DNA from: Blautia sp. Marseille-P3087
Lineage (GTDB): Bacteria; Bacillota; Clostridia; Lachnospirales; Lachnospiraceae
DNA length: 64,000 nt
NCBI RefSeq assembly: GCF_900120195.1
Contig: NZ_LT635539.1
Location: 2,513,441-2,577,440 of the forward strand
Reading direction: 5' to 3'
Below the pieces are notes generated by a model. The model was given only the letters and a program-made list of their open reading frames with translations. It made no database searches and had not been told where the DNA came from. The position numbers and the translations under genes were made by a program. Positions 1-64,000 of this stretch are shown piece after piece; position 1 is the stretch's first letter, and every line of letters starts with the position of its first letter.

Positions 1-773
1 ACGGTCAGTTTGATCTGAATTTTATCCGTGTAAATGCACAGCAGAGATATTATGACAAACTTGCCGGAGTTGCAGAGCCGGAAGCAAAACGTAAGATCAT
101 CGGCGAAGAATTTATCCGTATTTTTGAAGAAGAAGCAAAGAAAATCGGTGCAGTAGATTTCCTTGCACAGGGAACTATTTATCCGGACGTTGTAGAGAGT
201 GGTCTTGGCGGTGAATCCGCGGTGATCAAATCTCACCACAACGTAGGCGGGCTTCCGGATTTCGTAGATTTCAAAGAAATCATTGAGCCGTTGCGTGACC
301 TCTTCAAAGATGAGGTTCGTAAAGCCGGACTGGAACTCGGAATTCCGGAAAGACTGGTATTCCGTCAGCCATTCCCGGGACCGGGACTTGGTATCCGTAT
401 CATTGGAGAAGTTACCGAAGAAAAAGTAAGGATCGTGCAGGACGCAGATTACATCTACCGTGAAGAAGTCGACAAAGCAGCCGCCGATTACAAGAAAGAA
501 TACGGAGAGGATCCATCCTGGATGCCGAATCAGTACTTCGCAGCACTTACCAATATGCGAAGCGTAGGCGTTATGGGCGATTTCAGAACATATGATTATG
601 CAGTTGCACTCCGTGCAGTTAAGACAATCGACTTCATGACTGCAGAGTCCGCGGAGATTCCGTATGAGGTACTCAACAGAGTTATGAATCGTGTGATCAA
701 TGAGGTTAAAGGAGTTAACCGCGTATTCTACGATCTGACCAGTAAGCCACCGGGAACGATTGAGTTTGAGTAA
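1..773 (+). CDS. guaA: GMP synthase (glutamine-hydrolysing), C-terminal part
   Basis: The reading frame is open from the window edge (codons begin at base 3) and ends at TAA 771-773. GuaA aminates XMP to GMP in the cytosol. The visible part is the C-terminal end of the ATP-pyrophosphatase domain plus the dimerisation domain: [10 protein letters not shown], the phosphate-binding stretch [14 protein letters not shown], and the family-typical ending [10 protein letters not shown]. The N-terminal glutamine amidotransferase half lies outside the window. The last codons double as an integrase attachment site: the mobile element begins here and its integration leaves the GuaA protein end intact. The identification is firm. 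Confidence 0.97.
762..773. repeat. Left attachment site (attL)
   Basis: GAGTTTGAGTAA covers the last three codons and the stop of guaA and matches the right-end copy at 11 of 12 positions. The exact strand-exchange point inside it cannot be read from the sequence. Confidence 0.8.
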
Positions 774-783
774 TTAAAAATTT

Positions 784-815
784 CTGGAAAGCCTTATAAA
801 CAGGGCGTTTCCGAG
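784..815 (+). terminator. Weak hairpin behind guaA at the left element end
   Basis: An imperfect stem (GGAAA..GCC pairing with GGGC.GTTTCC) follows guaA inside the element. It lacks a clear T-run. It resembles, in reverse complement, the hairpin at 13441-13479 outside the right end, so it may replace the displaced guaA terminator. Confidence 0.4.
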
Positions 816-831
816 CAGATAAAGTTCTATT

Positions 832-851
832 TGATAACAAAATGATAACAC
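832..851 (+). repeat. Element-end direct repeat, left copy (possible integrase arm site)
   Basis: TGATAACAAAATGATAACAC here and TGATAACAAATTGATAACAC at 13301-13320 match at 19 of 20 positions in the same orientation. Each contains TGATAACA twice. Tyrosine integrases with an N-terminal arm-binding domain, as in the gene at 1801, bind repeated arm sites near both ends, so this is the likely role. Confidence 0.5.
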
Positions 852-909
852 TGGATATTTTGATATTATTTATTAGGTATCCTGTGGTTATCGAGTAATA
901 TGTGTGAAA

Positions 910-969
910 CCGACAAAAAAGGTCTTACTGAATTGAGTGAAATCAATTTGGTAAGGCCTTTTTCGTCGG
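910..969 (-). terminator. Strong terminator of the XRE gene
   Basis: A long stem pairs CCGAC (910-914), the A-run and GGTCTTAC (921-928) with GTAAGGCC (951-958), the T-run and GTCGG (965-969). An inner AATTGA/TCAATT stem caps it. Read on the minus strand it directly follows the stop of the XRE gene and carries a T-run. Confidence 0.8.
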
Positions 970-972
970 CTT

Positions 973-1422
973 TTATTTTGCGTTTTTTGGATAGTTGTAA
1001 CGCCACTGGTCATATTCTTCCTGAGTAATCTCGCCGGATTTGAGTTTTTCTGCCTGTTCCTGCCATGCATGGAACATATCAAACATAGAAAGGTAGGTGG
1101 TTCCCTTGGACTTGTCCAGCCGGAGGCAGAGTTCTCCGTCAATCTCATCAATGTGAAGTCCGTAAAGGTCTTCTAAGGTAAATAAGGTATGCATCAGTCC
1201 AACGTAACTGTCAATATCCGGGATAGCCAGAGCATGAGGGGATACTTCAAAAATATCAGCCAATGCGTTCAGGTATTTTTCCTTTGGACTGCGTGCCCCT
1301 TTTTCATACTGTGCAATGCGGACATCAGCCTGTGAATCACTGAATCCCAGCTGTTGCCCCAAATATTTCTGCGTGAAACCACGCAGAAGTCTGAAATGGT
1401 GGATTCTTTCGCCTATTGCCAT
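973..1422 (-). CDS. XRE-family helix-turn-helix repressor
   Basis: This 149-residue protein has an HTH_3/XRE domain at about residues 4-66 (GERIHHFRLLRGFTQKYLGQ, then RIAQYEKGARSPKEKYLNAL). It has an acidic C-terminal part (about 70-149) of unknown role. It is divergent from the excisionase-integrase genes, and the intergenic region carries three copies of one palindrome, one exactly inside the rightward promoter. The arrangement is that of a phage- or ICE-type repressor keeping excision genes off. A sigma-70 promoter on the minus strand (TTGTCT, 17 bp, TATACT; 1485 to 1457) fits its transcription. The DNA-binding call is firm; the repressor role is inferred from context. Confidence 0.9.
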   Translation of the reverse strand: MAIGERIHHFRLLRGFTQKYLGQQLGFSDSQADVRIAQYEKGARSPKEKYLNALADIFEVSPHALAIPDIDSYVGLMHTLFTLEDLYGLHIDEIDGELCLRLDKSKGTTYLSMFDMFHAWQEQAEKLKSGEITQEEYDQWRYNYPKNAK

Positions 1423-1456
1423 ATGCTATATCTCCTGTCTTCTTCTTGATAGGTTG

Positions 1457-1580
1457 AGTATAGCATATCCAAATTGTAGAGACAAGAAAATCCATACAAA
1501 AAAGTATGGGTAAATGTATTGAAAGTACTTGACCCATACAGAATAGTATAGTATAATTCAACCCATACAAAATAGTATAG
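1457..1580. promoter_or_regulatory. Divergent promoters with three repressor operators
   Basis: Rightward promoter: TTGACC (1529-1534), 17 bp, TATAAT (1552-1557). Leftward promoter: TATACT as AGTATA (1457-1462) and TTGTCT as AGACAA (1480-1485), 17 bp apart. Three related 18-bp dyads of the form CCATACanaAnAGTATrG lie at 1492-1509, 1534-1551 and 1563-1580. The middle one fills the -35/-10 spacer of the rightward promoter and the third overlaps its likely transcript start. Binding there would block xis/int transcription. Confidence 0.82.
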
Positions 1581-1603
1581 TAAAGAGAAAGGAGAAATTT
1601 TCT

Positions 1604-1798
1604 ATGAGTAAAATGTTTATGAATGTGAAAGAGGTCATGGAAGTCCTGGAAGTATCAGAATCCTACGCATACAAGCTGATGAAAAGGCTAAACAGGGAGT
1701 TACAGGCGATGGGATGTCAGACCATTGCAGGAAAGGTTGACCGGAAATATTTCTATGAGCAGTTCTATGGAACAAGATCGAATGATGGGAGGAATTAA
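1604..1798 (+). CDS. Excisionase-like small DNA-binding protein
   Basis: A 64-residue basic protein with a single winged-helix/MerR-like fold of the excisionase type (FMNVKEVMEVLEVSESYAYK, then KLMKRLN and AGKVDRKYFYEQFYG). It starts with ATG after GAAAGGAGAAATTTTCT and ends two bases before the integrase start. It sits directly downstream of the repressed promoter at 1529-1557. Such proteins direct the integrase toward excision. Family length and position fit well; direct evidence for function is absent. Confidence 0.85.
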   Translation: MSKMFMNVKEVMEVLEVSESYAYKLMKRLNRELQAMGCQTIAGKVDRKYFYEQFYGTRSNDGRN

Positions 1799-1800
1799 GA

Positions 1801-2913
1801 ATGGCAATTTATAAGAATGACAATGGCACCTGGTATGTGATGATCCGGTATCAGGACTGGACAGGTGCAAGAAAACAGAAATGCAAACGAGGATTTTCTA
1901 CAAGAAAAGAAGCTGCGGACTGGGAATTACAATTCAAATTACAGAAGAAAGCAAGCGTGGATATGACAATGGAAAGCTTTTGCACTATGTATGAAGAAGA
2001 TATCAGACCTTCTTTGAAGCAGAGTACTTGGCTTACGAAAGAAAATATTATTCAGAAAAAGATTCTTCCGTATCTTGGAAAGCGAAAAGTATCAGAAATT
2101 ACAGCGAAAGATGTGATGGACTGGCATAACCAGATGAGAAAACTGAAAACGAAGACAGGAAAACCGCTTTCGCCAACGTATCTGAAAACGATACATGGAC
2201 AGTTAAGCACCATTTTCAATCATGCAGTGAAATATTACGACCTTAGCACTAATCCTGCGAGAAAAGCAGGGGCACCGGGAGAAGAAGAAGGCAAGGAAAT
2301 GTTGTTCTGGACAAAAGAAGAATATAAGCGGTTTGCAGAAGAAATGATGGACAAACCTCTTTCCTACTATGCTTTTCAACTGCTTTACTGGTGCGGGATT
2401 CGTTCCGGTGAGCTGCTTGCTTTAACACCGGCAGATTTTAATTTCAAAAAGAAAACGCTTCGGATCAATAAGTCCTATCAGCGATTGAAGGGAAAAGATG
2501 TAATCAGTACGCCAAAGACAAAGAACAGTGTACGGACAGTCATAATGCCACAGTTCCTGTGTGATGAAATGCAGGACTGCCTGAAACTATATTACAGTTT
2601 AAAGTCTGACGACCGCATTTTTCCTGTGACAAAATATTACCTGAAACATGAGATGGAAAGAGGCTGCAAAGCGAGTGGTGTAAAGAAAATCCGAGTTCAT
2701 GATCTCAGGCATAGTCATGTATCCCTGCTGATCAATATGGGATATACCGCATTGGCAATCGGAAAAAGGGTTGGACATTCAGCAGAAAAGATTACTTACC
2801 GGTATGCACATCTATTCCCGTCGGTACAGCAGGACATGGCAGAGCAGCTGGATGCAGAAAATATGGAAGAAGAATTAAATGAAGTGGAAGGAGGACTTGC
2901 AAATGTCGGCTAA
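1801..2913 (+). CDS. int: Tyrosine-family site-specific integrase
   Basis: This 370-residue tyrosine recombinase catalyses integration and excision of the element. It has an N-terminal arm-binding AP2-like domain (about 1-45: NDNGTWYVMIRYQDWTGARK), a SAM-like core-binding domain (about 55-155) and the catalytic domain (about 170-350). Catalytic residues are visible: Arg in CGIRSGELLAL (about 200), His-x-x-Arg in VHDLRHSH (about 300), GHS (about 325) and the nucleophile Tyr in RYAHLFP (about 335). The start follows the excisionase stop by two bases, implying translation coupling. The protein is full length. The target, the 3' end of guaA, is inferred from the att repeats. Confidence 0.96.
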   Translation: MAIYKNDNGTWYVMIRYQDWTGARKQKCKRGFSTRKEAADWELQFKLQKKASVDMTMESFCTMYEEDIRPSLKQSTWLTKENIIQKKILPYLGKRKVSEITAKDVMDWHNQMRKLKTKTGKPLSPTYLKTIHGQLSTIFNHAVKYYDLSTNPARKAGAPGEEEGKEMLFWTKEEYKRFAEEMMDKPLSYYAFQLLYWCGIRSGELLALTPADFNFKKKTLRINKSYQRLKGKDVISTPKTKNSVRTVIMPQFLCDEMQDCLKLYYSLKSDDRIFPVTKYYLKHEMERGCKASGVKKIRVHDLRHSHVSLLINMGYTALAIGKRVGHSAEKITYRYAHLFPSVQQDMAEQLDAENMEEELNEVEGGLANVG

Positions 2914-3223
2914 ATGTCTGGATCAGCAGGGACGTTGGAGAAATAAAGTTGTAGCATTTCGGATGTCACCGGAAGAAGATGAACTTCTGGAGACGGCAGT
3001 ACGGCTATCGGGATTAACCAAACAAGAATATATTATCCGAAGACTGCAGGAAAAAGAAGTTGTGGTTACAGGAAATCCCAGGGTGTATAAAGCTTTGAAG
3101 AAGGAACTTGAAAAGGTACTGAGTGAGCTGAAACGTCTGAAAAAGGGAGAAGATGTGCCGGAGGATTTATTGGAAGTGATTCGGCTTATCACAATAACAA
3201 TGGCTGGAATGAAAGCGGAATAA
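2903..3223 (+). CDS. MobC-like ribbon-helix-helix mobilization protein
   Basis: The 106-residue protein starts at ATG 2903, preceded by GGAAGGAGG and overlapping the integrase end by 11 bp. Residues about 10-55 (NKVVAFRMSPEEDELLETAV, LTKQEYIIRRL) match the ribbon-helix-helix pattern of plasmid mobilization MobC-type proteins, which help the relaxase open oriT. The C-terminal half is a charged helix. The overlap with the integrase suggests co-transcription. Another small RHH regulator role cannot be excluded. Confidence 0.65.
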   Translation: MSAKCLDQQGRWRNKVVAFRMSPEEDELLETAVRLSGLTKQEYIIRRLQEKEVVVTGNPRVYKALKKELEKVLSELKRLKKGEDVPEDLLEVIRLITITMAGMKAE

Positions 3224-3227
3224 AAAA

Positions 3228-3257
3228 GCCTTTAAGTGTCGGCAAACACCTAAAGGC
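3228..3257 (-). terminator. Hairpin after the MobC-like gene
   Basis: GCCTTTA-GTG pairs with CAC-TAAAGGC. The T-run is on the minus-strand side (six As at 3222-3227), so it terminates minus-strand transcription better than plus. On the plus strand it is a hairpin without a T-run. Confidence 0.45.
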
Positions 3258-3348
3258 AGGGATTTGGTAGAATACTCTTCCAAAAAACTTCTATGAGTAT
3301 TCTATCAAAAACCACTCTTTCTTTCAACGGGAAAATAAGGAGGATTTG

Positions 3349-4434
3349 ATGGAAAACAAAAGAACAGAAACAAATAAAACAGTACAGAAAAGGCTGGAAC
3401 CGGAACTGAAACTCATCAATATGGATACGGTGGAAGTGGAGCAGATTGAATGGCTGCTTTATCCATTTATTCCCTATGGAAAAGTAACAATTATACAGGG
3501 AGATCCGGGAGAAGGAAAAACGACAATGGTGCTTCAAATTATTGCAAAACTGACCAAAGGAGAGACTATTCTTCCAGCTGATTCAACAAAAGATAAAAGG
3601 ATAGATATTGATAGTGAAAGCGATATGGTAGATGCAGAAAATATTGAAAACAATGCGTCAACACAGCATTTGGAGGCACCAGTAAATGTAATCTACCAGA
3701 CTGCAGAAGATGGTCTTGGAGATACGATAAAACCAAGATTACTTGCTGCAGGTGCAGACTGCACAAAGGTCATGGTTATCGATGACAGTGAGCAACCGCT
3801 GACGATGGCAGATGTCCGGTTGGAAGAAGCAATTGTGCAGACAAAAGCCAGAATGGTTGTGCTTGACCCGATTCAGGGATTCCTTGGAGCAGAGGTAGAT
3901 ATGCACAGAGCTAATGAAATCCGTCCTTTGATGAAACGCATAGCGATCCTGGCGGAGAAATATCATTGTGCGATTATCCTGATCGGACACATGAACAAGA
4001 ACAGCAATGGAAAATCATCTTACCGGGGACTGGGTTCCATCGATTTTCAGGCAGCTGCAAGAAGCGTTTTGATTGTCGGACGTATTAAGGATGAACCAGA
4101 AGTAAGAGTTGTGTGCCATACAAAGAGTTCCTTGGCACCGGAAGGTAAAGCTATTGCGTTCCGTCTGGATAAAAACAACGGATTTGAATGGATTGGTGAA
4201 TATGACATTAGTGCAGATGAATTGCTCAATGGAGAGGGAAAAGGACAGAAAACCCGGAAAGCAAAAGAATTTCTGCTTGAGATACTGGATGATGGAGGTA
4301 TGGCACAAAAGAAAATTGAGGAAGAAGCAGAAAAACTGGGAATTAAAAAGAAAACACTGAGAAATGCCAAAATGGAACTGGGAATAGATTCCGTAAAACG
4401 TGGAAATCAGTGGTATTGGATGTTGTCAGAGTAG
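3349..4434 (+). CDS. RepA/DnaB-like AAA ATPase (replicative helicase loader type)
   Basis: The 361-residue protein starts at ATG 3349 after AAGGAGG. It is a RecA-fold ATPase: Walker A GDPGEGKT (about residue 52) and Walker B MVVLDPIQGF (about 170), followed by GHMNKNSNGKSSYRGLGS, the usual motif of RepA-like hexameric helicases. An acidic, low-complexity insert (about 82-105) separates Walker A from the next strand. The C-terminal 60 residues look like a winged helix. Such proteins are common in Firmicutes mobilizable elements, where they support replication or processing of the excised circle. ATPase fold certain, exact role inferred. Confidence 0.85.
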   Translation: MENKRTETNKTVQKRLEPELKLINMDTVEVEQIEWLLYPFIPYGKVTIIQGDPGEGKTTMVLQIIAKLTKGETILPADSTKDKRIDIDSESDMVDAENIENNASTQHLEAPVNVIYQTAEDGLGDTIKPRLLAAGADCTKVMVIDDSEQPLTMADVRLEEAIVQTKARMVVLDPIQGFLGAEVDMHRANEIRPLMKRIAILAEKYHCAIILIGHMNKNSNGKSSYRGLGSIDFQAAARSVLIVGRIKDEPEVRVVCHTKSSLAPEGKAIAFRLDKNNGFEWIGEYDISADELLNGEGKGQKTRKAKEFLLEILDDGGMAQKKIEEEAEKLGIKKKTLRNAKMELGIDSVKRGNQWYWMLSE

Positions 4435-4502
4435 AAAAAGGAAGATGGCAAGATGACCATATCTTAATAATAGGGCATCTTGCCACCTTGAAAGGAGATC
4501 AG

Positions 4503-4742
4503 ATGAAAAATAGAAATGTGCAGATACCATATGAGTTATTCTTTCAACTGTTGCAATATTTCCTGATGGAGAATTATGAGGGCGAAGAAATCATAAGGAA
4601 AGGGTTAGAAAAGAAATTGAATGCAATGGTAGATCGGGAGTTATACAGCAAGTACAAAACAGCCCCAACAGAGGAAGAGAGAGAAAAGTCCAGGCAGGAA
4701 TACCTGGAAAGGAAGGGAATACTGGAAAACTTTCGTTGGTAG
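4503..4742 (+). CDS. Small conserved mobile-element protein, function unknown
   Basis: A 79-residue, charged, helical protein starting at ATG 4503 behind AAAGGAGATCAG. It begins NVQIPYELFFQLLQYFLMEN and ends with a Glu/Lys-rich helix. Similar small proteins, often labelled complexin-2-like, recur beside RepA-like ATPases in Firmicutes elements. No catalytic motif is visible, so only the association with the element's replication/mobilization module can be stated. Confidence 0.65.
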   Translation: MKNRNVQIPYELFFQLLQYFLMENYEGEEIIRKGLEKKLNAMVDRELYSKYKTAPTEEEREKSRQEYLERKGILENFRW

Positions 4743-4932
4743 AGATTCTTGCTGATCACTTTATAACAGGAGCGTGTCACGCACCTGTAAATATCAGACA
4801 AGGAGAAAGCCGGTAAGATACAGACGAGAGGTTATAGATTACCCGATTATTTATCGGTAAATTATAGGCTGCGAAAGGGAGCCCTGAATCAGGGCGTCCT
4901 TACAGTAGGACAATAGAAAGGAGCATACAGCA

Positions 4933-5157
4933 ATGAGAGAAGGAAGATTAGGATATAACAGCAGTAACGATAGATATGGTTTATTGTCATCAGATTTATG
5001 GATTGATACAGGATTTCATTGTGGGGAATGCCTGGAAGTACTAATTGATGATCAGTGGGTGCAGACCAGAATGGAGATGAATCCGGCAAGGGAATGGTAT
5101 CTGGTAGGAACACCGTACTGCGGAGATCTGGAATATATACGGGCGAGAATACAGTAA
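4933..5157 (+). CDS. DUF5348 family protein
   Basis: A 74-residue protein starting at ATG 4933 after GAAAGGAG. The sequence GYNSSNDRYGLLSSDLW, followed by HCGECLEVLIDDQWV and EWYLVGTPYCGDLEYIRARI, matches the small DUF5348 family found in mobile elements of Clostridia. Its function is unknown. It lies between the replication-type ATPase genes and the relaxase, just before the candidate oriT. Confidence 0.75.
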   Translation: MREGRLGYNSSNDRYGLLSSDLWIDTGFHCGECLEVLIDDQWVQTRMEMNPAREWYLVGTPYCGDLEYIRARIQ

Positions 5158-5445
5158 TAGATTAGTTAAGTGAGTAACGCAGAAGCAATCCGACTAGCGG
5201 GAGAAATAATGGTCTCCGCTCCGGTAGGTGCAGAACAGACGTCCTCCGGACGTCTTGCCCCCGGCAGGGCGCAAGGGTACTTTTGATAGGCGGTACGGCT
5301 GTCGAAAGTGCTTTTGCGTTACTTTTGACAAAAGTAACAAAACCGCCGTATCCGGCGAAGATTTCTTATAATCGCCATAGTTGGCGGAAATACAAATTAT
5401 GTGCCATATCTGGCACGCTTTTTAGAAGGAGAGGTGAGGAGCATA
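5158..5445. other. Non-coding region with candidate origin of transfer
   Basis: This 288-bp stretch upstream of the relaxase holds three dyads: GCGGGAGA/TCTCCGC near 5200-5220, GACGTCC-TCC-GGACGTC near 5240-5256, and a perfect 9-bp repeat GTTACTTTT-gac-AAAAGTAAC at 5318-5338. The motif GGGCGCAAGGGTACTTTTG (about 5267-5285) precedes the last dyad. Mob/Pre relaxases nick beside an inverted repeat just upstream of their own gene, so this is the best oriT candidate. The nick site cannot be fixed by reading. Confidence 0.55.
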
Positions 5446-6864
5446 ATGATGAGAAGAACGATTAGCGGCATGATTGGAGCTGGATCGCTGGCTCATAACA
5501 GACGGGATTTTGTAGCTGAAAATGTAGACCCAGACAGAGTACACCTGAATATCTGTTACCAGAATGAAAATCTGAAAGAAGTATATAAAGAGTTGTTTGA
5601 TGATTCTGTGGAACGGTACAATGTGGGAAAAAGAAAGGACCGGCAGATTACAAATTACTATGAAAAAATTCGTCAGGGAAAGCAGGAAAAGCTGTTCCAT
5701 GAAGTGATTTTCCAGATTGGAAATCGAGAAGATATGGCTGTGGGAACGACAGAAGGAGACCTGGCGGTAAAAGTACTGGATGAGTATGTAAAGAATTTTC
5801 AGCAACGAAATCCAACACTTCATGTATTTAGCTGTTATCTGCACCAGGATGAAGCTACACCGCATCTGCATATTGATTTTGTTCCTTATGTAACTGGCTG
5901 GAAAGGGAAAGGAATGGATACCAGGGTTTCACTGAAGCAGGCATTAAAAAGCCTGGGATTTCAAGGCGGGAACAAACACGATACAGAGTTGAATCAGTGG
6001 ATCAACCATGAAAAAGAAGTGCTTGCAGAGGTTGCACGACAGCATGGAATTGAATGGGAGCAGAAAGGGACACATGAGGAGCATCTTGATGTTTATAATT
6101 TTAAGAAGAAAGAGCGTAAAAAGGAAGTACAGACACTGGAACAGGAAAAAGAATATCTCACTGCTGAGAATGAAGGACTGATTGCACAGATTGCGGAAGT
6201 AAGAGCTGATATCCAGCTTTTAAAAGATGATGAGGAGCAGGCAGTTAAATATAAAGAGGAGGCTGAGAAGCGTGCGGAAAAAGCTGAGAAAGATCTGCAC
6301 AGCCTGGAAGAACGCAGAGAACGGTTGCAGCCTGTTATGGATAATGTCAGTAAGGAAATAAAGGAATATGGGACAGTGAAAGCAATTCTACCGGAAGCTG
6401 GGACATTAGAACGTGCAACAACTTACCGGGATAAAAAGATAAAACCACTGTTTACCCAGATGAAAAATAAAATTGCTGCAATGGCAGCCCAGGTCAAAGA
6501 ACTTACCAAAGAAGTAGAAAAATGGAAACACAAATATCAGGAAACAAAGCAGGCATATAACCGAGTGCAGAGACAGCTAGATACAGTATGTGAAGAAAAA
6601 CAGCAGTTATCTGAGGAAAAGCAACAATTGCAGGGTGTTTCCGACAGATATGAGCGGGTAGTGCGTGTTCTTGGAGAAAATATTGTAGAAAATGCAGTAC
6701 AACAGGATATACAGGAGCAGAAAGCATTAGAAGAAAAACGGCAAATGGAGCAAATGCCCAAAGGAAGTATTCACGAAAGATTGGCTTGGGGTGCCCGTAA
6801 AAGTGAAATGGAGAATCAACAGCGTAAGAAAAATAAAACAAAAAATAGAGGAATGGAGAGATAA
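5446..6864 (+). CDS. Mob/Pre-type relaxase (plasmid recombination/mobilization protein)
   Basis: About 473 residues from ATG 5446 (a second ATG follows at once), preceded by GAGGTGAGGAGC. The N-terminal 200 residues are the relaxase domain, with the metal-binding HQDEATPHLHIDFVPY motif near residue 145. The C-terminal half (about 225-440) is a long coiled coil rich in Glu, Lys and Gln, as usual in MobV/Pre proteins. It nicks oriT and pilots the strand during mobilization by a co-resident conjugation system. The start was chosen because the upstream extension overlaps the oriT region. The protein looks intact. Confidence 0.9.
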   Translation: MMRRTISGMIGAGSLAHNRRDFVAENVDPDRVHLNICYQNENLKEVYKELFDDSVERYNVGKRKDRQITNYYEKIRQGKQEKLFHEVIFQIGNREDMAVGTTEGDLAVKVLDEYVKNFQQRNPTLHVFSCYLHQDEATPHLHIDFVPYVTGWKGKGMDTRVSLKQALKSLGFQGGNKHDTELNQWINHEKEVLAEVARQHGIEWEQKGTHEEHLDVYNFKKKERKKEVQTLEQEKEYLTAENEGLIAQIAEVRADIQLLKDDEEQAVKYKEEAEKRAEKAEKDLHSLEERRERLQPVMDNVSKEIKEYGTVKAILPEAGTLERATTYRDKKIKPLFTQMKNKIAAMAAQVKELTKEVEKWKHKYQETKQAYNRVQRQLDTVCEEKQQLSEEKQQLQGVSDRYERVVRVLGENIVENAVQQDIQEQKALEEKRQMEQMPKGSIHERLAWGARKSEMENQQRKKNKTKNRGMER

Positions 6865-6868
6865 GACG

Positions 6869-7243
6869 ATGAAAAAACACATTTATGATGAAAGCAATGG
6901 ATTAAGCTACACATTGCATGGAGATTATTATCTGCCGGATTTGGCAATGAATGAGGAAGAACCGACATATGGTAAATACGGAATGTTGCGAAAACAGTTT
7001 CTGAAAATGCATAGACCGGCACGATATCAGTATTTATTGATGACGGGGGAACTAACAGCACATTTGAACCGAGTCGATCAGGAGACCAGAGAGCAGGTGG
7101 AAACCTTGGTAAAGCAGATGGTGGGAAAACAGGGTGTAAACGAAAAATTAAAGAGGCAGGATCAGATGAGGTGGGTTAGATTGATGAATAATATCAAAGT
7201 TAGTGCAGAAGAAATTGTACTGAAAGAGATAATATATGTTTAA
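6869..7243 (+). CDS. TnpV-like transposon-encoded protein
   Basis: A 124-residue protein starting at ATG 6869, four bases after the relaxase. The pattern GDYYLPDL, then GKYGMLRKQFLKMHRPARYQ, LLMTGELTAHL and a C-terminal helix is that of TnpV proteins found in Tn4451-like and related elements of Clostridia. The biochemical role of TnpV is not established. The tight spacing implies co-transcription with the relaxase. The element backbone ends here and cargo follows. Confidence 0.82.
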   Translation: MKKHIYDESNGLSYTLHGDYYLPDLAMNEEEPTYGKYGMLRKQFLKMHRPARYQYLLMTGELTAHLNRVDQETREQVETLVKQMVGKQGVNEKLKRQDQMRWVRLMNNIKVSAEEIVLKEIIYV

Positions 7244-7248
7244 AACCA

Positions 7249-7280
7249 TTATGGCTGTATCAAAAAAGATGCAGCCATAA
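7249..7280. terminator. Bidirectional terminator between tnpV and vsr
   Basis: TTATGGCTG (7249-7257) pairs perfectly with CAGCCATAA (7272-7280), with T-rich sequence on both sides. It lies between convergent genes and separates mobilization genes from the defence cargo. Confidence 0.7.
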
Positions 7281-7288
7281 ATTTTATA

Positions 7289-7741
7289 CTATTCGTCAGA
7301 GGAATCGAAAGAAGAATCTGAAAAGGTGCTGTCCCATATAGCTTCTTCAATAGCTTGAATACATTCGTCGGTATGTTTTTTGATATCTTGACCCCAGAAA
7401 TGTATAACTGTATAACCCAGAAACAAGAGCTTTTTATCAGTTTCAAAATCACGGGAACGATTACGTTCAATTTTTTTAATCCAGTAATCTGGATTTTTAC
7501 CTTTTTCAAGACGGAGTTTTAAGATTTCCCAGTCCTTTCCATGAAAAAATTCACTGTCGCAAAAAATAGCAATTTTGTATTTGGTCAGAACAATATCAGG
7601 AGAGCCGGGCAAGGCTTTATAATTTTTTCGATATCGGTATCCTTTGTGCCATAGAGCTTTTCTGAGTTGAAGTTCTATGGATGTGTCTTTGCTATGAATG
7701 CTACGCATATTTTTAGAGACAGTTTCAGAATCACGAGACAT
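7289..7741 (-). CDS. vsr: Very short patch repair endonuclease (Vsr)
   Basis: The 150-residue protein matches Vsr: MRSIHSKDTSIELQLRKALW at the N-terminus, YRKNYKALPGSPDIVLTKYK with the catalytic Asp, and the zinc/active-site region FCDSEFFHGKDW, then NPDYWIKKIERNRSRDFETD. Vsr nicks beside T:G mismatches created by deamination of 5-methylcytosine. It is divergent from the cytosine-5 methyltransferase two genes away, the usual partnership. The usual His in FVHGCFWH is changed (IFCDSEFFHGK), a variation worth noting, but the protein is full length. Confidence 0.92.
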   Translation of the reverse strand: MSRDSETVSKNMRSIHSKDTSIELQLRKALWHKGYRYRKNYKALPGSPDIVLTKYKIAIFCDSEFFHGKDWEILKLRLEKGKNPDYWIKKIERNRSRDFETDKKLLFLGYTVIHFWGQDIKKHTDECIQAIEEAIWDSTFSDSSFDSSDE

Positions 7742-7833
7742 AAACGGGTCACCACCTTTGGGAATATTAATTATTCTAACAAGTTAAAGGAAAAGATACA
7801 AGTACCATTGGCTGTTGGACATGAATTATTTAA

Positions 7834-7862
7834 TTGACGGTATAAAGGCTATGATTTATACT
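7834..7862 (+). promoter_or_regulatory. Promoter of the restriction-modification operon with operator
   Basis: TTGACG (7834-7839), 17 bp, TATACT (7857-7862). A dyad GTATAA (7840-7845) / TTATAC (7856-7861) fills the spacer, the position expected for the operator of the small HTH control protein encoded next. Confidence 0.7.
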
Positions 7863-7900
7863 TGTAAAGTAAGAGTTGATTAAATGACGAGGTACCCGAA

Positions 7901-8110
7901 ATGACGATTTCTGAACAAATCAAGGTACTGTGTGTGCGGTCAGATATTAGCGTAGCTGAGCTTGCACGGCGAATAGGGACAACACCACAGAATTTTAATG
8001 GAAAAATGAAAAGGGAGAGTTTTACCATAGCTGAATTAGAAGATATAGCAGGTGCGGTAAACAGTTCTTTTGAAAGAAAATTCGTATTAAAAAACGGAGA
8101 GAAAGTTTAA
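7901..8110 (+). CDS. Small HTH regulator, likely R-M control protein
   Basis: A 69-residue protein that is almost only an XRE-type helix-turn-helix (TISEQIKVLCVRSDISVAEL, ARRIGTTPQNFNGKMKRESF). Its stop overlaps the methyltransferase start by one base. Small HTH proteins in this position act as C proteins that delay endonuclease expression while the host becomes methylated. A dyad inside the promoter spacer upstream fits autoregulation. The HTH is clear; the control role is inferred. Confidence 0.8.
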   Translation: MTISEQIKVLCVRSDISVAELARRIGTTPQNFNGKMKRESFTIAELEDIAGAVNSSFERKFVLKNGEKV

Positions 8111-9318
8111 TGCATAAAAATATAAAACAAAATAATTATAGTAGATATGCTGCCAATAGAGATGTTATTTCTTTATTTTCTGGAGCAATGGGATTAGACA
8201 TTGGATTGGGAAAAGCAGGTTTAAATGTGGCAATTGGACAGGATTTTGATGCAGCCTGTGTAAAAACTATGCAGGCCAATGGCCATAGAGTATTGGGCGG
8301 AGATATTAGGGAAATACAGCCCCAGCAATTATTAGATATGACAGGCTTATCTGTAGGAGAGCCATTTTTGATTTGCGGAGGACCGCCGTGCCAGCCTTTT
8401 TCTACAGCAGGAAAAAGATTGGGTATAAATGATCCGAGAGGCAGTTTGTTTATGGATTTCATTCGTATGATTGATTATATACGGCCTCGCTTTTTCGTGA
8501 TGGAAAATGTAAAAGGAATTATGTCGTCGCCATTGAAACATGTGCCTTTGTCTGAAAGAGATGAAAGCGATCCTGATCAGAAATTAGGAACAGTGCTTGA
8601 TGTGATTTTAGCAGAATTTGATAAACTGGGATATAAAACTGTATATGGCGTACTTGATGCTGTAAATTATGGCGTTCCACAATTCAGAGAGAGGTTTGTG
8701 TTAATTGGTAGTCGGGATAATGAAGATATTTTCTTACCAATTCCTACACATTTTCAGATGCATCAAAGCAAGGAGTATCAGTGGCAGACAGTTAGAAGTG
8801 TGATTGAAGATTTGGAATCTGACCATGGAGAATGTGCAACGTTAAGTGAAGAAAGATTGAAATTCTTGAAAATGGTTCCGGAAGGTGGGAATTGGAGAGA
8901 TTTACCAGAGAATATTATTCCTATTGCTATGGGAGGTGCATATAAATCCGGAGGTGGAAAAGTTGGATTTTATAGAAGGTTATCATATGATCAGCCTTCA
9001 CCAACTGTAGTTACTTCTCCAGTACAGAAAGCAACAATGATGTGTCATCCTACACAAGATAGACCATTAAGCGTAAAAGAATATGCAAGAATTCAGCAAT
9101 TTCCGGATGATTGGGTATTTACTGGAACGACAGCAGCAAAATATCGACAGATAGGGAATGCTGTTCCGGTGGGATTAGCAGAAGCTATTGGAAAGGCTGT
9201 GCTTTCTGTGGCTAATAAGACAGCTTTAGTTCAGACAAAACGTTTTAGAGGTACAAATGTACATAATAAGATTAGAAATGCAATAGAATTGGGAGGAAAT
9301 TTATATGCCGTTAAATAA
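8110..9318 (+). CDS. DNA (cytosine-5) methyltransferase
   Basis: A 402-residue C5 methyltransferase with its motifs in canonical order: I DVISLFSGAMGLDIG (about 18-32), IV GGPPCQPFSTAGKR with the catalytic Cys (about 97), VI FVMENVKG (about 130), VIII QFRERFVLIGSR (about 195), a target-recognition region (about 210-295), IX PTVVTSPVQKA (about 300) and X RQIGNAVPVGLA (about 350). It transfers a methyl group from SAM to cytosine within the R-M site. It overlaps the control gene by one base and the next gene by 14, indicating one operon. The recognition sequence cannot be deduced. Confidence 0.97.
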   Translation: MHKNIKQNNYSRYAANRDVISLFSGAMGLDIGLGKAGLNVAIGQDFDAACVKTMQANGHRVLGGDIREIQPQQLLDMTGLSVGEPFLICGGPPCQPFSTAGKRLGINDPRGSLFMDFIRMIDYIRPRFFVMENVKGIMSSPLKHVPLSERDESDPDQKLGTVLDVILAEFDKLGYKTVYGVLDAVNYGVPQFRERFVLIGSRDNEDIFLPIPTHFQMHQSKEYQWQTVRSVIEDLESDHGECATLSEERLKFLKMVPEGGNWRDLPENIIPIAMGGAYKSGGGKVGFYRRLSYDQPSPTVVTSPVQKATMMCHPTQDRPLSVKEYARIQQFPDDWVFTGTTAAKYRQIGNAVPVGLAEAIGKAVLSVANKTALVQTKRFRGTNVHNKIRNAIELGGNLYAVK

Positions 9319-10045
9319 TGCATATGATGAACAGGCTGTAATCCAGGCGATTGCTTCTGCCTTAGAAACATTTTATGGAACACTAATTGAGAAGATAGAT
9401 GGATTAAACATACAGAAGGTAATGAAACGTAAAAATCCGTATTTATACCGTGCAAAGGCTATGCAGAGTGCAACTGAAATTGTAGATTCGGTTCTTACTG
9501 CATTTGTAAGTTCCAGTGAAGAAACTATTTTTGGTAATTGCTTTTTTGAACCGATTGCTATTGCTGCAAGTGGTGGAAATAAAGCCCTGGCAGAAGGTAT
9601 TGATATTATGATCCAGAACAATGAAACAAATACAATTTCTGCAATAGCTGTTAAAAGTGGGCCGTCCGTATTTAATGCAGACAGTAAGAAACGACAGGAA
9701 CAGAATTTTACAGCTGCTTCTAAGTTGGCACAGCAAGCAAAGGCAAGGTATGAAGCGTATATCGGTTATTGTTATGGGAAAAAGAAAGAATCTGGTAGAG
9801 GAAAGCCCAAAATGTATCAGGAATTGGCTGGAAAACGATTCTGGGCAGAATTAACAGGAGACGAGGACTTTTACATAAAGATTATCGGATACATGGGAAC
9901 TATGCCGGAGAAATATGTGGCTGATTATAAAGAAAGTTATAACAGAGCAGCTAATAGACTTGTTAGGGAGTTTTCTAATAGTTTCTGCAGAGAAGATGGA
10001 AGTATTGACTGGGAAAAGCTGGTAGAATTTAATTCGGGAGATTGA
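9305..10045 (+). CDS. Type II restriction endonuclease, PmeII-like
   Basis: A 246-residue protein overlapping the methyltransferase end by 14 bp. The patterns KNPYLYRAKAMQSATEIVDS, FVSSSEETIFGNCF and AEGIDIMIQN...AIAVKSGPSVFNAD match PmeII-type restriction endonucleases; D in EGIDI and the VKSG lysine fit a PD-(D/E)xK core. It should cleave unmethylated sites protected by the upstream enzyme. Placement after a C protein and methyltransferase, with Vsr divergent, is the textbook layout of a type II 5mC R-M system. The family is recognised by reading only. Confidence 0.78.
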   Translation: MPLNNAYDEQAVIQAIASALETFYGTLIEKIDGLNIQKVMKRKNPYLYRAKAMQSATEIVDSVLTAFVSSSEETIFGNCFFEPIAIAASGGNKALAEGIDIMIQNNETNTISAIAVKSGPSVFNADSKKRQEQNFTAASKLAQQAKARYEAYIGYCYGKKKESGRGKPKMYQELAGKRFWAELTGDEDFYIKIIGYMGTMPEKYVADYKESYNRAANRLVREFSNSFCREDGSIDWEKLVEFNSGD

Positions 10046-10072
10046 AAACTAAACAAAATCAAAGGGGGATAG

Positions 10073-12175
10073 ATGATGCAATTAAAGATAAAAAATTGTA
10101 ATAACATTGAAAATGGAGAATTTGATATTACTGAGGGGAGGCTTAATATAAAATATGCGATTAATGGAACAGGAAAATCAACAATATCAAAAGCAATAGA
10201 GGCTTTTGTCACAAATGATCAAGAAAAAAAGAATTTATTATTGCCATTCAAATATTATGGTGTGGAGGAAGAAAATTCACCAGAATTAATAGGGTATGAT
10301 CAATTTAAAAAGGTTTCAGTTTTTAATGAGAAGTATATTGAAGACTATGTATATCAGCAAAATGAATTGATTAAGAATAGCTTTGAAATATTTGTAAAAT
10401 CTCCGGATTATGATACACATATAAAAGAAATAGAAAAACTGTTGGAAAGTATAAATATTACTTTTCAAAATCATCCGGAATTGGAGGAATTGATAAAAGT
10501 TTTCCAACAATTCATCGATGGATTTGGAAAGGCAAAGAGTGGATATTCTGCAGCTGGTGCCATAGGAAAGGGAATTGGAAAAGGTAATAAACTTGATAAT
10601 ATTCCTGTTGGTTTGGAAGTTTATGAGCCATATTTGAAGAATAATGATAATGTCAAGTGGATTAAATGGCAATTAGAAGGAAAACATTATTTAGATATGG
10701 CAGAACAGTGTCCGTACTGTTCTGGATCTATAAAAGAAACCAAAGAAACAATCTTAAAAGTAAGTGAAGAGTATGATGCAAAAGCGGTAGAACAGTTAAC
10801 TAAAATGTTAGAAGTTTTTAAAGAGCTGATGCCGTATTTTACAAATGAAACAGCAGTTAAGATTGAAGAAATAACAAAAAATGTGTCAGGAATCACAAAT
10901 ACACAAAAGAATTACTTATTGGAAATAAAAGCTCAAGCAGACAGTTTTATGCAACAGTTGTATGGATTGAAAAAAATGGGATTTCATTCATTAAAAAATG
11001 CTGAAAAAATAGCAGATGAGCTGAAAAAATATAAAATAGATTTATCATATTATTCGCATTTGAATTCAGAACTGTCGAATGAAAAAGTGGAGTTAATAAA
11101 CAAAACCTTAGATGAGGTTTTGGAAAAAGCTGGCAAATTACAAGGAGAAATTGCACAACAGAAAAAACTTATTAAAAAGACTATTGAAATGTATAGTTCG
11201 GAAATAAATGAATTTCTATATTATGCAGGATATAAATATCAAGTTGCAATAGAGGAAGAAAATACAACAGATTATCATTTAGTATTAAAACATATTGAGG
11301 GAACTGATAATGTTCAAACAGTAAATGAACATTTAAGTTATGGGGAAAGGAATGCATTTGCATTAGTGCTATTCATGTATAGTGTTTTGAAAGAGAATCC
11401 GGATCTGGTTGTTTTAGATGATCCGATTTCTTCATTTGATGGAAATAAAAAATTCGCTATTATTAATATGCTTTTTATGGGAAAGCATAGTTTGAAAAAT
11501 CGAACAGTATTGCTTTTGACCCATGAATTTAATACTGTTATTGATGCAATCTATAATATGCCGTATAATTTTAATCCAACCCCAACAGCTGCATTTTTAA
11601 CAACGAAACAAGGTATATTGCAAGAAAAAGAAATTACAAAAGCAGATATAAAATCTTTTGGCGAGATTGCTCATGCAAATATATCATCGGATATGGATTC
11701 TCTTAATAAATTGGTATATTTGAGAAGATTATTGGAAATAGAAAATGCAAGTGGTTTAGCATGGCAATTATTATCCAATATTTTTCATAAAAGAGAAAAG
11801 CCAGAGTATCATTTCTCGAACGGAACACCGAACCGATTGATGACGCCAGAAGAAATACAGGATGCGACTAATGAAATCAAAACAAACTATATTTCAGATT
11901 TTGATTACGATACGGAATACCAAAAAACGCAAGATATAACGGTATTGAAAGAATTATATCAAAATAGTGGAAGTAATTATGAAAAATTGCAAATATATCG
12001 TATCATGTTTAATGAAAATAGTTCCAACAGTGTGATTAAAAAATTTGTGAATGAAGCGTTTCATATTGAAAATGATTATTTATTCCAGTTGAATCCATGT
12101 GAATACGATACTGTACCCCAATATATCATTGATGAATGTGATAAAGATATTTTGGAAATTTGTCCGCAAGGCTAA
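10073..12175 (+). CDS. AAA/ABC-type ATPase of a defence-island type
   Basis: 700 residues, starting at ATG 10073 (or 10076) after AAAGGGGGAT. It has an SMC/RecF-like ABC ATPase fold: Walker A INGTGKST (about 30), a CPYC pair in the middle (about 212), coiled-coil stretches (about 230-370), signature LSYGERNAF (about 420), Walker B LVVLDDPISSFDG (about 447) and H-loop LLLTHEFN (about 483). The 200-residue C-terminal domain has no motif I recognise. The architecture resembles RloC/PrrC-related ATPases of phage-defence loci. It follows the endonuclease by 27 bp. Lower GC than its neighbours suggests transfer. Defence role inferred. Confidence 0.8.
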   Translation: MMQLKIKNCNNIENGEFDITEGRLNIKYAINGTGKSTISKAIEAFVTNDQEKKNLLLPFKYYGVEEENSPELIGYDQFKKVSVFNEKYIEDYVYQQNELIKNSFEIFVKSPDYDTHIKEIEKLLESINITFQNHPELEELIKVFQQFIDGFGKAKSGYSAAGAIGKGIGKGNKLDNIPVGLEVYEPYLKNNDNVKWIKWQLEGKHYLDMAEQCPYCSGSIKETKETILKVSEEYDAKAVEQLTKMLEVFKELMPYFTNETAVKIEEITKNVSGITNTQKNYLLEIKAQADSFMQQLYGLKKMGFHSLKNAEKIADELKKYKIDLSYYSHLNSELSNEKVELINKTLDEVLEKAGKLQGEIAQQKKLIKKTIEMYSSEINEFLYYAGYKYQVAIEEENTTDYHLVLKHIEGTDNVQTVNEHLSYGERNAFALVLFMYSVLKENPDLVVLDDPISSFDGNKKFAIINMLFMGKHSLKNRTVLLLTHEFNTVIDAIYNMPYNFNPTPTAAFLTTKQGILQEKEITKADIKSFGEIAHANISSDMDSLNKLVYLRRLLEIENASGLAWQLLSNIFHKREKPEYHFSNGTPNRLMTPEEIQDATNEIKTNYISDFDYDTEYQKTQDITVLKELYQNSGSNYEKLQIYRIMFNENSSNSVIKKFVNEAFHIENDYLFQLNPCEYDTVPQYIIDECDKDILEICPQG

Positions 12176-12277
12176 CGTGAGTGGCTTAGTTGGGTTAACC
12201 TGGCTGCAGGTAATAAAAGACAATTACTTTTAAAATATGATAAATTCAAAAATGAACTAAAGTGGAAGGAAATGTAA

Positions 12278-12616
12278 ATGGATAAATTAGTATCAAAGAT
12301 TGCTGCTTTAGGAATACCAGGTCTAGTATTGGTAACAGCTATTGGCGCAACTGGACTTGCTGGAGGGGCAGCAATTACAACAGCATTGGCAGCTTTAGGG
12401 CCAGGAGGAATATTAGGTGGAATAGCTACATTAGGTATAATTGGTCTTATTTCAGAAGGCATAGCTCAATATGGAGTGGATGCTATATTTTCTGCTGTTA
12501 TAAAAGAATTATATCGAAAAGGCGAAACAAAGGAAGAAATATTGCGGAAGATAAAAAAATATCCTATTTCCAAAGAATTAAAACGAAAATTAAAAGAAAA
12601 TATAGAAAAAGTATAA
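12278..12616 (+). CDS. Small glycine-rich membrane protein, function unknown
   Basis: A 112-residue protein behind GTGGAAGGAAATGTAA. Residues 10-65 are hydrophobic and Gly/Ala-rich with GxxxG-like spacing (LAGGAAITTALAALGPGGIL then GIATLGIIGLISEGIA), enough for two membrane helices. The C-terminal 40 residues are strongly basic (RKGETKEEILRKIKKYPISK). It lies 100 bp after the AAA ATPase in the same orientation and is followed by a terminator. Glycine-zipper membrane proteins can form pores, so it could be an effector or partner of the ATPase, but this is a hypothesis; I recognise no family. Confidence 0.7.
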   Translation: MDKLVSKIAALGIPGLVLVTAIGATGLAGGAAITTALAALGPGGILGGIATLGIIGLISEGIAQYGVDAIFSAVIKELYRKGETKEEILRKIKKYPISKELKRKLKENIEKV

Positions 12617-12647
12617 AAGGGTCGTTAACCCTAATGCATAAAATAAA

Positions 12648-12684
12648 AGCTGTAAAAATCTACGTTGAATTTTACAGCTTTTTG
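12648..12684 (+). terminator. Terminator of the defence cargo operon
   Basis: AGCTGTAAAA (12648-12657) pairs perfectly with TTTTACAGCT (12670-12679) followed by TTTTT. It ends the transcript of the ATPase and glycine-rich protein genes. Confidence 0.85.
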
Positions 12685-12692
12685 TGTATAAT
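12665..12692 (+). promoter_or_regulatory. Promoter of the toxin-antitoxin pair
   Basis: TTGAAT (12665-12670), 16 bp, TATAAT (12687-12692), overlapping the 3' arm of the preceding terminator. The antitoxin start lies 48 bp downstream. Confidence 0.6.
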
Positions 12693-12739
12693 AGAAGTAG
12701 CAGAAACAATTTAAAATCAAAGGAAGGAGCTGAAAGAAT

Positions 12740-12988
12740 ATGGCAAATATTTTACCAGTATCTGATTTGAGAAATTATAATGAAGTCCTGAAGAACTGTC
12801 ATAAAGGAGAACCAGTATATCTGACTAAGAATGGCAGAGGACGTTTCGTTGTCATGGATATTGAAGATTATGAGCGTGACCGTGCAGAGAAAAAGCTTCT
12901 CTTGAAGCTGCAGGAAGCTGAAGAAGCAGTGAAAGACGGAGAAGGCTGGCTGGATCTGGATGAATTAAAAGCACTTGTGGGGGAATAA
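12740..12988 (+). CDS. Phd/YefM-family antitoxin
   Basis: An 82-residue protein after AAAGGAAGGAGC. The N-terminal Phd/YefM DNA-binding fold is clear (ILPVSDLRNYNEVLKNCHKG, PVYLTKNGRGRFVVMDIEDY). The C-terminal helix (residues 50-82) would wrap and neutralise the toxin. The next gene starts immediately after its stop. Phd-type antitoxins repress their own promoter. As the last genes before attR, the pair probably stabilises the element. Confidence 0.92.
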   Translation: MANILPVSDLRNYNEVLKNCHKGEPVYLTKNGRGRFVVMDIEDYERDRAEKKLLLKLQEAEEAVKDGEGWLDLDELKALVGE

Positions 12989-12989
12989 G

Positions 12990-13289
12990 ATGTTAAAACT
13001 GCGGATCAATCCGATTGTTGCAAAGGATTTGAAGAACATCCGGGATTACATTGCTGAGGATAATGAAGAATATGCGGCAAAGACAATAAAGGAAATTTAC
13101 GGTAAATTTGAAAACCTTCAGATGTTTCCTGGAATGGGGTCGGATCTCTCCAAACGGGTCAGCTTTCGGACAGATTATAAATATGCGATATGGGAAGATT
13201 ATGTTATTATCTACAAGATCGGTAACGAATATGTAGAGATTTATCGTGTAGTTAACCGATATCAGGATATCACGAGAATCTTTGATTGA
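12990..13289 (+). CDS. RelE/ParE-family toxin
   Basis: 99 residues from ATG 12990, one base after the antitoxin stop. It has the RelE/ParE fold: LRINPIVAKDLKNIRDYIAE, then MFPGMGSDLSKRV, YKYAIWEDYVIIYKIGNEYV and the C-terminal IYRVVNRYQDITRIF. Family members cleave mRNA on the ribosome or poison gyrase; which activity applies cannot be told. A GTG at 12975 would add five residues overlapping the antitoxin, but ATG 12990 fits the family start better. Confidence 0.92.
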   Translation: MLKLRINPIVAKDLKNIRDYIAEDNEEYAAKTIKEIYGKFENLQMFPGMGSDLSKRVSFRTDYKYAIWEDYVIIYKIGNEYVEIYRVVNRYQDITRIFD

Positions 13290-13300
13290 TAACAGAGATG

Positions 13301-13320
13301 TGATAACAAATTGATAACAC
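13301..13320 (+). repeat. Element-end direct repeat, right copy (possible integrase arm site)
   Basis: TGATAACAAATTGATAACAC matches the left copy at 832-851 at 19 of 20 positions, same orientation, about 100 bp inside attR. A further TGATAACA lies 15 bp upstream. Confidence 0.5.
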
Positions 13321-13385
13321 CGTTCAGTACAGTCTGTGGACTTTGGACAGTGGAACACATATAAAACCAGATAGAACCATAATCC

Positions 13386-13403
13386 CTATACAAAAGTGTA
13401 TAG
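13386..13403. promoter_or_regulatory. Dyad resembling the repressor operators
   Basis: CTATACA-AAAG-TGTATAG, a 7-bp dyad 18 bp inside attR, closely resembles the CCATACAAAATAGTATAG operators at the other end of the element. It may bind the XRE repressor or a recombination factor. Confidence 0.45.
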
Positions 13404-13421
13404 TGATAAGATTTTATTTGC

Positions 13422-13433
13422 GAGTTTGAATAA
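13422..13433. repeat. Right attachment site (attR)
   Basis: GAGTTTGAATAA matches the guaA 3' end (762-773) at 11 of 12 positions. A terminator-like hairpin follows directly, as expected for sequence originally behind guaA. Confidence 0.8.
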
Positions 13434-13440
13434 AAAAATG

Positions 13441-13479
13441 GAGCTCGGAAATCCAGCATTTATGCGGGTTTCCGGGCTC
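13441..13479 (+). terminator. Displaced original guaA terminator
   Basis: GAGCTCGGAAA (13441-13451) pairs with TTTCCGGGCTC (13469-13479), with an inner GCAT-TT-ATGC. It sits 8 bp after attR. Before integration it would have directly followed the guaA stop codon. Confidence 0.7.
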
Positions 13480-13579
13480 TTGTTGTGTGGTTTGAGTGCA
13501 GATTGAGTACAAAATATCAGGAAATGTGAAGCCCAAAAGAGCAAAATAGTAATGCATTTCCTTGATGTTTAATCTGCTC
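13480..13579. other. Short intergenic region with TTGAGTRCA repeats
   Basis: Between the displaced terminator and the GIY-YIG remnant there is no gene. TTGAGTGCA and TTGAGTACA occur as a close direct repeat around 13493-13513, a pattern reminiscent of integrase arm sites, possibly a scar of another element. Confidence 0.3.
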
Positions 13580-13864
13580 TTATATAGTTTTTTTAACAGT
13601 GAAATTTGTTGTTAAAAATTTTGTTTTACCCGATAATGACATTTGAGTGTCTTCATAAGGGAAATTATTTACATATTCCTCGTTCATTGGTGGCTTATGC
13701 TTGAATATAAGAGCGGCTTCAGCTCTTATTCTGTCATCGCCGCTGATGGGAGCAAATGAATAACACAAAGTTTCATTTGCCGTTAGTTTTTTCTTCCAAT
13801 CATCCAATCTATCATGAGCAGCTATTCTGTCATGTACATTTGTAGATTCACCAATGTAAAGCAT
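13580..13864 (-). pseudogene. GIY-YIG nuclease-like gene, N-terminally truncated
   Basis: The 94-residue frame begins MLYIGESTNVHDRIAAHDRL, the second half of a GIY-YIG motif, and ends SLSGKTKFLTTNFTVKK, typical of a family C-terminus. In-frame codons upstream (to about 13915) add TKLEF and a hydrophobic stretch before a TGA stop, with no start codon and no GIY strand. The domain therefore lacks its N-terminal strand and probably is a remnant. It reads away from the CRISPR array and lies where the array leader and cas genes would be expected. Confidence 0.7.
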
Positions 13865-13932
13865 AAATTCCAGTTTTGTCGGAATGACGAAATACAGAAA
13901 AATATATAAGAATAATCAACAGGCAGGTAATG

Positions 13933-14823
13933 GTCTACCTCTGTGTGAGGTAGTGAGTTGAAATAATTCTGCATACCATAATGCATTATCATTTCTCCGT
14001 CTACCTCTGTGTGAGGTAGTGAGTTGAAATATCTGCAATTAATACAGAAAATGAATATTATATGTCTACCTCTGTGTGAGGTAGTGAGTTGAAATGGTCT
14101 GTTTAAGGTCAATTTTATCACCGATTGACTGTCTACCTCTGTGTGAGGTAGTGAGTTGAAATACTACATCTGGCATCTCTGTCACCACCTTGTTTTGTCT
14201 ACCTCTGTGTGAGGTAGTGAGTTGAAATATCCGGAAATTCTTCCTCTTCTACTTCCACAACAAGTCTACCTCTGTGTGAGGTAGTGAGTTGAAATGTGGA
14301 GTATTGTCCCTTCTTCTGTCTGATACAGGTCTACCTCTGTGTGAGGTAGTGAGTTGAAATAAGTAAATATTAGCCCATTTCTGTGCGTATTCATAGTCTA
14401 CCTCTGTGTGAGGTAGTGAGTTGAAATATCTTATGATATGTTTCAGTCACCTGATAGACAGGTCTACCTCTGTGTGAGGTAGTGAGTTGAAATAAATAAA
14501 TATTAGCCCATTTCTGTGCGTATTCAGTCTACCTCTGTGTGAGGTAGTGAGTTGAAATGTCAATCCTGTCGGTAACTCCACCCCCCACCAACGTCTACCT
14601 CTGTGTGAGGTAGTGAGTTGAAATATACGGCAAGCTCTCCCCGCGTGCCCGGTAGATGTCTACCTCTGTGTGAGGTAGTGAGTTGAAATACGTCTCGCGC
14701 AGACACTTCTCCTTCACTACATCCGTCTACCTCTGTGTGAGGTAGTGAGTTGAAATAGGCTCTGTATATCCAAGTGCCTGAGTGCTATCCGGTCTACCTC
14801 TGTGCGAGGTAGTGAGTTGAATA
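13933..14823 (+). CRISPR. CRISPR array, 14 repeats, type I-C-like, no cas genes nearby
   Basis: A 32-bp repeat beginning GTCTACCTCTGTGTGAGG and ending GTGAGTTGAAAT occurs 14 times, first at 13933-13964. The 13 spacers are 33-35 bp. CTACCTC and GAGGTAG form the stem. Length and the GTTGAAAT end fit type I-C repeats. The last repeat (14792-14823) is degenerate (TGTGCGAG, GAATA end), so the leader side is at the left, with only about 68 bp before the GIY-YIG remnant. Spacers 7 (14361-14395) and 9 (14494-14526) are nearly identical. No cas gene lies in the window, so the array is orphan here; it may use Cas proteins encoded elsewhere. Confidence 0.97.
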
Positions 14824-14835
14824 AGTATAACGAGT

Positions 14836-14872
14836 CGGAGGTCATGAAGATTATTGTGACCTCCGGCTTTTT
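14836..14872 (+). terminator. Terminator after the CRISPR array
   Basis: CGGAGGTCA (14836-14844) pairs with TGACCTCCG (14857-14865), followed by GCTTTTT. It would end the pre-crRNA transcript. Confidence 0.85.
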
Positions 14873-14894
14873 GTAAATTGTTAAAAGAATTATA

Positions 14895-14973
14895 TTGTTA
14901 TGTGATTTCGTAAGTGATATACTTAAACATAAGGAAAACCGTGTGAAATTACAGTTTGCTTTTTGCACGGTTT
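14895..14973 (+). promoter_or_regulatory. Promoter and leader hairpin of the ZIP gene cluster
   Basis: TTGTTA (14895-14900), 17 bp, TATACT (14918-14923). A hairpin AAACCGTG (14936-14943) / CACGGTTT (14966-14973) followed by CTTTT lies between this promoter and the ZIP start, like an attenuator or a short-transcript terminator. Whether it is regulated is unknown. Confidence 0.55.
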
Positions 14974-15052
14974 CTTTTATACATGGCAGTTAGCTAAAAC
15001 TAACAACAGAACGACGTGAAAGTACTTTTGACTATACAGAAAGGAATACATA

Positions 15053-15835
15053 ATGCTAATGAATGTTTTTGAAGGTATACTGATTCCATTTGTTGGAACA
15101 ACGCTAGGTGCAGCATGCGTGTTTTTTATGAGAAAAACACTTAGCAAGTTACTGCAACGTGCACTTGCAGGGTTTGCAGCAGGTATAATGGTTGCTGCTT
15201 CAATCTGGAGTCTTCTGATACCGGCAATTAAACAATCTGAGAATATGGGAACTTTATCGTTTGTTCCGGCAGTTGTTGGGTTCTGGATTGGTATATTGTT
15301 TTTACTCGCACTTGATCATTTGATTCCACATCTTCATGTTGGAAGTGATCAGGCAGAGGGACCGAAAAGCAAACTTGGCCGTACTACGATGATGGTGTTG
15401 GCAGTTACATTACATAATATCCCTGAAGGTATGGCAGTTGGTGTAATGTATGCAGGTCTTCTTGCTGAAAATGCACAGATTACAGCAACAAGTGCACTTG
15501 CTTTATCACTTGGAATTGCTATCCAGAATTTTCCAGAAGGAGCGATTATATCCATGCCGCTTAGGGCAGAGGGTGAAAGTAAGAGAAAGGCATTTCTGGG
15601 AGGTGTACTTTCAGGAGTCGTTGAACCGATTGGAGCAGTAATGACGATTCTTGTCGCACAGCTGGTAATCCCGGCATTACCATATTTACTCAGCTTTGCA
15701 GCAGGAGCTATGTTATATGTCGTGGTTGAAGAACTAATTCCGGAAATGTCTCAGGGACAGCACTCGAATATCGGTACGCTTTTCTTTGCACTTGGATTTA
15801 GTTTGATGATGATCTTGGATGTGGCACTGGGGTAA
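15053..15835 (+). CDS. ZIP-family divalent metal transporter
   Basis: A 260-residue membrane protein with about eight hydrophobic segments. The family signature is present twice: LAVTLHNIPEGMAVG in TM4 (about residues 118-132) and IAIQNFPEGAIISMPL in TM5 (about 155-170); these His, Asn and Glu residues bind metal in ZIP proteins. A short loop containing HLHVGSD (about 94) precedes TM4. ZIP proteins import zinc or iron into the cytosol. It is first in a five-gene co-directional unit. The start is ATG 15053; ATG 15059 is an alternative. Confidence 0.93.
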   Translation: MLMNVFEGILIPFVGTTLGAACVFFMRKTLSKLLQRALAGFAAGIMVAASIWSLLIPAIKQSENMGTLSFVPAVVGFWIGILFLLALDHLIPHLHVGSDQAEGPKSKLGRTTMMVLAVTLHNIPEGMAVGVMYAGLLAENAQITATSALALSLGIAIQNFPEGAIISMPLRAEGESKRKAFLGGVLSGVVEPIGAVMTILVAQLVIPALPYLLSFAAGAMLYVVVEELIPEMSQGQHSNIGTLFFALGFSLMMILDVALG

Positions 15836-15854
15836 GAGGAGAGGAATGATTCTT

Positions 15855-16766
15855 ATGAGAATATTGATTTATGGTGCTGGTGTGATTGGATCCTTGTATG
15901 CGGCTTTATTTGCAGAAGCCGGTTATGATACAAATATTTATGCCAGAGGTAAAAGACTTGAGGCTTTAAGAAATAATGGATTGCAATATAAGAAAAATCA
16001 GGAAGTAATAAAGGCAGAGATTAGGATTCTTGGAGAACTACCAAACGATGATATTTATGATTTTGTCTTGCTTACTGTTCGGGAAAACCAGCTGTATGAA
16101 GCACTTACTGAATTGAAAAATAATAAAAGTAATACGATTGTTACAATGATAAATTCACTGGACAGTTACAATAAATGGGAAGACATTGTCGGAAAAGGAA
16201 GAATATTACCGGCTTTTCCAGGAGCAGGCGGAAGTATAAATGATGATGGTATCCTTGATGCAGCACTTACTCCAAGGTTGATTCAGCCGACAACATTTGC
16301 AGAAATATCAGGAAATAAATCCGAAAGAACTAAGCAGTTTTCAGAGATATTGAGGCATGCTCATATACCATACCAGAAAGTAACGGATATGCATCTATGG
16401 CAGCTTTGTCATCTTGCTATGGTGGTGCCGATTGCGGATGCATATTATGAATCAGACGATCCGGAGAAAGTGGAAAAAGAATGGAAAATTATGAGGAAAA
16501 CAGCAGAAAGGCTGAAAAGAAATTTTAATTTTTTGCGAAAACAAAAGGGTAAACTGTCACCATGGAAAATGAATATTTTTCGCTTTTTACCCTTGCCATT
16601 TTTAGCGATTATGCTGGCAGTTACATTTGGAAGCAGTTTTGGAGGTAAATTTATGTATCAACATGCTATGAAGGCACCAGATGAAATGAGGGAATTGCAT
16701 AAGCAGTTTTATGCTTATATGAAAAAAATGAAGAAATGCGGATGCAAGGCGAAAAAGGTACAGTGA
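15855..16766 (+). CDS. Ketopantoate reductase-like NAD(P)-dependent oxidoreductase
   Basis: About 303 residues from ATG 15855, with GAGGAGAGG placed about 10 bp upstream. The N-terminal Rossmann fold starts MRILIYGAGVIGSLYAALFA, the ApbA/PanE pattern. The middle (PAFPGAGGSINDDG) and C-terminal helical domain follow 2-dehydropantoate 2-reductase relatives only loosely. A hydrophobic stretch near residues 245-265 (FLPLPFLAIMLAVTFGSSFG) is unusual for PanE. It follows ZIP by 19 bp. A true PanE role is doubtful given the divergent C-terminus and the context with methyltransferases; a related small-molecule reductase is more likely. Confidence 0.78.
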   Translation: MRILIYGAGVIGSLYAALFAEAGYDTNIYARGKRLEALRNNGLQYKKNQEVIKAEIRILGELPNDDIYDFVLLTVRENQLYEALTELKNNKSNTIVTMINSLDSYNKWEDIVGKGRILPAFPGAGGSINDDGILDAALTPRLIQPTTFAEISGNKSERTKQFSEILRHAHIPYQKVTDMHLWQLCHLAMVVPIADAYYESDDPEKVEKEWKIMRKTAERLKRNFNFLRKQKGKLSPWKMNIFRFLPLPFLAIMLAVTFGSSFGGKFMYQHAMKAPDEMRELHKQFYAYMKKMKKCGCKAKKVQ

Positions 16767-16780
16767 TTGGAGAAAAAAAC

Positions 16781-17449
16781 ATGAAAAATGAAGAATATAA
16801 AAAATTGTCAATTAAAGAATTTACAAAAGCAGCAGGAAGATATGAAAGTAGCCATGCTGGTATTTACGAAATGTGCAAGAAAGATTATCCGGATATTCTG
16901 GAAGAATTAGAGAAGGAGCCATTTAGAGATTTATTAGATGCAGGCTGCGGACCTGCACCAATGATTTCTTTATTAGCAGAAAAACATCCAGACCGGCATT
17001 ATACAGGACTGGATCTGACTCCGGCAATGATTGAACAGGCAAAAAAGAAAAATATTCCAAATACAACATTTGTTGTGGGAGACTGTGAGAACTTTCCTTT
17101 TGAAAAGGATTCATTTGATGCAATTATTTGTTCTATGAGTTTCCATCATTATCCGGATCCACAGGCATTTTTTGACAGTGTGAAAAGATGTCTTCGCCCA
17201 AATGGAAGATTGATACTGAGAGATGTGACCAGTGACAATAAAGTATTGGTATGGCTAATGAATACATTGGAAATGCCGTTGGCAAATATATGCGGACATG
17301 GAGATGTCCAGGTGCCAACAAGAGATGTGGTCATAAAATGTTGCAAAAAAGCAGGATTAAAAGTAGAAAAATTTGAAATTCGTAAAGGTATGCGAATGCA
17401 TTGTGTTGTGAGAAAACCTATGGGAAAGGCGATAGGAAATGAAAGATAA
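16781..17449 (+). CDS. Class I SAM-dependent methyltransferase
   Basis: A 222-residue protein from ATG 16781, 14 bp after the reductase. SAM-binding motif I is LLDAGCGPAPMISLLA (about 50-65), followed by GLDLTPAMIEQAKKK, GDCENFPFEKDSFDAIICSM and VKRCLRPNGRLILRDV, the Methyltransf_11 order. The substrate is not evident; such enzymes methylate small molecules. Its last codons overlap the next gene by 11 bp, implying translational coupling. A second, different methyltransferase lies two genes downstream. Confidence 0.92.
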   Translation: MKNEEYKKLSIKEFTKAAGRYESSHAGIYEMCKKDYPDILEELEKEPFRDLLDAGCGPAPMISLLAEKHPDRHYTGLDLTPAMIEQAKKKNIPNTTFVVGDCENFPFEKDSFDAIICSMSFHHYPDPQAFFDSVKRCLRPNGRLILRDVTSDNKVLVWLMNTLEMPLANICGHGDVQVPTRDVVIKCCKKAGLKVEKFEIRKGMRMHCVVRKPMGKAIGNER

Positions 17450-18140
17450 GTATCTTAAGGAAACACGAATGGTTGATTTTTCTAATCCGGCAATTCAAAA
17501 ACTTATTCAAAATATGAAATGGAAGGAAATGGGTGAATTTGAAAGGATTAAGGCAATCTACAACTATGTAAGAGATGATGTTTTATTTGGATATAATATT
17601 GATGACGGAATTTCAGCTTCAAAAGTACTTGCAGATGGTTATGGACAATGTAATACAAAAGGAACTTTATTCATGGCACTTTTACGTGCCTGCAATATTC
17701 CATGCAGAGTACATGGTTTTACGATTGATAAAAGATTGCAGAAAGGGGCTATGACCGGGTTTGTTTACCGCAATGCTCCCAAAAGTATTTTCCATAGCTG
17801 GGTAGAAATTAATTTCGAAAATCAGTGGTACGAACTGGAAGCTTTCATTTTGGATAAAACCTACATAAAGAAGTTACAGGAACAAAATTCGGAATGTACA
17901 GGTGCATTTTGCGGTTATGGAGTAGCAGTCAAGGATTTCCGAAATCTCATTATTGAGTTTGATAGGAACAATACTTATATTCAGAGCGAGGGAATCAATC
18001 AGGATTTTGGTGTTTATGATTGTCCAGATGAACTGTTGAAGGAACATCATCAAGAAATTTCAGCTTTTAAAGCATTTGCTTATAGACATATTGGAAGACA
18101 CCTCATGAATCGTAATGTCAGGAAGATTAGAGAACGATAG
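17439..18140 (+). CDS. Transglutaminase-like cysteine enzyme
   Basis: A 233-residue protein with the transglutaminase-like fold: catalytic Cys in DGYGQCNTKGTLFMALLRAC (about 70), His in FHSWVEI (about 118) and an acidic third residue in WYELEAF (about 132). No signal peptide is visible, so it acts in the cytosol. Family members hydrolyse or transfer amide bonds. Overlap with the methyltransferase and the same orientation as ZIP, reductase and a second methyltransferase suggest one pathway of unknown product. Confidence 0.87.
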   Translation: MKDKYLKETRMVDFSNPAIQKLIQNMKWKEMGEFERIKAIYNYVRDDVLFGYNIDDGISASKVLADGYGQCNTKGTLFMALLRACNIPCRVHGFTIDKRLQKGAMTGFVYRNAPKSIFHSWVEINFENQWYELEAFILDKTYIKKLQEQNSECTGAFCGYGVAVKDFRNLIIEFDRNNTYIQSEGINQDFGVYDCPDELLKEHHQEISAFKAFAYRHIGRHLMNRNVRKIRER

Positions 18141-18180
18141 TTTTAAGCTTTTAGAATTAAAATTAAATTTGGAGGGTAAT

Positions 18181-18834
18181 ATGGCAGACAAAATACAAAA
18201 TGCTTATGAAACATCAAAAAATATATATGACGATGTTCTTACGCAAAGAAATATTTTCAGCAAACTGTATATTAAGTTATTTTGGAGTGGCACTGATGAT
18301 AATGATATAGCACGAAAAGTTTTATCATATGTTCCTGATGACTTTTCAGGAAATCTTCTTGATGCTCCGGTTGGAACTGCTGTATTTACGGAAAACAAAT
18401 GGAGTTCTCTGAAAAATGCACATATTACTTGTATTGATTACAGCATGGATATGCTTGAACAAGCCAGAAAAAGACTTGGTAGTCATGCACATATCAAATG
18501 TATTCAGGGGGATGTGGGGAACCTGCAAATGGAGAATGAATCTGTTGATACCGTTGTCAGTATGAATGGTTTTCATGCATTTCTTGATAAGCAAAAAGCA
18601 TTTCATGAAATATGGCGTGTTTTGAAACCAGGCGGCGATTTCATTGCCTGTTTTTATATCAGGGGAAAATCGAAACGGACAGATTGGCTGGTAAAAAATA
18701 TTCTTGCAAAGAAAGGGTGGTTTTCTCCACCGTTTCAGACGGAGAAAGAGCTGAGAGATATCCTTCAAAAACTATATAAAGAAACGGATATCCATGTTGA
18801 CGGTTCTATGGTATATTTCCGTTGTGTGAAGTAA
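18181..18834 (+). CDS. Class I SAM-dependent methyltransferase
   Basis: A 217-residue protein from ATG 18181 after TTGGAGGG. Motif I is degenerate (LLDAPVGTAVFT), followed by CIDYSMDMLEQARKRL, GDVGNLQMENESVDTVVSMN and HEIWRVLKPGGDFIACFYI, the UbiE-like methyltransferase order. The N-terminal part (MADKIQNAYETSKNIYDDVL) is typical of methyltransferases placed near redox genes in Clostridia. The substrate is unknown. It is the last gene of the unit, ending at the hairpin terminator 18858-18886. Confidence 0.9.
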   Translation: MADKIQNAYETSKNIYDDVLTQRNIFSKLYIKLFWSGTDDNDIARKVLSYVPDDFSGNLLDAPVGTAVFTENKWSSLKNAHITCIDYSMDMLEQARKRLGSHAHIKCIQGDVGNLQMENESVDTVVSMNGFHAFLDKQKAFHEIWRVLKPGGDFIACFYIRGKSKRTDWLVKNILAKKGWFSPPFQTEKELRDILQKLYKETDIHVDGSMVYFRCVK

Positions 18835-18857
18835 TGCAATGATGCTGGATTTATAAT

Positions 18858-18886
18858 AAAGTTTCAGATAATAAGTCTGGAACTTT
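18858..18886 (+). terminator. Terminator of the ZIP-methyltransferase unit
   Basis: AAAGTTTCAGA (18858-18868) pairs with TCTGGAACTTT (18876-18886), followed by ATTTTTG. Confidence 0.75.
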
Positions 18887-18906
18887 ATTTTTGTCTAAAT
18901 GGATTA

Positions 18907-19236
18907 TTGCCGTCCGTTCAGGTCTGGATAATGCTCGATTCTCATGTTAAGATAATAGAAAAAAGGTTAGATAAAGAATATTCTAAATGCATAGAAAAAT
19001 ATCTGACACCACAGGATAGATATATTACGATTACATTTTGTGAATTGTCTGGAAATCAATTAGTGACAAAAGGTACCTATGCTAAGATGGCTCGTGGAGA
19101 AATGGTCAGATTTATGGCAGAAAATAATATTGAGAATCCGGTGGACATTCAGAAATTTGACAGGATTGGATATTCCTTTAGGTCTGATTTATCATCAGAT
19201 TCAGAATATGTTTTTGAACGCGAAATAGAATTATGA
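18907..19236 (+). pseudogene. yaaA: Remnant of yaaA (peroxide stress protein), 3' third only
   Basis: The frame encodes the C-terminal third of the YaaA/DUF328 family: TKGTYAKMARGEMVRFMAEN, then FDRIGYSFRSDLSSDSEYVF. Complete YaaA proteins are about 250 residues; here only about 100 remain and the frame begins just after the upstream terminator, with no plausible ribosome site. YaaA lowers intracellular iron under peroxide stress. Its position just upstream of a PerR-like regulator suggests it once belonged to the peroxide-response locus. I read it as a 5'-deleted gene. Confidence 0.82.
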
Positions 19237-19285
19237 TTTAGATTAAAGGTTCCAGAACTGGGTACTTTTACAATAATAATTTTTC

Positions 19286-19340
19286 TTGACGACAGAATGA
19301 AAGTGATATATAATCCTTATTAAGAACTAGTCCTAATAAG
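19286..19340 (+). promoter_or_regulatory. Promoter and autoregulatory box of the Fur/PerR gene
   Basis: TTGACG (19286-19291), 17 bp, TATAAT (19309-19314). Directly downstream, 19316-19340 is a near-palindrome with CTTATTA and TAATAAG arms around ACTAGT. Fur/PerR boxes are AT-rich dyads of this kind placed over promoters. Confidence 0.7.
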
Positions 19341-19348
19341 GAGAACTG

Positions 19349-19756
19349 ATGACAAGTAGAAGAAATACCATTCAAAAAGATCTTGTAAGAAACGCTGTAT
19401 GTGAAATGAAAAGACATGTTACGGCAAATGAAGTATATGAATTTGTAAAAGAATCCTGTCCTACAATCGGCAAAGGGACTGTATATAGAAATCTCGACAT
19501 ATTGGTAGAAGAAGGTGATTTAAGAAAAGTGGAAATTCCGGATGGACCTAACCGGTTCGACCTTACATTAAAGAACCATTACCATGTGAGGTGTGTAAAC
19601 TGCGGTGAGATTTCAGATGTGGATATGGATGAAATATTGGGCTTGCTAGAAAAAATTCATGATACACATGGAACGGACTTTTTAGAATATGACATATTAT
19701 TTAAAGGTATTTGTCCGAAATGCCAGAAAAAGATAAAGGATGGGCAAATCTATTAA
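19349..19756 (+). CDS. perR: Fur-family regulator, PerR-like
   Basis: A 135-residue Fur-family repressor. The N-terminal winged helix includes NAVCEMKRHVTANEVYEFVK and KGTVYRNLDILVEEGDLRKV; the metal site includes HYHVRCVNCGEISDVD; a structural zinc site is formed by CVNC and CPKC. FDLTLKNHYHV resembles the PerR regulatory site (Asp and His that are oxidised). A promoter with a Fur-type dyad lies directly upstream, implying autoregulation. Neighbouring rubredoxin, thioredoxin, a superoxide reductase remnant and a yaaA remnant support a peroxide sensor over an iron-sensing Fur. Confidence 0.88.
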   Translation: MTSRRNTIQKDLVRNAVCEMKRHVTANEVYEFVKESCPTIGKGTVYRNLDILVEEGDLRKVEIPDGPNRFDLTLKNHYHVRCVNCGEISDVDMDEILGLLEKIHDTHGTDFLEYDILFKGICPKCQKKIKDGQIY

Positions 19757-19819
19757 GCATTTATGTAAATAATGGCATGAGATTTTGAAAAAGTAGTAAA
19801 GAAAACGGAGGTAAAAGAG

Positions 19820-19967
19820 ATGGATTGCATTAAATACCAATCAGGGCGTTTATAGAAAACAGTTAAATCCAGGACAGGAGCCGGTTGCAGATTTCTGTCT
19901 TTGTGACGGAGAGCAGGTGGAGGAAGTATATGCATACTGCAATTTACATGGATTATGGAAATGTTAA
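19820..19967 (+). pseudogene. Superoxide reductase (desulfoferrodoxin) remnant
   Basis: An ATG after ACGGAGGTAAAAGAG opens only 11 codons, but shifting frame once yields TNQGVYRKQLNPGQEPVADF and ends YAYCNLHGLWKC. The CNLHGLW motif is the iron-binding C-terminus of superoxide reductases (Cys and His ligands). Complete enzymes are 120 or more residues; about 43 codons remain and the start is out of frame. It lies between the PerR-like gene and rubredoxin, the electron donor of superoxide reductase, so a functional perR-sor-rubredoxin operon has probably decayed here. Confidence 0.75.
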
Positions 19968-20060
19968 AATAAACTTTGTACATACGAATACTATAGAGTA
20001 ATAAGGATACAAAAGCAAAATAGCTGTGAATGAACAATATTTTAAAAGGAGGATTCAATA

Positions 20061-20219
20061 ATGAAATATGTATGTGATGTTTGCGGATGGGAGTATGACG
20101 AGGAGGTTGGATACCCGGAAGGTGGTATTGCACCAGGAACAAAATGGGAAGATGTTCCGGAAGATTTTGAATGCCCATTATGTAATGTTGGAAAAGATGA
20201 GTTTTCAGAAGTTGAATAG
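20061..20219 (+). CDS. Rubredoxin
   Basis: A 52-residue protein from ATG 20061 behind AAAAGGAGGATTCAATA. Both iron-binding CxxC pairs are present: YVCDVCGWEYDEEVGYPEGG and FECPLCNVGKDEF. Rubredoxin carries one iron in a Cys4 site and donates electrons to superoxide reductase or rubrerythrin in anaerobes. It follows a decayed superoxide reductase gene. Length and sequence are typical. A terminator follows at 20257-20284. Confidence 0.97.
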   Translation: MKYVCDVCGWEYDEEVGYPEGGIAPGTKWEDVPEDFECPLCNVGKDEFSEVE

Positions 20220-20256
20220 AAGCCTAATCTTTTGTTAAATACGGATGGATAAACCA

Positions 20257-20290
20257 AAACCCTGGTGCGTGAGCAACAGGGTTTTTTATT
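20257..20290 (+). terminator. Terminator after rubredoxin
   Basis: AAACCCTG (20257-20264) pairs with CAGGGTTT (20277-20284) and a T-run follows. Confidence 0.85.
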
Positions 20291-20373
20291 GCGATATTTT
20301 GTGATGATATCACAGAAAATAATCTACCTTTTGCTTATAATGTGGCTAGAAACTAAGTGAGGAGGTAGTCTAA

Positions 20374-20921
20374 ATGAGATTAAAAGATAAAGTTGCAATC
20401 ATTACGGGTGGAAGCCGTGGCATAGGATTTGCTACAGTTGATAAATTCTTGAAGGAAGGCGCTACAGTTGTATTGGCGGCAAGTTCAAAGGAATCGGCAG
20501 ATACTGCTGTAGATAAATTAAAAGAAAAATATCCCAATGCAATAGTTGCTGGAATTAGTCCAAATCTTGCAAGCATGGAGTCTGTCAGAAAGGCTTTTAA
20601 AGAGGCAATTGAAAAATATGGATGTGTCGATATACTGGTAAATAATGCAGGAATTTCAGAAAACACCTCATTTATGGATTATACAGAGGAGACTTTTGAT
20701 AAAGTCATGGATCTAAATGTAAAAGGAGTATTTAATACTACTCGTGTAGCTGCAGAATGTATGGTGGCAAGAGGCAAGGGGTCATTCTCTCAACTTCTTC
20801 CATGGTGAGTATTTCTGGACAGCCAGAAGATATTGCCAATGCGTTTGTGTTTCTTGCTTCAGATGAAGCGAGTTATATTACAGGTGTTATACTAAGTGTA
20901 GATGGTATGGCAAGAAGTTAA
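20374..20921 (+). pseudogene. Short-chain dehydrogenase (FabG-like) with internal deletion
   Basis: The first 135 or so codons are a normal SDR: KVAIITGGSRGIGFATVDKF (NAD(P) binding) and DILVNNAGISENTSFM. The frame then turns into SFSQLLPW and stops at 20808. The proper C-terminus reappears in another frame downstream: [20 protein letters not shown] and [14 protein letters not shown], ending at 20921. The segment with the catalytic Ser-Tyr-xxx-Lys is missing, so the product cannot be an active SDR. An internal deletion of about 80 codons with a frame change explains it. Confidence 0.85.
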
Positions 20922-21010
20922 GTCAATGTGGTATGGTGATGTCATCACAGAAAAGAAATAAAATTCAGATTATAATAAAGCCACAAAGAAATGATAGGGA
21001 GGATTATAAA

Positions 21011-21316
21011 ATGACTGCAATTAATATCAATAAAAATAATTTTCAAAACGAAGTAATGAATTCTGATAAACCTGTCCTTTTGGATTTTTGGGCTCCTTGG
21101 TGTGCTCCTTGTCGTATGGTGATTCCTATCATAGAGGAGATTGCAGGTGAACGCCCTGATATCAAAGTTGGAAAGATCAATGTGGATGAACAGCCTGAAC
21201 TGGCAAGTAAATTTAGTATTATGAGTATCCCAACTTTGGTGGTTATGAAGAATGGGAAGATCGTACAACAGGTTTCAGGGGCGAGACCTAAGAAAGCGAT
21301 TTTAGAAATGCTTTAA
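21011..21316 (+). CDS. Thioredoxin
   Basis: A 101-residue protein from ATG 21011 after ATAGGGAGGATTATAAA. The active site FWAPWCAPCRMV (Cys pair near residues 29-32) and the cis-proline segment SIPTLVVMKNGK are clear. It reduces protein disulfides in the cytosol. It precedes a CoA-disulfide-reductase-type flavoprotein by 22 bp, so the two are probably co-transcribed. The active-site A in WCAPC, instead of G in WCGPC, is common in Clostridia. Confidence 0.96.
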   Translation: MTAININKNNFQNEVMNSDKPVLLDFWAPWCAPCRMVIPIIEEIAGERPDIKVGKINVDEQPELASKFSIMSIPTLVVMKNGKIVQQVSGARPKKAILEML

Positions 21317-21338
21317 TGAGGAAAGGTGGAACAATAAG

Positions 21339-23036
21339 ATGAAGGTAATAATCGTAGGCGGTGTAGCCGGAGGAGCTACAGCCGCAGCAAGAATACGCAG
21401 ACTGGATGAACACGCAGAAATTACTGTGTTTGAAAGATCTGGATACATATCCTATGCGAATTGTGGGCTTCCATATTATATTGGAGACGTGATCACAGAT
21501 ACGGAAGAATTAACACTACAGACACCAGAGAGTTTTTTAAAACGTTTCCATATCAATATGAAAATTCATCATGAAGTTATCTCCATACATCCGGATCGTA
21601 AAACTGTTTCAGTGAAAAATTTGGAGAATGATGAAATATTTGAAGAAAATTACGATAAACTTATCCTCTCTCCAGGTGCAAAGCCAACACAACCAAGACT
21701 TCCTGGAGTTGGTATTGATAAACTTTTTACACTTCGTACAGTAGAAGACACTTTTCGTATAAAGGAATATATAAATAAGAACCATCCAAAATCGGCTATA
21801 TTGGCAGGTGGTGGCTTTATTGGTCTGGAACTGGCAGAAAATTTGAGGGAGCTTGGCATGGATGTTACGATTGTCCAACGGCCTAAGCAGCTGATGAACC
21901 CTTTTGACCCGGATATGGCATCTATGATCCATAATGAAATGAGAAAGCATGGGATAAAACTGGTACTGGGCTATACAGTAGAAGGCTTTAAAGAAAAAGA
22001 CAACGGAGTGGAGGTTCTGTTGAAAGATAATCCATCCCTTCAGGCTGATATGGTGGTGCTGGCAATCGGAGTTACACCAGACACAGCATTAGCAAAAGAA
22101 GCTGGTCTGGAACTTGGCATCAAGGGAAGTATTGTAGTGAATGACAGAATGGAAACGTCTGTACCGGATATTTATGCAGCAGGTGATGCAGTTCAGGTAA
22201 AACATTATGTTACGGGTGATGATGCGCTGATCTCTTTGGCCGGACCAGCCAATAAACAGGGAAGGATCATTGCTGATAATATTTGCGGCGGTGATAGCCG
22301 TTACCTGGGCAGTCAGGGAAGCTCCGTGATCAAAGTGTTTGATATGACAGCAGCCACTACAGGTATCAATGAAACTAATGCCAAAAAGTCAGGGTTAGAT
22401 GTAGATACAGTAATTCTTTCTCCTATGAGTCATGCCGGTTACTATCCTGGTGGAAAAGTGATGACCATGAAGGTGGTTTTTGAAAAAGAGACTTATCGTT
22501 TGCTTGGTGCTCAAATTATTGGATATGAAGGTGTTGATAAACGTATTGATGTGCTGGCAACAGCAATCCATGCAGGGCTGAAGGCAACCCAGCTGAAAGA
22601 TTTGGATCTTGCATATGCACCGCCTTATTCCTCTGCCAAGGATCCTGTAAATATGGCCGGATTTATGATAGATAATATAGCAAAAAGTACCTTAAAACAA
22701 TGGCATCTGGAAGATATGGATAAGATTTGTAAAGATAAAAGTGCTGTGTTGCTGGATGTGAGAACTGTAGGTGAATTTAACAGAGGGCATATGGATGGAT
22801 TCAAAAATATCCCTGTAGATGAGCTGAGGGAACGTATCAATGAAGTTGAGAAGGAAAAGCCTGTTTATCTGATATGCCAGAGCGGGCTGCGCAGTTATAT
22901 TGCCAGTCGTATCCTGGAAGGAAATGGATATGAAACATTCAACTTTTCCGGCGGATTCCGCTTCTATGATGCAGTAGTTAACGACCGTGCGTTGATCGAA
23001 AGGTCGTATGCATGTGGTATGGATTATAAAAAATAA
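21339..23036 (+). CDS. CoA-disulfide reductase-like flavoprotein with rhodanese domain
   Basis: 565 residues. The N-terminal FAD site is VGGVAGGATAAARIRRLDEH; the CoADR-type active site is SYANCGLPYYIGD (Cys about residue 43); the NAD site is AILAGGGFIGLELAENL (about 152); the second FAD segment is VPDIYAAGDAV (about 275). Residues about 470-560 form a rhodanese domain with the active-site loop CQSGLRS (about 518). Enzymes of this architecture reduce CoA disulfide or per/polysulfides. Its place after thioredoxin in a PerR-associated locus suggests a role in thiol or sulfane sulfur balance. Full length. Confidence 0.93.
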   Translation: MKVIIVGGVAGGATAAARIRRLDEHAEITVFERSGYISYANCGLPYYIGDVITDTEELTLQTPESFLKRFHINMKIHHEVISIHPDRKTVSVKNLENDEIFEENYDKLILSPGAKPTQPRLPGVGIDKLFTLRTVEDTFRIKEYINKNHPKSAILAGGGFIGLELAENLRELGMDVTIVQRPKQLMNPFDPDMASMIHNEMRKHGIKLVLGYTVEGFKEKDNGVEVLLKDNPSLQADMVVLAIGVTPDTALAKEAGLELGIKGSIVVNDRMETSVPDIYAAGDAVQVKHYVTGDDALISLAGPANKQGRIIADNICGGDSRYLGSQGSSVIKVFDMTAATTGINETNAKKSGLDVDTVILSPMSHAGYYPGGKVMTMKVVFEKETYRLLGAQIIGYEGVDKRIDVLATAIHAGLKATQLKDLDLAYAPPYSSAKDPVNMAGFMIDNIAKSTLKQWHLEDMDKICKDKSAVLLDVRTVGEFNRGHMDGFKNIPVDELRERINEVEKEKPVYLICQSGLRSYIASRILEGNGYETFNFSGGFRFYDAVVNDRALIERSYACGMDYKK

Positions 23037-23047
23037 TCAAAATATTT

Positions 23048-23707
23048 TTATGATCTTTGCAGTGTTTCTAGTCTTTTCGAATCAAGGATTGTGATTTTGC
23101 CGCGTGAGAGTTTGACGAGTCTTTCGCCTTGAAAGTATCGAAGCATTCGAGTGATAACTTCTCTGTGGGAACCAAGATGGTTTGCGATAGTTTCGTGAGT
23201 GATTTTCAGCTCATTTGTTCCTTCGATAGAGGTTTCTTCTAAAAGAAATGAAGCAACACGCTTATCCAGACTCTTCCACATGATTTGTTCAATCAGCCAC
23301 ATGACATCAGAAAAACGGGTAGCCATTAACTCATTGGTATAGTTTGCGACGGGAGCAGATTCTTTCATGATGTCCTTATAGATTTCAGCAGGGATGATCC
23401 AAAGATCAGTATCTTTTTCTGCTTCAATGGTTACTTCAAATTGAATGGAGCGTATGATACATGAGGCGGATAAAAGACACATATCCATATCGAACAGACG
23501 GTAAAGTGTAATTTCTCGTCCTTCATCTGAAAGTATGTAGGTTCGAAGCTGCCCGGATTTAACCAGTAATAATCCAGTACAGTCCAAGTTTCCGTTGTGA
23601 ATGATCGTTCCTTTTTTTACATCCCGTGTGATTAAATTGTCTGAAATTAGTTTTTTCTGTGCTGTATTTAAGTCATTCCATAGTGGAAAATAATTTTCGA
23701 AGCTCAT
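23048..23707 (-). CDS. Crp/Fnr-family transcription regulator
   Basis: 219 residues from ATG 23707 (minus strand GGAGATAACTTTT before it). The cNMP-binding-like barrel spans about 10-130 (VKKGTIIHNGNLDCTGLLLV, GREITLYRLFDMDMCLLSAS) and the HTH about 145-215 (ITHETIANHLGSHREVITRM). No cluster-binding Cys set of FNR is evident, so the signal is unknown. It is convergent with the flavoprotein and divergent from the DUF134 gene. TGACATATGTCA dyads between the two divergent promoters are plausible binding sites, implying control of itself and its neighbour. Confidence 0.9.
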   Translation of the reverse strand: MSFENYFPLWNDLNTAQKKLISDNLITRDVKKGTIIHNGNLDCTGLLLVKSGQLRTYILSDEGREITLYRLFDMDMCLLSASCIIRSIQFEVTIEAEKDTDLWIIPAEIYKDIMKESAPVANYTNELMATRFSDVMWLIEQIMWKSLDKRVASFLLEETSIEGTNELKITHETIANHLGSHREVITRMLRYFQGERLVKLSRGKITILDSKRLETLQRS

Positions 23708-23731
23708 AAAAGTTATCTCCTTTACGAACAT

Positions 23732-23819
23732 AGTATACTGGCTTTTTTAAGATACGTCAATTATATAACTGACATATGTCAAAAACATTATTGACATATG
23801 CCTTTTATAGGACTATTAT
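23732..23819. promoter_or_regulatory. Divergent promoters with Crp/Fnr-type dyad
   Basis: Minus strand: TTGACG as CGTCAA (23755-23760), 17 bp, TATACT as AGTATA (23732-23737). Plus strand: TTGACA (23791-23796), 17 bp, TATTAT (23814-23819). A perfect palindrome TGACATATGTCA occupies 23770-23781, and a half copy TTGACATATG is the plus-strand -35 region. Confidence 0.7.
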
Positions 23820-23846
23820 ATAAGAAAAGCGAGAAAGGAGCAGTGT

Positions 23847-24620
23847 ATGCCGAGACCAGTAAAATGCAGAAAAGTCTGCCATTTTCCGAATGTTTTAGAA
23901 TTTCTTCCGGCAGATGATGCTGAGAAAAAAGCACCTATTGTTCTGACGGTAGATGAGTACGAGACAATCCGTCTTTTGGACAAGAAAGGTTATAGTCAGG
24001 AGCAGTGTGCAGCATCTATGCAAGTCGCAAGAACAACGGTTCAACGAATTTATGAGATTGCCCGGAAGAAAATAGCAGATGCACTGATTGACGGACATCC
24101 ACTCAGAATTGAAGGCGGAGATTTCAGAATCTGCGACGGTCAGAGCAGTAACTGCAACCTTGGCGGATGTTACAAGCAGGAATTTTATCAAAAATATGCA
24201 GTGGAAAAAGGAGAGGGTATTATGAGAATAGCAGTAACATATGAAAACGGACATATTTTCCAGCATTTCGGACACACAGAAACATTTAAGATTTACGATG
24301 TTGTGGAAGGAAAAGTAGTACATTCAGAAGTAGTAGATACGAATGGAAGCGGACACGGTGCATTGGCGGGAGTCCTTAATGCATTAAATGCAGATGTTCT
24401 GATCTGTGGCGGAATCGGAGGCGGTGCACAGACAGCGTTAGCGGCAGCAGGCATTAAGCTTTTCGGAGGAGTTTACGGAGATGCAGATAAGGCAGTAGAA
24501 GCTTTTATCAATGAAGCACTTGAGTATAATCCAAATGTGAAGTGTTCTCACCATGAGCATAACCATGGGGAAGGACATACGTGTGGCGAGCATGGATGTG
24601 GAAGCCATAGCTGTCATTAA
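23847..24620 (+). CDS. DUF134 HTH protein fused to a NifX/NifB-type cofactor-binding domain
   Basis: 257 residues. The N-terminal domain (about 1-100) is DUF134: MPRPVKCRKVCHFPNVLEFL, TVDEYETIRLLDKKGYSQEQ and an HTH (CAASMQVARTTVQRIYEIAR). A Cys-rich linker (CDGQSSNCNLGGCYKQ) leads to the dinitrogenase iron-molybdenum cofactor-like domain (about 126-235: IMRIAVTYENGHIFQHFGHT, ICGGIGGGAQTAL). The tail is His/Cys-rich (CSHHEHNHGEGHTCGEHGCG), suggesting metal binding. Such fusions occur in anaerobes; an iron-sulfur or metal-responsive regulator is likely. It is divergent from the Crp/Fnr gene. Function inferred. Confidence 0.9.
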   Translation: MPRPVKCRKVCHFPNVLEFLPADDAEKKAPIVLTVDEYETIRLLDKKGYSQEQCAASMQVARTTVQRIYEIARKKIADALIDGHPLRIEGGDFRICDGQSSNCNLGGCYKQEFYQKYAVEKGEGIMRIAVTYENGHIFQHFGHTETFKIYDVVEGKVVHSEVVDTNGSGHGALAGVLNALNADVLICGGIGGGAQTALAAAGIKLFGGVYGDADKAVEAFINEALEYNPNVKCSHHEHNHGEGHTCGEHGCGSHSCH

Positions 24621-24651
24621 GAAGAATAGCAAAAAATAATAAATAATACGA

Positions 24652-24700
24652 AAGGATGTGTCAAGGTAATGGAGAAGTTACCGCAGCACATCCTTTTGTG
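24652..24700 (+). terminator. Terminator after the DUF134-NifX gene
   Basis: AAGGATGTG (24652-24660) pairs with CACATCCTT (24687-24695), with an inner GGTAA/TTACC stem, followed by TTGTG. Confidence 0.75.
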
Positions 24701-24991
24701 TTATTTTCATATTGATTATTTCTTACTTGCCGAAAGTAATGAATGGAACATATCATAATTATTAAGCACCCAGAGAAACCGAAAAATATTGAGTACAAGG
24801 TATCTTACCTGATAAAAGTGAAAAGTACATGAAGACGATCGTAGTTTTTGTATTGAGAAATATTCGACTCGGAGCAACCATTGACGGATTGGTAAGAGGT
24901 AAGAAAAGAAAGACATGAGCTGCCACCGGAAGCAGATATGAAAGAGTCAGGGCTGAGATGAGACTGTCCATATACATTTTTTACTTTCAGA
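24701..24991. other. Intergenic region without a recognisable gene
   Basis: Only short frames occur, such as a 29-codon ATG frame near 24742 beginning MEHIIIIKHPEKPKNIEYKV. None has a convincing ribosome site or a known family. It may be decayed coding sequence. Confidence 0.4.
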
Positions 24992-25133
24992 GTTACTGTT
25001 CACTCCGTTCACAGCAACTTGGTCAAAATCCATTCCATATCACTTTCGGTGATGGGATTTTGCCCTGTATGTCTCGGGATTTTGCCATATTCATGACAAA
25101 ACACCTCGCGGAATATTACCTGTGAACAGCAAC
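24992..25133. repeat. Palindrome-ended intergenic element (MITE-like)
   Basis: GTTACTGTTCAC (24992-25003) is the near-perfect reverse complement of GTGAACAGCAAC (25122-25133). Inside, GGGATTTTGCC occurs twice (25054-25064 and 25076-25086). A related short palindrome GTTACTGTGAACAGTAAC lies at 59014-59031. No gene is inside. It looks like a small repeated palindromic element; copies elsewhere in the genome would confirm this. Confidence 0.45.
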
Positions 25134-25174
25134 CTTTCAGACCATACACATCTTCCAGAGTCAGATGAAAAAGA

Positions 25175-25203
25175 TTGATTTGACAAGAAAAACCGCTTAT
25201 AAT
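25175..25203 (+). promoter_or_regulatory. Promoter of the helicase gene
   Basis: TTGATT (25175-25180), 17 bp, TATAAT (25198-25203), 35 bp before the start codon. Confidence 0.7.
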
Positions 25204-25237
25204 TTGAGTAAGAAAGATAAAAATCAGGAGACCAGCT

Positions 25238-28200
25238 ATGAAGTTTTTTGATGCAATATTCAAAAAGAAAAAAGAGGCGGAAACTACTGCGAACACATCC
25301 GTATCAAAATCAAAGGAAGCTCAGAGCCTTAAAGAATTAGAGGGAGTTTTGCAAAAACTGCAGGAAAGCGACCACTATATTGCAAGAAGTGAATACTACG
25401 AGCAGGTCAGAGAATATGCAGAAACAGTTTCATTTATGCGAAAGATGGACGAGGCGGATATGCTGGTGGAGTTTTGCAGTAAAAACGGACTGTCTCCGGA
25501 GAATGTGCGTGAGCTGTGCATAAATTATGAAAATATTGTACCTTTTGTGGATAATATAAATGAGAATTATCTTTCAAGAAAGAAAAACGAAGAAAAAGAG
25601 TATCTGGATAATATTCTGAAAGACATAGACCCTGATATTTGTCTGGATGAAAATCAGAGAGAGGTAATTCTCTCTGATGAAGATTATGGGCTGGTCGTTG
25701 CCGGAGCTGGTGCGGGAAAAACAACAACTGTCGCGGCAAAGGTTAAATATCTGGTGGAGAAACAACATATTGATCCGTCGCAGATTTTAATGATTTCTTT
25801 CACAAATAAAGCAGTGAATGAGCTGCGGGAACGAATTAACAGAGACTTAAATATTCCCTGTCCGATTGCAACCTTTCATTCCGCAGGAAACGCGATACTT
25901 CATAAGAATGATCCCCAGAATCTTAATATTGTAGATTCTAATAAACTGTTTTGTTGTATACAGCGATATCTGAAAGATAAAATTTTGCGAGAGCCGGTTA
26001 TGGTAAAGAAACTGGTATTATTTTTTGCGTCATATTTTGATGCGCCTTACGAAGGGGACGATATTAATGACTTTTTTAATCATATGGCACATGCAAATTA
26101 TGCAACCATGCGAAGTGAACTTGAAGATTTTCGGACAGAAGTAATTGATCGTAAAACGCGAAATAAAGTAACGATTCAGAATGAAGTAGTACGTTCTTAT
26201 CAGGAAGTAGAGATTGCTAATTTTTTCTATCTTAATAATATTGATTACGAGTACGAACCTGTATATAAATATAATATTATGCTGTCCCGTAAACCGTACA
26301 CTCCCGATTTTATCATTCGTCAGAATGGACAGGAGATATATGTTGAACATTTTGGAATTACAGAAGATGGTCAAAATTCGCTTTATACTGAAGAACAGTT
26401 GAACATGTACAAAAAGGCAGTAAATGATAAAATCCTTTTTCATAAAAAACATGGAACAACGCTTATTTATACATTTTCTTCTTATAAAGACGGACGAAGT
26501 ATCTCTGCACATCTGGAAGAGAAACTGCGTCAGCATGGAATTGAGCTGAAACGCCGCTCTGATGAGGAGGTGGCGAAGAAACTGGTATCTTCGGAAGAAA
26601 ACAGATACATTAAGAGATTGATTATACTGGTATCGAATTTTATTCGAAATTTCAAAGTAAACGGATATGATGAAGATGACTTTGCGGTATTGAATCAAAA
26701 AACAGATAATGTAAGAACAAAATTATTTCTGGAGATCAGCCAGGCATGTTATCTGGAATACAAAAAGTGGCTGATTGAAAATCATGCAGTCGATTTTGAG
26801 GATATGATCAATGAGTCTGCACGTGTTTTAAATAATGTAAAAGAAATGAAACAGAAACTGGATTTTAAATATCTGATTGTTGATGAATATCAGGATATTT
26901 CGCGGCAGAGATTTGATCTGGTTAAAGCTTTTTCGGAGGTGACATCTGCGAAGGTTATGGCGGTCGGTGATGACTGGCAATCCATTTATGCATTCAGTGG
27001 TTCGGATATCACCCTTTTTACAAAGTTTGAAGAAAAAATGGGATATGCCAGACTGATGAAAATTGTCCATACATATCGTAATTCGCAGGAAGTCATTGAT
27101 ATAGCAGGAAATTTTATTCAGAAAAATACTTCACAGATTCGTAAATCCCTTATTTCGCCAAAGCATATTGAAAATCCTGTAATTATTTATACATATGACA
27201 GTACAATGAAATCGCCGAATGCGCACAGAAGAAGTGGGGCGGATTATGCAATTGCGTATGCTGTGCAGACATCATTGGAACAGATTATAAAATATGCAAA
27301 ACAAGATGGAAAAGATCCATATAGTTTAAAAATATTGCTGTTAGGGAGATTTGGCTTCGATGGTCAACGTCTGACCAGGACCGGTATGTATGAATATGTT
27401 AACCGGGGATCAAAGGTTAAATCGGTAAAATATCCGCAGATGAATATTACTTTTATGACAGCACATGCGTCAAAAGGACTGGGCTATGATGAAGTAGTTG
27501 TAATTAATGGCCGCAATGAAACGTACGGATTTCCATCAAAGATTGAAGATGATCCTGTTTTGTCACTGGTTGTAAAAGAGGACAGAAGCATGCAGTATGC
27601 GGAAGAGAGACGCCTTTTTTATGTAGCAATGACTCGGACAAAAAACAGAGTTTACTTTATAGCTCCGGAGCAAAATCCATCGGAGTTTCTTCTCGAAATC
27701 AAGAATGAATATAAAAATGTTTCGCTTTGTGGGACCTGGTCAGAAGAACCGGTTATTTTGGAGCGAAAAAAATGTCCGGTATGTGGATTCCCTATGCAGC
27801 TCAGATATAAACCGGCATATGGACTGCGCCTGTATATTTGTACAAATGAGCCCGAAGAGTGCAGTTTTATGACAAATCATATTATGGGTAAAAAGCTGGG
27901 AATTATGAAATGCCCGGACTGTCAGGATGGATATTTAATTGTAAAATTCAGCGAGAACAGACAGTATTTTTTAGGCTGCACCAATTATCAGAATAATGGA
28001 AAGGGCTGTAATAAAACATTATCTGCAAAAGAATATTACAAGCTTATGGGCTATGATGTTACCGAACTGGACTGGTTACCCAAAAAGGAAATAAAGGAAG
28101 AGAATACGAAACCGCAGCAAAAAACAATAGAATATGTAAGTCATAATGAGCAGCATAAAAATGATAACTGGGAACAGAAAATTCTGGATAAAAATGCGGA

Positions 28201-28615
28201 TTCTGAAAATAGTCGTAAAAAGTATCCGGAATATAAAGGGCACAGCTTGTTTGAAATTGTTGAAACAATCATGAATGCATTGGTTCATATAAGTGAGAAG
28301 AAATATTTTGGTGTGTCGATACTGAGTGGGGTTTTGCGGGGATCAAATGCTGAAAAAATAAAAAAGAATGGATTGGACAAAGTAAAAGAATATAGCGCAT
28401 TATCATATTTGTCCGGGGAAGAAGTTACGAGACTGATCTACTGGCTGATCGGACGTCATTATATTATTAAGACTACGGGGCAATATCCGGTTCTTCATAT
28501 TACAAGTGAAGGATTAAAATATGCGGAACTGTTTACGCCGAGAATTGCGGGCAATCTTCTGAAATGGCTGGAGACAGAAGCTGCCAGGCGGTTATTAGAT
28601 GAGCAGGATATTTGA
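25238..28615 (+). CDS. UvrD/Rep-family helicase (helicase IV-like) with zinc ribbons and RQC domain
   Basis: 1125 residues. Superfamily 1 motifs: Walker A GAGAGKTTTVAAKV (about 155), ISFTNKAVNELRERI, DEYQDISRQRFDL (about 548), GDDWQSIYAFSGSD, FMTAHASKGLGYDEVVVING and RRLFYVAMTRTKNRVYFI. An insert near 335-375 (YEYEPVYKY, YTPDFII, YVEHFGI) resembles a PD-(D/E)xK nuclease fold lacking the Lys, as in helicase IV. Two topoisomerase-type C4 zinc ribbons follow (CPVCGF about 846; CPDCQDGYLIV about 892). Residues about 1005-1095 look like an RQC winged helix. DNA repair helicase; full length. Confidence 0.9.
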   Translation: MKFFDAIFKKKKEAETTANTSVSKSKEAQSLKELEGVLQKLQESDHYIARSEYYEQVREYAETVSFMRKMDEADMLVEFCSKNGLSPENVRELCINYENIVPFVDNINENYLSRKKNEEKEYLDNILKDIDPDICLDENQREVILSDEDYGLVVAGAGAGKTTTVAAKVKYLVEKQHIDPSQILMISFTNKAVNELRERINRDLNIPCPIATFHSAGNAILHKNDPQNLNIVDSNKLFCCIQRYLKDKILREPVMVKKLVLFFASYFDAPYEGDDINDFFNHMAHANYATMRSELEDFRTEVIDRKTRNKVTIQNEVVRSYQEVEIANFFYLNNIDYEYEPVYKYNIMLSRKPYTPDFIIRQNGQEIYVEHFGITEDGQNSLYTEEQLNMYKKAVNDKILFHKKHGTTLIYTFSSYKDGRSISAHLEEKLRQHGIELKRRSDEEVAKKLVSSEENRYIKRLIILVSNFIRNFKVNGYDEDDFAVLNQKTDNVRTKLFLEISQACYLEYKKWLIENHAVDFEDMINESARVLNNVKEMKQKLDFKYLIVDEYQDISRQRFDLVKAFSEVTSAKVMAVGDDWQSIYAFSGSDITLFTKFEEKMGYARLMKIVHTYRNSQEVIDIAGNFIQKNTSQIRKSLISPKHIENPVIIYTYDSTMKSPNAHRRSGADYAIAYAVQTSLEQIIKYAKQDGKDPYSLKILLLGRFGFDGQRLTRTGMYEYVNRGSKVKSVKYPQMNITFMTAHASKGLGYDEVVVINGRNETYGFPSKIEDDPVLSLVVKEDRSMQYAEERRLFYVAMTRTKNRVYFIAPEQNPSEFLLEIKNEYKNVSLCGTWSEEPVILERKKCPVCGFPMQLRYKPAYGLRLYICTNEPEECSFMTNHIMGKKLGIMKCPDCQDGYLIVKFSENRQYFLGCTNYQNNGKGCNKTLSAKEYYKLMGYDVTELDWLPKKEIKEENTKPQQKTIEYVSHNEQHKNDNWEQKILDKNADSENSRKKYPEYKGHSLFEIVETIMNALVHISEKKYFGVSILSGVLRGSNAEKIKKNGLDKVKEYSALSYLSGEEVTRLIYWLIGRHYIIKTTGQYPVLHITSEGLKYAELFTPRIAGNLLKWLETEAARRLLDEQDI

Positions 28616-28643
28616 GTTTCAGTAAGAAACGTGGTGAATTTTT

Positions 28644-28778
28644 ATGACAAAAGATGAATGGTATGCCCAGCTCTTTGAAAGACTTAACAATTTCAGATTT
28701 CGGAGCAGTTTTCATTTGAAGCAGAAAGATATTGATTATATAAATGAAAAGGGGAACATAAGTGAAAGAGAACTATAA
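28644..28778 (+). pseudogene. N-terminal fragment of a DUF4186 protein
   Basis: ATG 28644 opens 44 codons beginning MTKDEWYAQLFERL and containing FRFRSSFHLKQKDIDYINEK, the start of DUF4186 proteins, which are normally over 100 residues. It stops at 28778 inside the next gene's start region. The rest of the domain is absent, so it is a truncated remnant whose 3' part was replaced by the downstream gene. Confidence 0.6.
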
Positions 28779-30102
28779 ACACCGGGCAGGAATTTACAGA
28801 GGCATCTTGTTTTTGATGTTGGCAATGTTTGCGGTCGCAAGCGTATCTTCTGCGGCAACGAAAGTTCAGGTACAGGCCGCATCAAAGAAGAACACGAACA
28901 GTAATCAAAAAACCAGCAGAAAAATTATCAAACTTATGGATAAATCCGGAAACTACCTGATTTATACAGGATATAACTGGTGGCTGAAAGACAAAAACGG
29001 AAAGAAATTAACCGGTATGCGATGCATCAGAGTGCCGGCAGGGCAGAAACTGAGATCCGGCTATTATATGTTTGACGGCAGGGGCTGTTTATGTAAGAGG
29101 AGAAGATTCTACAGAGTCAATACCGTGATTGGTAGCAAGAGATTTAAAGGAACTTATTATTTTGGTGGAGATTATGGAAGCTTATACAGGAGAGCCGGAT
29201 GGAAGACTATAAATGGATATACCTATCTCCTTGGCTTTGAGGGGAAACGATATGAAAACCGCTGGAAATATGGATACTATTTCAATGCAAATGGAAAAAT
29301 CGTAAAAAACCGAAAAATATCAGAAGGTGTTTATGTTGATTGTGATGGGCGCAGATGTACGGAAGCAGAGATGGAGATCAGCAGTCTGAAGAAAAAACTG
29401 CGGACGATGTTGAACAGTTATTATGGTTCATGGTCAGTTTATGTGAAAGATTTAAAGACTGGCGGGGTGGTCAATCTGAATGAAAGTGCCATGTACTCTG
29501 CGAGTATAATCAAACCTTTTGTAATGGCATCGACTTTTGATCAGATTCAAAAGGGAAACTTGTCATACAGTTCCACGATAAAAGGACTTCTTCGCGAGAT
29601 GATCACAGTAAGCGACAACGAAGCATACAATCAGCTGGTAAAATACAACAGTACATCCAGAAGTTTTTTGAGTGGGGCATCTGTTGTTAATAGATATCTT
29701 GAGAAAAATAAATACACAAAAACCGGCTGCCATCATACATTACATCCGGCATCTTCGGCATCAGTCGGCGATGGACGGAGCAATATCACCTCGGCAAAAG
29801 ACTGTGGCATTCTTCTGGAACATATTTACAATGGAACCTGTGTATCTTCAAGATATTCAAAAGAAATGCGAAACCTTTTACTTGCCCAGACAAGAAGATG
29901 GAAGATACCGTCAGGTATTCCATCCGGAGTCAGAGTTGCAAACAAAACAGGCGAGACATCCAGTGTTGAGCATGATATGGCGATTGTCTACGGAAAGAAA
30001 AAAGATTACATAATCTGTGTATTTTCAAATACAGGCAGTGAGGATTACGCACTTCCGCGTATTCGGGAGATTTCAAGAACTGTATATAATTATCTGAACT
30101 GA
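28762..30102 (+). CDS. Secreted serine hydrolase, class A beta-lactamase-like
   Basis: 446 residues from GTG 28762 (AAAAGGGGAAC upstream). A signal peptide (about 1-38: GILFLMLAMFAVASVSSAAT) is followed by cell-wall-binding-like aromatic repeats (about 65-190: NYLIYTGYNWWLKDKNGKKL, KYGYYFNANGKIVKNRKISE). The C-terminal 230 residues are a penicillin-recognising fold: SxxK in YSASIIKPF (about 247), SDN in TVSDNEAYNQL (about 280), KTG in ANKTGETSSV (about 395). The conserved class A Glu166 region is not evident, so hydrolysis of peptidoglycan-like or other substrates is as likely as beta-lactam resistance. It acts outside the cell. Confidence 0.88.
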   Translation: MKENYKHRAGIYRGILFLMLAMFAVASVSSAATKVQVQAASKKNTNSNQKTSRKIIKLMDKSGNYLIYTGYNWWLKDKNGKKLTGMRCIRVPAGQKLRSGYYMFDGRGCLCKRRRFYRVNTVIGSKRFKGTYYFGGDYGSLYRRAGWKTINGYTYLLGFEGKRYENRWKYGYYFNANGKIVKNRKISEGVYVDCDGRRCTEAEMEISSLKKKLRTMLNSYYGSWSVYVKDLKTGGVVNLNESAMYSASIIKPFVMASTFDQIQKGNLSYSSTIKGLLREMITVSDNEAYNQLVKYNSTSRSFLSGASVVNRYLEKNKYTKTGCHHTLHPASSASVGDGRSNITSAKDCGILLEHIYNGTCVSSRYSKEMRNLLLAQTRRWKIPSGIPSGVRVANKTGETSSVEHDMAIVYGKKKDYIICVFSNTGSEDYALPRIREISRTVYNYLN

Positions 30103-30118
30103 ATATGCAAAAACAAAA

Positions 30119-30166
30119 GAAAACCTCTTCCACCGACTTATCAATTTGTCGGGCAGAAGAGGTTTT
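30119..30166. terminator. Bidirectional terminator
   Basis: AAAACCTCTTC pairs with GAAGAGGTTTT, with T-run on both sides, between convergent genes (hydrolase and GGDEF protein). An inner CCGAC/GTCGG adds stability. Confidence 0.85.
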
Positions 30167-30170
30167 TCAC

Positions 30171-31661
30171 TTATATAGAATTTTTTATCTGGTTACATAC
30201 CTGTGTGTACACATGGTATCTGTCTCTGCCATTATGTTTTGCTTCATACAAGGCCGTATCGGCATTTTTGTAAAGATCCATATAGCAGCTGCCGGCTTCG
30301 GGAGCGAATGCAATGCCCACACTGATCGTAACATACTTTCCGTTCATTTCCTCGAAGGGAAGATTACGGACATTTTCAATCAGTTTGTTGATGCGCGCAG
30401 AGGCGATTTCCTTTGATTCTGTATTTCGCATGTAAATGACAAATTCATCACCGCCGATTCTTCCGATAATATCATCTTTCCGGAAATGACGGAAAAATGT
30501 TTTGCTGAGCTCATGGAGAACCTTATCACCGACAGCATGACCGTACTGGTCATTCACTTCTTTGAATTTATCTATATCGAGAATGACAAAAGTGCCTTTT
30601 TCATTGGGCATCTGTGTCAGGATCCTGTTGATATATTCTTCCGTAGCGCGTTTGTTGTAAGCACCGGTCAGTCCGTCAAGCTGTGCAGTTCTGAGAAGTA
30701 TTTCGTTTTGTTTGCGATTGGTTCGGATAACATAAAAAACAAGAAGGAGAACCAGAATCAGGAATACACCAAGAAGTATACTTTCATCAGTTTTGATAAA
30801 CTCATAAGATCCCTGTGCATTTGCAACAGGAATTACATAGCAGATCATCCAGTCGTTCATTCCGAGTCGGGTATAGGAGAGATACTGTGCGGTAGCAGAG
30901 TCGGAAGCTGTACGCACCTTTACGGTTCCGCCAGTTCCATTTTGAAAGTCCTGACGGACATTTTGCAAAGTAGCATTGGATAATAAGTTTTTGCGTTCAT
31001 AAAACTTGAAGAAATTATCCCCATATGTAATTTTGTGGTAAGCCGGATCACCGTCATAAGCAATGATCTCCCCCAGCTGGTTAACGATCAGGCTGTATCC
31101 GGAATTATCAAATACATCATTAAAAAGCATGCGGCTTAGAGCGGTTACATTATAGGAACCACCAAGTACAGCGATGACATTACCATTCTGATAAACGGGG
31201 ACGCCAAGGATTACGCGGGTTTCTTTATCTATACTGCTTTCAAGTGGATCACTTAAGGTTTCGTTTCCCTGTATAGCTTCCTGAAAATAGTACCGCTGTG
31301 AAACATTTTTTTCGGCTCCGTTATCATAATGAGCGGTGCCGTCCGTTTCAATCAGTGCTGTTCGTTCAAAGTCTGTATTTTCTGCCATGGAAACGAGCAG
31401 TTCCATATTTTCATCGGACAGAAGCGCGGAAGATTGCCCCATCTTATCTGCGATACTGTTCAGAAATCCATAATGAATCTGAAGAATGGAAAGAATATGG
31501 TCACTTTGCCTTGAAACAGTATCGGTCATGATATTTTGCGAGTTGGTGTCGACAGAACTCTGTATATTGATCAGAAAAATACTGAGGCTTACTGCCAATG
31601 CGCAGATAAACATCAAGATTGCGGATATGTAATTAACAGCATGATCTAGTTTCTTTTTCAT
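30171..31661 (-). CDS. Membrane sensor diguanylate cyclase (GGDEF)
   Basis: 496 residues from ATG 31661 (GGAGG 7 bp upstream on the minus strand; the longer frame is untranslated leader). Topology: one N-terminal TM (about 12-35), an extracellular Cache-like sensor (about 40-280, with VSQRYYFQEAIQGNETLSDP), a second TM (about 295-315) and a GGDEF domain (about 335-490; LDGLTGAYNKRA, IGRIGGDEFVIYMRN). The intact GGDEF implies cyclic-di-GMP synthesis. A minus-strand promoter lies upstream (TATACT as AGTATA 31700-31705, TTGCAT as ATGCAA 31723-31728). Confidence 0.95.
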   Translation of the reverse strand: MKKKLDHAVNYISAILMFICALAVSLSIFLINIQSSVDTNSQNIMTDTVSRQSDHILSILQIHYGFLNSIADKMGQSSALLSDENMELLVSMAENTDFERTALIETDGTAHYDNGAEKNVSQRYYFQEAIQGNETLSDPLESSIDKETRVILGVPVYQNGNVIAVLGGSYNVTALSRMLFNDVFDNSGYSLIVNQLGEIIAYDGDPAYHKITYGDNFFKFYERKNLLSNATLQNVRQDFQNGTGGTVKVRTASDSATAQYLSYTRLGMNDWMICYVIPVANAQGSYEFIKTDESILLGVFLILVLLLVFYVIRTNRKQNEILLRTAQLDGLTGAYNKRATEEYINRILTQMPNEKGTFVILDIDKFKEVNDQYGHAVGDKVLHELSKTFFRHFRKDDIIGRIGGDEFVIYMRNTESKEIASARINKLIENVRNLPFEEMNGKYVTISVGIAFAPEAGSCYMDLYKNADTALYEAKHNGRDRYHVYTQVCNQIKNSI

Positions 31662-31699
31662 ATGCATTCCTCCGTTTCCTGTGGGCTTAGGATAATTAC

Positions 31700-31728
31700 A
31701 GTATAAATGATTCTTATGTGTAATGCAA
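31700..31728 (-). promoter_or_regulatory. Promoter of the GGDEF gene
   Basis: Minus strand TTGCAT (31728-31723), 17 bp, TATACT (31705-31700). Confidence 0.6.
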
Positions 31729-31786
31729 AAAGAATTACCGAATCTGTCCCTGACAGACATTATGTGCAAAAAGTGCATAAAAACTC

Positions 31787-31815
31787 TTGACGTGAAGAAA
31801 AATGAGAGGTAAAAT
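31787..31815 (+). promoter_or_regulatory. Promoter of the T-box leader
   Basis: TTGACG (31787-31792), 17 bp, TAAAAT (31810-31815). The transcript would start near 31822 and run through the T-box leader into the TRAP genes. Confidence 0.7.
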
Positions 31816-31849
31816 AAAGTCACCTTTTAGCAAGGTAAAGCATAAGAGT

Positions 31850-32117
31850 AAATTCTATGAAGGGAATCAGTAGAAGCAGAGGAAACTGTCTACAGAGAGC
31901 TGTGTATGGTGGGAAGCAGCGACAGAACTGTTTTGAATATCATCCCTGAGAAGGAAGACCGAACGTTTTGCAGAACCGCCAGTAGGTTTTCACGGTAGCT
32001 CCCCGTTACAGGAGACGCGTATGCCGGTACGTTGCAGAATCGTACTTGTTTCAATGGAGAAACAGGGTGGTTGCGGAATGATATATCTATCCGTCCCTGA
32101 TGGGGCGGATTTTTTTA
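31850..32117 (+). ncRNA. T-box riboswitch upstream of the TRAP transporter
   Basis: A Stem I-like region contains AGAGAGCTG...GGTGGGAAGCAGC (31906-31931) and GAATATCATCCCTGAG, where the codon AUC (31939-31941) has the usual spacing to GAG. The T-box consensus appears as AACAGGGTGGTTGCGG (32061-32076), and a terminator ATCCGTCCC/GGGGCGGAT with seven Ts ends at 32117. The UGGU bulge would pair with a tRNA ending ACCA. T-box RNAs read through when a cognate tRNA is uncharged. The specifier suggests isoleucine (UAU, tyrosine, is an alternative). Transporter genes follow, so uptake should rise on amino-acid starvation. Confidence 0.88.
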
Positions 32118-32182
32118 TGCCCAAAAGATCTGAAACCAGGAGGTCTGAAACCGGAACAAAATACAAAAAAGGGGAAGAGAGT

Positions 32183-32683
32183 ATGAAAGTTTACAAAAAA
32201 CTCATGAATGCACTTGCAGCAGTCGAAAAAGTCGTACTGATTGTATCTACGTTGCTGATCCTGGTGCTGACAGTGGGAAATGTATTTTCCCGTAAAGTGA
32301 TCCATCGCTCATGGTCATTCACAGAAGAACTGGTTGTAGCGGTATTTGTTCTCATCACACTTCTGGCAGCAGCACTTGCATGTCGTAAAGGTGAACTGGT
32401 CAGTCTGTCATTGTTTACTGACCGTCTCCCGGAAAAACTGAAAAAACCGTCTGTGATCCTGATCACGGTTCTGAGCATTGTTTTTTCAGCAATTCTTTTT
32501 AAATATGGTATGGATAAGGTTATGACCCAGCTTGCAAACGGTAAGAGAACCTTCGTGCTGAACTGGCCGGAATGGATTTTCTGGTCCTTCGTACCGATCG
32601 GTGCAGGATGCATGATTCTTCATTTTATCGAGTTCTGCCTGGATTTCTGCACAGGATATAAAGAAGAAAAGGAGGACAAATAA
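32183..32683 (+). CDS. TRAP transporter small permease subunit (DctQ)
   Basis: 166 residues from ATG 32183 (GGGGAAGAGAGT upstream); a longer frame reaching back into the T-box antiterminator is not credible. Four hydrophobic segments (about 15-37, 48-68, 87-108, 125-150) and the WSFTEELVVAVFVLITLLAA region match DctQ proteins. The C-terminus is charged (GYKEEKEDK). DctQ supports the large permease DctM in the membrane. The next gene starts at the adjacent base after its stop. Expression is under the T-box leader. Confidence 0.93.
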   Translation: MKVYKKLMNALAAVEKVVLIVSTLLILVLTVGNVFSRKVIHRSWSFTEELVVAVFVLITLLAAALACRKGELVSLSLFTDRLPEKLKKPSVILITVLSIVFSAILFKYGMDKVMTQLANGKRTFVLNWPEWIFWSFVPIGAGCMILHFIEFCLDFCTGYKEEKEDK

Positions 32684-35600
32684 ATGATCAGTGCTGTTTT
32701 ATTTATTTCATTCTTCATTTTTCTGATCCTTGGTGTGCCGATCGCAATCTGCCTGGGACTTTCCTCAGTATGTGCAATCATTTACTCCGGAACTTCACTT
32801 ACGATCGTGGCAACCAACATGTATGCCGGAATCAGTAAATTCCTGCTTCTGGCAATTCCGTTTTTCGTATTATCCGGTAACATCATGGCAAAAGCCGGTA
32901 TCTCCAAACGACTGATCGACTTCGTTGATACCTGCGTCGGCCACAAAAAAGGTGGTATCGCCATCGTATGTGTTATCGTTGCATGTTTCTTCGGAGCAAT
33001 CTCCGGTTCCGGACCGGCAACTGTAGCTGCCCTTGGTGCAGTTCTGATTCCGGCAATGGTAGAGCAGGGAGGATTTTCCGCACCGTTTTCCACGGCATTG
33101 ATGGCGACATCGAGTTCGATTGCGATCGTCATACCTCCTAGTATTGCATTCGTTGTATATGCATCCATCACAGGTGTTTCTATCGCTGATATGTTCACAG
33201 CAGGTATCGTACCTGGTATTCTGATGGGTGTTGCGCTTGTAATTGTTGTTATGCTGGAAGCAAAGAAACACAACATTCAGCCTTCCAGAAAAAAAGCAAC
33301 TGCAAAAGAACGCTGGGCTACATTTAAAGATGCATTCTGGGGATTTTTGATGCCGATCATCATCCTCGGTGGAATCTATGGCGGTATCTTTACACCAACA
33401 GAAGCAGCAGCCGTATCGGTTGTATATGGTCTGTTTGTAGGTATGGTCATCTATCGTGAAGTCAAATTCCGTGATCTGATCGATATTTTTGTAGAATCAG
33501 CAAAAACAACAGGCGGTATCATGCTGATCGTTGCATGCGCATCCCTGTTCTCTTATGTATGTACGAAATTTGGTATCGCAGACGCTGCATCCGGACTGCT
33601 TGCATCTATTGCACACAATCAGTTCGTATTCCTTCTGATCGTAAATATCATTTTCCTGATAGCAGGATGTTTCATCGATGCAAACTCAGCTATGTATATC
33701 TTTATCCCGATCATGCTTCCTGTATGCAAGGCACTTGGATATGACGTTGTTGCATTTGGTGTTATGGCAACTGTCAACCTTGCAATCGGTCAGGTAACAC
33801 CGCCGGTTGGTGTCAATCTGTTCGTTGCAATCAGTATCAAGATCAAAAAAGGTCTGGAGGTTACTCTTCAGCAGATTTCAAAGGCAGTTATGCCGATGAT
33901 CGCTGCTTCTGTAGTAGTACTTCTTGTAATTACATATATTCCAGCCGTTTCTACAGCTCTGCCGAAAGCTCTTGCAAAGAACGGCGCTTATACAGGAGAT
34001 CAGTCCTCCTCTGACACAGGAAGCACCGCTTCCAAAGATGCCGGAAACGACAATGATTCCTTCAATACTATCGCGGATTACAGTGATCTTGACTGGCCGG
34101 AGATGACATGGAACTTTGCATGCTCCACAACAGAGACGAGTACATGGGCTGATGGTGGACGTAAGTTCGGTGAACTGATGGAAAAAGCAACTGGCGGAAA
34201 GATCAAAGTCAATGTATATGCAGCAGACCAGCTTACCAACGGAAATCAGTCCGAAGGTATTCAGGCGCTGATGAATGGAGACCCGGTACAGATCTCCATG
34301 CATTCCAATCTGATCTATTCAGCATTTGACCCGAGATTCAATGTTGTATCCCTGCCGTTCATCTATGATTCTTATGATGATGCAGATGCAAAATTTGACG
34401 GCGCAGCCGGAGAGAAACTGAAAGAGATTCTTTCTGAGTATGGCCTGCACTGTATGGGTATCGCGGAAAATGGTTTCCGTGAGCTGACTAACAGCAGGCA
34501 TGAAGTAAAAACTGTCGATGACATGAAAAACTTAAAGATCCGTGTAGCAGGATCAAACCTTCTTATGGAATGCTATAAGAGATGGGGCGCAGATGCGACC
34601 AATATGAACTGGTCCGAAACCTACACCGCACTGCAGCAGAACACAGTAGAAGGCCAGGAAAACCCGTTGCCGGCAATTGATGCAGCAAGTGTACAGGAAG
34701 TTCAGCCATACTGCTCTATGTGGGATGCAATTTATGACTGTCTGTTCTTCTGTATCAATCAGGATATCTATGACAGTCTGACCGCAGAGCAGCAGGCAGT
34801 TGTTGATGAGTGTGGACAGAAAGCAGTAGAGTATGAGCGTTACATCAACCGTTCCGGTGACGAAGAGATCATGAGCCGCTGGGAAGAAAGCAATGGCGTA
34901 ACTTTCACACAGAAAGAAGATATGGATATTGATTCCTTCAAAGAAGCTGTTGATGGTGTAGACGATTGGTTTGTTCAGGAACTGGAGAGTCAGGGCTATG
35001 ATGATGCACAGGATCTGGTAGATCTTTTCACAGAAGATTCCATGGATACCGTAGATGATTACAGTGACCTTGACTGGCCGGAAGCAACATGGAACTTTGC
35101 ATGCTCCACAACGGAGACAAGTACATGGGCAGAAGGCGGACGTAAGTTCGGTGAACTTATGGAAAAAGCAACCGGCGGAAAGATCAAAGTCAATGTATAC
35201 GCAGCAGACCAGCTTACCAACGGAAACCAGTCCGAAGGTATTCAGGCGCTGATGAATGGAGACCCGGTACAGATTTCTATGCATTCCAACCTGATCTACT
35301 CTGCATTTGACCCGAGATTCAATGTTGTATCTCTGCCGTTCATCTATGATTCCTACGATGATGCAGATGCGAAGTTTGACGGTGAGGCAGGAGAAAAACT
35401 GAAAGAGATTCTTTCAAGCTACGGCCTGCACTGCATGGGTATCGCGGAAAATGGTTTCCGTGAGCTGACCAACAGCAAACATGAAGTAAAAACCGTCGAT
35501 GACATAAAAAACCTGAAAATCCGTGTAGCAGGATCCAACCTTCTTATGGAATGCTACAAGAGATGGGGCGCAGATGCAACCAACATGAACTGGTCCGAGA

Positions 35601-36019
35601 CCTACACTGCACTGCAGCAGAACACAGTAGAAGGTCAGGAGAACCCGTTACCGGCAATCGATGCAGCGAGTGTGCAGGAAGTTCAGCCGTACTGCTCCAT
35701 GTGGGATGCAATCTATGATTGTCTGTTCTTCTGCATCAACCAGGATCTTTATGATACTCTGACACCGGAGCAGCAGGCAGTTGTTGATGAGTGTGGACAG
35801 AAAGCTGTAGAGTATGAGCGTTACATCAACCGTTCCGGTGACGAGGAGATCATGAGCCGCTGGGAATCTAAGAATGGTGTGACATTTACAGATAAAGATG
35901 ACATGGATATCGATTCCTTTAAGGAAGCAGTAGATGGTGTAGATGAGTGGTTTGTAGAACAGCTTAAAGATGCCGGATACAAAGATGGACAGGAACTTGT
36001 AGACCTATTCGAAAAATAA
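32684..36019 (+). CDS. TRAP large permease (DctM) fused to two tandem DctP-type binding domains
   Basis: 1111 residues in one open frame. Residues 1-433 are DctM with about 12 membrane segments (FLILGVPIAICLGLSSVCAI, AISGSGPATVAALGAVLIPA, GQVTPPVGVNLFVA). A Ser/Asp/Gly linker (about 440-464) like a lipoprotein N-terminus leads to a DctP solute-binding domain (465-791) and a second, highly similar copy (792-1111). Both keep the ligand-binding Arg region KIRVAGSNLLME. DctP is normally a separate protein. Synonymous sites differ between copies while protein sequence is kept. The fusion would tether both receptors outside the cell. Substrate unknown; T-box control points to an amino acid or relative. 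Confidence 0.93.
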   Translation: MISAVLFISFFIFLILGVPIAICLGLSSVCAIIYSGTSLTIVATNMYAGISKFLLLAIPFFVLSGNIMAKAGISKRLIDFVDTCVGHKKGGIAIVCVIVACFFGAISGSGPATVAALGAVLIPAMVEQGGFSAPFSTALMATSSSIAIVIPPSIAFVVYASITGVSIADMFTAGIVPGILMGVALVIVVMLEAKKHNIQPSRKKATAKERWATFKDAFWGFLMPIIILGGIYGGIFTPTEAAAVSVVYGLFVGMVIYREVKFRDLIDIFVESAKTTGGIMLIVACASLFSYVCTKFGIADAASGLLASIAHNQFVFLLIVNIIFLIAGCFIDANSAMYIFIPIMLPVCKALGYDVVAFGVMATVNLAIGQVTPPVGVNLFVAISIKIKKGLEVTLQQISKAVMPMIAASVVVLLVITYIPAVSTALPKALAKNGAYTGDQSSSDTGSTASKDAGNDNDSFNTIADYSDLDWPEMTWNFACSTTETSTWADGGRKFGELMEKATGGKIKVNVYAADQLTNGNQSEGIQALMNGDPVQISMHSNLIYSAFDPRFNVVSLPFIYDSYDDADAKFDGAAGEKLKEILSEYGLHCMGIAENGFRELTNSRHEVKTVDDMKNLKIRVAGSNLLMECYKRWGADATNMNWSETYTALQQNTVEGQENPLPAIDAASVQEVQPYCSMWDAIYDCLFFCINQDIYDSLTAEQQAVVDECGQKAVEYERYINRSGDEEIMSRWEESNGVTFTQKEDMDIDSFKEAVDGVDDWFVQELESQGYDDAQDLVDLFTEDSMDTVDDYSDLDWPEATWNFACSTTETSTWAEGGRKFGELMEKATGGKIKVNVYAADQLTNGNQSEGIQALMNGDPVQISMHSNLIYSAFDPRFNVVSLPFIYDSYDDADAKFDGEAGEKLKEILSSYGLHCMGIAENGFRELTNSKHEVKTVDDIKNLKIRVAGSNLLMECYKRWGADATNMNWSETYTALQQNTVEGQENPLPAIDAASVQEVQPYCSMWDAIYDCLFFCINQDLYDTLTPEQQAVVDECGQKAVEYERYINRSGDEEIMSRWESKNGVTFTDKDDMDIDSFKEAVDGVDEWFVEQLKDAGYKDGQELVDLFEK
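34076..36016 (+). repeat. Tandem duplication of a ~0.98-kb solute-binding domain
   Basis: Codons from 34076 (DYSDLDWPEMTW) and from 35057 (DYSDLDWPEATW) begin two in-frame copies of 327 and 320 codons. Differences are mostly synonymous; scattered conservative amino-acid changes occur (DGG/EGG, SEYG/SSYG, SRHE/SKHE). Confidence 0.95.
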
Positions 36020-36036
36020 AAAGTTTTAAGTCAGAG

Positions 36037-36072
36037 AAATCCCTGAATTCCGTTGGAGTTCAGGGATTTTTC
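36037..36072 (+). terminator. Terminator after the TRAP operon
   Basis: AAATCCCTGAA (36037-36047) pairs with TTCAGGGATTT (36059-36069), followed by TTC. Confidence 0.85.
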
Positions 36073-36078
36073 TGCTTG

Positions 36079-36107
36079 TTGATTAAATGTACGGACAAGG
36101 GTATAAT
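36079..36107 (+). promoter_or_regulatory. Promoter of the polysaccharide operon
   Basis: TTGATT (36079-36084), 17 bp, TATAAT (36102-36107), 48 bp before the first gene. Ten co-directional genes follow without a clear terminator until 51112. Confidence 0.75.
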
Positions 36108-36155
36108 ATACTTGTATTATTATGTGATATTGCAAAATGAGGGGGGAAATACACG

Positions 36156-37220
36156 ATGAATCCAATCTTGCAAAAGGATATGGAGGACATTTTTTCGCGC
36201 AATAACAGCTGGGAACGACTGGAGAAAAGTACAGTACTTCTGACGGGTGCATATGGGATGCTGGCATCTTATATTGTTCATTTTCTGCTGTATGTCAGAA
36301 CGGTCAAAAATATCAATGTAAAACTGATTGCGGTAGTTCGAAACAAGGACAAATTTGTGCAGAGATTTGGGAATATAGAGGGATTTGACAGTATAGAGAT
36401 CATTCAGAATGACCTGTCAGAACCGATAGAGATAGATGAAGATGTGGACTATATCATTCATGCTGCATCGCTGGCGAGTCCACAGTATTACAGCGTGTGT
36501 CCGGTGGATGTATTGAAACCGAATACGATTGGAAATTATCATCTGCTTGAACTTGCAACAACAAAAAAAGTAAAGAGCTATCTGCTGTTCAGTTCATGTG
36601 ACGTTTATGGGACACCGAAAGTCGACGGCCTGATTAATGAGACTGCGTTTGGGCATATGGATACACTTGACATACATAACTGTTACAGCGAAAGCAAACG
36701 TATGGCAGAAACCATGTGCCGTGCATTCTGGGTACAGCATCAGGTTCCGGTCAGGATTGCACGGATCGCACATACGTATGCACCGACGATGGATATACAG
36801 AATGACCCTCGGGTATTTGCTTCCTTTGTAAAAAATATTGTTGCAGGTGAAGATATTGTATTGAAAAGTGACGGCTCCGGTAAGCGTACGTTCTGTTATA
36901 TTACAGATGCAGTTGCCGGCTATTTTAAGATCCTGTTTGATGGTGCGGAGGGCGAGGCATACAACGTTTGCAATACTTCACAGTTTGTAAGCATTCGTGA
37001 GCTTGCAGAATGTCTGACGGAGATTTATCCGGAAAAAAATCTTCATGTAATCTGCAAACAGCGCAGTGAATCTGAAAATTATACAGAAAATAAGGCACTG
37101 GTTGGCCATGAGAGGATCCCTGATAATCACAAGCTGCAGGCACTGGGCTGGGAGGCCAGAGTGGATATCAGAGAGGGATTTGGCAGAGTGGTGCAGTATA
37201 TTGAAAATGAAAACAGGTGA
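36156..37220 (+). CDS. NAD-dependent epimerase/dehydratase (sugar nucleotide enzyme)
   Basis: 354 residues of the extended SDR family. The Rossmann motif is VLLTGAYGMLASYIVHF (about 27-43), in place of GxxGxxG; the catalytic YxxxK is CYSESKRMAE (about 178) with SSCDVYG upstream. It most resembles UDP-glucuronate decarboxylase/epimerase relatives. It is the first gene of the operon, followed within 46 bp by rfbG. In the yersiniose pathway a similar SDR (YerF) reduces the branched sugar after the TPP enzyme, so a final reductase is a plausible role here; a different epimerase cannot be excluded. Confidence 0.85.
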   Translation: MNPILQKDMEDIFSRNNSWERLEKSTVLLTGAYGMLASYIVHFLLYVRTVKNINVKLIAVVRNKDKFVQRFGNIEGFDSIEIIQNDLSEPIEIDEDVDYIIHAASLASPQYYSVCPVDVLKPNTIGNYHLLELATTKKVKSYLLFSSCDVYGTPKVDGLINETAFGHMDTLDIHNCYSESKRMAETMCRAFWVQHQVPVRIARIAHTYAPTMDIQNDPRVFASFVKNIVAGEDIVLKSDGSGKRTFCYITDAVAGYFKILFDGAEGEAYNVCNTSQFVSIRELAECLTEIYPEKNLHVICKQRSESENYTENKALVGHERIPDNHKLQALGWEARVDIREGFGRVVQYIENENR

Positions 37221-37266
37221 GGCTTCAATACTCACAGAATTTATTTACAGGAGCGACAATATAAAA

Positions 37267-38322
37267 ATGAATAACTTCGATTTCAATTTTTATAAAGGAA
37301 AAAAAGTTTTAGTTACAGGTCATACCGGATTTAAAGGGGCATGGCTCTGCAGACTTCTGCTCGGACTTGGGGCGGAGGTGACGGGATATGCACTGAAACC
37401 GCCGACAGATCCGGAGCTTTTCGGGCTGCTTGATCTCGAAAAAAATATGCATTCTGTAATTGGAGACATCCGGGATCTTTCTAAATTAACGGGAGTCCTG
37501 AAGGAGGCACAGCCGGAAATTGTTCTTCATCTTGCAGCACAGCCGATTGTCCGTGAATCCTATGCGAACCCGGTCTACACTTATGAAACGAATGTAATGG
37601 GTACAGTCAATATACTTGAGGCAGTAAGAAGTGCAGGAAGTGCAGCTTCTTTTCTGAATGTTACTACAGATAAAGTATACAAAAATAATGAGTGGGAATG
37701 GGGATACCGCGAGACGGATGAACTGGATGGCTATGATCCGTATTCCAACAGTAAATCCTGCTCAGAACTGGTTACACACAGTTACGAAAAGGCTTTCCTT
37801 AAAGATGCAGGTATTGCAGTATCTACTGCACGTGCCGGAAATGTAATTGGCGGAGGCGACTTTGCAGCAGATCGTATCATTCCGGATTGTGTCAGAGCTA
37901 TGGCGTCCGGAAGGGAAATTGCCGTGCGTAATCCGCATTCAACCAGACCATATCAGCATGTACTGGAACCGCTGGGGGTATATCTGATGATTGCCGGTGT
38001 GCAATATCAGGACAGATCAAAAGCCGGTTCCTATAACGTAGGACCGGGAGATGAAGACTGCATTACTACCGGAGAGCTTGCAGATCTTTTCTGTGAGGCA
38101 TGGGGAGGAAAGGCAGCATGGAAAAATCTGTTTCAGGGAGGTCCTCATGAGGCAAATTTCCTCAAACTGGACTGCTCCAGAATCCGCAGTACTTTTGGCT
38201 GGAGACCACACTGGCATGTAAAAGATGCCGTACGATATACAGTACAGTGGTATCAGGCATGGCTTGACGGAGAAAATATGGCAGAATATACAGACCGTCA
38301 GATAAAAGAATATTTTAGATAA
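37267..38322 (+). CDS. rfbG: CDP-glucose 4,6-dehydratase
   Basis: 351 residues from ATG 37267. The extended SDR features of RfbG are clear: KKVLVTGHTGFKGAWLCRLL (NAD binding), VLHLAAQPIVRESYANPVYT, NVTTDKVYKNNEWEWGYRET, the catalytic YSNSKSCSELV, and STRPYQHVLEPLGVYL near the C-terminus. It converts CDP-D-glucose to CDP-4-keto-6-deoxyglucose, the entry step to 3,6-dideoxyhexoses. The next enzyme, RfbH, is two genes downstream. The cytidylyltransferase RfbF that makes CDP-glucose is not in the window. Confidence 0.96.
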   Translation: MNNFDFNFYKGKKVLVTGHTGFKGAWLCRLLLGLGAEVTGYALKPPTDPELFGLLDLEKNMHSVIGDIRDLSKLTGVLKEAQPEIVLHLAAQPIVRESYANPVYTYETNVMGTVNILEAVRSAGSAASFLNVTTDKVYKNNEWEWGYRETDELDGYDPYSNSKSCSELVTHSYEKAFLKDAGIAVSTARAGNVIGGGDFAADRIIPDCVRAMASGREIAVRNPHSTRPYQHVLEPLGVYLMIAGVQYQDRSKAGSYNVGPGDEDCITTGELADLFCEAWGGKAAWKNLFQGGPHEANFLKLDCSRIRSTFGWRPHWHVKDAVRYTVQWYQAWLDGENMAEYTDRQIKEYFR

Positions 38323-38346
38323 AAACAGAATGGAGCAAAAGGAGTA

Positions 38347-40326
38347 ATGAAAAAGAATCGGGAAATGTTCAGCGGACTGATGGCATGGCTGGTGTCGGCC
38401 TGCTTTTTTCTCGGATGTTTTGCAAATAAGCAATTGCTGGAAAAAATCAGCAAACTGGGAAACAGTCATATTTTAATTTATGGAATTACATTGGTCTTGT
38501 TTTGTCTGGCATTTCTGGTATGTATGGGGCTTACCGGAAGAATGAAGGGTAAACAAAGCTATTCTGACGGAAATGCGGCAGGGCAGAAAATCCTGTTTTC
38601 TGTGCTGCTTCTTTCGCAGATTCCTTTCTGGATAATCTGTGTGGCGAATGAGACAGATCAGGTGGGCTCAGTAGCCGGGAGATATGGATGGCATACACAT
38701 CCGCTTATATTTGGAATCATTTTGTTTCTTGCAGAACTGATCATTCTGACATGGATGTATGCAAAAATCTCCGTTCCGGGACGTGATGGAGAATGGATCG
38801 TCTGGCTGACTTATGTTGTTCTTACCGTATTGATCCTGTACTCTATGTATACACCGAATATTTTTGGCAGAGGAGAACAGAGTGACTCCTATCATTGCCA
38901 TGCATATTTCAACTCGGTCTATAATATTTATCAGGGAATGCCGTATACACACAACGTTACCAGTATTTACGGACATTATGCCTTGTTTTTTAAGATTCCG
39001 ATGAAATTATTGCACGGGGATTTCAGGGCATTTGTTATGATGCTTGCAATGGTCGGTACACTTGCACACGTATGTGCGTTTCTGACACTGCAGCTTCTGG
39101 TAGAAAGCAGAGCACTGCGGATAGCAGGAGCGCTGGCTATCGCATTTCCAATACTCGGTATGCGTGGGGGATACTACTGGCAGGTATGGCCGCACAGAAT
39201 AGTTTTTCCAATGCTTCTTCTGCTGTATGGAGCTGTGATCCTTAAGAAAAACTACCGGGGATTTATAAGCATGGCGGGGGGATATCTGATCTGTCTGCTT
39301 GCAGTTCTGTGGAATACGGAGACAGGAATTTTTCTGGCGATCTCGTGGGCGGCAATGTATGTGTCCCGTTATTTTTCAGAAAACAGAGTGAAGATCGGAA
39401 AGCTTCTTATAAATATAGCAGTACATGTTGCAGGAATTGTATTCAGTGTCCTGGGTGCATATGGTACGGTAAATCTGTATAATATTCTGAAACATAGTCC
39501 GGTGAATTCACTGGAGGATTTTCTGGTACCGCTTCTTTCAAGCAATTATATGGAAGGGGTTCTGCATCTTGATATGCCGCTTTATCCATGTGCTTATATG
39601 GCGGTGATCACGCTGTTCCTTATGGGAACCTCTGTGGGATTGTCCGGCTGGTTTCAGGAAGAAAAGAAACAGTGCTGGAAAAGAGAACTTATATTTTTGT
39701 TGAGCGTAGGTGCACTTGGATGTCTGGTCTATTATATTAATCGTCCGGCATACCATAATCTGGACTGTGTTGCTCTTCCGGCTGTGATTTTGTCGGCATA
39801 TTTCGGCCAGTACGGTCTTAGATTTATCAGAAACAAAGAATGGAAAAATTTTGGGAAAATTTCATCGACGCATGTATTCCGGGCAGGAGTCGGACTGATC
39901 TGTACAGCCGCTGTACTTGCCATGTCTACAGGCACAGTGCTGCAGTTTGCTCAGAACAGTCAGATAAAAGAAAATTTTCACGACATGGAAGATTTTGAAG
40001 GGCTGGCAGCTCAGGTGGCTGAGATGGTACCGGAAAACACACCGGCGTTCGGAATCAATATACCGGAGATCTACAGTCTGCTTCAGCGGAGAACAGAATG
40101 TTTTACAATGGATTTCAGTGATATGCTTGTCCGTCCGGACAGTTTGAAAGAACTGAAAGATCAGCTGGAACACGCCGAAGTCAGAGGTGCCTTTACCGGA
40201 AAATCCTCAATGAAAATATGGAAGCGTAATGATCCTGAGACTTACCGATGGTTCAGGGAACATTATATACTAAAAGATACGATTTCTTTCCAGCAGGAAG
40301 AATTTCAATATTATATAGAAAAATAA
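38347..40326 (+). CDS. Polytopic membrane protein, GT-C-like, function unknown
   Basis: 659 residues with about 12-14 hydrophobic segments. The loop after an early TM contains RGEQSDSYHCHAYFNSVYNI and VTSIYGHYALFFKIP, reminiscent of GT-C glycosyltransferases with acidic residues in the first large outer loop. The C-terminal about 110 residues are outside the membrane and soluble. It lies between rfbG and rfbH (24 bp and 19 bp gaps). A lipid-linked-sugar glycosyltransferase or a polymerase role is possible; no family can be named with confidence. Confidence 0.75.
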   Translation: MKKNREMFSGLMAWLVSACFFLGCFANKQLLEKISKLGNSHILIYGITLVLFCLAFLVCMGLTGRMKGKQSYSDGNAAGQKILFSVLLLSQIPFWIICVANETDQVGSVAGRYGWHTHPLIFGIILFLAELIILTWMYAKISVPGRDGEWIVWLTYVVLTVLILYSMYTPNIFGRGEQSDSYHCHAYFNSVYNIYQGMPYTHNVTSIYGHYALFFKIPMKLLHGDFRAFVMMLAMVGTLAHVCAFLTLQLLVESRALRIAGALAIAFPILGMRGGYYWQVWPHRIVFPMLLLLYGAVILKKNYRGFISMAGGYLICLLAVLWNTETGIFLAISWAAMYVSRYFSENRVKIGKLLINIAVHVAGIVFSVLGAYGTVNLYNILKHSPVNSLEDFLVPLLSSNYMEGVLHLDMPLYPCAYMAVITLFLMGTSVGLSGWFQEEKKQCWKRELIFLLSVGALGCLVYYINRPAYHNLDCVALPAVILSAYFGQYGLRFIRNKEWKNFGKISSTHVFRAGVGLICTAAVLAMSTGTVLQFAQNSQIKENFHDMEDFEGLAAQVAEMVPENTPAFGINIPEIYSLLQRRTECFTMDFSDMLVRPDSLKELKDQLEHAEVRGAFTGKSSMKIWKRNDPETYRWFREHYILKDTISFQQEEFQYYIEK

Positions 40327-40345
40327 AATACAGAAGGAGAATATT

Positions 40346-41692
40346 ATGTTTGAAGAAATGACAGAACAGCAGGCCAGAGAACAGATTCTGGAAATGACAA
40401 GAAATTACTGCAACAAATATCATAATCAGAAAAAACCATATCAGGAGGGTGACCGTATTCCATATGCGTCCAGGGTATACGATGCAGAAGAAATGGTAAA
40501 TCTGGTAGACAGCTCTCTTGAGTTCTGGCTGACAGCCGGACGTTATACAAATGAATTTGAACATGCATTTGCAAAATATCTAGGTGTGCGTTACTGCTCA
40601 CTGGTAAACTCAGGATCTTCCGCGAATTTGCTTGCTTTTATGACGCTGACTTCTCCACTTCTGAAAGAACGTCAGATCCTTCCAGGAGATGAGGTGATCA
40701 CGGTTGCGGCAGGTTTCCCGACAACTGTTTCGCCAATGATCCAGTATGGGGCCGTACCGGTGTTTGTTGACGTGACCATTCCACAGTACAACATTGATCC
40801 TTCCCTTCTGGAAGCTGCATGGTCTCCGAAGACAAAAGCTGTCATGCTTGCACATACACTTGGAAATCCATTTGACCTGAAAGCAATAAAAGAGTTTTGT
40901 GATCGGCACAACCTGTGGCTGATCGAGGATAACTGCGATGCACTTGGGTCTGTCTATACGATTGACGGTGAGGATAAACTGACAGGAACAATCGGTGATA
41001 TCGGAACCTCCAGTTTTTACCCACCACATCATATGACAATGGGAGAGGGTGGTGCTGTTTATACAGACAATCCACTTCTGAACAGAATTGCACGTTCTTT
41101 CCGAGACTGGGGAAGAGACTGCATCTGTGCACCGGGTCAGGATAATCTCTGTGGTCATCGCTTTGATCGCCAGTATGGTGAACTCCCGGTTGGCTACGAT
41201 CACAAGTATGTATATTCTCATTTTGGATATAACCTCAAAGCAACTGATATGCAGGCTGCAGTCGGCTGTGCACAGCTTAAGAAGTTTCCATCCTTCGTAG
41301 AGCGCAGAATTCACAATTTCAATTATCTGAAAGAAGCACTCAAAGGAACAGAAGACAAACTGATTCTCCCGAAGGCATGTGAGAATTCCAGACCGAGCTG
41401 GTTTGGTTTCCTGATCACCTGCCGTGAGGGTGTAGACCGTAACCAGATTGTTCAGATGATTGAAGCAAAAGGGGTACAGACGCGTATGCTGTTTGCGGGC
41501 AATCTTACAAAACATCCGTGTTTTGACCAGATGCGTGCAACAGGTAAAGGCTACCGCATCGCCGGAACACTCGAAAATACAGACCGTATCATGAGAGATA
41601 CTTTCTGGATCGGTGTATATCCGGGAATGACAGATGAAATGCTGGAAGCTATGGCAAACGCAATCAAAGACGCAGTGAATGGAGTAAAATAA
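40346..41692 (+). CDS. rfbH: CDP-4-dehydro-6-deoxyglucose 3-dehydrase (E1)
   Basis: 448 residues, DegT/DnrJ/EryC1 aminotransferase fold. The usual PLP lysine is replaced by His in SFYPPHHMTMGEGGAVYTDN (about 230), the hallmark of RfbH/E1, which uses PMP without an internal aldimine. Iron-sulfur cysteines follow (RDCICAPGQDNLCGHRF, C-x-C-x7-C). It removes the C3 hydroxyl of CDP-4-keto-6-deoxyglucose; a reductase partner (E3) is needed but is not seen in this window. It follows the membrane protein by 19 bp and precedes the first CapK-like gene by one base. Confidence 0.95.
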   Translation: MFEEMTEQQAREQILEMTRNYCNKYHNQKKPYQEGDRIPYASRVYDAEEMVNLVDSSLEFWLTAGRYTNEFEHAFAKYLGVRYCSLVNSGSSANLLAFMTLTSPLLKERQILPGDEVITVAAGFPTTVSPMIQYGAVPVFVDVTIPQYNIDPSLLEAAWSPKTKAVMLAHTLGNPFDLKAIKEFCDRHNLWLIEDNCDALGSVYTIDGEDKLTGTIGDIGTSSFYPPHHMTMGEGGAVYTDNPLLNRIARSFRDWGRDCICAPGQDNLCGHRFDRQYGELPVGYDHKYVYSHFGYNLKATDMQAAVGCAQLKKFPSFVERRIHNFNYLKEALKGTEDKLILPKACENSRPSWFGFLITCREGVDRNQIVQMIEAKGVQTRMLFAGNLTKHPCFDQMRATGKGYRIAGTLENTDRIMRDTFWIGVYPGMTDEMLEAMANAIKDAVNGVK

Positions 41693-41693
41693 A

Positions 41694-43022
41694 ATGATTT
41701 TAGATGAAAAACTGCGGTGGGCAGGATTTTGGATACTGGATGGACTGCGTGGCGGTCAGACCCGTAAATATTATGACAGGATCCGCTACGCGTGGAAAGA
41801 AGGAAGTTCTGTTGCGGAGACAGAAGAAAGAATCCGGAATCTGATCAGACATGCAGTAAAAACAACAGATTTTTATAAAGATTATCCGGAAGATACACCA
41901 CTTGAGAAACTTCCGGTAGTAAATAAAGATACGTTCCGGCAGCATTATGACAGTTTTCTTTCTTCAACTTATAAAGATGCAGAGGATAATCGTATAATGT
42001 GTACCAGCGGTTCAACCGGCACACCACTGCGTATGATCCAGAATAAAGACAAGATCTGTCACAATACTGCAGGTGGTATTTTTCTCGGGGCAGCAGCCGG
42101 ATATTATATCGGAATGAAAGAAGCATTTATCCGTGTGTGGGTAAATAATGTCCGCAAAAGCAAATTACGCCTTTTTCAGGAAAATCTGATCATGATGGAT
42201 AGTTCCCGGATGGATGACAAAGCGCTTGCCGGAATGCTCGATATGATCGAAAAGAAAAAAGTCAAATGTCTTGTCGGATATTCTTCTGCACTTGGTGAGC
42301 TGAGTGAATATATCCGAAAAACCGGACGGGACTGCAGTAAATTCCGGGTAAGGGCGATCATCCCGATCTCTGAGACGATGCCGGAACCTGTGCGCCGCAC
42401 ACTGTCAGAACAATTTGGCTGTCCGGTGCGTGCATGGTATTCCAACGAAGAAAACGGCATTATGGGACTTCAGAATGAAGACAATGAAGGCTATCATATT
42501 GATACCGAAACTTATTATTATGAAATATTAAAAATGGATTCTGATGAACCGGCAGAACCGGGAGAACTCGGAAGAATCGTGATTACAGATCTTTTTAACT
42601 ATGCATTTCCGATCATTCGTTATGACAATGGCGATACAGCGGTGGCAGTCCGCAAAGAAAAGAACGGTCGTTTTAAACTCTGTCTGTCTGTGCTTTACGG
42701 ACGGCGTAGTGACCTGATCTATGACTGCGACGGCAAGGCAGTCACACCATATATCATTACGAATAATCTCTGGGATATTGAGGGTGTGAAACAGTATCGT
42801 TTTATTCAGGAAGATGTAAAAGATTATACGATCTGGCTGAACGGAGATCAGGAAAAGATGGATCAGGAGGAGATTCTTCGCAGGATCCGTCCGTATCTGG
42901 GCGAGGAAGCACATATTAAAGTCGAGATCGTTGATGAGATTCCGGTGCTTGCTTCCGGAAAACGTAAATACATAGAAAACCGCTGTCAGAAGTATCAGCA
43001 GCATAAAGGATTCTGTGGCTGA
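41694..43022 (+). CDS. CapK/PaaK-like adenylate-forming enzyme (first copy)
   Basis: 442 residues. The AMP-binding loop TSGSTGTPLRMIQNKDK (about 102) and the motif PVRAWYSNEENGIMGLQNED (about 243) plus ELGRIVITDLFNYAFPIIRY match the PaaK/CapK group (phenylacetate-CoA ligase-like). Capsule-cluster members are thought to activate acyl or amino groups for polysaccharide decoration. It shares about the same layout with the gene at 44248 but the sequences differ widely, so they are old paralogues. The substrate is unknown. Confidence 0.88.
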   Translation: MILDEKLRWAGFWILDGLRGGQTRKYYDRIRYAWKEGSSVAETEERIRNLIRHAVKTTDFYKDYPEDTPLEKLPVVNKDTFRQHYDSFLSSTYKDAEDNRIMCTSGSTGTPLRMIQNKDKICHNTAGGIFLGAAAGYYIGMKEAFIRVWVNNVRKSKLRLFQENLIMMDSSRMDDKALAGMLDMIEKKKVKCLVGYSSALGELSEYIRKTGRDCSKFRVRAIIPISETMPEPVRRTLSEQFGCPVRAWYSNEENGIMGLQNEDNEGYHIDTETYYYEILKMDSDEPAEPGELGRIVITDLFNYAFPIIRYDNGDTAVAVRKEKNGRFKLCLSVLYGRRSDLIYDCDGKAVTPYIITNNLWDIEGVKQYRFIQEDVKDYTIWLNGDQEKMDQEEILRRIRPYLGEEAHIKVEIVDEIPVLASGKRKYIENRCQKYQQHKGFCG

Positions 43023-43040
43023 TATGCAGGAGGTAAAGAT

Positions 43041-44261
43041 TTGAAAAACAGGGAACAGAAAAAAGGAATTGCGGTAAATACCCTGTATACGATGGGCGGA
43101 CTGCTCTGGATGAATGCAGTTCTGCAGATCGTGGTGACACCCCTTCTCAATCGGCTGATGGGAGCGGAGCAGCTTGGAAATCTTCTTTATATTACCGGTC
43201 TTGTGGCAATCATCTGCCCGTCGGTGGGACAGGCATTAAATACAAGCCGCCTTGTTGTTCGCAGAGACTGCGAGATAACAAACGGAGATTATGACTGGCT
43301 GCTTCTGATCTTTGGCGCGATCGGAAGTGTGGCTGCTCTTGTGATGTCAAGGAACAGCATTACCAATATGGCGATGGCGGCCGGCGTTTTTATTATGTTT
43401 ATGCTGACTGTTTTTCGATATTACGGAGATGTGGAATATCGTCTGAACCTGAATTACCGGAGATATTTCATTTATTATCTGTTGATCGGAATCGGATATC
43501 TGGCAGGATTCGGAATATATTATGTAACCGGACAATGGGTATGGATTTATCTGATTGGTGAGGGCGCCGCACTTGTTTTTGTAGGAATTACAGGAAATGT
43601 ATTTCATAATTTCTGGAACAGGAGCAGTTTTTTTTCTGCTGCACTCAGCCGTGGATTTTTCCTTATGTTGTCGTATCTGGTCACGAATACAACGTTGAAT
43701 ATTGATCGCCTTGTGATACGTCAGGTACTTGGAAATGAGCAGGTAACATGGTACTATGTGACTTCACTGATCGGGAAGACTCTGGTGCTTCTGATCGCAC
43801 CGATCAATACGATCGTGATTTCCTATCTTACAAAAAGAAAAGAGCGCCTGACGCGTTCACAGTATGGCAAAGCAGCACTTGCAGGAGGAATCGTAAGTTT
43901 TGTATTCTTTCTTGCCTGTCAGGTGGGAACACCGCTTTTTGTATGGCTCTTTTACAGAAATCTCTATGATTCGGTAAAAGGCATTGTAACTGTTGTAAAT
44001 CTGGCGCAGATTCTTGGATTATATTCTGCGTTTCTGTTTATTCTTGTGCTGACATTCACGGATGAGAGATGGCAGCTTGGTCTACAGATTGCACATTTTG
44101 GAATACTTCTTGCAGTGTCGATACCGGCAGCAAAAATGTATGGACTGACAGGCTTTGCCTATGCGTCACTTGGTGCAAATATTCTGCGTGTGGCGGCTGT
44201 GATCATTCTGGGACTGGTGAAAGCACAAAACGGAAAGGAAAGTAAAGATGAATACAGGTGA
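43041..44261 (+). CDS. Oligosaccharide flippase (Wzx-like)
   Basis: 406 residues starting with TTG 43041 after AGGAGGTAAAGAT. About 12 TM segments, with an N-terminal MGGLLWMNAVLQIVVTPLLN and NTTLNIDRLVIRQVLGNEQV typical of the polysaccharide transport (PST/MVF) superfamily. It should flip the lipid-linked repeat unit across the membrane. It overlaps the second CapK-like gene by 14 bp, so the pair is translationally coupled. Confidence 0.87.
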   Translation: MKNREQKKGIAVNTLYTMGGLLWMNAVLQIVVTPLLNRLMGAEQLGNLLYITGLVAIICPSVGQALNTSRLVVRRDCEITNGDYDWLLLIFGAIGSVAALVMSRNSITNMAMAAGVFIMFMLTVFRYYGDVEYRLNLNYRRYFIYYLLIGIGYLAGFGIYYVTGQWVWIYLIGEGAALVFVGITGNVFHNFWNRSSFFSAALSRGFFLMLSYLVTNTTLNIDRLVIRQVLGNEQVTWYYVTSLIGKTLVLLIAPINTIVISYLTKRKERLTRSQYGKAALAGGIVSFVFFLACQVGTPLFVWLFYRNLYDSVKGIVTVVNLAQILGLYSAFLFILVLTFTDERWQLGLQIAHFGILLAVSIPAAKMYGLTGFAYASLGANILRVAAVIILGLVKAQNGKESKDEYR

Positions 44262-45564
44262 AGTACTTAGAAGGACTGTTTTTAATCTGCTCGATGCCTC
44301 AAAGGGCGGCAAACTGCAGAAATTAAAAGAAGTGAATAAGCGGGAGATTGTGGAAGGTGTAACAGAAGAATATATGGAACGCCGCCTGAAGACCCTGCTC
44401 GATTATGTAAAGAAAAATTCTTCCTTTTACCGCAAACATCCGGAATGGAAAGAACTCAAAGATTTTCCGGTCATGACGAAAGGTGACTTTATTGAACATT
44501 ATGATGAGATTCTTGTAGACCATTATCAGGAACAGGGTAAACTTTACCGTCTGAGCACAAGCGGTTCTACAGGCACACCGTTTACGGTACTGTGTGACGG
44601 TGACAAAATGAACCGCATCAATATGAATTTTATCTCCTGCATGGAGCTGAATGGGTTCCGTATGGGAATGAAGCGTGGTGAATTCCGCGCGTGGATAAAG
44701 GGAAAAAATACGATCAGTAAGTGGAAATCTTTCAAAAATAATCTTATCATGGTGGATATCTCCAATATGGGGGATGAGTCTCTGGAAAAAATCTGTCGGG
44801 ATATTGAGAAAAAGAAGATTCAGGTACTCGTTCCGTATTCAAGTGCACTGACTGCACTGACGCAGTATCTGAAGAGAACGAAAAGAGACATCAGCCGCTG
44901 GCAGGTCGAAATGATCTATACAATGGGAGAGGCGCTTCCGCAGGAGACATATGATCTGGCAAAGGAACTGTTTGGTTTTACTCCGGTTCGAACTTATGGA
45001 AATAACGAGAATGGTTTTATTGCGGTTCAGCTTGGCGAAGATCCGGAATATTCCATCGATATGTTTAACTATTATCCGGAGATTCTTAAGATGGACTGCG
45101 ATGAACCGGCAGAACCAGGTGAACTCGGAAGAATCGTTGTGACGGATTATTACAATAAGACATTCCCGATGGTACGTTATGATACCGGAGATACAGGAAT
45201 GATGCGAATCGACCGGGATGAAAAAGGCCGCATCCATGGCAAATATGTGGAAATCTATGGCAGACGCGGATCTCTGATGTATAACACAAAGGGCGAACCA
45301 CTGTCCATTCATGTGTTCATGAACACACTTCTGAAATTTGAGGGAGTGGTTTATCAGGCCAGATGCATCCAGTGGGGCGAAAAAGAATACGAACTGCTTG
45401 TCAATGCAGACAGAGAAAAACTGAATGTCGAGGAGCTCCTTGCAGCTTACCGCCACTATCTGGGCGAGGATGCAGAAATCCGTATTACTTATGTAGATGA
45501 GATCCCGATTCAGGCATCCGGTAAATTTATGGTCTGCGAGAATAAGTGGGATGGAAGGAAATAA
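44248..45564 (+). CDS. CapK/PaaK-like adenylate-forming enzyme (second copy)
   Basis: 438 residues. AMP-binding loop STSGSTGTPFTVLCDGDKMN (about 108), PVRTYGNNENGFIAVQLGED and ELGRIVVTDYYNKTFPMVRY (about 290-310), then the hinge FVYEIYGRRGSLMYN-like segment. It belongs to the same family as 41694-43022 and shares residue patterns such as KMDSDEPAEPGELGRIV/KMDCDEPAEPGELGRIV. Two such enzymes flanking a flippase suggest two acyl-type activations in one polysaccharide. It overlaps the flippase start region by 14 bp. Confidence 0.88.
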   Translation: MNTGEVLRRTVFNLLDASKGGKLQKLKEVNKREIVEGVTEEYMERRLKTLLDYVKKNSSFYRKHPEWKELKDFPVMTKGDFIEHYDEILVDHYQEQGKLYRLSTSGSTGTPFTVLCDGDKMNRINMNFISCMELNGFRMGMKRGEFRAWIKGKNTISKWKSFKNNLIMVDISNMGDESLEKICRDIEKKKIQVLVPYSSALTALTQYLKRTKRDISRWQVEMIYTMGEALPQETYDLAKELFGFTPVRTYGNNENGFIAVQLGEDPEYSIDMFNYYPEILKMDCDEPAEPGELGRIVVTDYYNKTFPMVRYDTGDTGMMRIDRDEKGRIHGKYVEIYGRRGSLMYNTKGEPLSIHVFMNTLLKFEGVVYQARCIQWGEKEYELLVNADREKLNVEELLAAYRHYLGEDAEIRITYVDEIPIQASGKFMVCENKWDGRK

Positions 45565-45569
45565 GCTTT

Positions 45570-47411
45570 ATGAAACAGAAAGTATCTGATTATATAGCGG
45601 ATTATATTGCAAACTGGGGAATTCGGGATGTGTTTACAGTGACGGGTGGCGGCGCCATGCATATGAATGATGCTTTTGGGCATCATCCGAAACTGCACTG
45701 CACTTACCAGCACCACGAACAGGCATGTGCGATGGCAGCCGAAGCATATGCACGTATGGATAACCGTATGGCAGCAGTCTGCGTGACGACGGGGCCCGGG
45801 GCGACAAATGCCATAACAGGTGTGCTTGGCTGCTGGATGGATTCGATTCCCATGATTGTTTTTTCCGGACAGGCCCGATATGCAACGACAGTTGCAGCTT
45901 CCGGATTAAAGCTTAGAAGTATGGGAGTGCAGGAATGCAATATCGTTCCGGTTGTAACTTCGCTTACAAAATATGCACAGATGGTAATTGATCCAAAAGA
46001 AATCCGTTATCATCTGGAAAAAGCACTTTACATGGCGGTGAACGGAAGACCGGGACCGGTATGGCTGGATATCCCGCTGGATGTACAGGGGGCAACGATT
46101 GAGACGGAGGATCTGAGAGGTTACGACCCGAAAGAAAATCCGGAAGAAACACCTGCGGCGATTTCACAGGATGTAGTAAAAGAAATTGTAGACAGGATTG
46201 CACAGAGTCGTCGTCCGGTACTGTTTCCGGGAAATGGTGTGCGACTTGCCGGTGCGATAGAAGATTTCCACAGACTTGTAAATATTCTGGGAGTTCCGGT
46301 GATCACAGGAATGAGCAGTGTAGATGCACTGGAATCACATCACCCATATTTTGTCGGAAGGAGTGGAGGAACCGGAACACGTCCGGGAAATTTTGCACTC
46401 CAGAACAGTGACGTACTTCTTTCCATAGGAAATCGTCAGGGATTTGCGCAGACAGGCTTCCAGTATCAGGACTGGGCAAGAGAGAGTTTTACAATATTGA
46501 ATGATATTGATGAAAATGAACTGAAAAAACCAAATCTTCACGTAAGTCTTCCTGTAGTCGGGGACGCGGGCGAGCTGATCCGCAAACTGATCTGTGAGGC
46601 AGAGCGTCGCGGGGCAGACGAAAAACATCCACTGTTTCAGGGAGAGGACTGGGTTCATCAGTGTCAGATCTGGAAACAGAAATATCCGGTGGTGACTGCG
46701 AAACATTACGAAACAATAGAAGAAAGCTGCACCAATATTTATGCTTTTTATGAGGAACTGTCGAAGGCAATGCACGAAGGCGAGACACTGATGGTCAGTG
46801 TTGGAACTTCAAGAGTTGCCGGAAGTCAGGCATTTCAGGTAAAAAAAGGTCAGCGTTTTATTACAAATCCGAATACAGCTTCTATGGGCTTCTGCCTTCC
46901 GGCAGTGACGGGTATCTGCGTGGCACATCCGGGAGAATCGGTGGTATGTGTCACAGGTGAAGGAAGTCTTCAGATGAATATTCAGGAATTACAGACTATC
47001 CGTCAGAATCGGCTTCCAGTGAAACTGTTTGTGATCAACAATCAGGGATATCATTCTATCCGCCAGACTCAGCAGAGCTATTTTGCACCGCCGCTTGTAG
47101 GTGTGGGCGAGGAGAGCCGGGACCTAAGTTTTCCGGATCTTGAAAAACTGGCACCGGCATATGGCTTTACTTACAGAGCAATCCACCATGCGGAGGAACT
47201 TCCGGACGTGATACGGGAAGTGCTGGAGATGGATGGAGCGGCAGTATGTGAGGTCTATGTAACGAAATATCAGAAGACGGAGCCAAAGACTTCTGCGAAA
47301 AAGCTCGAAGATGGATCAATGGTATCTGCTCCGCTGGAAGATATGTATCCGTTTCTGGATCAAAAAGAACTGGAAGAAAACATGTATATTCCGCTTCCAA
47401 AGAAATACTGA
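45570..47411 (+). CDS. TPP-dependent enzyme, acetolactate synthase-like (YerE-type candidate)
   Basis: 613 residues from ATG 45570. It has three TPP-enzyme domains: N-terminal Pyr domain (DYIANWGIRDVFTVTGGGAM, QACAMAAEAYARM, CVTTGPGATNAITGVLGCWM), central domain (about 200-330) and C-terminal PP domain with the TPP-binding VCVTGEGSLQMNIQELQTIR and NNQGYHSIRQTQQS. The Asp of GDG is changed to GEG. ALS-like enzymes of sugar clusters (YerE) add a two-carbon unit from pyruvate to a CDP-4-ketohexose. Presence beside rfbG, rfbH and an SDR supports that role over amino-acid biosynthesis. Confidence 0.85.
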   Translation: MKQKVSDYIADYIANWGIRDVFTVTGGGAMHMNDAFGHHPKLHCTYQHHEQACAMAAEAYARMDNRMAAVCVTTGPGATNAITGVLGCWMDSIPMIVFSGQARYATTVAASGLKLRSMGVQECNIVPVVTSLTKYAQMVIDPKEIRYHLEKALYMAVNGRPGPVWLDIPLDVQGATIETEDLRGYDPKENPEETPAAISQDVVKEIVDRIAQSRRPVLFPGNGVRLAGAIEDFHRLVNILGVPVITGMSSVDALESHHPYFVGRSGGTGTRPGNFALQNSDVLLSIGNRQGFAQTGFQYQDWARESFTILNDIDENELKKPNLHVSLPVVGDAGELIRKLICEAERRGADEKHPLFQGEDWVHQCQIWKQKYPVVTAKHYETIEESCTNIYAFYEELSKAMHEGETLMVSVGTSRVAGSQAFQVKKGQRFITNPNTASMGFCLPAVTGICVAHPGESVVCVTGEGSLQMNIQELQTIRQNRLPVKLFVINNQGYHSIRQTQQSYFAPPLVGVGEESRDLSFPDLEKLAPAYGFTYRAIHHAEELPDVIREVLEMDGAAVCEVYVTKYQKTEPKTSAKKLEDGSMVSAPLEDMYPFLDQKELEENMYIPLPKKY

Positions 47412-47444
47412 CAGCGGAAGAAATCAGAATACAGGAGAATGAAC

Positions 47445-48416
47445 ATGAGGAAGAAAATTTCAATTGTAATACCGACTTACAATGAAGAGGCAAATGTAGT
47501 GCCCCTCTCAAAAGCGGTAATAGAAGTGATGGAGAGGGATTTAAGTGAATATGATTACGAAATCCTGTTTATCGACAATCACTCCAAAGACAACACACAG
47601 GCACTGCTTCGAGGACTGTGTGCAAATAACAAAAAAATCAAGGCAATCTTTAATGCGAAGAATTTTGGACAGGCACGTTCACCGGTATATGGAATGAAAC
47701 AGGCATATGGAGACTGCGTGGTACGTCTGACTGCAGATTTTCAGGATCCGGTTGATATGATTCCGAAATTTGTCCGTGAATGGGAAAAGGGAAGAAAGAT
47801 TGTCATCGGAGTTAAGAGTGCAAGTCAGGAACGTAAGACCATGTACTGGATTCGTTCCTGCTATTACCGGATGATCAACAAAATCACAGATATTGACCAT
47901 ATCAATCAGTTTACCGGTTTTGGCCTGTATGACAAAAAATTTGTAGATGTTGTGCGTGATCTGCATGACCCGCTTCCGTATCTTCGCGGCATTATCGCGG
48001 AACTGGGATTTGACTATACCGCAATTGAATATACGCAGCCGAAGCGCCGTGCAGGAAAGAGCAAAAATAACTTCTACAGCCTGTATGATTATGCGATGAT
48101 AGGAATTACTTCCTATTCTAAAGTAGTGATGAGACTTGCAACTTTTGCAGGATTTATCATCGGTGGATTAAGTATGTTGGCGGCGATTGTTTATCTGATC
48201 ATGAAACTGATGTTCTGGCACCGCTTTTCAGCAGGTATTGCACCTTTGCTGATCGGTGTATTTTTCCTCGGAGCACTGCAGCTGTTCTTTATCGGGTTCC
48301 TTGGAGAATATGTTCTGAGTATTAATACAAGGGTGCTTGACCGGCCGCTTGTTGTTGAGGAAGAACGTCTGAACTTCGATGAAGAGGAAACAGAAAAAGA
48401 GGAGGACGCACAGTGA
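47445..48416 (+). CDS. Family 2 glycosyltransferase, GtrB/DPM-like
   Basis: 323 residues from ATG 47445 (GGAG 7 bp upstream). The GT2 domain (about 1-230) has ISIVIPTYNEEANVVPLSKA, IDNHSKDNTQALLRGL and the acceptor DFQDPVDMIPKFV, followed by QFTGFGLYDKKFV. Two C-terminal TM helices (about 240-265, 275-300) anchor it. This GtrB-like layout transfers a sugar to undecaprenyl phosphate for use by GT-C enzymes. It is followed with a 4-bp overlap by a large YfhO-like membrane protein, a probable user of its product. Confidence 0.93.
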   Translation: MRKKISIVIPTYNEEANVVPLSKAVIEVMERDLSEYDYEILFIDNHSKDNTQALLRGLCANNKKIKAIFNAKNFGQARSPVYGMKQAYGDCVVRLTADFQDPVDMIPKFVREWEKGRKIVIGVKSASQERKTMYWIRSCYYRMINKITDIDHINQFTGFGLYDKKFVDVVRDLHDPLPYLRGIIAELGFDYTAIEYTQPKRRAGKSKNNFYSLYDYAMIGITSYSKVVMRLATFAGFIIGGLSMLAAIVYLIMKLMFWHRFSAGIAPLLIGVFFLGALQLFFIGFLGEYVLSINTRVLDRPLVVEEERLNFDEEETEKEEDAQ

Positions 48417-51112
48417 CGGATTCGCAGAAAAAACCGATTTGGAAAAATGAACTGGTATGGCTTTTTCTGATTACGAGCGGACTTTTTGCGCTCCTGTACA
48501 GTAAATTTATTCTGGGCGGTTTCGCTTATGTGTTTACTGATTGCGGAGCGGATACGTTGCAGATCAATTATGCACAGTATGAAATGTTTTCTTCATTATT
48601 CAGAAGAGGTGACAGCGGTTATATATTGCAGGCCGGACTTGGAATGGATGTGTCTTCTTATTATCCGGCATATCTGATTCCATATAATCTTCTGCTTCTT
48701 CTTGCACCGCAGAGACTTCTGCCGTGGGCAGTGCTTGCATCTGCATATCTGAAACTTCTGACGATATCTCTTGTGGGATATCTGTTTTACCGTAAACTGA
48801 TGGGTGAGGGAATCGGAACGATGGCAGCTGCACTTGCGTGGACATTTTCCGGCTATGTGATCCTCTGGGGGCAGCAGTACGGATTTTGTACATGTATGGC
48901 ACTTTTCACTGTTTTTATGTATTTCCTTCAGTGTTATCTTAACGGAGAAAAACGGCGGAAAAATGCCGGACTTGTACTTACAGTGACAATGTTATTGTTT
49001 GCAAGTTATTATTTCCTCTATATGATTGCTTTTTTTGCTGTATTTTATGTAGTTATATACAGCATAATGCAGAAACGCTCCATCAAGTCTGCAGCAGGAA
49101 AAATGATTGGTCTTGGGGGAATGGGAATACTCGGTACACTGATCGGTGGGATCGCTCTTGTGCCGATTGCAGATACATTCCTTGAAAGTGCGCGTGCAGG
49201 TGCAGTGAGCGGAGGAAGTACTTCAGGTTTGTTTCATCCATATAAGGGAAAAACACTGGGAACAATTTTTGCCCGATTTTTTTCCAATCAGATGCTTGGT
49301 ATCGATAAAGATTATTCCGGAAATCTCAATTATTATGAGGGCATCGTACTGGCAGTCAGCATTCTGACAGTTTTTGCAATCAGCTATTTTCTTGTAAAAA
49401 AAGCGACCAGGATAAAGGCGATTTTTCTGACTGCGTTGATGGTATTTCTGGTTGTGATGCCGTTTACCAGCCGTGTGCTTGTATTTACCAAAAACTCACA
49501 TCGCTGGTGCTTTATGATCTGTTTTGTAGAAGCGCTTGCCATTGGACTTTTCCTGCAGGATGTTTTCCGCGAGAAAAACAAAAAAACGGTACTGTGCGGC
49601 GGTGCGCTTGCGACCATTATCTATGCAGCAATGATGGTATTTGTATACAGCTTCAAAAATATCAAAGTAAATAATAAAATTGCTGCAGAGGTCTGTGCCT
49701 TTTTTGTGGTATATCTGCTCCTTCTGGTGGGGGGAACGAGAATCAGAAAACTGTACAGGATATTCCCGGCTGCTGTTTTGCTGGTGCTTGTATGCGAGCT
49801 TTTTGCACTGAATTATCCATCACTCTGGCACCGTGAGTCACCGACCAGAAGTCAACTGGCAACCGAATACTATAATGATGGTACGAAAGATGCGGCAGCT
49901 TATCTGAAAGCACAGGATGATTCTTTGTACCGCATCGAAAAGTCCTACAGGTCGACCGCGGAAAATGATGGAATGGCACAGGGCTACAATGGATTGTCGA
50001 CGTATATGAGTACAAATCCGTCATCACTGGTAAGCTATCACAAGATGTACGGACCGGAAAGCATTTCTATTAATTTTGTGGATTTTAATAACGATGATTA
50101 TATCCGAAGTACTCTGCTTGGAACCAGGTATCTGTTTGGAAACGCAGGGTACAATGCTCCACAGAAGGTATATACACCGGTGGGAGAAGCCGGGGGCAAA
50201 ACCATATTCAAAAATAATTATGCACTTCCGTTTGGATATCTTTATGACAAAGAATGGAATGCAGATGGAAATGAAAAATTATCAGGACTTGATAAGACAC
50301 TCACTTCTCTTTCCGGATTTTATTATACCGATGCAAAAAAGAGTGGTTCTTATGAGGATGCATCTCTGCCGGAGGAAACAGATACTTCCCTGGTGGAGAA
50401 GGTGAGTGAAGCAGTCGACTGTACGATGGAAAACAATGACAACGGCATTACCGTTCGTGACCTTGGTGCAGATCCAAATGTGATCTTTCCGGGAGTGGAA
50501 TCCGACTTTGCAGACGAAAACAAATTATATGGACTTTCTCTGACAATGGACGTATCTGAGGATACCGAGATGGCAGTCTATTATCAGACAGAAGGCGACA
50601 GGGGATTTTCGGCAGATAAAGTTTATACTTTCTCCATCACGAAGGAAAATAATACGTGGGAACATGTGGTTCCGGCAGGAATCACAGCGCTCCGCGTCGA
50701 TGTGAGTACCCAGATCGATTATGCGACGATCAAAGATTTTGAAGTGAAATCGTATGACCTCGATGCAACCGGTTATACAGTGCTTAAAAATTCCGGTGTG
50801 ACGGATGTAAGTTACAGTGACAGCACTTATCAGGCACAGGTGGAAAACGATACACAGGAAAATGAAATGCTGTGCGTACCGTTCTTCTATCAGAAGGGAT
50901 GGACTGCCCGGGTAGATGGAGAAACGGTGAAAGTTTCAAATATCAACAGTGGTCTTTGTGGAATCGAGATCCCATCCGGAACACACGAAGTTGTCCTGAA
51001 GTATGAGACACCGCACAGAAGTCTCGGTGTGGGAATGACCATTGTCGGAGTTGTGATCTTTATACTTGTTTTTAGTCAGAATTTATATAAAAATTTCATA
51101 AAATTGTGTTAA
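48413..51112 (+). CDS. YfhO-family membrane protein
   Basis: 899 residues from GTG 48413, overlapping the GT2 stop by 4 bp (GTGA) behind GAGGAGG. About 12 TM helices (1-460) with an N-terminal TDCGADTLQINYAQYEMFSS loop typical of YfhO/GT-C proteins, then a large extracellular domain (about 470-860) and a last TM. YfhO proteins take part in glycosylation of lipoteichoic acid or other surface glycans using undecaprenyl-phosphate sugars. The pairing with GtrB-like GT2 fits. It is the last gene of the polysaccharide operon. Confidence 0.88.
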   Translation: MTDSQKKPIWKNELVWLFLITSGLFALLYSKFILGGFAYVFTDCGADTLQINYAQYEMFSSLFRRGDSGYILQAGLGMDVSSYYPAYLIPYNLLLLLAPQRLLPWAVLASAYLKLLTISLVGYLFYRKLMGEGIGTMAAALAWTFSGYVILWGQQYGFCTCMALFTVFMYFLQCYLNGEKRRKNAGLVLTVTMLLFASYYFLYMIAFFAVFYVVIYSIMQKRSIKSAAGKMIGLGGMGILGTLIGGIALVPIADTFLESARAGAVSGGSTSGLFHPYKGKTLGTIFARFFSNQMLGIDKDYSGNLNYYEGIVLAVSILTVFAISYFLVKKATRIKAIFLTALMVFLVVMPFTSRVLVFTKNSHRWCFMICFVEALAIGLFLQDVFREKNKKTVLCGGALATIIYAAMMVFVYSFKNIKVNNKIAAEVCAFFVVYLLLLVGGTRIRKLYRIFPAAVLLVLVCELFALNYPSLWHRESPTRSQLATEYYNDGTKDAAAYLKAQDDSLYRIEKSYRSTAENDGMAQGYNGLSTYMSTNPSSLVSYHKMYGPESISINFVDFNNDDYIRSTLLGTRYLFGNAGYNAPQKVYTPVGEAGGKTIFKNNYALPFGYLYDKEWNADGNEKLSGLDKTLTSLSGFYYTDAKKSGSYEDASLPEETDTSLVEKVSEAVDCTMENNDNGITVRDLGADPNVIFPGVESDFADENKLYGLSLTMDVSEDTEMAVYYQTEGDRGFSADKVYTFSITKENNTWEHVVPAGITALRVDVSTQIDYATIKDFEVKSYDLDATGYTVLKNSGVTDVSYSDSTYQAQVENDTQENEMLCVPFFYQKGWTARVDGETVKVSNINSGLCGIEIPSGTHEVVLKYETPHRSLGVGMTIVGVVIFILVFSQNLYKNFIKLC

Positions 51113-51126
51113 AATTCGTGAGAGTG

Positions 51127-51135
51127 TGTTATAAT
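51127..51135 (+). promoter_or_regulatory. Extended -10 promoter of hpf
   Basis: TGTTATAAT (51127-51135) is an extended -10 without a good -35 at the standard distance. It lies 70 bp before the hpf start, just after the YfhO gene. Confidence 0.55.
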
Positions 51136-51205
51136 GGACGCATGAACAACAAAATAAGTTGTTTATTAAATATCATCCAAAATAAACAGCAAAGGGGATG
51201 GGATT

Positions 51206-51733
51206 ATGAAATTTATTATCAGCGGAAAAAACATCACAGTATCTCCGGGACTCAAAACAGCCGTTGAGGACAAACTCGGCAAACTGGAACGGTATTTCAC
51301 ACCGGACACAGAGGTTATCGTAACCTTAAGTGTTGAAAAAGAAAGACAGAAAATCGAGGTAACGATCCCGATGAAAGGTAACATTATCAGATCTGAGCAG
51401 GTAAGCAACGATATGTATGTATCCATCGATCTGGTAGAAGAAGTCATCGAGCGTCAGCTTCGTAAATACAAAAATAAAATCGTAGACAAACAGCAGGCTG
51501 CTGCAAACTTCCAGAAAGAATATCTGGACAAAGACTATGAAGAAGATGATGAAGTAAAGATCATTCGTACCAAGAAGTTCGGAATCAAACCTATGTATCC
51601 GGAAGATGCATGCGTACAGATGGAACTTCTGGGACACAATTTCTTCGTATTCTTCAATGCAGAGACCGAGCAGGTCAACGTAGTATACAAACGTAAAGGA
51701 AACACATACGGTTTAATTGAACCAGAGTTTTGA
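51206..51733 (+). CDS. hpf: Ribosome hibernation promoting factor, long form
   Basis: 175 residues from ATG 51206 after CAAAGGGGATGGG. The N-terminal S30AE domain (1-100; FIISGKNITVSPGLKTAVED, KLGKLERYF) binds the 30S subunit; the C-terminal domain (about 115-175; DEVKIIRTKKFGIKPMYPED, ETEQVNVVYKRKGNTYGLIE) dimerises ribosomes into 100S particles. The long form is usual for Firmicutes. It has its own promoter and is followed by a structured non-coding region. Confidence 0.97.
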   Translation: MKFIISGKNITVSPGLKTAVEDKLGKLERYFTPDTEVIVTLSVEKERQKIEVTIPMKGNIIRSEQVSNDMYVSIDLVEEVIERQLRKYKNKIVDKQQAAANFQKEYLDKDYEEDDEVKIIRTKKFGIKPMYPEDACVQMELLGHNFFVFFNAETEQVNVVYKRKGNTYGLIEPEF

Positions 51734-51741
51734 TTCAAAAT

Positions 51742-51921
51742 CTGAAGTGCATGTTGGAATTTGAAGACCTGTGTCGTGCTTGCACGTAAACAGGGATTCA
51801 GATGACAACATATAGGGCGGATGCCCTCAACCGAAACGGAACGTAGTGGAGTTGAGGTTGGAGCACTTCAGTATAAGATATGGTACAAATACAGTCCCAC
51901 CCTTCAGCCGAGGGGTGGGAC
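51742..51921 (+). ncRNA. Compact structured non-coding region (candidate RNA or IS605-type remnant)
   Basis: Four pairings: closing helix CTGAAGTGC (51742-51750) with GCACTTCAG (51863-51871); hairpin CCTGT-gt-CGTGC-tt-GCACG-taa-ACAGG (51768-51794); hairpin CCTCAAC (51825-51831) with GTTGAGG (51851-51857); and GTCCCACCC (51894-51902) with GGGTGGGAC (51913-51921). No T-run or ORF is present. Nested perfect stems are stronger than chance would give. It may be an expressed RNA, a transposon-end remnant such as those beside IS200/IS605 elements, or a MITE. No known class is recognised. Confidence 0.5.
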
Positions 51922-51958
51922 TTGTGGGTAATAGGAAACAGCTCAAAGGAAAGGAAAT

Positions 51959-53170
51959 ATGAATAACAAAAAGAATCTCAAGATGAAACCCGTAGGCAGC
52001 GAATACATGGAACAGTACAATGCCCTTCTTCGCTATGTTTTTCAGGTTACTGAGCAGGAATTAAGTTCGATCGGATGGCAGGAGCGCGAGATCATCCGTG
52101 CGAAGTTCCCTACCATGGAGAAGGCAGATGTCATTGGCTGGTTTGACAATGATACACTTGTTTCGCAGGTGGCAGTCTACCCGATGCATGTCAGAATCTT
52201 TGGCAAGACCTATGCAATGGGCGGTCTGACCGGAGTCGGCACTTATCCGGAATACTCCAACATGGGACTGATGCATAAGCTTCTGGAGCAGGCTCTGAAA
52301 AACATGAAAGAAAAAGGACAGGATATCTGTTATCTTTATCCATATTCAATTCCATATTACAGACGCAAGGGCTGGGAACTGATCTCAGACAAGATCTCTT
52401 ATGAGATCAGGGATTATCAGCTTCCGAAGAATCGTCAGGTTCCGGGCGATGTGCGCCGTGTAAAGACAGAGAGCGATGAACTGAAAGAAACCTACGAACG
52501 TTATGCCATGCGTACACATGGAGCAATCCTCCGTGATGATCTGGCATGGAATGAATACTGGCTTTGGGATTCTGATGATATTATGGCTGCGATCTATTAC
52601 AATGAGAAAAACGAACCGGATGGTTATGTGATCTACTGGATCGCGAATGAGGTATTCCACATCAAAGATATGATTTTCATCAACGAAGATGCCCGTACCG
52701 GTTTGTGGAACTTTGTTGCGGCACATTTTTCCATGATCAATCAGGTCGAGGGAGATACCTATACGGATGAGCCGCTGGCATTTCTTCTCGAAGATGCCGG
52801 AATAAAAGAAGTGATATCACCATATTATATGGGAAGAATCGTAGATTTCATATCCTTTATAGAAAAATATCCGTTCAAACCGAGCGTACTTGACCGTGAG
52901 TGGAAATTCAAACTGATTGATCCGATTATGGAATGCAATCAGGGATATTTCTATATGACGATCTCACGTGAAGGACACGGACAGGTGATGCGAATCATGG
53001 AAAGATGCGAGGACAGGATTGATATTCAGACTATGACAACGATGCTGATGGGCTACAAACGTCCGGAATATCTGGCAAAGATTGGACGCATTCAGGCTGC
53101 GGAATGGACGATTGATATGCTGGAAGATGCGATCGAACAGCAGACACCATACATATCGGATTATTTCTGA
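51959..53170 (+). CDS. GNAT N-acetyltransferase, Eis-like
   Basis: 403 residues from ATG 51959 after AAAGGAAAGG. The N-terminal GNAT fold has YAMGGLTGVGTYPEYSNMGL (acetyl-CoA loop, about 92-110) and YSIPYYRRKGWELISDK; a second GNAT-like part and a C-terminal sterol-carrier-like region (about 290-403) follow the Eis layout. Eis proteins acetylate aminoglycosides or other amines. Substrate unknown. Its transcription probably begins within or before the structured region 51742-51921. Confidence 0.88.
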   Translation: MNNKKNLKMKPVGSEYMEQYNALLRYVFQVTEQELSSIGWQEREIIRAKFPTMEKADVIGWFDNDTLVSQVAVYPMHVRIFGKTYAMGGLTGVGTYPEYSNMGLMHKLLEQALKNMKEKGQDICYLYPYSIPYYRRKGWELISDKISYEIRDYQLPKNRQVPGDVRRVKTESDELKETYERYAMRTHGAILRDDLAWNEYWLWDSDDIMAAIYYNEKNEPDGYVIYWIANEVFHIKDMIFINEDARTGLWNFVAAHFSMINQVEGDTYTDEPLAFLLEDAGIKEVISPYYMGRIVDFISFIEKYPFKPSVLDREWKFKLIDPIMECNQGYFYMTISREGHGQVMRIMERCEDRIDIQTMTTMLMGYKRPEYLAKIGRIQAAEWTIDMLEDAIEQQTPYISDYF

Positions 53171-53200
53171 GTGTAATTTTCAGAAATATTCTCCGGGTAC

Positions 53201-53229
53201 TTGACATAGTATAAAACAAGTGTTATATT
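53201..53229 (+). promoter_or_regulatory. Promoter of the DnaJ-like gene
   Basis: TTGACA (53201-53206), 17 bp, TATATT (53224-53229), 85 bp before the start codon. No CIRCE element was seen. Confidence 0.75.
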
Positions 53230-53313
53230 ACAAATAGAACAAGAGGAGATGGAAAGGGATGCGGTGAGAAGAAACTGCATCTCTTTTTTAGCAAGTAAAC
53301 CGGAGGTGGCATT

Positions 53314-54381
53314 ATGGCTAAGAGAGATTATTATGAAGTTCTTGGGATTGGGAGAAATGCCGATGCCAAGGAAATAAAAAAAGCATACAGAAAGCTTGCA
53401 AAGAAATATCATCCGGATATGAATCCCGGTGACAAGCAGGCAGAGCAGAAGTTTAAAGAAGTTACAGAAGCATATAATGTATTAAGCGATACAGAAAAGA
53501 AGAAATTATATGATCAGTATGGATTTGCGGCATTTGAAGAAGGCGGCAATCCATATAGTGCCGGTGGTCAGGACGCAGCCGGTAATGGTTTTCATGGCGG
53601 CTTTGGAGGTTTTGACTTTGGTCAGGGCGGCAATGGCGGCTATCATGAGTATCATTTTGAAAATGGTAATATGGGAGACATTTTCGGAGATATCTTCGGA
53701 AATATGTTCCATGGACAGAAAGGCAGTGGATTCGGAAGTCAGAACAGTGGGTTTGACAGGCAGGGTTTCCACAGTCAGGGTGATTTTGGCGGCTTCGGAG
53801 GAAGAAGTACGCAGGCAAAAGGCAGTGACCTTCATTCAGAGGTAAATATCAGTTTTGAGGATGCCGCATTTGGCTGTGATAAGATGCTGCGATTATCTGA
53901 TCCGTCCGGCAGCGGAGCTGTCCAGACACTGAAAGTGCATATTCCGGCAGGTATTGAAGATGGTAAAAGTATCCGACTGAAAGGCAAAGGCAATCCGGGA
54001 TTTGGCGGTGGTCCGGCAGGAGACCTTCTTCTGCAGGTGCATGTAGCATCCAAAGCAGGTTTTGAACGAAAAGGCATGGATGTCTACACAACCATGGAGA
54101 TCCCGTTTACAACAGCCGTATTTGGTGGTGAGGCAAAAGTCTCTACGCTTTACGGAGATGTAATCTGTAAGATTCCGGAGGGCGCACAGACTGGCAGGAA
54201 GATCCGCCTGAGAGGCAAGGGAATTGTTTCCATGAAGAATCCGTCCGTACATGGTGACCAGTATGTGACGATCAGAATTCAGGTACCGCAGGATTTAAGC
54301 CCACAGGCAAAAGAAAAATTAAGAGAGTTTCAGCAGATCTGTAAGAATGATCAACAGAGAAGAAGAGGAAGCGTAGCATAA
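53314..54381 (+). CDS. DnaJ-type co-chaperone (CbpA-like)
   Basis: 355 residues. The J domain (1-70) starts [20 protein letters not shown] and carries HPD in [11 protein letters not shown] Gly/Phe-rich linker (about 75-165) follows. There is no CxxCxGxG zinc domain, so this is a type B (CbpA-like) rather than true DnaJ; the CTDs run about 175-340 ([52 protein letters not shown]-like). It stimulates DnaK ATPase on unfolded clients. Confidence 0.94.
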
Positions 54382-54579
54382 AGAGCTTCCTTTTCTGATA
54401 TTGCAGGTAGAAGTAAGATGTTTATAAAGCAACTATGAAATTTTTGTAAAACTGTCCATTTTCGGCATTTTGTGCATTGATTATTTGATAGGATAGGGTA
54501 TATTATAAGCTACAGAAAAATCAGAAATCCTGAAGACGACAGAATCTGGCTGAGGCCGAAAGGATGGAAAGGTGATATT

Positions 54580-55827
54580 TTGAATTATCTGAAGAAATCA
54601 AAGCATTTATGGATCATACCGGCATATGGGATTTTTTATATGCTCGCGTTTATGCTGATGGAGCAGAGCAATGTAAAAATACATATCATTCATTCTCTTG
54701 CAGATGACAGAATCCCATTTTGTGAGTACTTTATTATTCCATATGTGATGTGGTATTTTTTCCTGATCGGGACGGTGATTTATTTCGCAGTCTTATGCCC
54801 GAGCAAAAAAGAATATTATCAGTATCTCGGAACTTTAGGTGTAGGTATGACGCTGTTTTTACTGATTTCCTTTGTTTATCCGAATGGACAGCATCTGAGA
54901 CCGGATCTTACCAATGCAGGTGACAGTGTATTCCTGAATGTTGTTCGTTTCCTGTATAAGATTGATACACCGACAAATATTTTCCCGAGTATGCATGTGT
55001 TCAATGCGACGGCAAGCTGTATTGCGCTCTATCAGAATGAGCGATGCCGGAAGAATCGGATTTTTACTGCGGCACAGATTGTTCTTGGCGTGTCAATAGT
55101 ATTGTCGACTATGTTTTTGAAACAGCACAGTGTTGCCGATGTAATGACTGCACTGATTTTGAATATTCTCTGCTACCAGTTATTCTATAAGATAATTCCT
55201 GTAAGACAGGAACGACTGGCAGAAGTATTTACAAAGAAAGAAATTCTGACCGTACCGAATCTGCTCAGTGCAATGCGCCTGGTGCTGGCCATATTGTTTT
55301 TCGGAACATTTGAGAGATATGGTATTGTACAGTATCGTGCATTGCTCGTTGTATTTGTGATTGCGGCAGCGGCTACCGACATTCTGGATGGCAGGATTGC
55401 ACGCTCATTTAACAGTGTCAGCAGATTCGGACGGATACTTGATCCGGTTGCCGATAAGGCTATGCAGGGAGTGATGCTGGCATATCTGATCCCGCGTTAC
55501 CCGCTGGCAGAACTTGTACTACTCTTGTTTGTGGTCAAAGAATGTTACATGACGGTTGTCGGCTGGAAGATCATTATGGAGACTAGAACGACCATTGAGG
55601 CACATTGGCACGGCAAGCTGAATACAGTAATGACTTATGTGGTTGTAATGATTCTGATGGTGGGACCGAGACTTCCATATTCTACTTCAAATGTGCTGAT
55701 CGGTGCATGTGCGGTATGTATGGCAATGTCGTTTGGCATGTATGCAACGGAGTTTCGCGAAATTCTGGAACAGCAGAATGGAAGTTGCCGCAGAAATATG
55801 CAGGGCAGACTCAGCCGGGAGAATTAA
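54580..55827 (+). CDS. PAP2-like domain fused to CDP-alcohol phosphatidyltransferase
   Basis: 415 residues from TTG 54580 (GGAAAGGTGA upstream). The N-terminal half (about 1-205) has six TMs and PAP2 motifs PSMHVFNATASC and KQHSVADVMTAL. The C-terminal half (about 215-390) carries the CDP-alcohol signature TDILDGRIARSFNSVSRFGR followed by ILDPVADK, with all conserved Asp residues. The first part resembles PAP2 phosphatases, the second PgsA/Pis enzymes. One polypeptide may make and dephosphorylate a phospholipid such as phosphatidylglycerol. The fusion is uncommon; catalytic residues look intact. Confidence 0.9.
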   Translation: MNYLKKSKHLWIIPAYGIFYMLAFMLMEQSNVKIHIIHSLADDRIPFCEYFIIPYVMWYFFLIGTVIYFAVLCPSKKEYYQYLGTLGVGMTLFLLISFVYPNGQHLRPDLTNAGDSVFLNVVRFLYKIDTPTNIFPSMHVFNATASCIALYQNERCRKNRIFTAAQIVLGVSIVLSTMFLKQHSVADVMTALILNILCYQLFYKIIPVRQERLAEVFTKKEILTVPNLLSAMRLVLAILFFGTFERYGIVQYRALLVVFVIAAAATDILDGRIARSFNSVSRFGRILDPVADKAMQGVMLAYLIPRYPLAELVLLLFVVKECYMTVVGWKIIMETRTTIEAHWHGKLNTVMTYVVVMILMVGPRLPYSTSNVLIGACAVCMAMSFGMYATEFREILEQQNGSCRRNMQGRLSREN

Positions 55828-57331
55828 GCACGGCTGAATCAATTTGTTGCAGCAGTTCCGCCCGTTCCCTTTGAAACTGCAGCTTTTCACTGAAAATAAA
55901 ATATTCTTCACATCCGAAAGTACGGATAAAAGACATGGCACAGCTGTTATGGCTGAGATCGGAGATCAGAAAGAGAAGTTCCGGTCCGTCATGGAAAGCA
56001 GCTTTTGCAAATGTAAAACCCTGTTCCAGTGCGTGGGAAGTCTTTTGTGCGAGATCTTTGCGGATTGTGGCAGAACGGCTCAATGCTTCACGGAGGACAT
56101 CGATGATTTCCTCCGGGGCGTTGAGTCGTTTTTTTCTTGCTTCAGTCAGGCATTCTTCGAGGATACGAGCAGTTTTTTCGGATTCATCTGTTTTGCGGCT
56201 GTCAAGAAGCTGGTTCTGCTGGCGGATCTTTAATGCGTTTCGATACTGTTCTGCGAAATCAGTCAGAGAGGATCCGGTAAGCAGGGCAGTTTTTGCCTGA
56301 GAAAGCGTTTCCTGAAGATGTATTACGAAATGATCTTCCTCTGCAAACTGGAGGAAATACCGGTTCCAGCCGTCAAGAAGAAGTCCGGATACACTGAGCT
56401 GTTCGTCGGATGGTGCAGAGGATGCCATGCCACATACTGACTGAAACTCTTTTTCGCTTAAGTTTCCTGCAAGCAGTTCCGTGATTGGGTAATCTTTGCG
56501 GTATTTTGCATACAGCTGATAATAAGCGGCAAAATCTCTGGCAATATCGTCATCCTGAATATACTGTCGAATCAGTTTTTCATCAGGAGTCAATCCCAGT
56601 TCTTCATATCCGAATAAAATAGAAGAAAGGTCTTCCCAGCCGCGGGCGGTCACGAAAGAAACTCCGGCAGCCGTATTTTCGATATGATAAAAATGTTCTT
56701 TTTTCAGGTTCAGATAAGAGATGACGGAAGCATGCAGACCTTTTGCATAGGCATATTCTTTCCAGATATCAAGATCCGGATCGATATCTATTCGCTTTAC
56801 TCTGTCAAGGGTGACAATATCAAATTCCCGCGCGGAGCGGTTGTATTCGACCGGGTTGCCGGCAGCAGCAATGATCCAGCCTTCCGGTACAGGGTGTGTG
56901 CCGAAGGTTTTATTTTGGAGGAACTGCAGCATAGTCGGTACAAGAGTTTCGGAGACACAGTTGATTTCATCAATAAAGAGAATTCCCTCTTTGCAGGAAG
57001 TCTGTTCCATTTTTTCATAAACAGAGGCAATGATCTCGCTCATTGTATATTCTGTTATGGAGTATTCTTTTCCCTGAAAATTCTTTTTTACAATTACAGG
57101 AAGTCCGACTGCACTCTGGCGCGTATGGTGTGTGATAGTGTAGGAAACGAGACCAATCTCGCATTCCTTTGCGACCTGTTCCATAATTGCAGTTTTGCCG
57201 ATACCCGGAGGTCCGATAAGCAGCAGCGGACGCTGGCGCACAGCCGGCATAAGATAACGCCCATGTGCATCCTTTCTGGTGTAAACCTGTATCGTGTGAA
57301 GTAATTCATTTTTGGCATCTTTGATATTCAT
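55811..57331 (-). CDS. MoxR-type AAA+ ATPase
   Basis: 506 residues from ATG 57331; the longer frame upstream is poorly supported. Walker A GPPGIGKT (about 45), Walker B ILFIDEINCVSETLVP (about 115), sensor 1 AAGNPVEYN (about 152). The C-terminal 250 residues are helical. MoxR ATPases act with VWA proteins in metal or cofactor insertion and protein maturation. It is the third gene of a minus-strand operon after the 111-residue protein and a VWA-type protein (1-50 bp gaps or overlaps). Its last codons overlap the opposite-strand lipid enzyme. Confidence 0.9.
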   Translation of the reverse strand: MNIKDAKNELLHTIQVYTRKDAHGRYLMPAVRQRPLLLIGPPGIGKTAIMEQVAKECEIGLVSYTITHHTRQSAVGLPVIVKKNFQGKEYSITEYTMSEIIASVYEKMEQTSCKEGILFIDEINCVSETLVPTMLQFLQNKTFGTHPVPEGWIIAAAGNPVEYNRSAREFDIVTLDRVKRIDIDPDLDIWKEYAYAKGLHASVISYLNLKKEHFYHIENTAAGVSFVTARGWEDLSSILFGYEELGLTPDEKLIRQYIQDDDIARDFAAYYQLYAKYRKDYPITELLAGNLSEKEFQSVCGMASSAPSDEQLSVSGLLLDGWNRYFLQFAEEDHFVIHLQETLSQAKTALLTGSSLTDFAEQYRNALKIRQQNQLLDSRKTDESEKTARILEECLTEARKKRLNAPEEIIDVLREALSRSATIRKDLAQKTSHALEQGFTFAKAAFHDGPELLFLISDLSHNSCAMSFIRTFGCEEYFIFSEKLQFQRERAELLQQIDSAVLNSPG

Positions 57332-57380
57332 AAGGTTATGTGTCCTTTCTCTGGAAGGTCTGTATGGGAAGGGCAGGAGG

Positions 57381-58586
57381 TTACTGCCTGAAATTTTCAT
57401 CGTCCAGATAGAGTTTTGTGGCCCATGCGGGAACCTGCTGATGCAGGTCCTTTTCGTGATAAAAAATAAACGCGGTCTGATAAGTGGTTGGTCTTTGCGG
57501 GTAAATCCCGTCACCGTCGGTAAAGTACAGAAGACCTTTTAAGTTATGGATTTTTCCCTGAGCGCGGAGTGTTTCCACATGATCAAAGACAGGACGGAAA
57601 TCTGTGCCACCACGTCCGTGAATCAATAGATTACTAAGATATCGTTTCCAGTCCTTTTCGCAGGTGATATGTGCACAGTCCTGAATAAAACTGTCACACT
57701 GGATGATGTAGAGATTCATTTTGCGGAAAAAATTTTCATGGTCACTGAGGATTCCATAAGTTTCTTCCATGAAGCGGCGTACTGTTTCAGTCGTGCAGGA
57801 ACCGGAGGTATCAATCGCGATCACAAGCTCTTCCATACGGTTCATTTCCTGATATTCCAGATGTTCGATCAGAGGCATGTCTCCGTAATGATCCAGTCCA
57901 TAGACATAGGGAATATAATCGAAGCTGGAAGTGTCGGTGTGCAGTTCTTCACGCTGAATGGCGAAACGTCTGAGAAAACGGCGAAAATCATAGCGGTGTT
58001 TGTGATGCAGGGCAAGTTCTTCTGTGAGATTGCCGGGGGCTGTTCCGCGACAGGAATTACCGTAAAGGCCGAGACCGGCGGCACCTGAGCCAGAATTCCA
58101 GATCTGTTTCATCTGTTCGAGAAGTTTTTTGCGGTCGGCAAGTTTCCAGAACTGGTGATCATCGACAACCGGGATGGCAGTTTTTTCTGAGGCAGTCTGC
58201 AGCTCATAGTAGATGACTGACGGGGACGAGACATCTCGGCTCCCTGTGATCAGGCGTTCTACGGAAAGATCACAGGCCCGATCCCACAGAAGGTGGTCAG
58301 GTGCTGATTCCATCACAAGATGAAGAAACAGGCAGTGATACAGCAGATGAAGAAGCAATGTTTCCAGTGCGTCAGGATCGTTCTGAAAAGTCCGGATCAG
58401 AAATTTCGGGGCAAAATAGATGATGTGCCCGTCTGTTCCGGCAGTATGTGTGTCAGAGGATTCCTGAAAAGAAAAATCCCATATTAATTTTCGAAAAAAA
58501 GGATATTTTACAGAAAGCTGTTCTCGTGTCAGATTCCAGATTTTCAGGCAGAGAGGACAGGATTCTGCGGATACTGTGCGATTCAT
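57381..58586 (-). CDS. VWA-like / metallopeptidase-fold partner of MoxR
   Basis: 401 residues. N-terminal DUF2201-like metallopeptidase fold with LLLHLLYHCLFLHLVME near 78-95: the expected HExxH is altered to HLLYH, so catalysis is doubtful. The C-terminal part (about 250-400) is a VWA-like domain with the MIDAS-like DTSGSCTTETV. It lies 49 bp upstream of the MoxR ATPase gene. MoxR-VWA pairs are a common functional unit; the target in this organism is unknown. N-terminal CPLCLKIW suggests possible metal binding. Confidence 0.82.
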   Translation of the reverse strand: MNRTVSAESCPLCLKIWNLTREQLSVKYPFFRKLIWDFSFQESSDTHTAGTDGHIIYFAPKFLIRTFQNDPDALETLLLHLLYHCLFLHLVMESAPDHLLWDRACDLSVERLITGSRDVSSPSVIYYELQTASEKTAIPVVDDHQFWKLADRKKLLEQMKQIWNSGSGAAGLGLYGNSCRGTAPGNLTEELALHHKHRYDFRRFLRRFAIQREELHTDTSSFDYIPYVYGLDHYGDMPLIEHLEYQEMNRMEELVIAIDTSGSCTTETVRRFMEETYGILSDHENFFRKMNLYIIQCDSFIQDCAHITCEKDWKRYLSNLLIHGRGGTDFRPVFDHVETLRAQGKIHNLKGLLYFTDGDGIYPQRPTTYQTAFIFYHEKDLHQQVPAWATKLYLDDENFRQ

Positions 58587-58607
58587 AAAAAACCCCCTGA
58601 GAACAGT

Positions 58608-58943
58608 TTAAAGAGTAAATTCACGGTCATGAAAACCAAAGCGGTCTTTTTTCAGCTTCATAAGAAAAGAGAGGATTTCTTCCTGCTGATTCTGAACAGC
58701 CACATCAATAAAAGAATTGAGGGCGGATTCCGTGACAGGAGCAAAGCTGCACAGTGCTCGTATCCGAGTCAGATCTCCCTCGCGGATCAGAGTGGAAAGT
58801 GCAGGACGAAACCGCAAAGACAGGTATTTCTGATATTTATTTTTCCATTCAGGGTCGTCTATTTGAATAAATCGCAAAAGAGCGATCGACAGACGGCGCG
58901 CTTCCTGTCCGGTGGAAAGAAATTCCTCTTCATATGAAGTCAT
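58608..58943 (-). CDS. Small protein of the MoxR-VWA operon, function unknown
   Basis: 111 residues from ATG 58943 (AAAGGAGC on the minus strand upstream). It is all-helical in appearance (EEEFLSTGQEARRLSIALLR, WKNKYQKYLSLRFRPALSTL) with repeated leucine-rich helices like an ankyrin- or HEAT-type end. No motif or family recognised. It is the first gene of the operon, 21 bp before the VWA gene. Confidence 0.7.
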   Translation of the reverse strand: MTSYEEEFLSTGQEARRLSIALLRFIQIDDPEWKNKYQKYLSLRFRPALSTLIREGDLTRIRALCSFAPVTESALNSFIDVAVQNQQEEILSFLMKLKKDRFGFHDREFTL

Positions 58944-59013
58944 TTTGGATGCTCCTTTCAAATGCGGGGAATAGTTATAATGATGTCAGATACATATGAT
59001 ATGTAAACTGTAA

Positions 59014-59031
59014 GTTACTGTGAACAGTAAC
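59014..59031. repeat. Short palindrome related to the 25-kb repeat
   Basis: GTTACTGTGAACAGTAAC matches the end sequence of the element at 24992-25133 (GTTACTGTTCAC). It lies between divergent genes. Confidence 0.4.
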
Positions 59032-59071
59032 AACTGTAGCTTTATATTTCAGTGTATCATTTCGGCGGGAG

Positions 59072-59100
59072 TTGTCAATGGAAAAGAAATAAGGTATAAT
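59072..59100 (+). promoter_or_regulatory. Promoter of upp
   Basis: TTGTCA (59072-59077), 17 bp, TATAAT (59095-59100), about 50 bp before the start codon. Confidence 0.75.
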
Positions 59101-59151
59101 CACCATAGTTATAAGTTACAGAGTACGATAAAGTCACAGATGGAGGAAAAC

Positions 59152-59781
59152 ATGGAGAACGTATTTATTATGGATCATCCGCTGATCCAGCACAAAATTT
59201 CTATGCTTCGTAACAAAAATACAGGAACAAACGAGTTCCGTAAACTGATCGAAGAAATCGCAGTACTTATGGGATATGAGGCACTGAGAGATCTTCCGCT
59301 CGAGGAGGTTGAGGTTGAGACTCCGATCGAGACATGTATGACACCGATGATTTCCGGTAAGAAACTGGCAGTTGTTCCGGTACTTCGTGCAGGTCTTGGT
59401 ATGGTAAATGGAATCACTACACTTGTTCCGTCCGCAAAGATCGGACATATTGGTCTTTATAGAGATCCGGAGACACATGAGCCACACGAATATTACTGCA
59501 AACTTCCGGATCCGATCGAACAGCGTCTGATCGTTGTGACAGACCCGATGCTTGCTACAGGCGGATCTGCTGTTGACGCTGTCAGAATGATCAAAGAGCA
59601 TGGCGGAAAGAACATCAAATGCATGTTTGTTATCGCTGCACCGCAGGGCCTTGAGCGTCTTCACAAAGAACATCCGGATGTGCAGATCTATGTAGGACAT
59701 CTGGATCGTGAACTGAACGACCATGCTTACATCTGCCCGGGACTTGGCGATGCAGGTGACCGTATTTTTGGAACTATTTAA
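59152..59781 (+). CDS. upp: Uracil phosphoribosyltransferase
   Basis: 209 residues from ATG 59152 (GATGGAGGAAAAC upstream; ATG 59140 is unlikely). Features: [52 protein letters not shown], the PRPP loop [17 protein letters not shown] and the C-terminal [14 protein letters not shown]. It converts uracil and PRPP to UMP. Its own promoter lies upstream. Full length and typical. nth follows 25 bp after its stop, likely in the same transcript. Confidence 0.98.
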
Positions 59782-59806
59782 TTACGATATCGAGGAAGCA
59801 AAAAGA

Positions 59807-60439
59807 ATGACAAAAGAGAAGCTGGCACTGGAAGTGATCGACCGACTGAAAAAAGAATATCCGGATGCAGGCTGTACACTGGATTATGATCAGGCATGGA
59901 AACTGCTCGTCAGTGTCCGTCTGGCAGCGCAGTGTACCGATGCAAGGGTAAATGTTGTTGTAGAAGATCTGTATGCAAAATACCCGGATGTTGCGTCACT
60001 TGCCGCAGCAGAGCCGGAGGAGATCGAGGCAATCGTGCGCCCGTGCGGACTCGGCAAAAGCAAGGCGCGGGATATCAGTGCCTGTATGCGTATCCTGCAC
60101 GAACAGTATGCAGACAATGTACCGACGACTTTTGAGGAACTTCTGAAGCTTCCGGGAGTCGGACGCAAGAGTGCAAACCTGATCATGGGTGATGTTTTCG
60201 GGAAACCGGCGATTGTGACGGACACACATTGTATCCGTCTGTGTAACCGTATCGGTCTGGTTGACGGAATCAAAGAACCAAAAAAGGTTGAGATGGCTCT
60301 CTGGAAGATCATACCGCCGGAGGAGGGCAGTGATTTCTGCCATCGTCTGGTTTATCACGGACGTGAAGTGTGTACAGCAAGGACAAAACCTTACTGCGAC
60401 AGATGCTGCCTTGCGGATATCTGTGCAAAGAATATATAA
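59807..60439 (+). CDS. nth: Endonuclease III
   Basis: 210 residues from ATG 59807 (CGAGGAAGC upstream), after upp. Helix-hairpin-helix LLKLPGVGRKSANLIMG carries the catalytic Lys and Asp lies in VTDTHCIRLCNR. The C-terminal cluster binds [4Fe-4S] (C-TARTKPY-C-DR-C-CLADI-C), with seven rather than six residues between the first two Cys. It removes oxidised pyrimidines in base excision repair. A terminator follows at 60475-60502. Confidence 0.96.
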   Translation: MTKEKLALEVIDRLKKEYPDAGCTLDYDQAWKLLVSVRLAAQCTDARVNVVVEDLYAKYPDVASLAAAEPEEIEAIVRPCGLGKSKARDISACMRILHEQYADNVPTTFEELLKLPGVGRKSANLIMGDVFGKPAIVTDTHCIRLCNRIGLVDGIKEPKKVEMALWKIIPPEEGSDFCHRLVYHGREVCTARTKPYCDRCCLADICAKNI

Positions 60440-60474
60440 TATAAGATGCAGGACAGCTTGTGGCTGTATTTTTT

Positions 60475-60504
60475 GGCTCTCCATGATTGGGGAGCCGATT
60501 TTTT
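60475..60504 (+). terminator. Terminator after nth
   Basis: GGCTCTCC (60475-60482) pairs with GGGGAGCC (60489-60496) with one wobble, then GATTTTTT. Confidence 0.8.
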
Positions 60505-60547
60505 ACAGGGATTTCCTGTAATATGAAAACAAAGGAGAATGTATCAG

Positions 60548-60848
60548 ATGAAATATGCAATCATAGGAGCCGAGAGAAATGTTTAAGGCACTTATACGTG
60601 AGATTGTTGCACTTTCTCACGCAATGGGAATAGAGTTCGCAGAAGATATGGTTGAGAGAAATCTTAAGATACTGGCGGCACTTTCCCCGGAAGCAACGAC
60701 ATCCATGCAGAGAGATGTCATGGAAGAAAAGTGTTCAGAGATGGACGGACTGGTGTATGAAGTGGTGCGCATGGGAGAAGAATATAAAGTAGATATGCCA
60801 CAATATAAAAAAGCAGCCGCACGCTTCAGAGAACAGGGAATCTTATAA
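60548..60848 (+). pseudogene. panE: Ketopantoate reductase (panE) with large internal deletion
   Basis: ATG 60548, after AAAGGAGAATGTATCAG, begins MKYAIIGA, the PanE N-terminus, and then stops. From 60579, in another frame, the PanE C-terminus is intact: FKALIREIVALSHAMGIEF, SPEATTSMQRDVMEEKCSEM and GLVYEVVRMGEEYKV. Full-length PanE is about 300 residues; about 200 are deleted between the ends. The product cannot bind NADPH. Pantothenate synthesis would need another enzyme, possibly the ApbA-like protein at 15855. Confidence 0.88.
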
Positions 60849-60863
60849 GGAGGAGAAAAGAAA

Positions 60864-61337
60864 ATGCGCAAAATGAAGCGGGTGGAAGATTCCCGTACGG
60901 AAAACACATATCTTATTATGAACAAGCACATCAACAGTTACGGACGTCTGTTTGGCGGCGTACTGATGCAGTGGATCGATGAAATGGCAGGAATCGTGGC
61001 GCATCGCCATGCAGGTACGATTGTGACGACCGCGTGTGTGGATAACCTGAATTTCAAAGCTGGCGCATATCTGGGAAATACCGTTGTCCTGATCGGAAAG
61101 ATAACTTATGTCGGCAGGACATCGATGGAAGTCCGGATCGACACGTACGTGGAAGATTCGCAGGGAATGCGTAAAATGATCAACCGTGCATATGAAGTAA
61201 TGGTTGCGCTTGATGAAAATGACAACAAAGTAGAAGTTCCGGGGCTGATCGTGGAGACTGAGGCAGAAAAAGCCGAGTGGCAGGGTGCGGAAAAGAGATA
61301 CGCACTTCGCCGGGAAAGAAGGATTGAAGGCTATTAA
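60864..61337 (+). CDS. Acyl-CoA thioesterase (hotdog fold)
   Basis: 157 residues from ATG 60864 (AAGGAGGAG upstream). Hotdog-fold features of the YciA/BFIT group: NSYGRLFGGVLMQWIDEMAG, GTIVTTACVDNLNFKAGAYL and TYVGRTSMEVRIDTYVED. It hydrolyses acyl-CoA to free acid and CoA in the cytosol. It starts 15 bp after the panE remnant and is co-directional with the following phosphodiesterase. Confidence 0.92.
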   Translation: MRKMKRVEDSRTENTYLIMNKHINSYGRLFGGVLMQWIDEMAGIVAHRHAGTIVTTACVDNLNFKAGAYLGNTVVLIGKITYVGRTSMEVRIDTYVEDSQGMRKMINRAYEVMVALDENDNKVEVPGLIVETEAEKAEWQGAEKRYALRRERRIEGY

Positions 61338-61379
61338 AAATGGCAGAGAACGATTATTCGGTGGATGGAAAGGAAAATC

Positions 61380-61835
61380 ATGGCGAAAAAGATTGGAATC
61401 ATTTCAGATACACATGGGCTTCTGAGACCGGAAGTTCTCGAAATACTGAAAACCTGTGACTGCATTCTGCATGCCGGAGATGTGGACCGCCCGGAGATTC
61501 TGGATCAGCTCCGGCCTTTGGGAAATCTTTATGCGGTTCGGGGAAACAATGACGGAGACTGGGCGCGGGGAATGGGCACCACGCTTCGGTTTAAGATAGA
61601 AAACATTTCTTTTTTTATGACGCATAATAAAAAAGATGTGGCATGGGACCTCGGTGGTACGCAGATCGTCATATTTGGACATACACATACGTATTTTGAA
61701 AAAATGATCGACGGCCGGCTCTGGCTGAATCCAGGAAGCTGCGGAAGAAGCCGGTTCGGGCAGGAACCGACCATGGCAGTGCTGCAGGCAGATAATGGAA
61801 GGTGGAAAATAGAAAAAATCGTTCTTTCTGCATAA
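61380..61835 (+). CDS. YfcE/MJ0936-type metallophosphodiesterase
   Basis: 151 residues from ATG 61380 (GGAAAGGAAAATC upstream). The calcineurin-like metal sites are GIISDTHGLL, HAGDVDR, RGNNDGDW and IFGHTHTYFEKM, with NPGSCGRSRF at the end. Family members hydrolyse phosphodiesters with Mn or Ni. Cellular substrate unknown. It is separated from the thioesterase by 42 bp. Confidence 0.93.
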   Translation: MAKKIGIISDTHGLLRPEVLEILKTCDCILHAGDVDRPEILDQLRPLGNLYAVRGNNDGDWARGMGTTLRFKIENISFFMTHNKKDVAWDLGGTQIVIFGHTHTYFEKMIDGRLWLNPGSCGRSRFGQEPTMAVLQADNGRWKIEKIVLSA

Positions 61836-61838
61836 AAA

Positions 61839-61937
61839 CGAACATATATTTGTTTTTATTTACTTTATCCCGTTTTATTGGACATAATATGTGAGATACT
61901 TCTTATATAAGAAACGAGTGTTCGGAAAATATGTTCG
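61839..61937 (+). promoter_or_regulatory. Two LexA-like boxes upstream of a small membrane protein
   Basis: CGAACATATATTTG (61839-61852) and GGAAAATATGTTCG (61924-61937) each match the Firmicutes SOS box CGAACATATGTTCG at 12 of 14 positions. Together they flank the likely promoter of the 80-residue gene at 61956. SOS control is inferred from the motif only. Confidence 0.45.
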
Positions 61938-61955
61938 ATACAGGAGGAAGTAAAG

Positions 61956-62198
61956 ATGGTCAATACAGCTGATGCAGGAAGAAGATCTTATGGACATGAG
62001 AGAAACCACGGAAGAAGAAACCGCCGGAAATTATCCAGTGTGATGGCGATGATTCTCGGAGCCTTTGTTACGATTGAGATTATGATCATGGGAGCGATGC
62101 TTTTGAAAGTCGATTTTCATTCTGTGGACAGGATTGCTCTGGCTCTTGGTTTTATGGTATTATACTCGGGAGTGGTAGCTGCTTTGACTGACAAATAA
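61956..62198 (+). CDS. Small two-helix membrane protein, function unknown
   Basis: 80 residues from ATG 61956 after ACAGGAGGAAGTAAAG. A basic N-terminus (RRSYGHERNHGRRNRRK) is followed by two hydrophobic helices (about 28-48 and 58-78), with a short VDFHSVDRI loop. No family recognised. LexA-like boxes upstream and a separate promoter region make SOS-induced expression possible. It is followed within 11 bp by the WYL regulator. Confidence 0.75.
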   Translation: MVNTADAGRRSYGHERNHGRRNRRKLSSVMAMILGAFVTIEIMIMGAMLLKVDFHSVDRIALALGFMVLYSGVVAALTDK

Positions 62199-62208
62199 GG
62201 AGTAATTC

Positions 62209-63207
62209 ATGCCGAAATCATTTAATCAGAAACTGAAAATTTTATATCTGATGCAGGTATTTATGGAGAAGACAGACTGCGGACATCCGATGTCTGTTCC
62301 GGATCTTATTCAGTATCTTGACGGATATGGAATCAGTGTGGAGCGTAAGACTGTCTATGATGATATAGAGACACTGCGTATATTTGGCATGAAAATTGAG
62401 AACCGCAGGGAAAAACCGTCCGGTTATTATCTGGCAGACAGGGAGTTTTCGTTTCCGGAGCTTAAGATTCTTATGGATGCGGTACAGTCGTCACGTTTTA
62501 TTACAGAGCGGCAGTCCCGGGAGCTGGTACGCAAGCTGGAACACCTGACAAGTATAAGTGAAGCAAAGAGATTGCAGAGCCAGGCTTCAGTGCTTTCAGG
62601 GAATAAGGCAGTCAACCACGAGATATACGACAGCATTCAGAGGATATGTGATGCTATGGCGGATAACCGGCAGATCTGTTTCAACTATTATGAGTGGGAT
62701 TTTTCCAGAGAACTGAAGCCAAAGCGGGATGGAGCACGTTACCGGGTAAGCCCGTGGAAGATGATCTGGAACAACGAAAATTATTATCTGATCGGACTCG
62801 ACGAACGAAATGGTATCGTGAAGCATTATCGTGTTGATAAGATCATGCATGTAAGTATCGAATCACAGAAACGAAATGGAGAGGATATTTTCCGAAACTT
62901 TGATTTTCAGAAATATATTTCCGGTACATTCGGCATGTTTGGCGGGAAAGAGCAGATCGTCAAGATGGAGTTTGAGAATCATTTTGTAGGAGTGGTATTG
63001 GATCGGTTCGGACAGGAAGTCATGTTAATTCCGAAAGATCAGGAGCATTTTACCATGCAGGCGCGCATCAGCATCAGCCCGCAGTTTTACGGATGGCTTG
63101 CCGGTCTGGGGACAGGAGCGGTGATCGTATCACCGGAGAATATCCGCAGGGATTACATATCCTTTTTGAAAAAGACTCTTAGAAATTATGGAGAGAATAA
63201 TATATGA
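62209..63207 (+). CDS. WYL-domain transcriptional regulator
   Basis: 332 residues. The N-terminal HTH_11-type domain (about 1-80: LYLMQVFMEKTDCGHPMSVP, GISVERKTVYDDIETLRIFG) and a WYL domain (about 145-225: ICFNYYEWDFSRELKPKRDG, YRVSPWKMIWNNENYYLIGL) are clear, with a C-terminal WCX-like part. WYL proteins sense nucleic acids or nucleotides and often control DNA-damage or defence genes. Its stop overlaps the birA start (ATGA). Confidence 0.9.
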   Translation: MPKSFNQKLKILYLMQVFMEKTDCGHPMSVPDLIQYLDGYGISVERKTVYDDIETLRIFGMKIENRREKPSGYYLADREFSFPELKILMDAVQSSRFITERQSRELVRKLEHLTSISEAKRLQSQASVLSGNKAVNHEIYDSIQRICDAMADNRQICFNYYEWDFSRELKPKRDGARYRVSPWKMIWNNENYYLIGLDERNGIVKHYRVDKIMHVSIESQKRNGEDIFRNFDFQKYISGTFGMFGGKEQIVKMEFENHFVGVVLDRFGQEVMLIPKDQEHFTMQARISISPQFYGWLAGLGTGAVIVSPENIRRDYISFLKKTLRNYGENNI

Positions 63208-64000
63208 CAGTTAAATCAAGACTATTGGAGATTCTGGAGAAACAGAAGGGTGAGACACTTTCAGGAGAGAAGCTTGCCGAGGAACTTCACTGTACCAGAG
63301 CAGCAATCTGGAAGGCTGTGAAGTCCCTGCGGGAAGAAGGATACAAGATAGAAGCAGGACAGAATAAAGGCTATATGCTGGCGAAAGCGAATGATCGGCT
63401 TTCCGTTGAGGCAATACGGCCTTTTTTATTATCTCCGGAGGTTTATATCGGGGTATATCAGGAAGTTGATTCTACGAATCGTGCAGCAAAAGCAGCTGCG
63501 GTGAATGGAGAAGCAGGGCATGGAAGCTTCGTTCTGGCGGGAAGTCAGAGTGCCGGACGCGGCAGGAGAGGCAGGAGTTTCTATTCGCCACAGGATGCGG
63601 GCATCTATCTCAGTGTGATCCTTGAACCGAAGGGAAGTATTCAGGAAAGTCTGCTTCTCACTGCTGAGGCAGCTGTGGCGGTCTATAAGGCAGTAAAGAA
63701 GGTGACAGGAATTTCTCTGGATATCAAATGGGTGAATGACCTTTATCATAACGGCAGGAAGGTATGCGGCATCCTTACAGAGGCAGTTACCGACTTTGAG
63801 AGCGGTAATATTGAATTTGCAGTGGTTGGAATCGGACTGAATTTATTTGAAGCGTCTGATGGATATCCTGATGCACTGCAGGAAATTGCCGGAGGCATTT
63901 ATGAAAGTCGTGAGGCAGCTGCAGGCCTCGACCGAAGCCGTCTGGCAGCGGAGATCGTGAATACTCTTCTGGAAGAAACGAAGGAATTAAAGCTTCCGGA
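63204..64000 (+). CDS. birA: Biotin-acetyl-CoA-carboxylase ligase / biotin repressor, 5' part
   Basis: The frame starts at ATG 63204, overlapping the WYL stop by 4 bp, and runs off the window end. N-terminal winged helix (KLAEELHCTRAAIWKAVKSL), biotin-adenylate site with QSAGRGRRGRSFYSPQDAGI, and catalytic KWVNDLYHNGRKVCGILTEA then GIGLNLF. It attaches biotin to carboxylase carrier protein; the HTH type also represses biotin genes. The C-terminus lies beyond 64000. Confidence 0.95.
   Translation, partial: MTVKSRLLEILEKQKGETLSGEKLAEELHCTRAAIWKAVKSLREEGYKIEAGQNKGYMLAKANDRLSVEAIRPFLLSPEVYIGVYQEVDSTNRAAKAAAVNGEAGHGSFVLAGSQSAGRGRRGRSFYSPQDAGIYLSVILEPKGSIQESLLLTAEAAVAVYKAVKKVTGISLDIKWVNDLYHNGRKVCGILTEAVTDFESGNIEFAVVGIGLNLFEASDGYPDALQEIAGGIYESREAAAGLDRSRLAAEIVNTLLEETKELKLP

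Follow-up and report, generated by a model that had tools for sequence, protein, structure and literature searches.

A putative isoleucine-responsive TRAP importer with tandem receptors tethered to its permease in Blautia

Introduction

TRAP importers have usually been studied as separate parts, and the ratio of receptor to translocator has therefore been a free variable. Fusions between the parts have been described. A natural single M-P fusion, the Acidaminococcus intestini protein G4Q5D7, is called rare in the text that reports it (PMC9352664), and fusions of Q to P are given as rarer still (PMC8276074). Among ABC importers, GlnPQ and OpuA carry fused substrate-binding domains, two of them in tandem in GlnP with linkers of 19 and 14 aa (PMC8025302; PMC11065425), and in the Lachnospiraceae a TAXI receptor is found fused to the secondary transporter GltS, an arrangement explained as tethering (PMC12344293). 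T-box control of transporters is also known; the families named in a table note (PMC2494555) are ABC, APC, DAACS, LIVCS, MFS, NHAC and NSS, and TRAP is not among them.

The window analyzed here, a stretch of 64,000 nucleotides from Blautia sp. Marseille-P3087, contains a two-gene operon made up of dctQ and a fused gene only, in which a single reading frame (1111 aa) codes for DctM joined through a Ser/Asp/Gly linker to two receptor domains of the DctP family. The locus shares with TRAP DctPQM systems (PF03480/PF04290/PF06808) the three adjacent components and the conserved receptor arginine, and departs from them in the fusion of the receptor to DctM, its presence in two copies and the T-box control. 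In the A. intestini protein DctM is likewise followed by a receptor in one chain, but its text gives one receptor, compared with two here and one to four in relatives, a distinction drawn from the description and not from sequence. The Q-P fusions also join a receptor to a membrane subunit, Q in their case and M in ours. GlnPQ and OpuA tether receptors to a permease in Gram-positives, but they are described as ATP-driven with an unrelated translocator, whereas no ATP-binding cassette subunit is present in the window operon, and the two domains of GlnPQ differ in ligand while those of the window protein are nearly identical; the likeness lies in tethering only. The TAXI-GltS fusions come from the same bacterial family and also place a receptor on a secondary transporter, but they have a single N-terminal TAXI receptor and a GltS translocator instead of DctP and DctM domains. 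T-box-controlled amino acid transporters, as listed, share with our locus an amino-acid-specific T-box over a transporter, which is a TRAP system only here. In the literature we found no tandem receptor array on a TRAP permease and no TRAP system under T-box control. The preliminary description of this DNA had held that no TRAP system of this layout was described; this needs qualifying, since an M-P fusion with one receptor has been published (PMC9352664); the tandem array is what we did not find in the literature.

Results

Organization of the operon and its products

All coordinates refer to the forward strand of the window, on which all features lie. The fused dctM-P-P gene (32684-36019) starts with ATG, is preceded by AGGAGG at 32670-32675 and has no internal stop. 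Its product begins with the DctM permease domain (32684-33973; aa 1-430; PF06808 at 7-421, E 3.4e-112; TIGR00786 418.7 bits, cut-off 268.45), followed by a linker (33974-34075; aa 431-464) that is rich in Ser, Asp, Ala, Asn, Gly and Thr and partly predicted to be disordered. Pfam matches PF03480 to the protein in two stretches (E 7.8e-137), corresponding to the first receptor unit, P1 (34076-35056; aa 465-791), whose tail residues form the P1-P2 linker, and the second, P2 (35057-36016; aa 792-1111). The small membrane subunit, 166 aa, is encoded by a separate dctQ gene (32183-32683; PF04290, E 4.1e-32), whose start we picked by eye as the ATG after AGGGGAAGAG and whose TAA is followed without a gap by the ATG that opens the fused gene. 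With DctM, DctQ and a DctP-family receptor all found at the locus by Pfam, the system has the components of a TRAP transporter. Past the operon lies an intrinsic terminator-like hairpin (36032-36074) with a 20-pair stem, a loop of 3 and a T run within its 3' arm.

The intact 1111-aa frame, with PF06808 and then PF03480 twice, confirms the original proposal that DctM and two receptors form one protein. Close relatives have this frame open as well, among them the single-contig genomes G001, G067 and G086, which excludes the missed stop at the joints that the preliminary description had considered. That description had also assigned anchoring to the last DctM helix, and two findings agree with it: past residue 430 of the window protein we found neither a lipobox nor another transmembrane segment, and in the closest unfused relative by domain scores, L092, the receptor is a separate gene 49 nt downstream with a lipoprotein-type signal, LTAC followed by a tail rich in small residues.

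A structure model of the full-length protein is poor (pLDDT 73.8, pTM 0.43) and uninformative on docking, with disorder predicted in the DctM-P1 linker (pLDDT <50 at aa 441-457). The P1 unit modeled alone with AlphaFold2 reached a mean pLDDT of 94.1, and all 50 Foldseek matches listed are TRAP receptors, with TM-scores, by query length, of 0.77-0.86. Among these listed matches the solved receptors of closest fold share only 21-30% identity with P1, and their titles include sugar-acid, sialic-acid and isethionate binders. Arg 156 of P1 aligns with an Arg in the 5 solved receptors listed and is invariant across 36 aligned receptors, P2 included; judged by this alignment, the TRAP-type arginine is present in both receptors. 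We take Arg 156 to be the counterpart of SiaP Arg-147. The latter is the conserved carboxylate-binding arginine of TRAP receptors (PMC4646407).

Recurrence and receptor number

The fused layout recurs in Lachnospiraceae, the three single-contig genomes among them, which settles the concern that it might be absent from all relatives. In a genus sample of 64 genomes, a DctM-DctP fusion in a single frame was found in 15, counting G004 with its broken second receptor; the remainder held 2 fusions cut by contig ends, 1 close relative with separate genes and 2 distant matches. The best 78 named loci include 40 that are fused, of which 14 have one receptor, 20 two, 3 three and 1 four, with 2 cut. On the permease tree (71 of 88 DctM rows, with 17 outgroup or partial rows left out; nine rows with identical DctM were dropped), at least 11 changes in receptor number are needed. 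The receptor tree, made by a quick method, used 85 of 119 rows.

In a class sample of 391 genomes the window's own locus was, among the matches listed, the only one with DctP in a frame of more than 506 aa. In a phylum sample of 398 genomes, searched at E 1e-105 with no more than 2 candidates scored in each, we found no fusion beyond the window's own genome; a 771-aa frame in G516 contains a stop. None of 357 matching plasmid records reached 80% query cover. Of the divergent candidates from the family scan (34-37% identity, 777-805 aa open frames with stops inside), the three examined, L166, L168 and L169, proved to be separate DctM and DctP ORFs. Long open frames had also hinted at fusion in G035 and G006, which have separate genes, and in G899, G1159, G1044 and G594, which are not fusions.

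Divergence and selection

P1 and P2 are spaced 981 nt apart, a distance also returned by a repeat finder. They share 296 of 320 residues in the alignment and 845 of 960 bases, and of the 115 bases that differ, 15 are at first, 11 at second and 89 at third codon positions. Selection was computed for 7 genomes and 11 of their 21 possible pairs. Between species, dN/dS is 0.03-0.10 for P2 (9 of 11 comparisons computable), 0.02-0.07 for P1 and 0.03-0.07 for DctM, and dN of P2 exceeds that of P1 in 11 of 11 comparisons, which are not independent. By these codon-level estimates, purifying selection holds on both receptor copies.

The preliminary description took synonymous divergence between the copies to show that both are kept. 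That both are kept agrees with a P1-P2 dN/dS of 0.04-0.10 in 7 of 7 genomes. The account is nonetheless incomplete: in the 7 genomes the copies lie at a synonymous distance of 0.57-0.88 from each other, less than the 1.00-2.45 that separates orthologous receptors of different species (19 of 22 comparisons computable), which indicates that the copies have also been homogenized or re-duplicated.

The T-box leader

A T-box leader (RF00230; 31848-32101; 95.2 bits, gathering score 93) with the specifier GAA-U-AUC-A (Ile) precedes dctQ, and hairpin search and sequence place its terminator hairpin with T run at 32089-32110. Just ahead of the leader is a promoter-like site, TTGACG-17-TAAAAT (31787-31815; consensus match 10/12); since such matches are no commoner than in shuffles (6 found, shuffle mean 9.0), only its position speaks for it. 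The conserved GAG comes six bases after the end of the AUC codon, and seven other T-boxes of the genome obey this spacing rule. Their specifiers precede genes that we take to be leuA (CUC), a TrpX-like receptor (UGG), tyrS (UAC), pheS (UUC), proS (CCG), ileS (AUC, at the same place) and thrS (ACC); these are the seven read among nine other T-box matches, the unread two preceding trpE-like and metG-like genes. With a score over the gathering score and an Ile specifier, the leader is, by its sequence, a T-box of the isoleucine class. This T-box had been overlooked in the preliminary description and is the best clue to function.

In relatives, AUC is found in 30 of 60 upstream regions, each time six bases before GAG, with no other codon in the recognized leaders; because the relatives share ancestry, these are not 30 independent events. 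The pattern search found no T-box in the other 30 regions, 3 of which have short upstream sequence, and a search of 4 of them at E 0.01 again found none. Rfam also places a T-box upstream of the unfused relatives L108, L113 and L115. Two deviating specifiers, GTT in L073 and AGG in L103, stem from other GGGTGG motifs; the L073 leader carries AUC, and L103 was counted as without a T-box.

Genomic clues to the substrate

A LysE-family exporter (PF01810) lies in the flanks of 23 of 52 close relatives and 1 of 26 more distant TRAP loci (4 of the LysE ORFs were checked with Pfam, all positive), with which an amino-acid-type substrate fits. Two observations on the window's own genome weigh against an isoleucine-related importer: a LysE search found none, and ketol-acid reductoisomerase is present, which makes synthesis of branched-chain amino acids probable.

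Discussion

The leader, an RNA switch upstream of the importer genes, suggests that the importer is made when the cell is short of isoleucine. T-box specificity is a matter of which tRNA is sensed and not of the cargo, and T-box-controlled branched-chain carriers are expected to be multi-specific (PMC2494555). On balance we consider it probable that the operon encodes a secondary, TRAP-type (DctPQM) importer whose receptor pair is tethered at the C-terminus of the large permease subunit, that a shortage of isoleucine induces it and that it takes up isoleucine or a related acid. Under isoleucine shortage the T-box would read uncharged tRNA-Ile and antiterminate, turning on the two-gene operon so that DctQ and DctM-P-P are made. 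The receptors would lie on the outside, joined to the last DctM helix by about 43 flexible residues and to each other by about 17, tethering standing in for a periplasm or lipid anchor. Each may bind isoleucine, or a carboxylate related to it such as a branched 2-oxo acid, and close; closed receptors would then dock by turns on the QM part, whose elevator would carry the substrate in with an ion gradient. Two equal receptors could raise the local receptor number, one reloading while the other docks.

The fusion may be real and the substrate unrelated to isoleucine, the Ile T-box marking amino-acid starvation and the cargo being another organic acid (a C4/C5 dicarboxylate or sugar acid). The low identity to solved receptors, with their varied ligands, and the half of upstream regions without a T-box are in keeping with this, but the Ile codon stands alone in 30 recognized leaders, of fused and unfused relatives, and the LysE-type exporter is concentrated at the loci of close relatives; we regard such a substrate as doubtful. 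Nor is it likely that the second receptor is a functionless tandem duplication undergoing redundant drift: its dN/dS is close to that of P1 and DctM and two copies occur in half of the 40 fused loci, despite its higher dN, the lability of copy number and a P2 frameshift in Blautia massiliensis GD8.

Signal peptidase might instead cut after the last DctM helix (ALPKALA-K) and free a soluble tandem receptor from a polyprotein, as an A-x-A-like motif at this place in several Blautia relatives would allow. We judge this very unlikely, given that the motif is absent in other fused relatives (L078 PAALGS, L148 PNMLGG, L102 LLFIND), that a cell lacking an outer membrane would presumably lose a freed receptor and that unfused L092 appears to anchor its receptor by a lipid. 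Where tandem copies are near-identical, a short-read assembly could get their number wrong, and some relatives with one copy may be affected; for the window, the presence of the frame in many independent assemblies, of which three are single-contig, and the 115 differences between copies leave an assembly artefact or missed stop a negligible chance.

A ratio fixed by species at 1, 2, 3 or 4 receptors on one chain offers a ready-made series for asking to what extent transport is limited by the number of receptors and whether these alternate. The RNA sensor, for its part, points to a specific substrate, which receptor similarity is too weak to do, in gut Lachnospiraceae that include Blautia, Fusicatenibacter and Hespellia. 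The chances seem to us evenly balanced that the importer carries a built-in array of one to four near-identical receptors per translocator, tuned by repeat recombination and under isoleucine-starvation control. In that case no earlier TRAP system would be known to be under T-box control, and this one would also be the first to serve isoleucine or its precursor.

Recombination between the repeats would vary receptor number over evolution. Gene order forms a series from a receptor upstream and separate, in the outgroup, through downstream and separate to fused. The joint in L102 and L104, which lie near [Clostridium] aminophilum on the permease tree, retains a tail resembling the N-terminus that the unfused L103 receptor has once mature.

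Fused permease-receptor gene and its recurrence

The gene at 32684-36019 (+) is a single open frame of 1111 aa, in which the DctM domain (aa 7-421) is followed by two DctP receptor units starting at aa 465 (P1) and aa 792 (P2), so that the preliminary description was right to place DctM and two receptors in one protein. A separate dctQ (32183-32683, +) lies directly upstream, its stop codon adjoining the fused-gene ATG without a gap and its 3' end containing the AGGAGG that precedes the fused gene. The operon is followed by a terminator-like hairpin with a 20-pair stem (36032-36074). Neighboring genes encode a divergent dCache and GGDEF diguanylate cyclase (30171-31823, -), with no operon link shown, and a Beta-lactamase2-family protein that weakly matches a choline-binding repeat (28762-30102, +). 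Downstream, sugar-nucleotide epimerase/dehydratase genes (36156-38322, +) are perhaps the first of a cluster for surface polysaccharide.

The source genome is in 2 contigs and 99.98% complete. In the genus sample the fused frame is present in 15 of 64 genomes, one of which (G004) has a broken second receptor; two more loci are interrupted by contig ends, and one close relative has separate genes. The family sample yielded 16 of 397 genomes, our own counted (E 1e-105; domains checked), and the phylum sample (398 genomes) no fused locus beyond our own. Because the fused frame recurs in the genus, family and named-locus samples, we reject an assembly artefact. The preliminary description had proposed looking for the same architecture elsewhere; 230 relatives were confirmed, and of the 78 best named loci among them 40 have it. 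The DctM-receptor fusion is a real, recurrent and selected architecture.

Receptor number varies among these 40 loci: 14 have one, 20 two, 3 three and one four, and 2 are cut by contig ends. The four-receptor protein, from a Robinsoniella MAG (L073, 1306-6705), is a single 1799-aa frame. The two-receptor class counts Blautia massiliensis GD8, where a frameshift within the second receptor splits the gene (6001-8904 and 8877-9335); near relatives have it intact, and the frameshift is either a real loss or a sequencing error. Record names include Blautia luti, B. glucerasea, Fusicatenibacter saccharivorans, Hespellia stercorisuis, Clostridium fessum, Oliverpabstia intestinalis and [Clostridium] aminophilum. 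The sole non-Firmicute by name is a Treponema MAG from horse faeces (L086), reflecting either transfer or a binning error.

T-box leader and its specifier

A T-box leader precedes the operon (31848-32101), scoring 95.2 bits where the gathering cut-off is 93, and the model alignment places AUC (Ile) in its specifier columns. Since the spacing after the preceding GAA varies among leaders (0 or 1 base), we checked the specifier from the other side, taking the codon to end six bases before the conserved GAG. The source genome has 10 T-box matches, 7 above cut-off, and the rule was applied to eight, the window's included, leaving out those ahead of trpE-like and metG-like genes. It reads CUC for leuA, UAC for tyrS, UUC for pheS, CCG for proS, AUC for ileS, ACC for thrS and UGG for a TrpX-like receptor, all seven matching their genes, whose names we presume from their sequences; for the window it again gives AUC. 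The Trp-type UGG leader (C2:499335-499582) puts another transporter part, the receptor resembling TrpX, under a T-box.

AUC stands six bases before GAG in 30 of 60 upstream regions (window counted), which are mutually related and in some cases nearly identical. No other specifier was found in the recognised leaders; no T-box was recognised in the remaining 30, three of them with short upstream sequence. Three sets of loci were submitted to Rfam, which at its gathering score confirmed a T-box in 4 of 9, 3 of 9 and 5 of 12. The confirmed loci include the unfused L108, L113 and L115, and T-box control is therefore probably older than the fusion. In one relative (L148, 836-948) a Clostridiales-1 RNA (RF01699) lies immediately 3' of the T-box.

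Relation to known systems

Single fusions of a receptor to DctM are described as rare (PMC9352664) and those to DctQ as rarer yet (PMC8276074); TAXI-GltS fusions in Lachnospiraceae have been accounted for by tethering (PMC12344293). The layout had been thought undescribed: single DctM fusions are in print, but for tandem receptors fused to DctM we found no description in the accessible open-licence literature, print elsewhere being possible. Nor did that literature yield a paper joining T-box, TRAP transporter and isoleucine; a table note on T-box-controlled transporters names no TRAP family (PMC2494555). We conclude that the window encodes a new TRAP transporter variant with an isoleucine-type T-box.

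Origin of the fusion and of the receptor copies

Outgroup systems have a separate upstream receptor (P-Q-M), and a nearer group a separate downstream one (Q-M-P). In L092, the closest Q-M-P locus, the receptor has a lipoprotein-type signal (LTAC); others (e.g. L103, L115) have a signal and no lipobox, and the window's fused protein retains neither at its receptor. The joints of L102 and L104 bear a tail resembling the one on the unfused receptor of L103. In the DctM tree, built from 71 rows, the fused and separate states require at least 3 changes and fused-receptor number at least 11; since its deep forks have modest support, we claim no number of fusion events. Assembly collapse could also lie behind some of the counts of a single receptor.

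P1 and P2 are identical at 296 of 320 residues, and 89 of their 115 base differences fall on third codon positions. Their dN/dS is 0.04-0.10 within 7 genomes; between species (11 pairs, where computable) it is 0.03-0.07 for DctM, 0.02-0.07 for P1 and 0.03-0.10 for P2, which bears out the earlier view that both receptors are kept. Synonymous distances are 0.57-0.88 for copies within one genome and larger, 1.00-2.45, for orthologous receptors (19 of 22 comparisons, the other 3 not being computable). In a quick receptor tree (85 rows), same-genome copies often cluster (L086, L087, L106, L083, L148), and in near species P1 groups with P1 and P2 with P2 (L070/L096, L065/L038). The single receptor of L084, compared with its near twin L144, differs over its first 20 codons once from P1 and 8 times from P2, is mixed in the middle, and in its last block shows 0 differences from P2 and 38 from P1 (gaps counted). 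Such a mosaic would be expected from recombination between repeats, which can raise or lower copy number and homogenise copies.

Topology, mechanism and substrate

The TRAP M domain comprises TM helices 2-11 and two hairpins (PMC9352664). With a periplasmic N-terminus of DctM (PMC5812351) and an even helix number, the DctM C-terminus should face outward. Structure prediction for the receptor unit is highly confident (pLDDT 94.1), and the Foldseek matches listed are TRAP receptors. The full-length model is weak; drawn on just for linker lengths and for the linker segment of low confidence at aa 441-457, it gives ~43 residues before P1 and ~17 between P1 and P2, compared with 19 and 14 in GlnPQ (PMC8025302). 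The ABC importers GlnPQ and OpuA use the same tethering with other parts (PMC8025302; PMC11065425). By analogy with known TRAP systems, the receptors would capture substrate and dock in turn for elevator transport; two equal receptors may increase capture or permit reloading.

We regard the substrate assignment for the fused importer, isoleucine or a related acid, as a strong hypothesis. Fetched flanks contain an exporter of the LysE family in 23 of 52 close relatives (21 of 52 by a first clustering) but in 1 of 26 TRAP loci that are more distant; a search of the window's genome found none. As that genome encodes ketol-acid reductoisomerase, the role of the importer would be to supplement synthesis.
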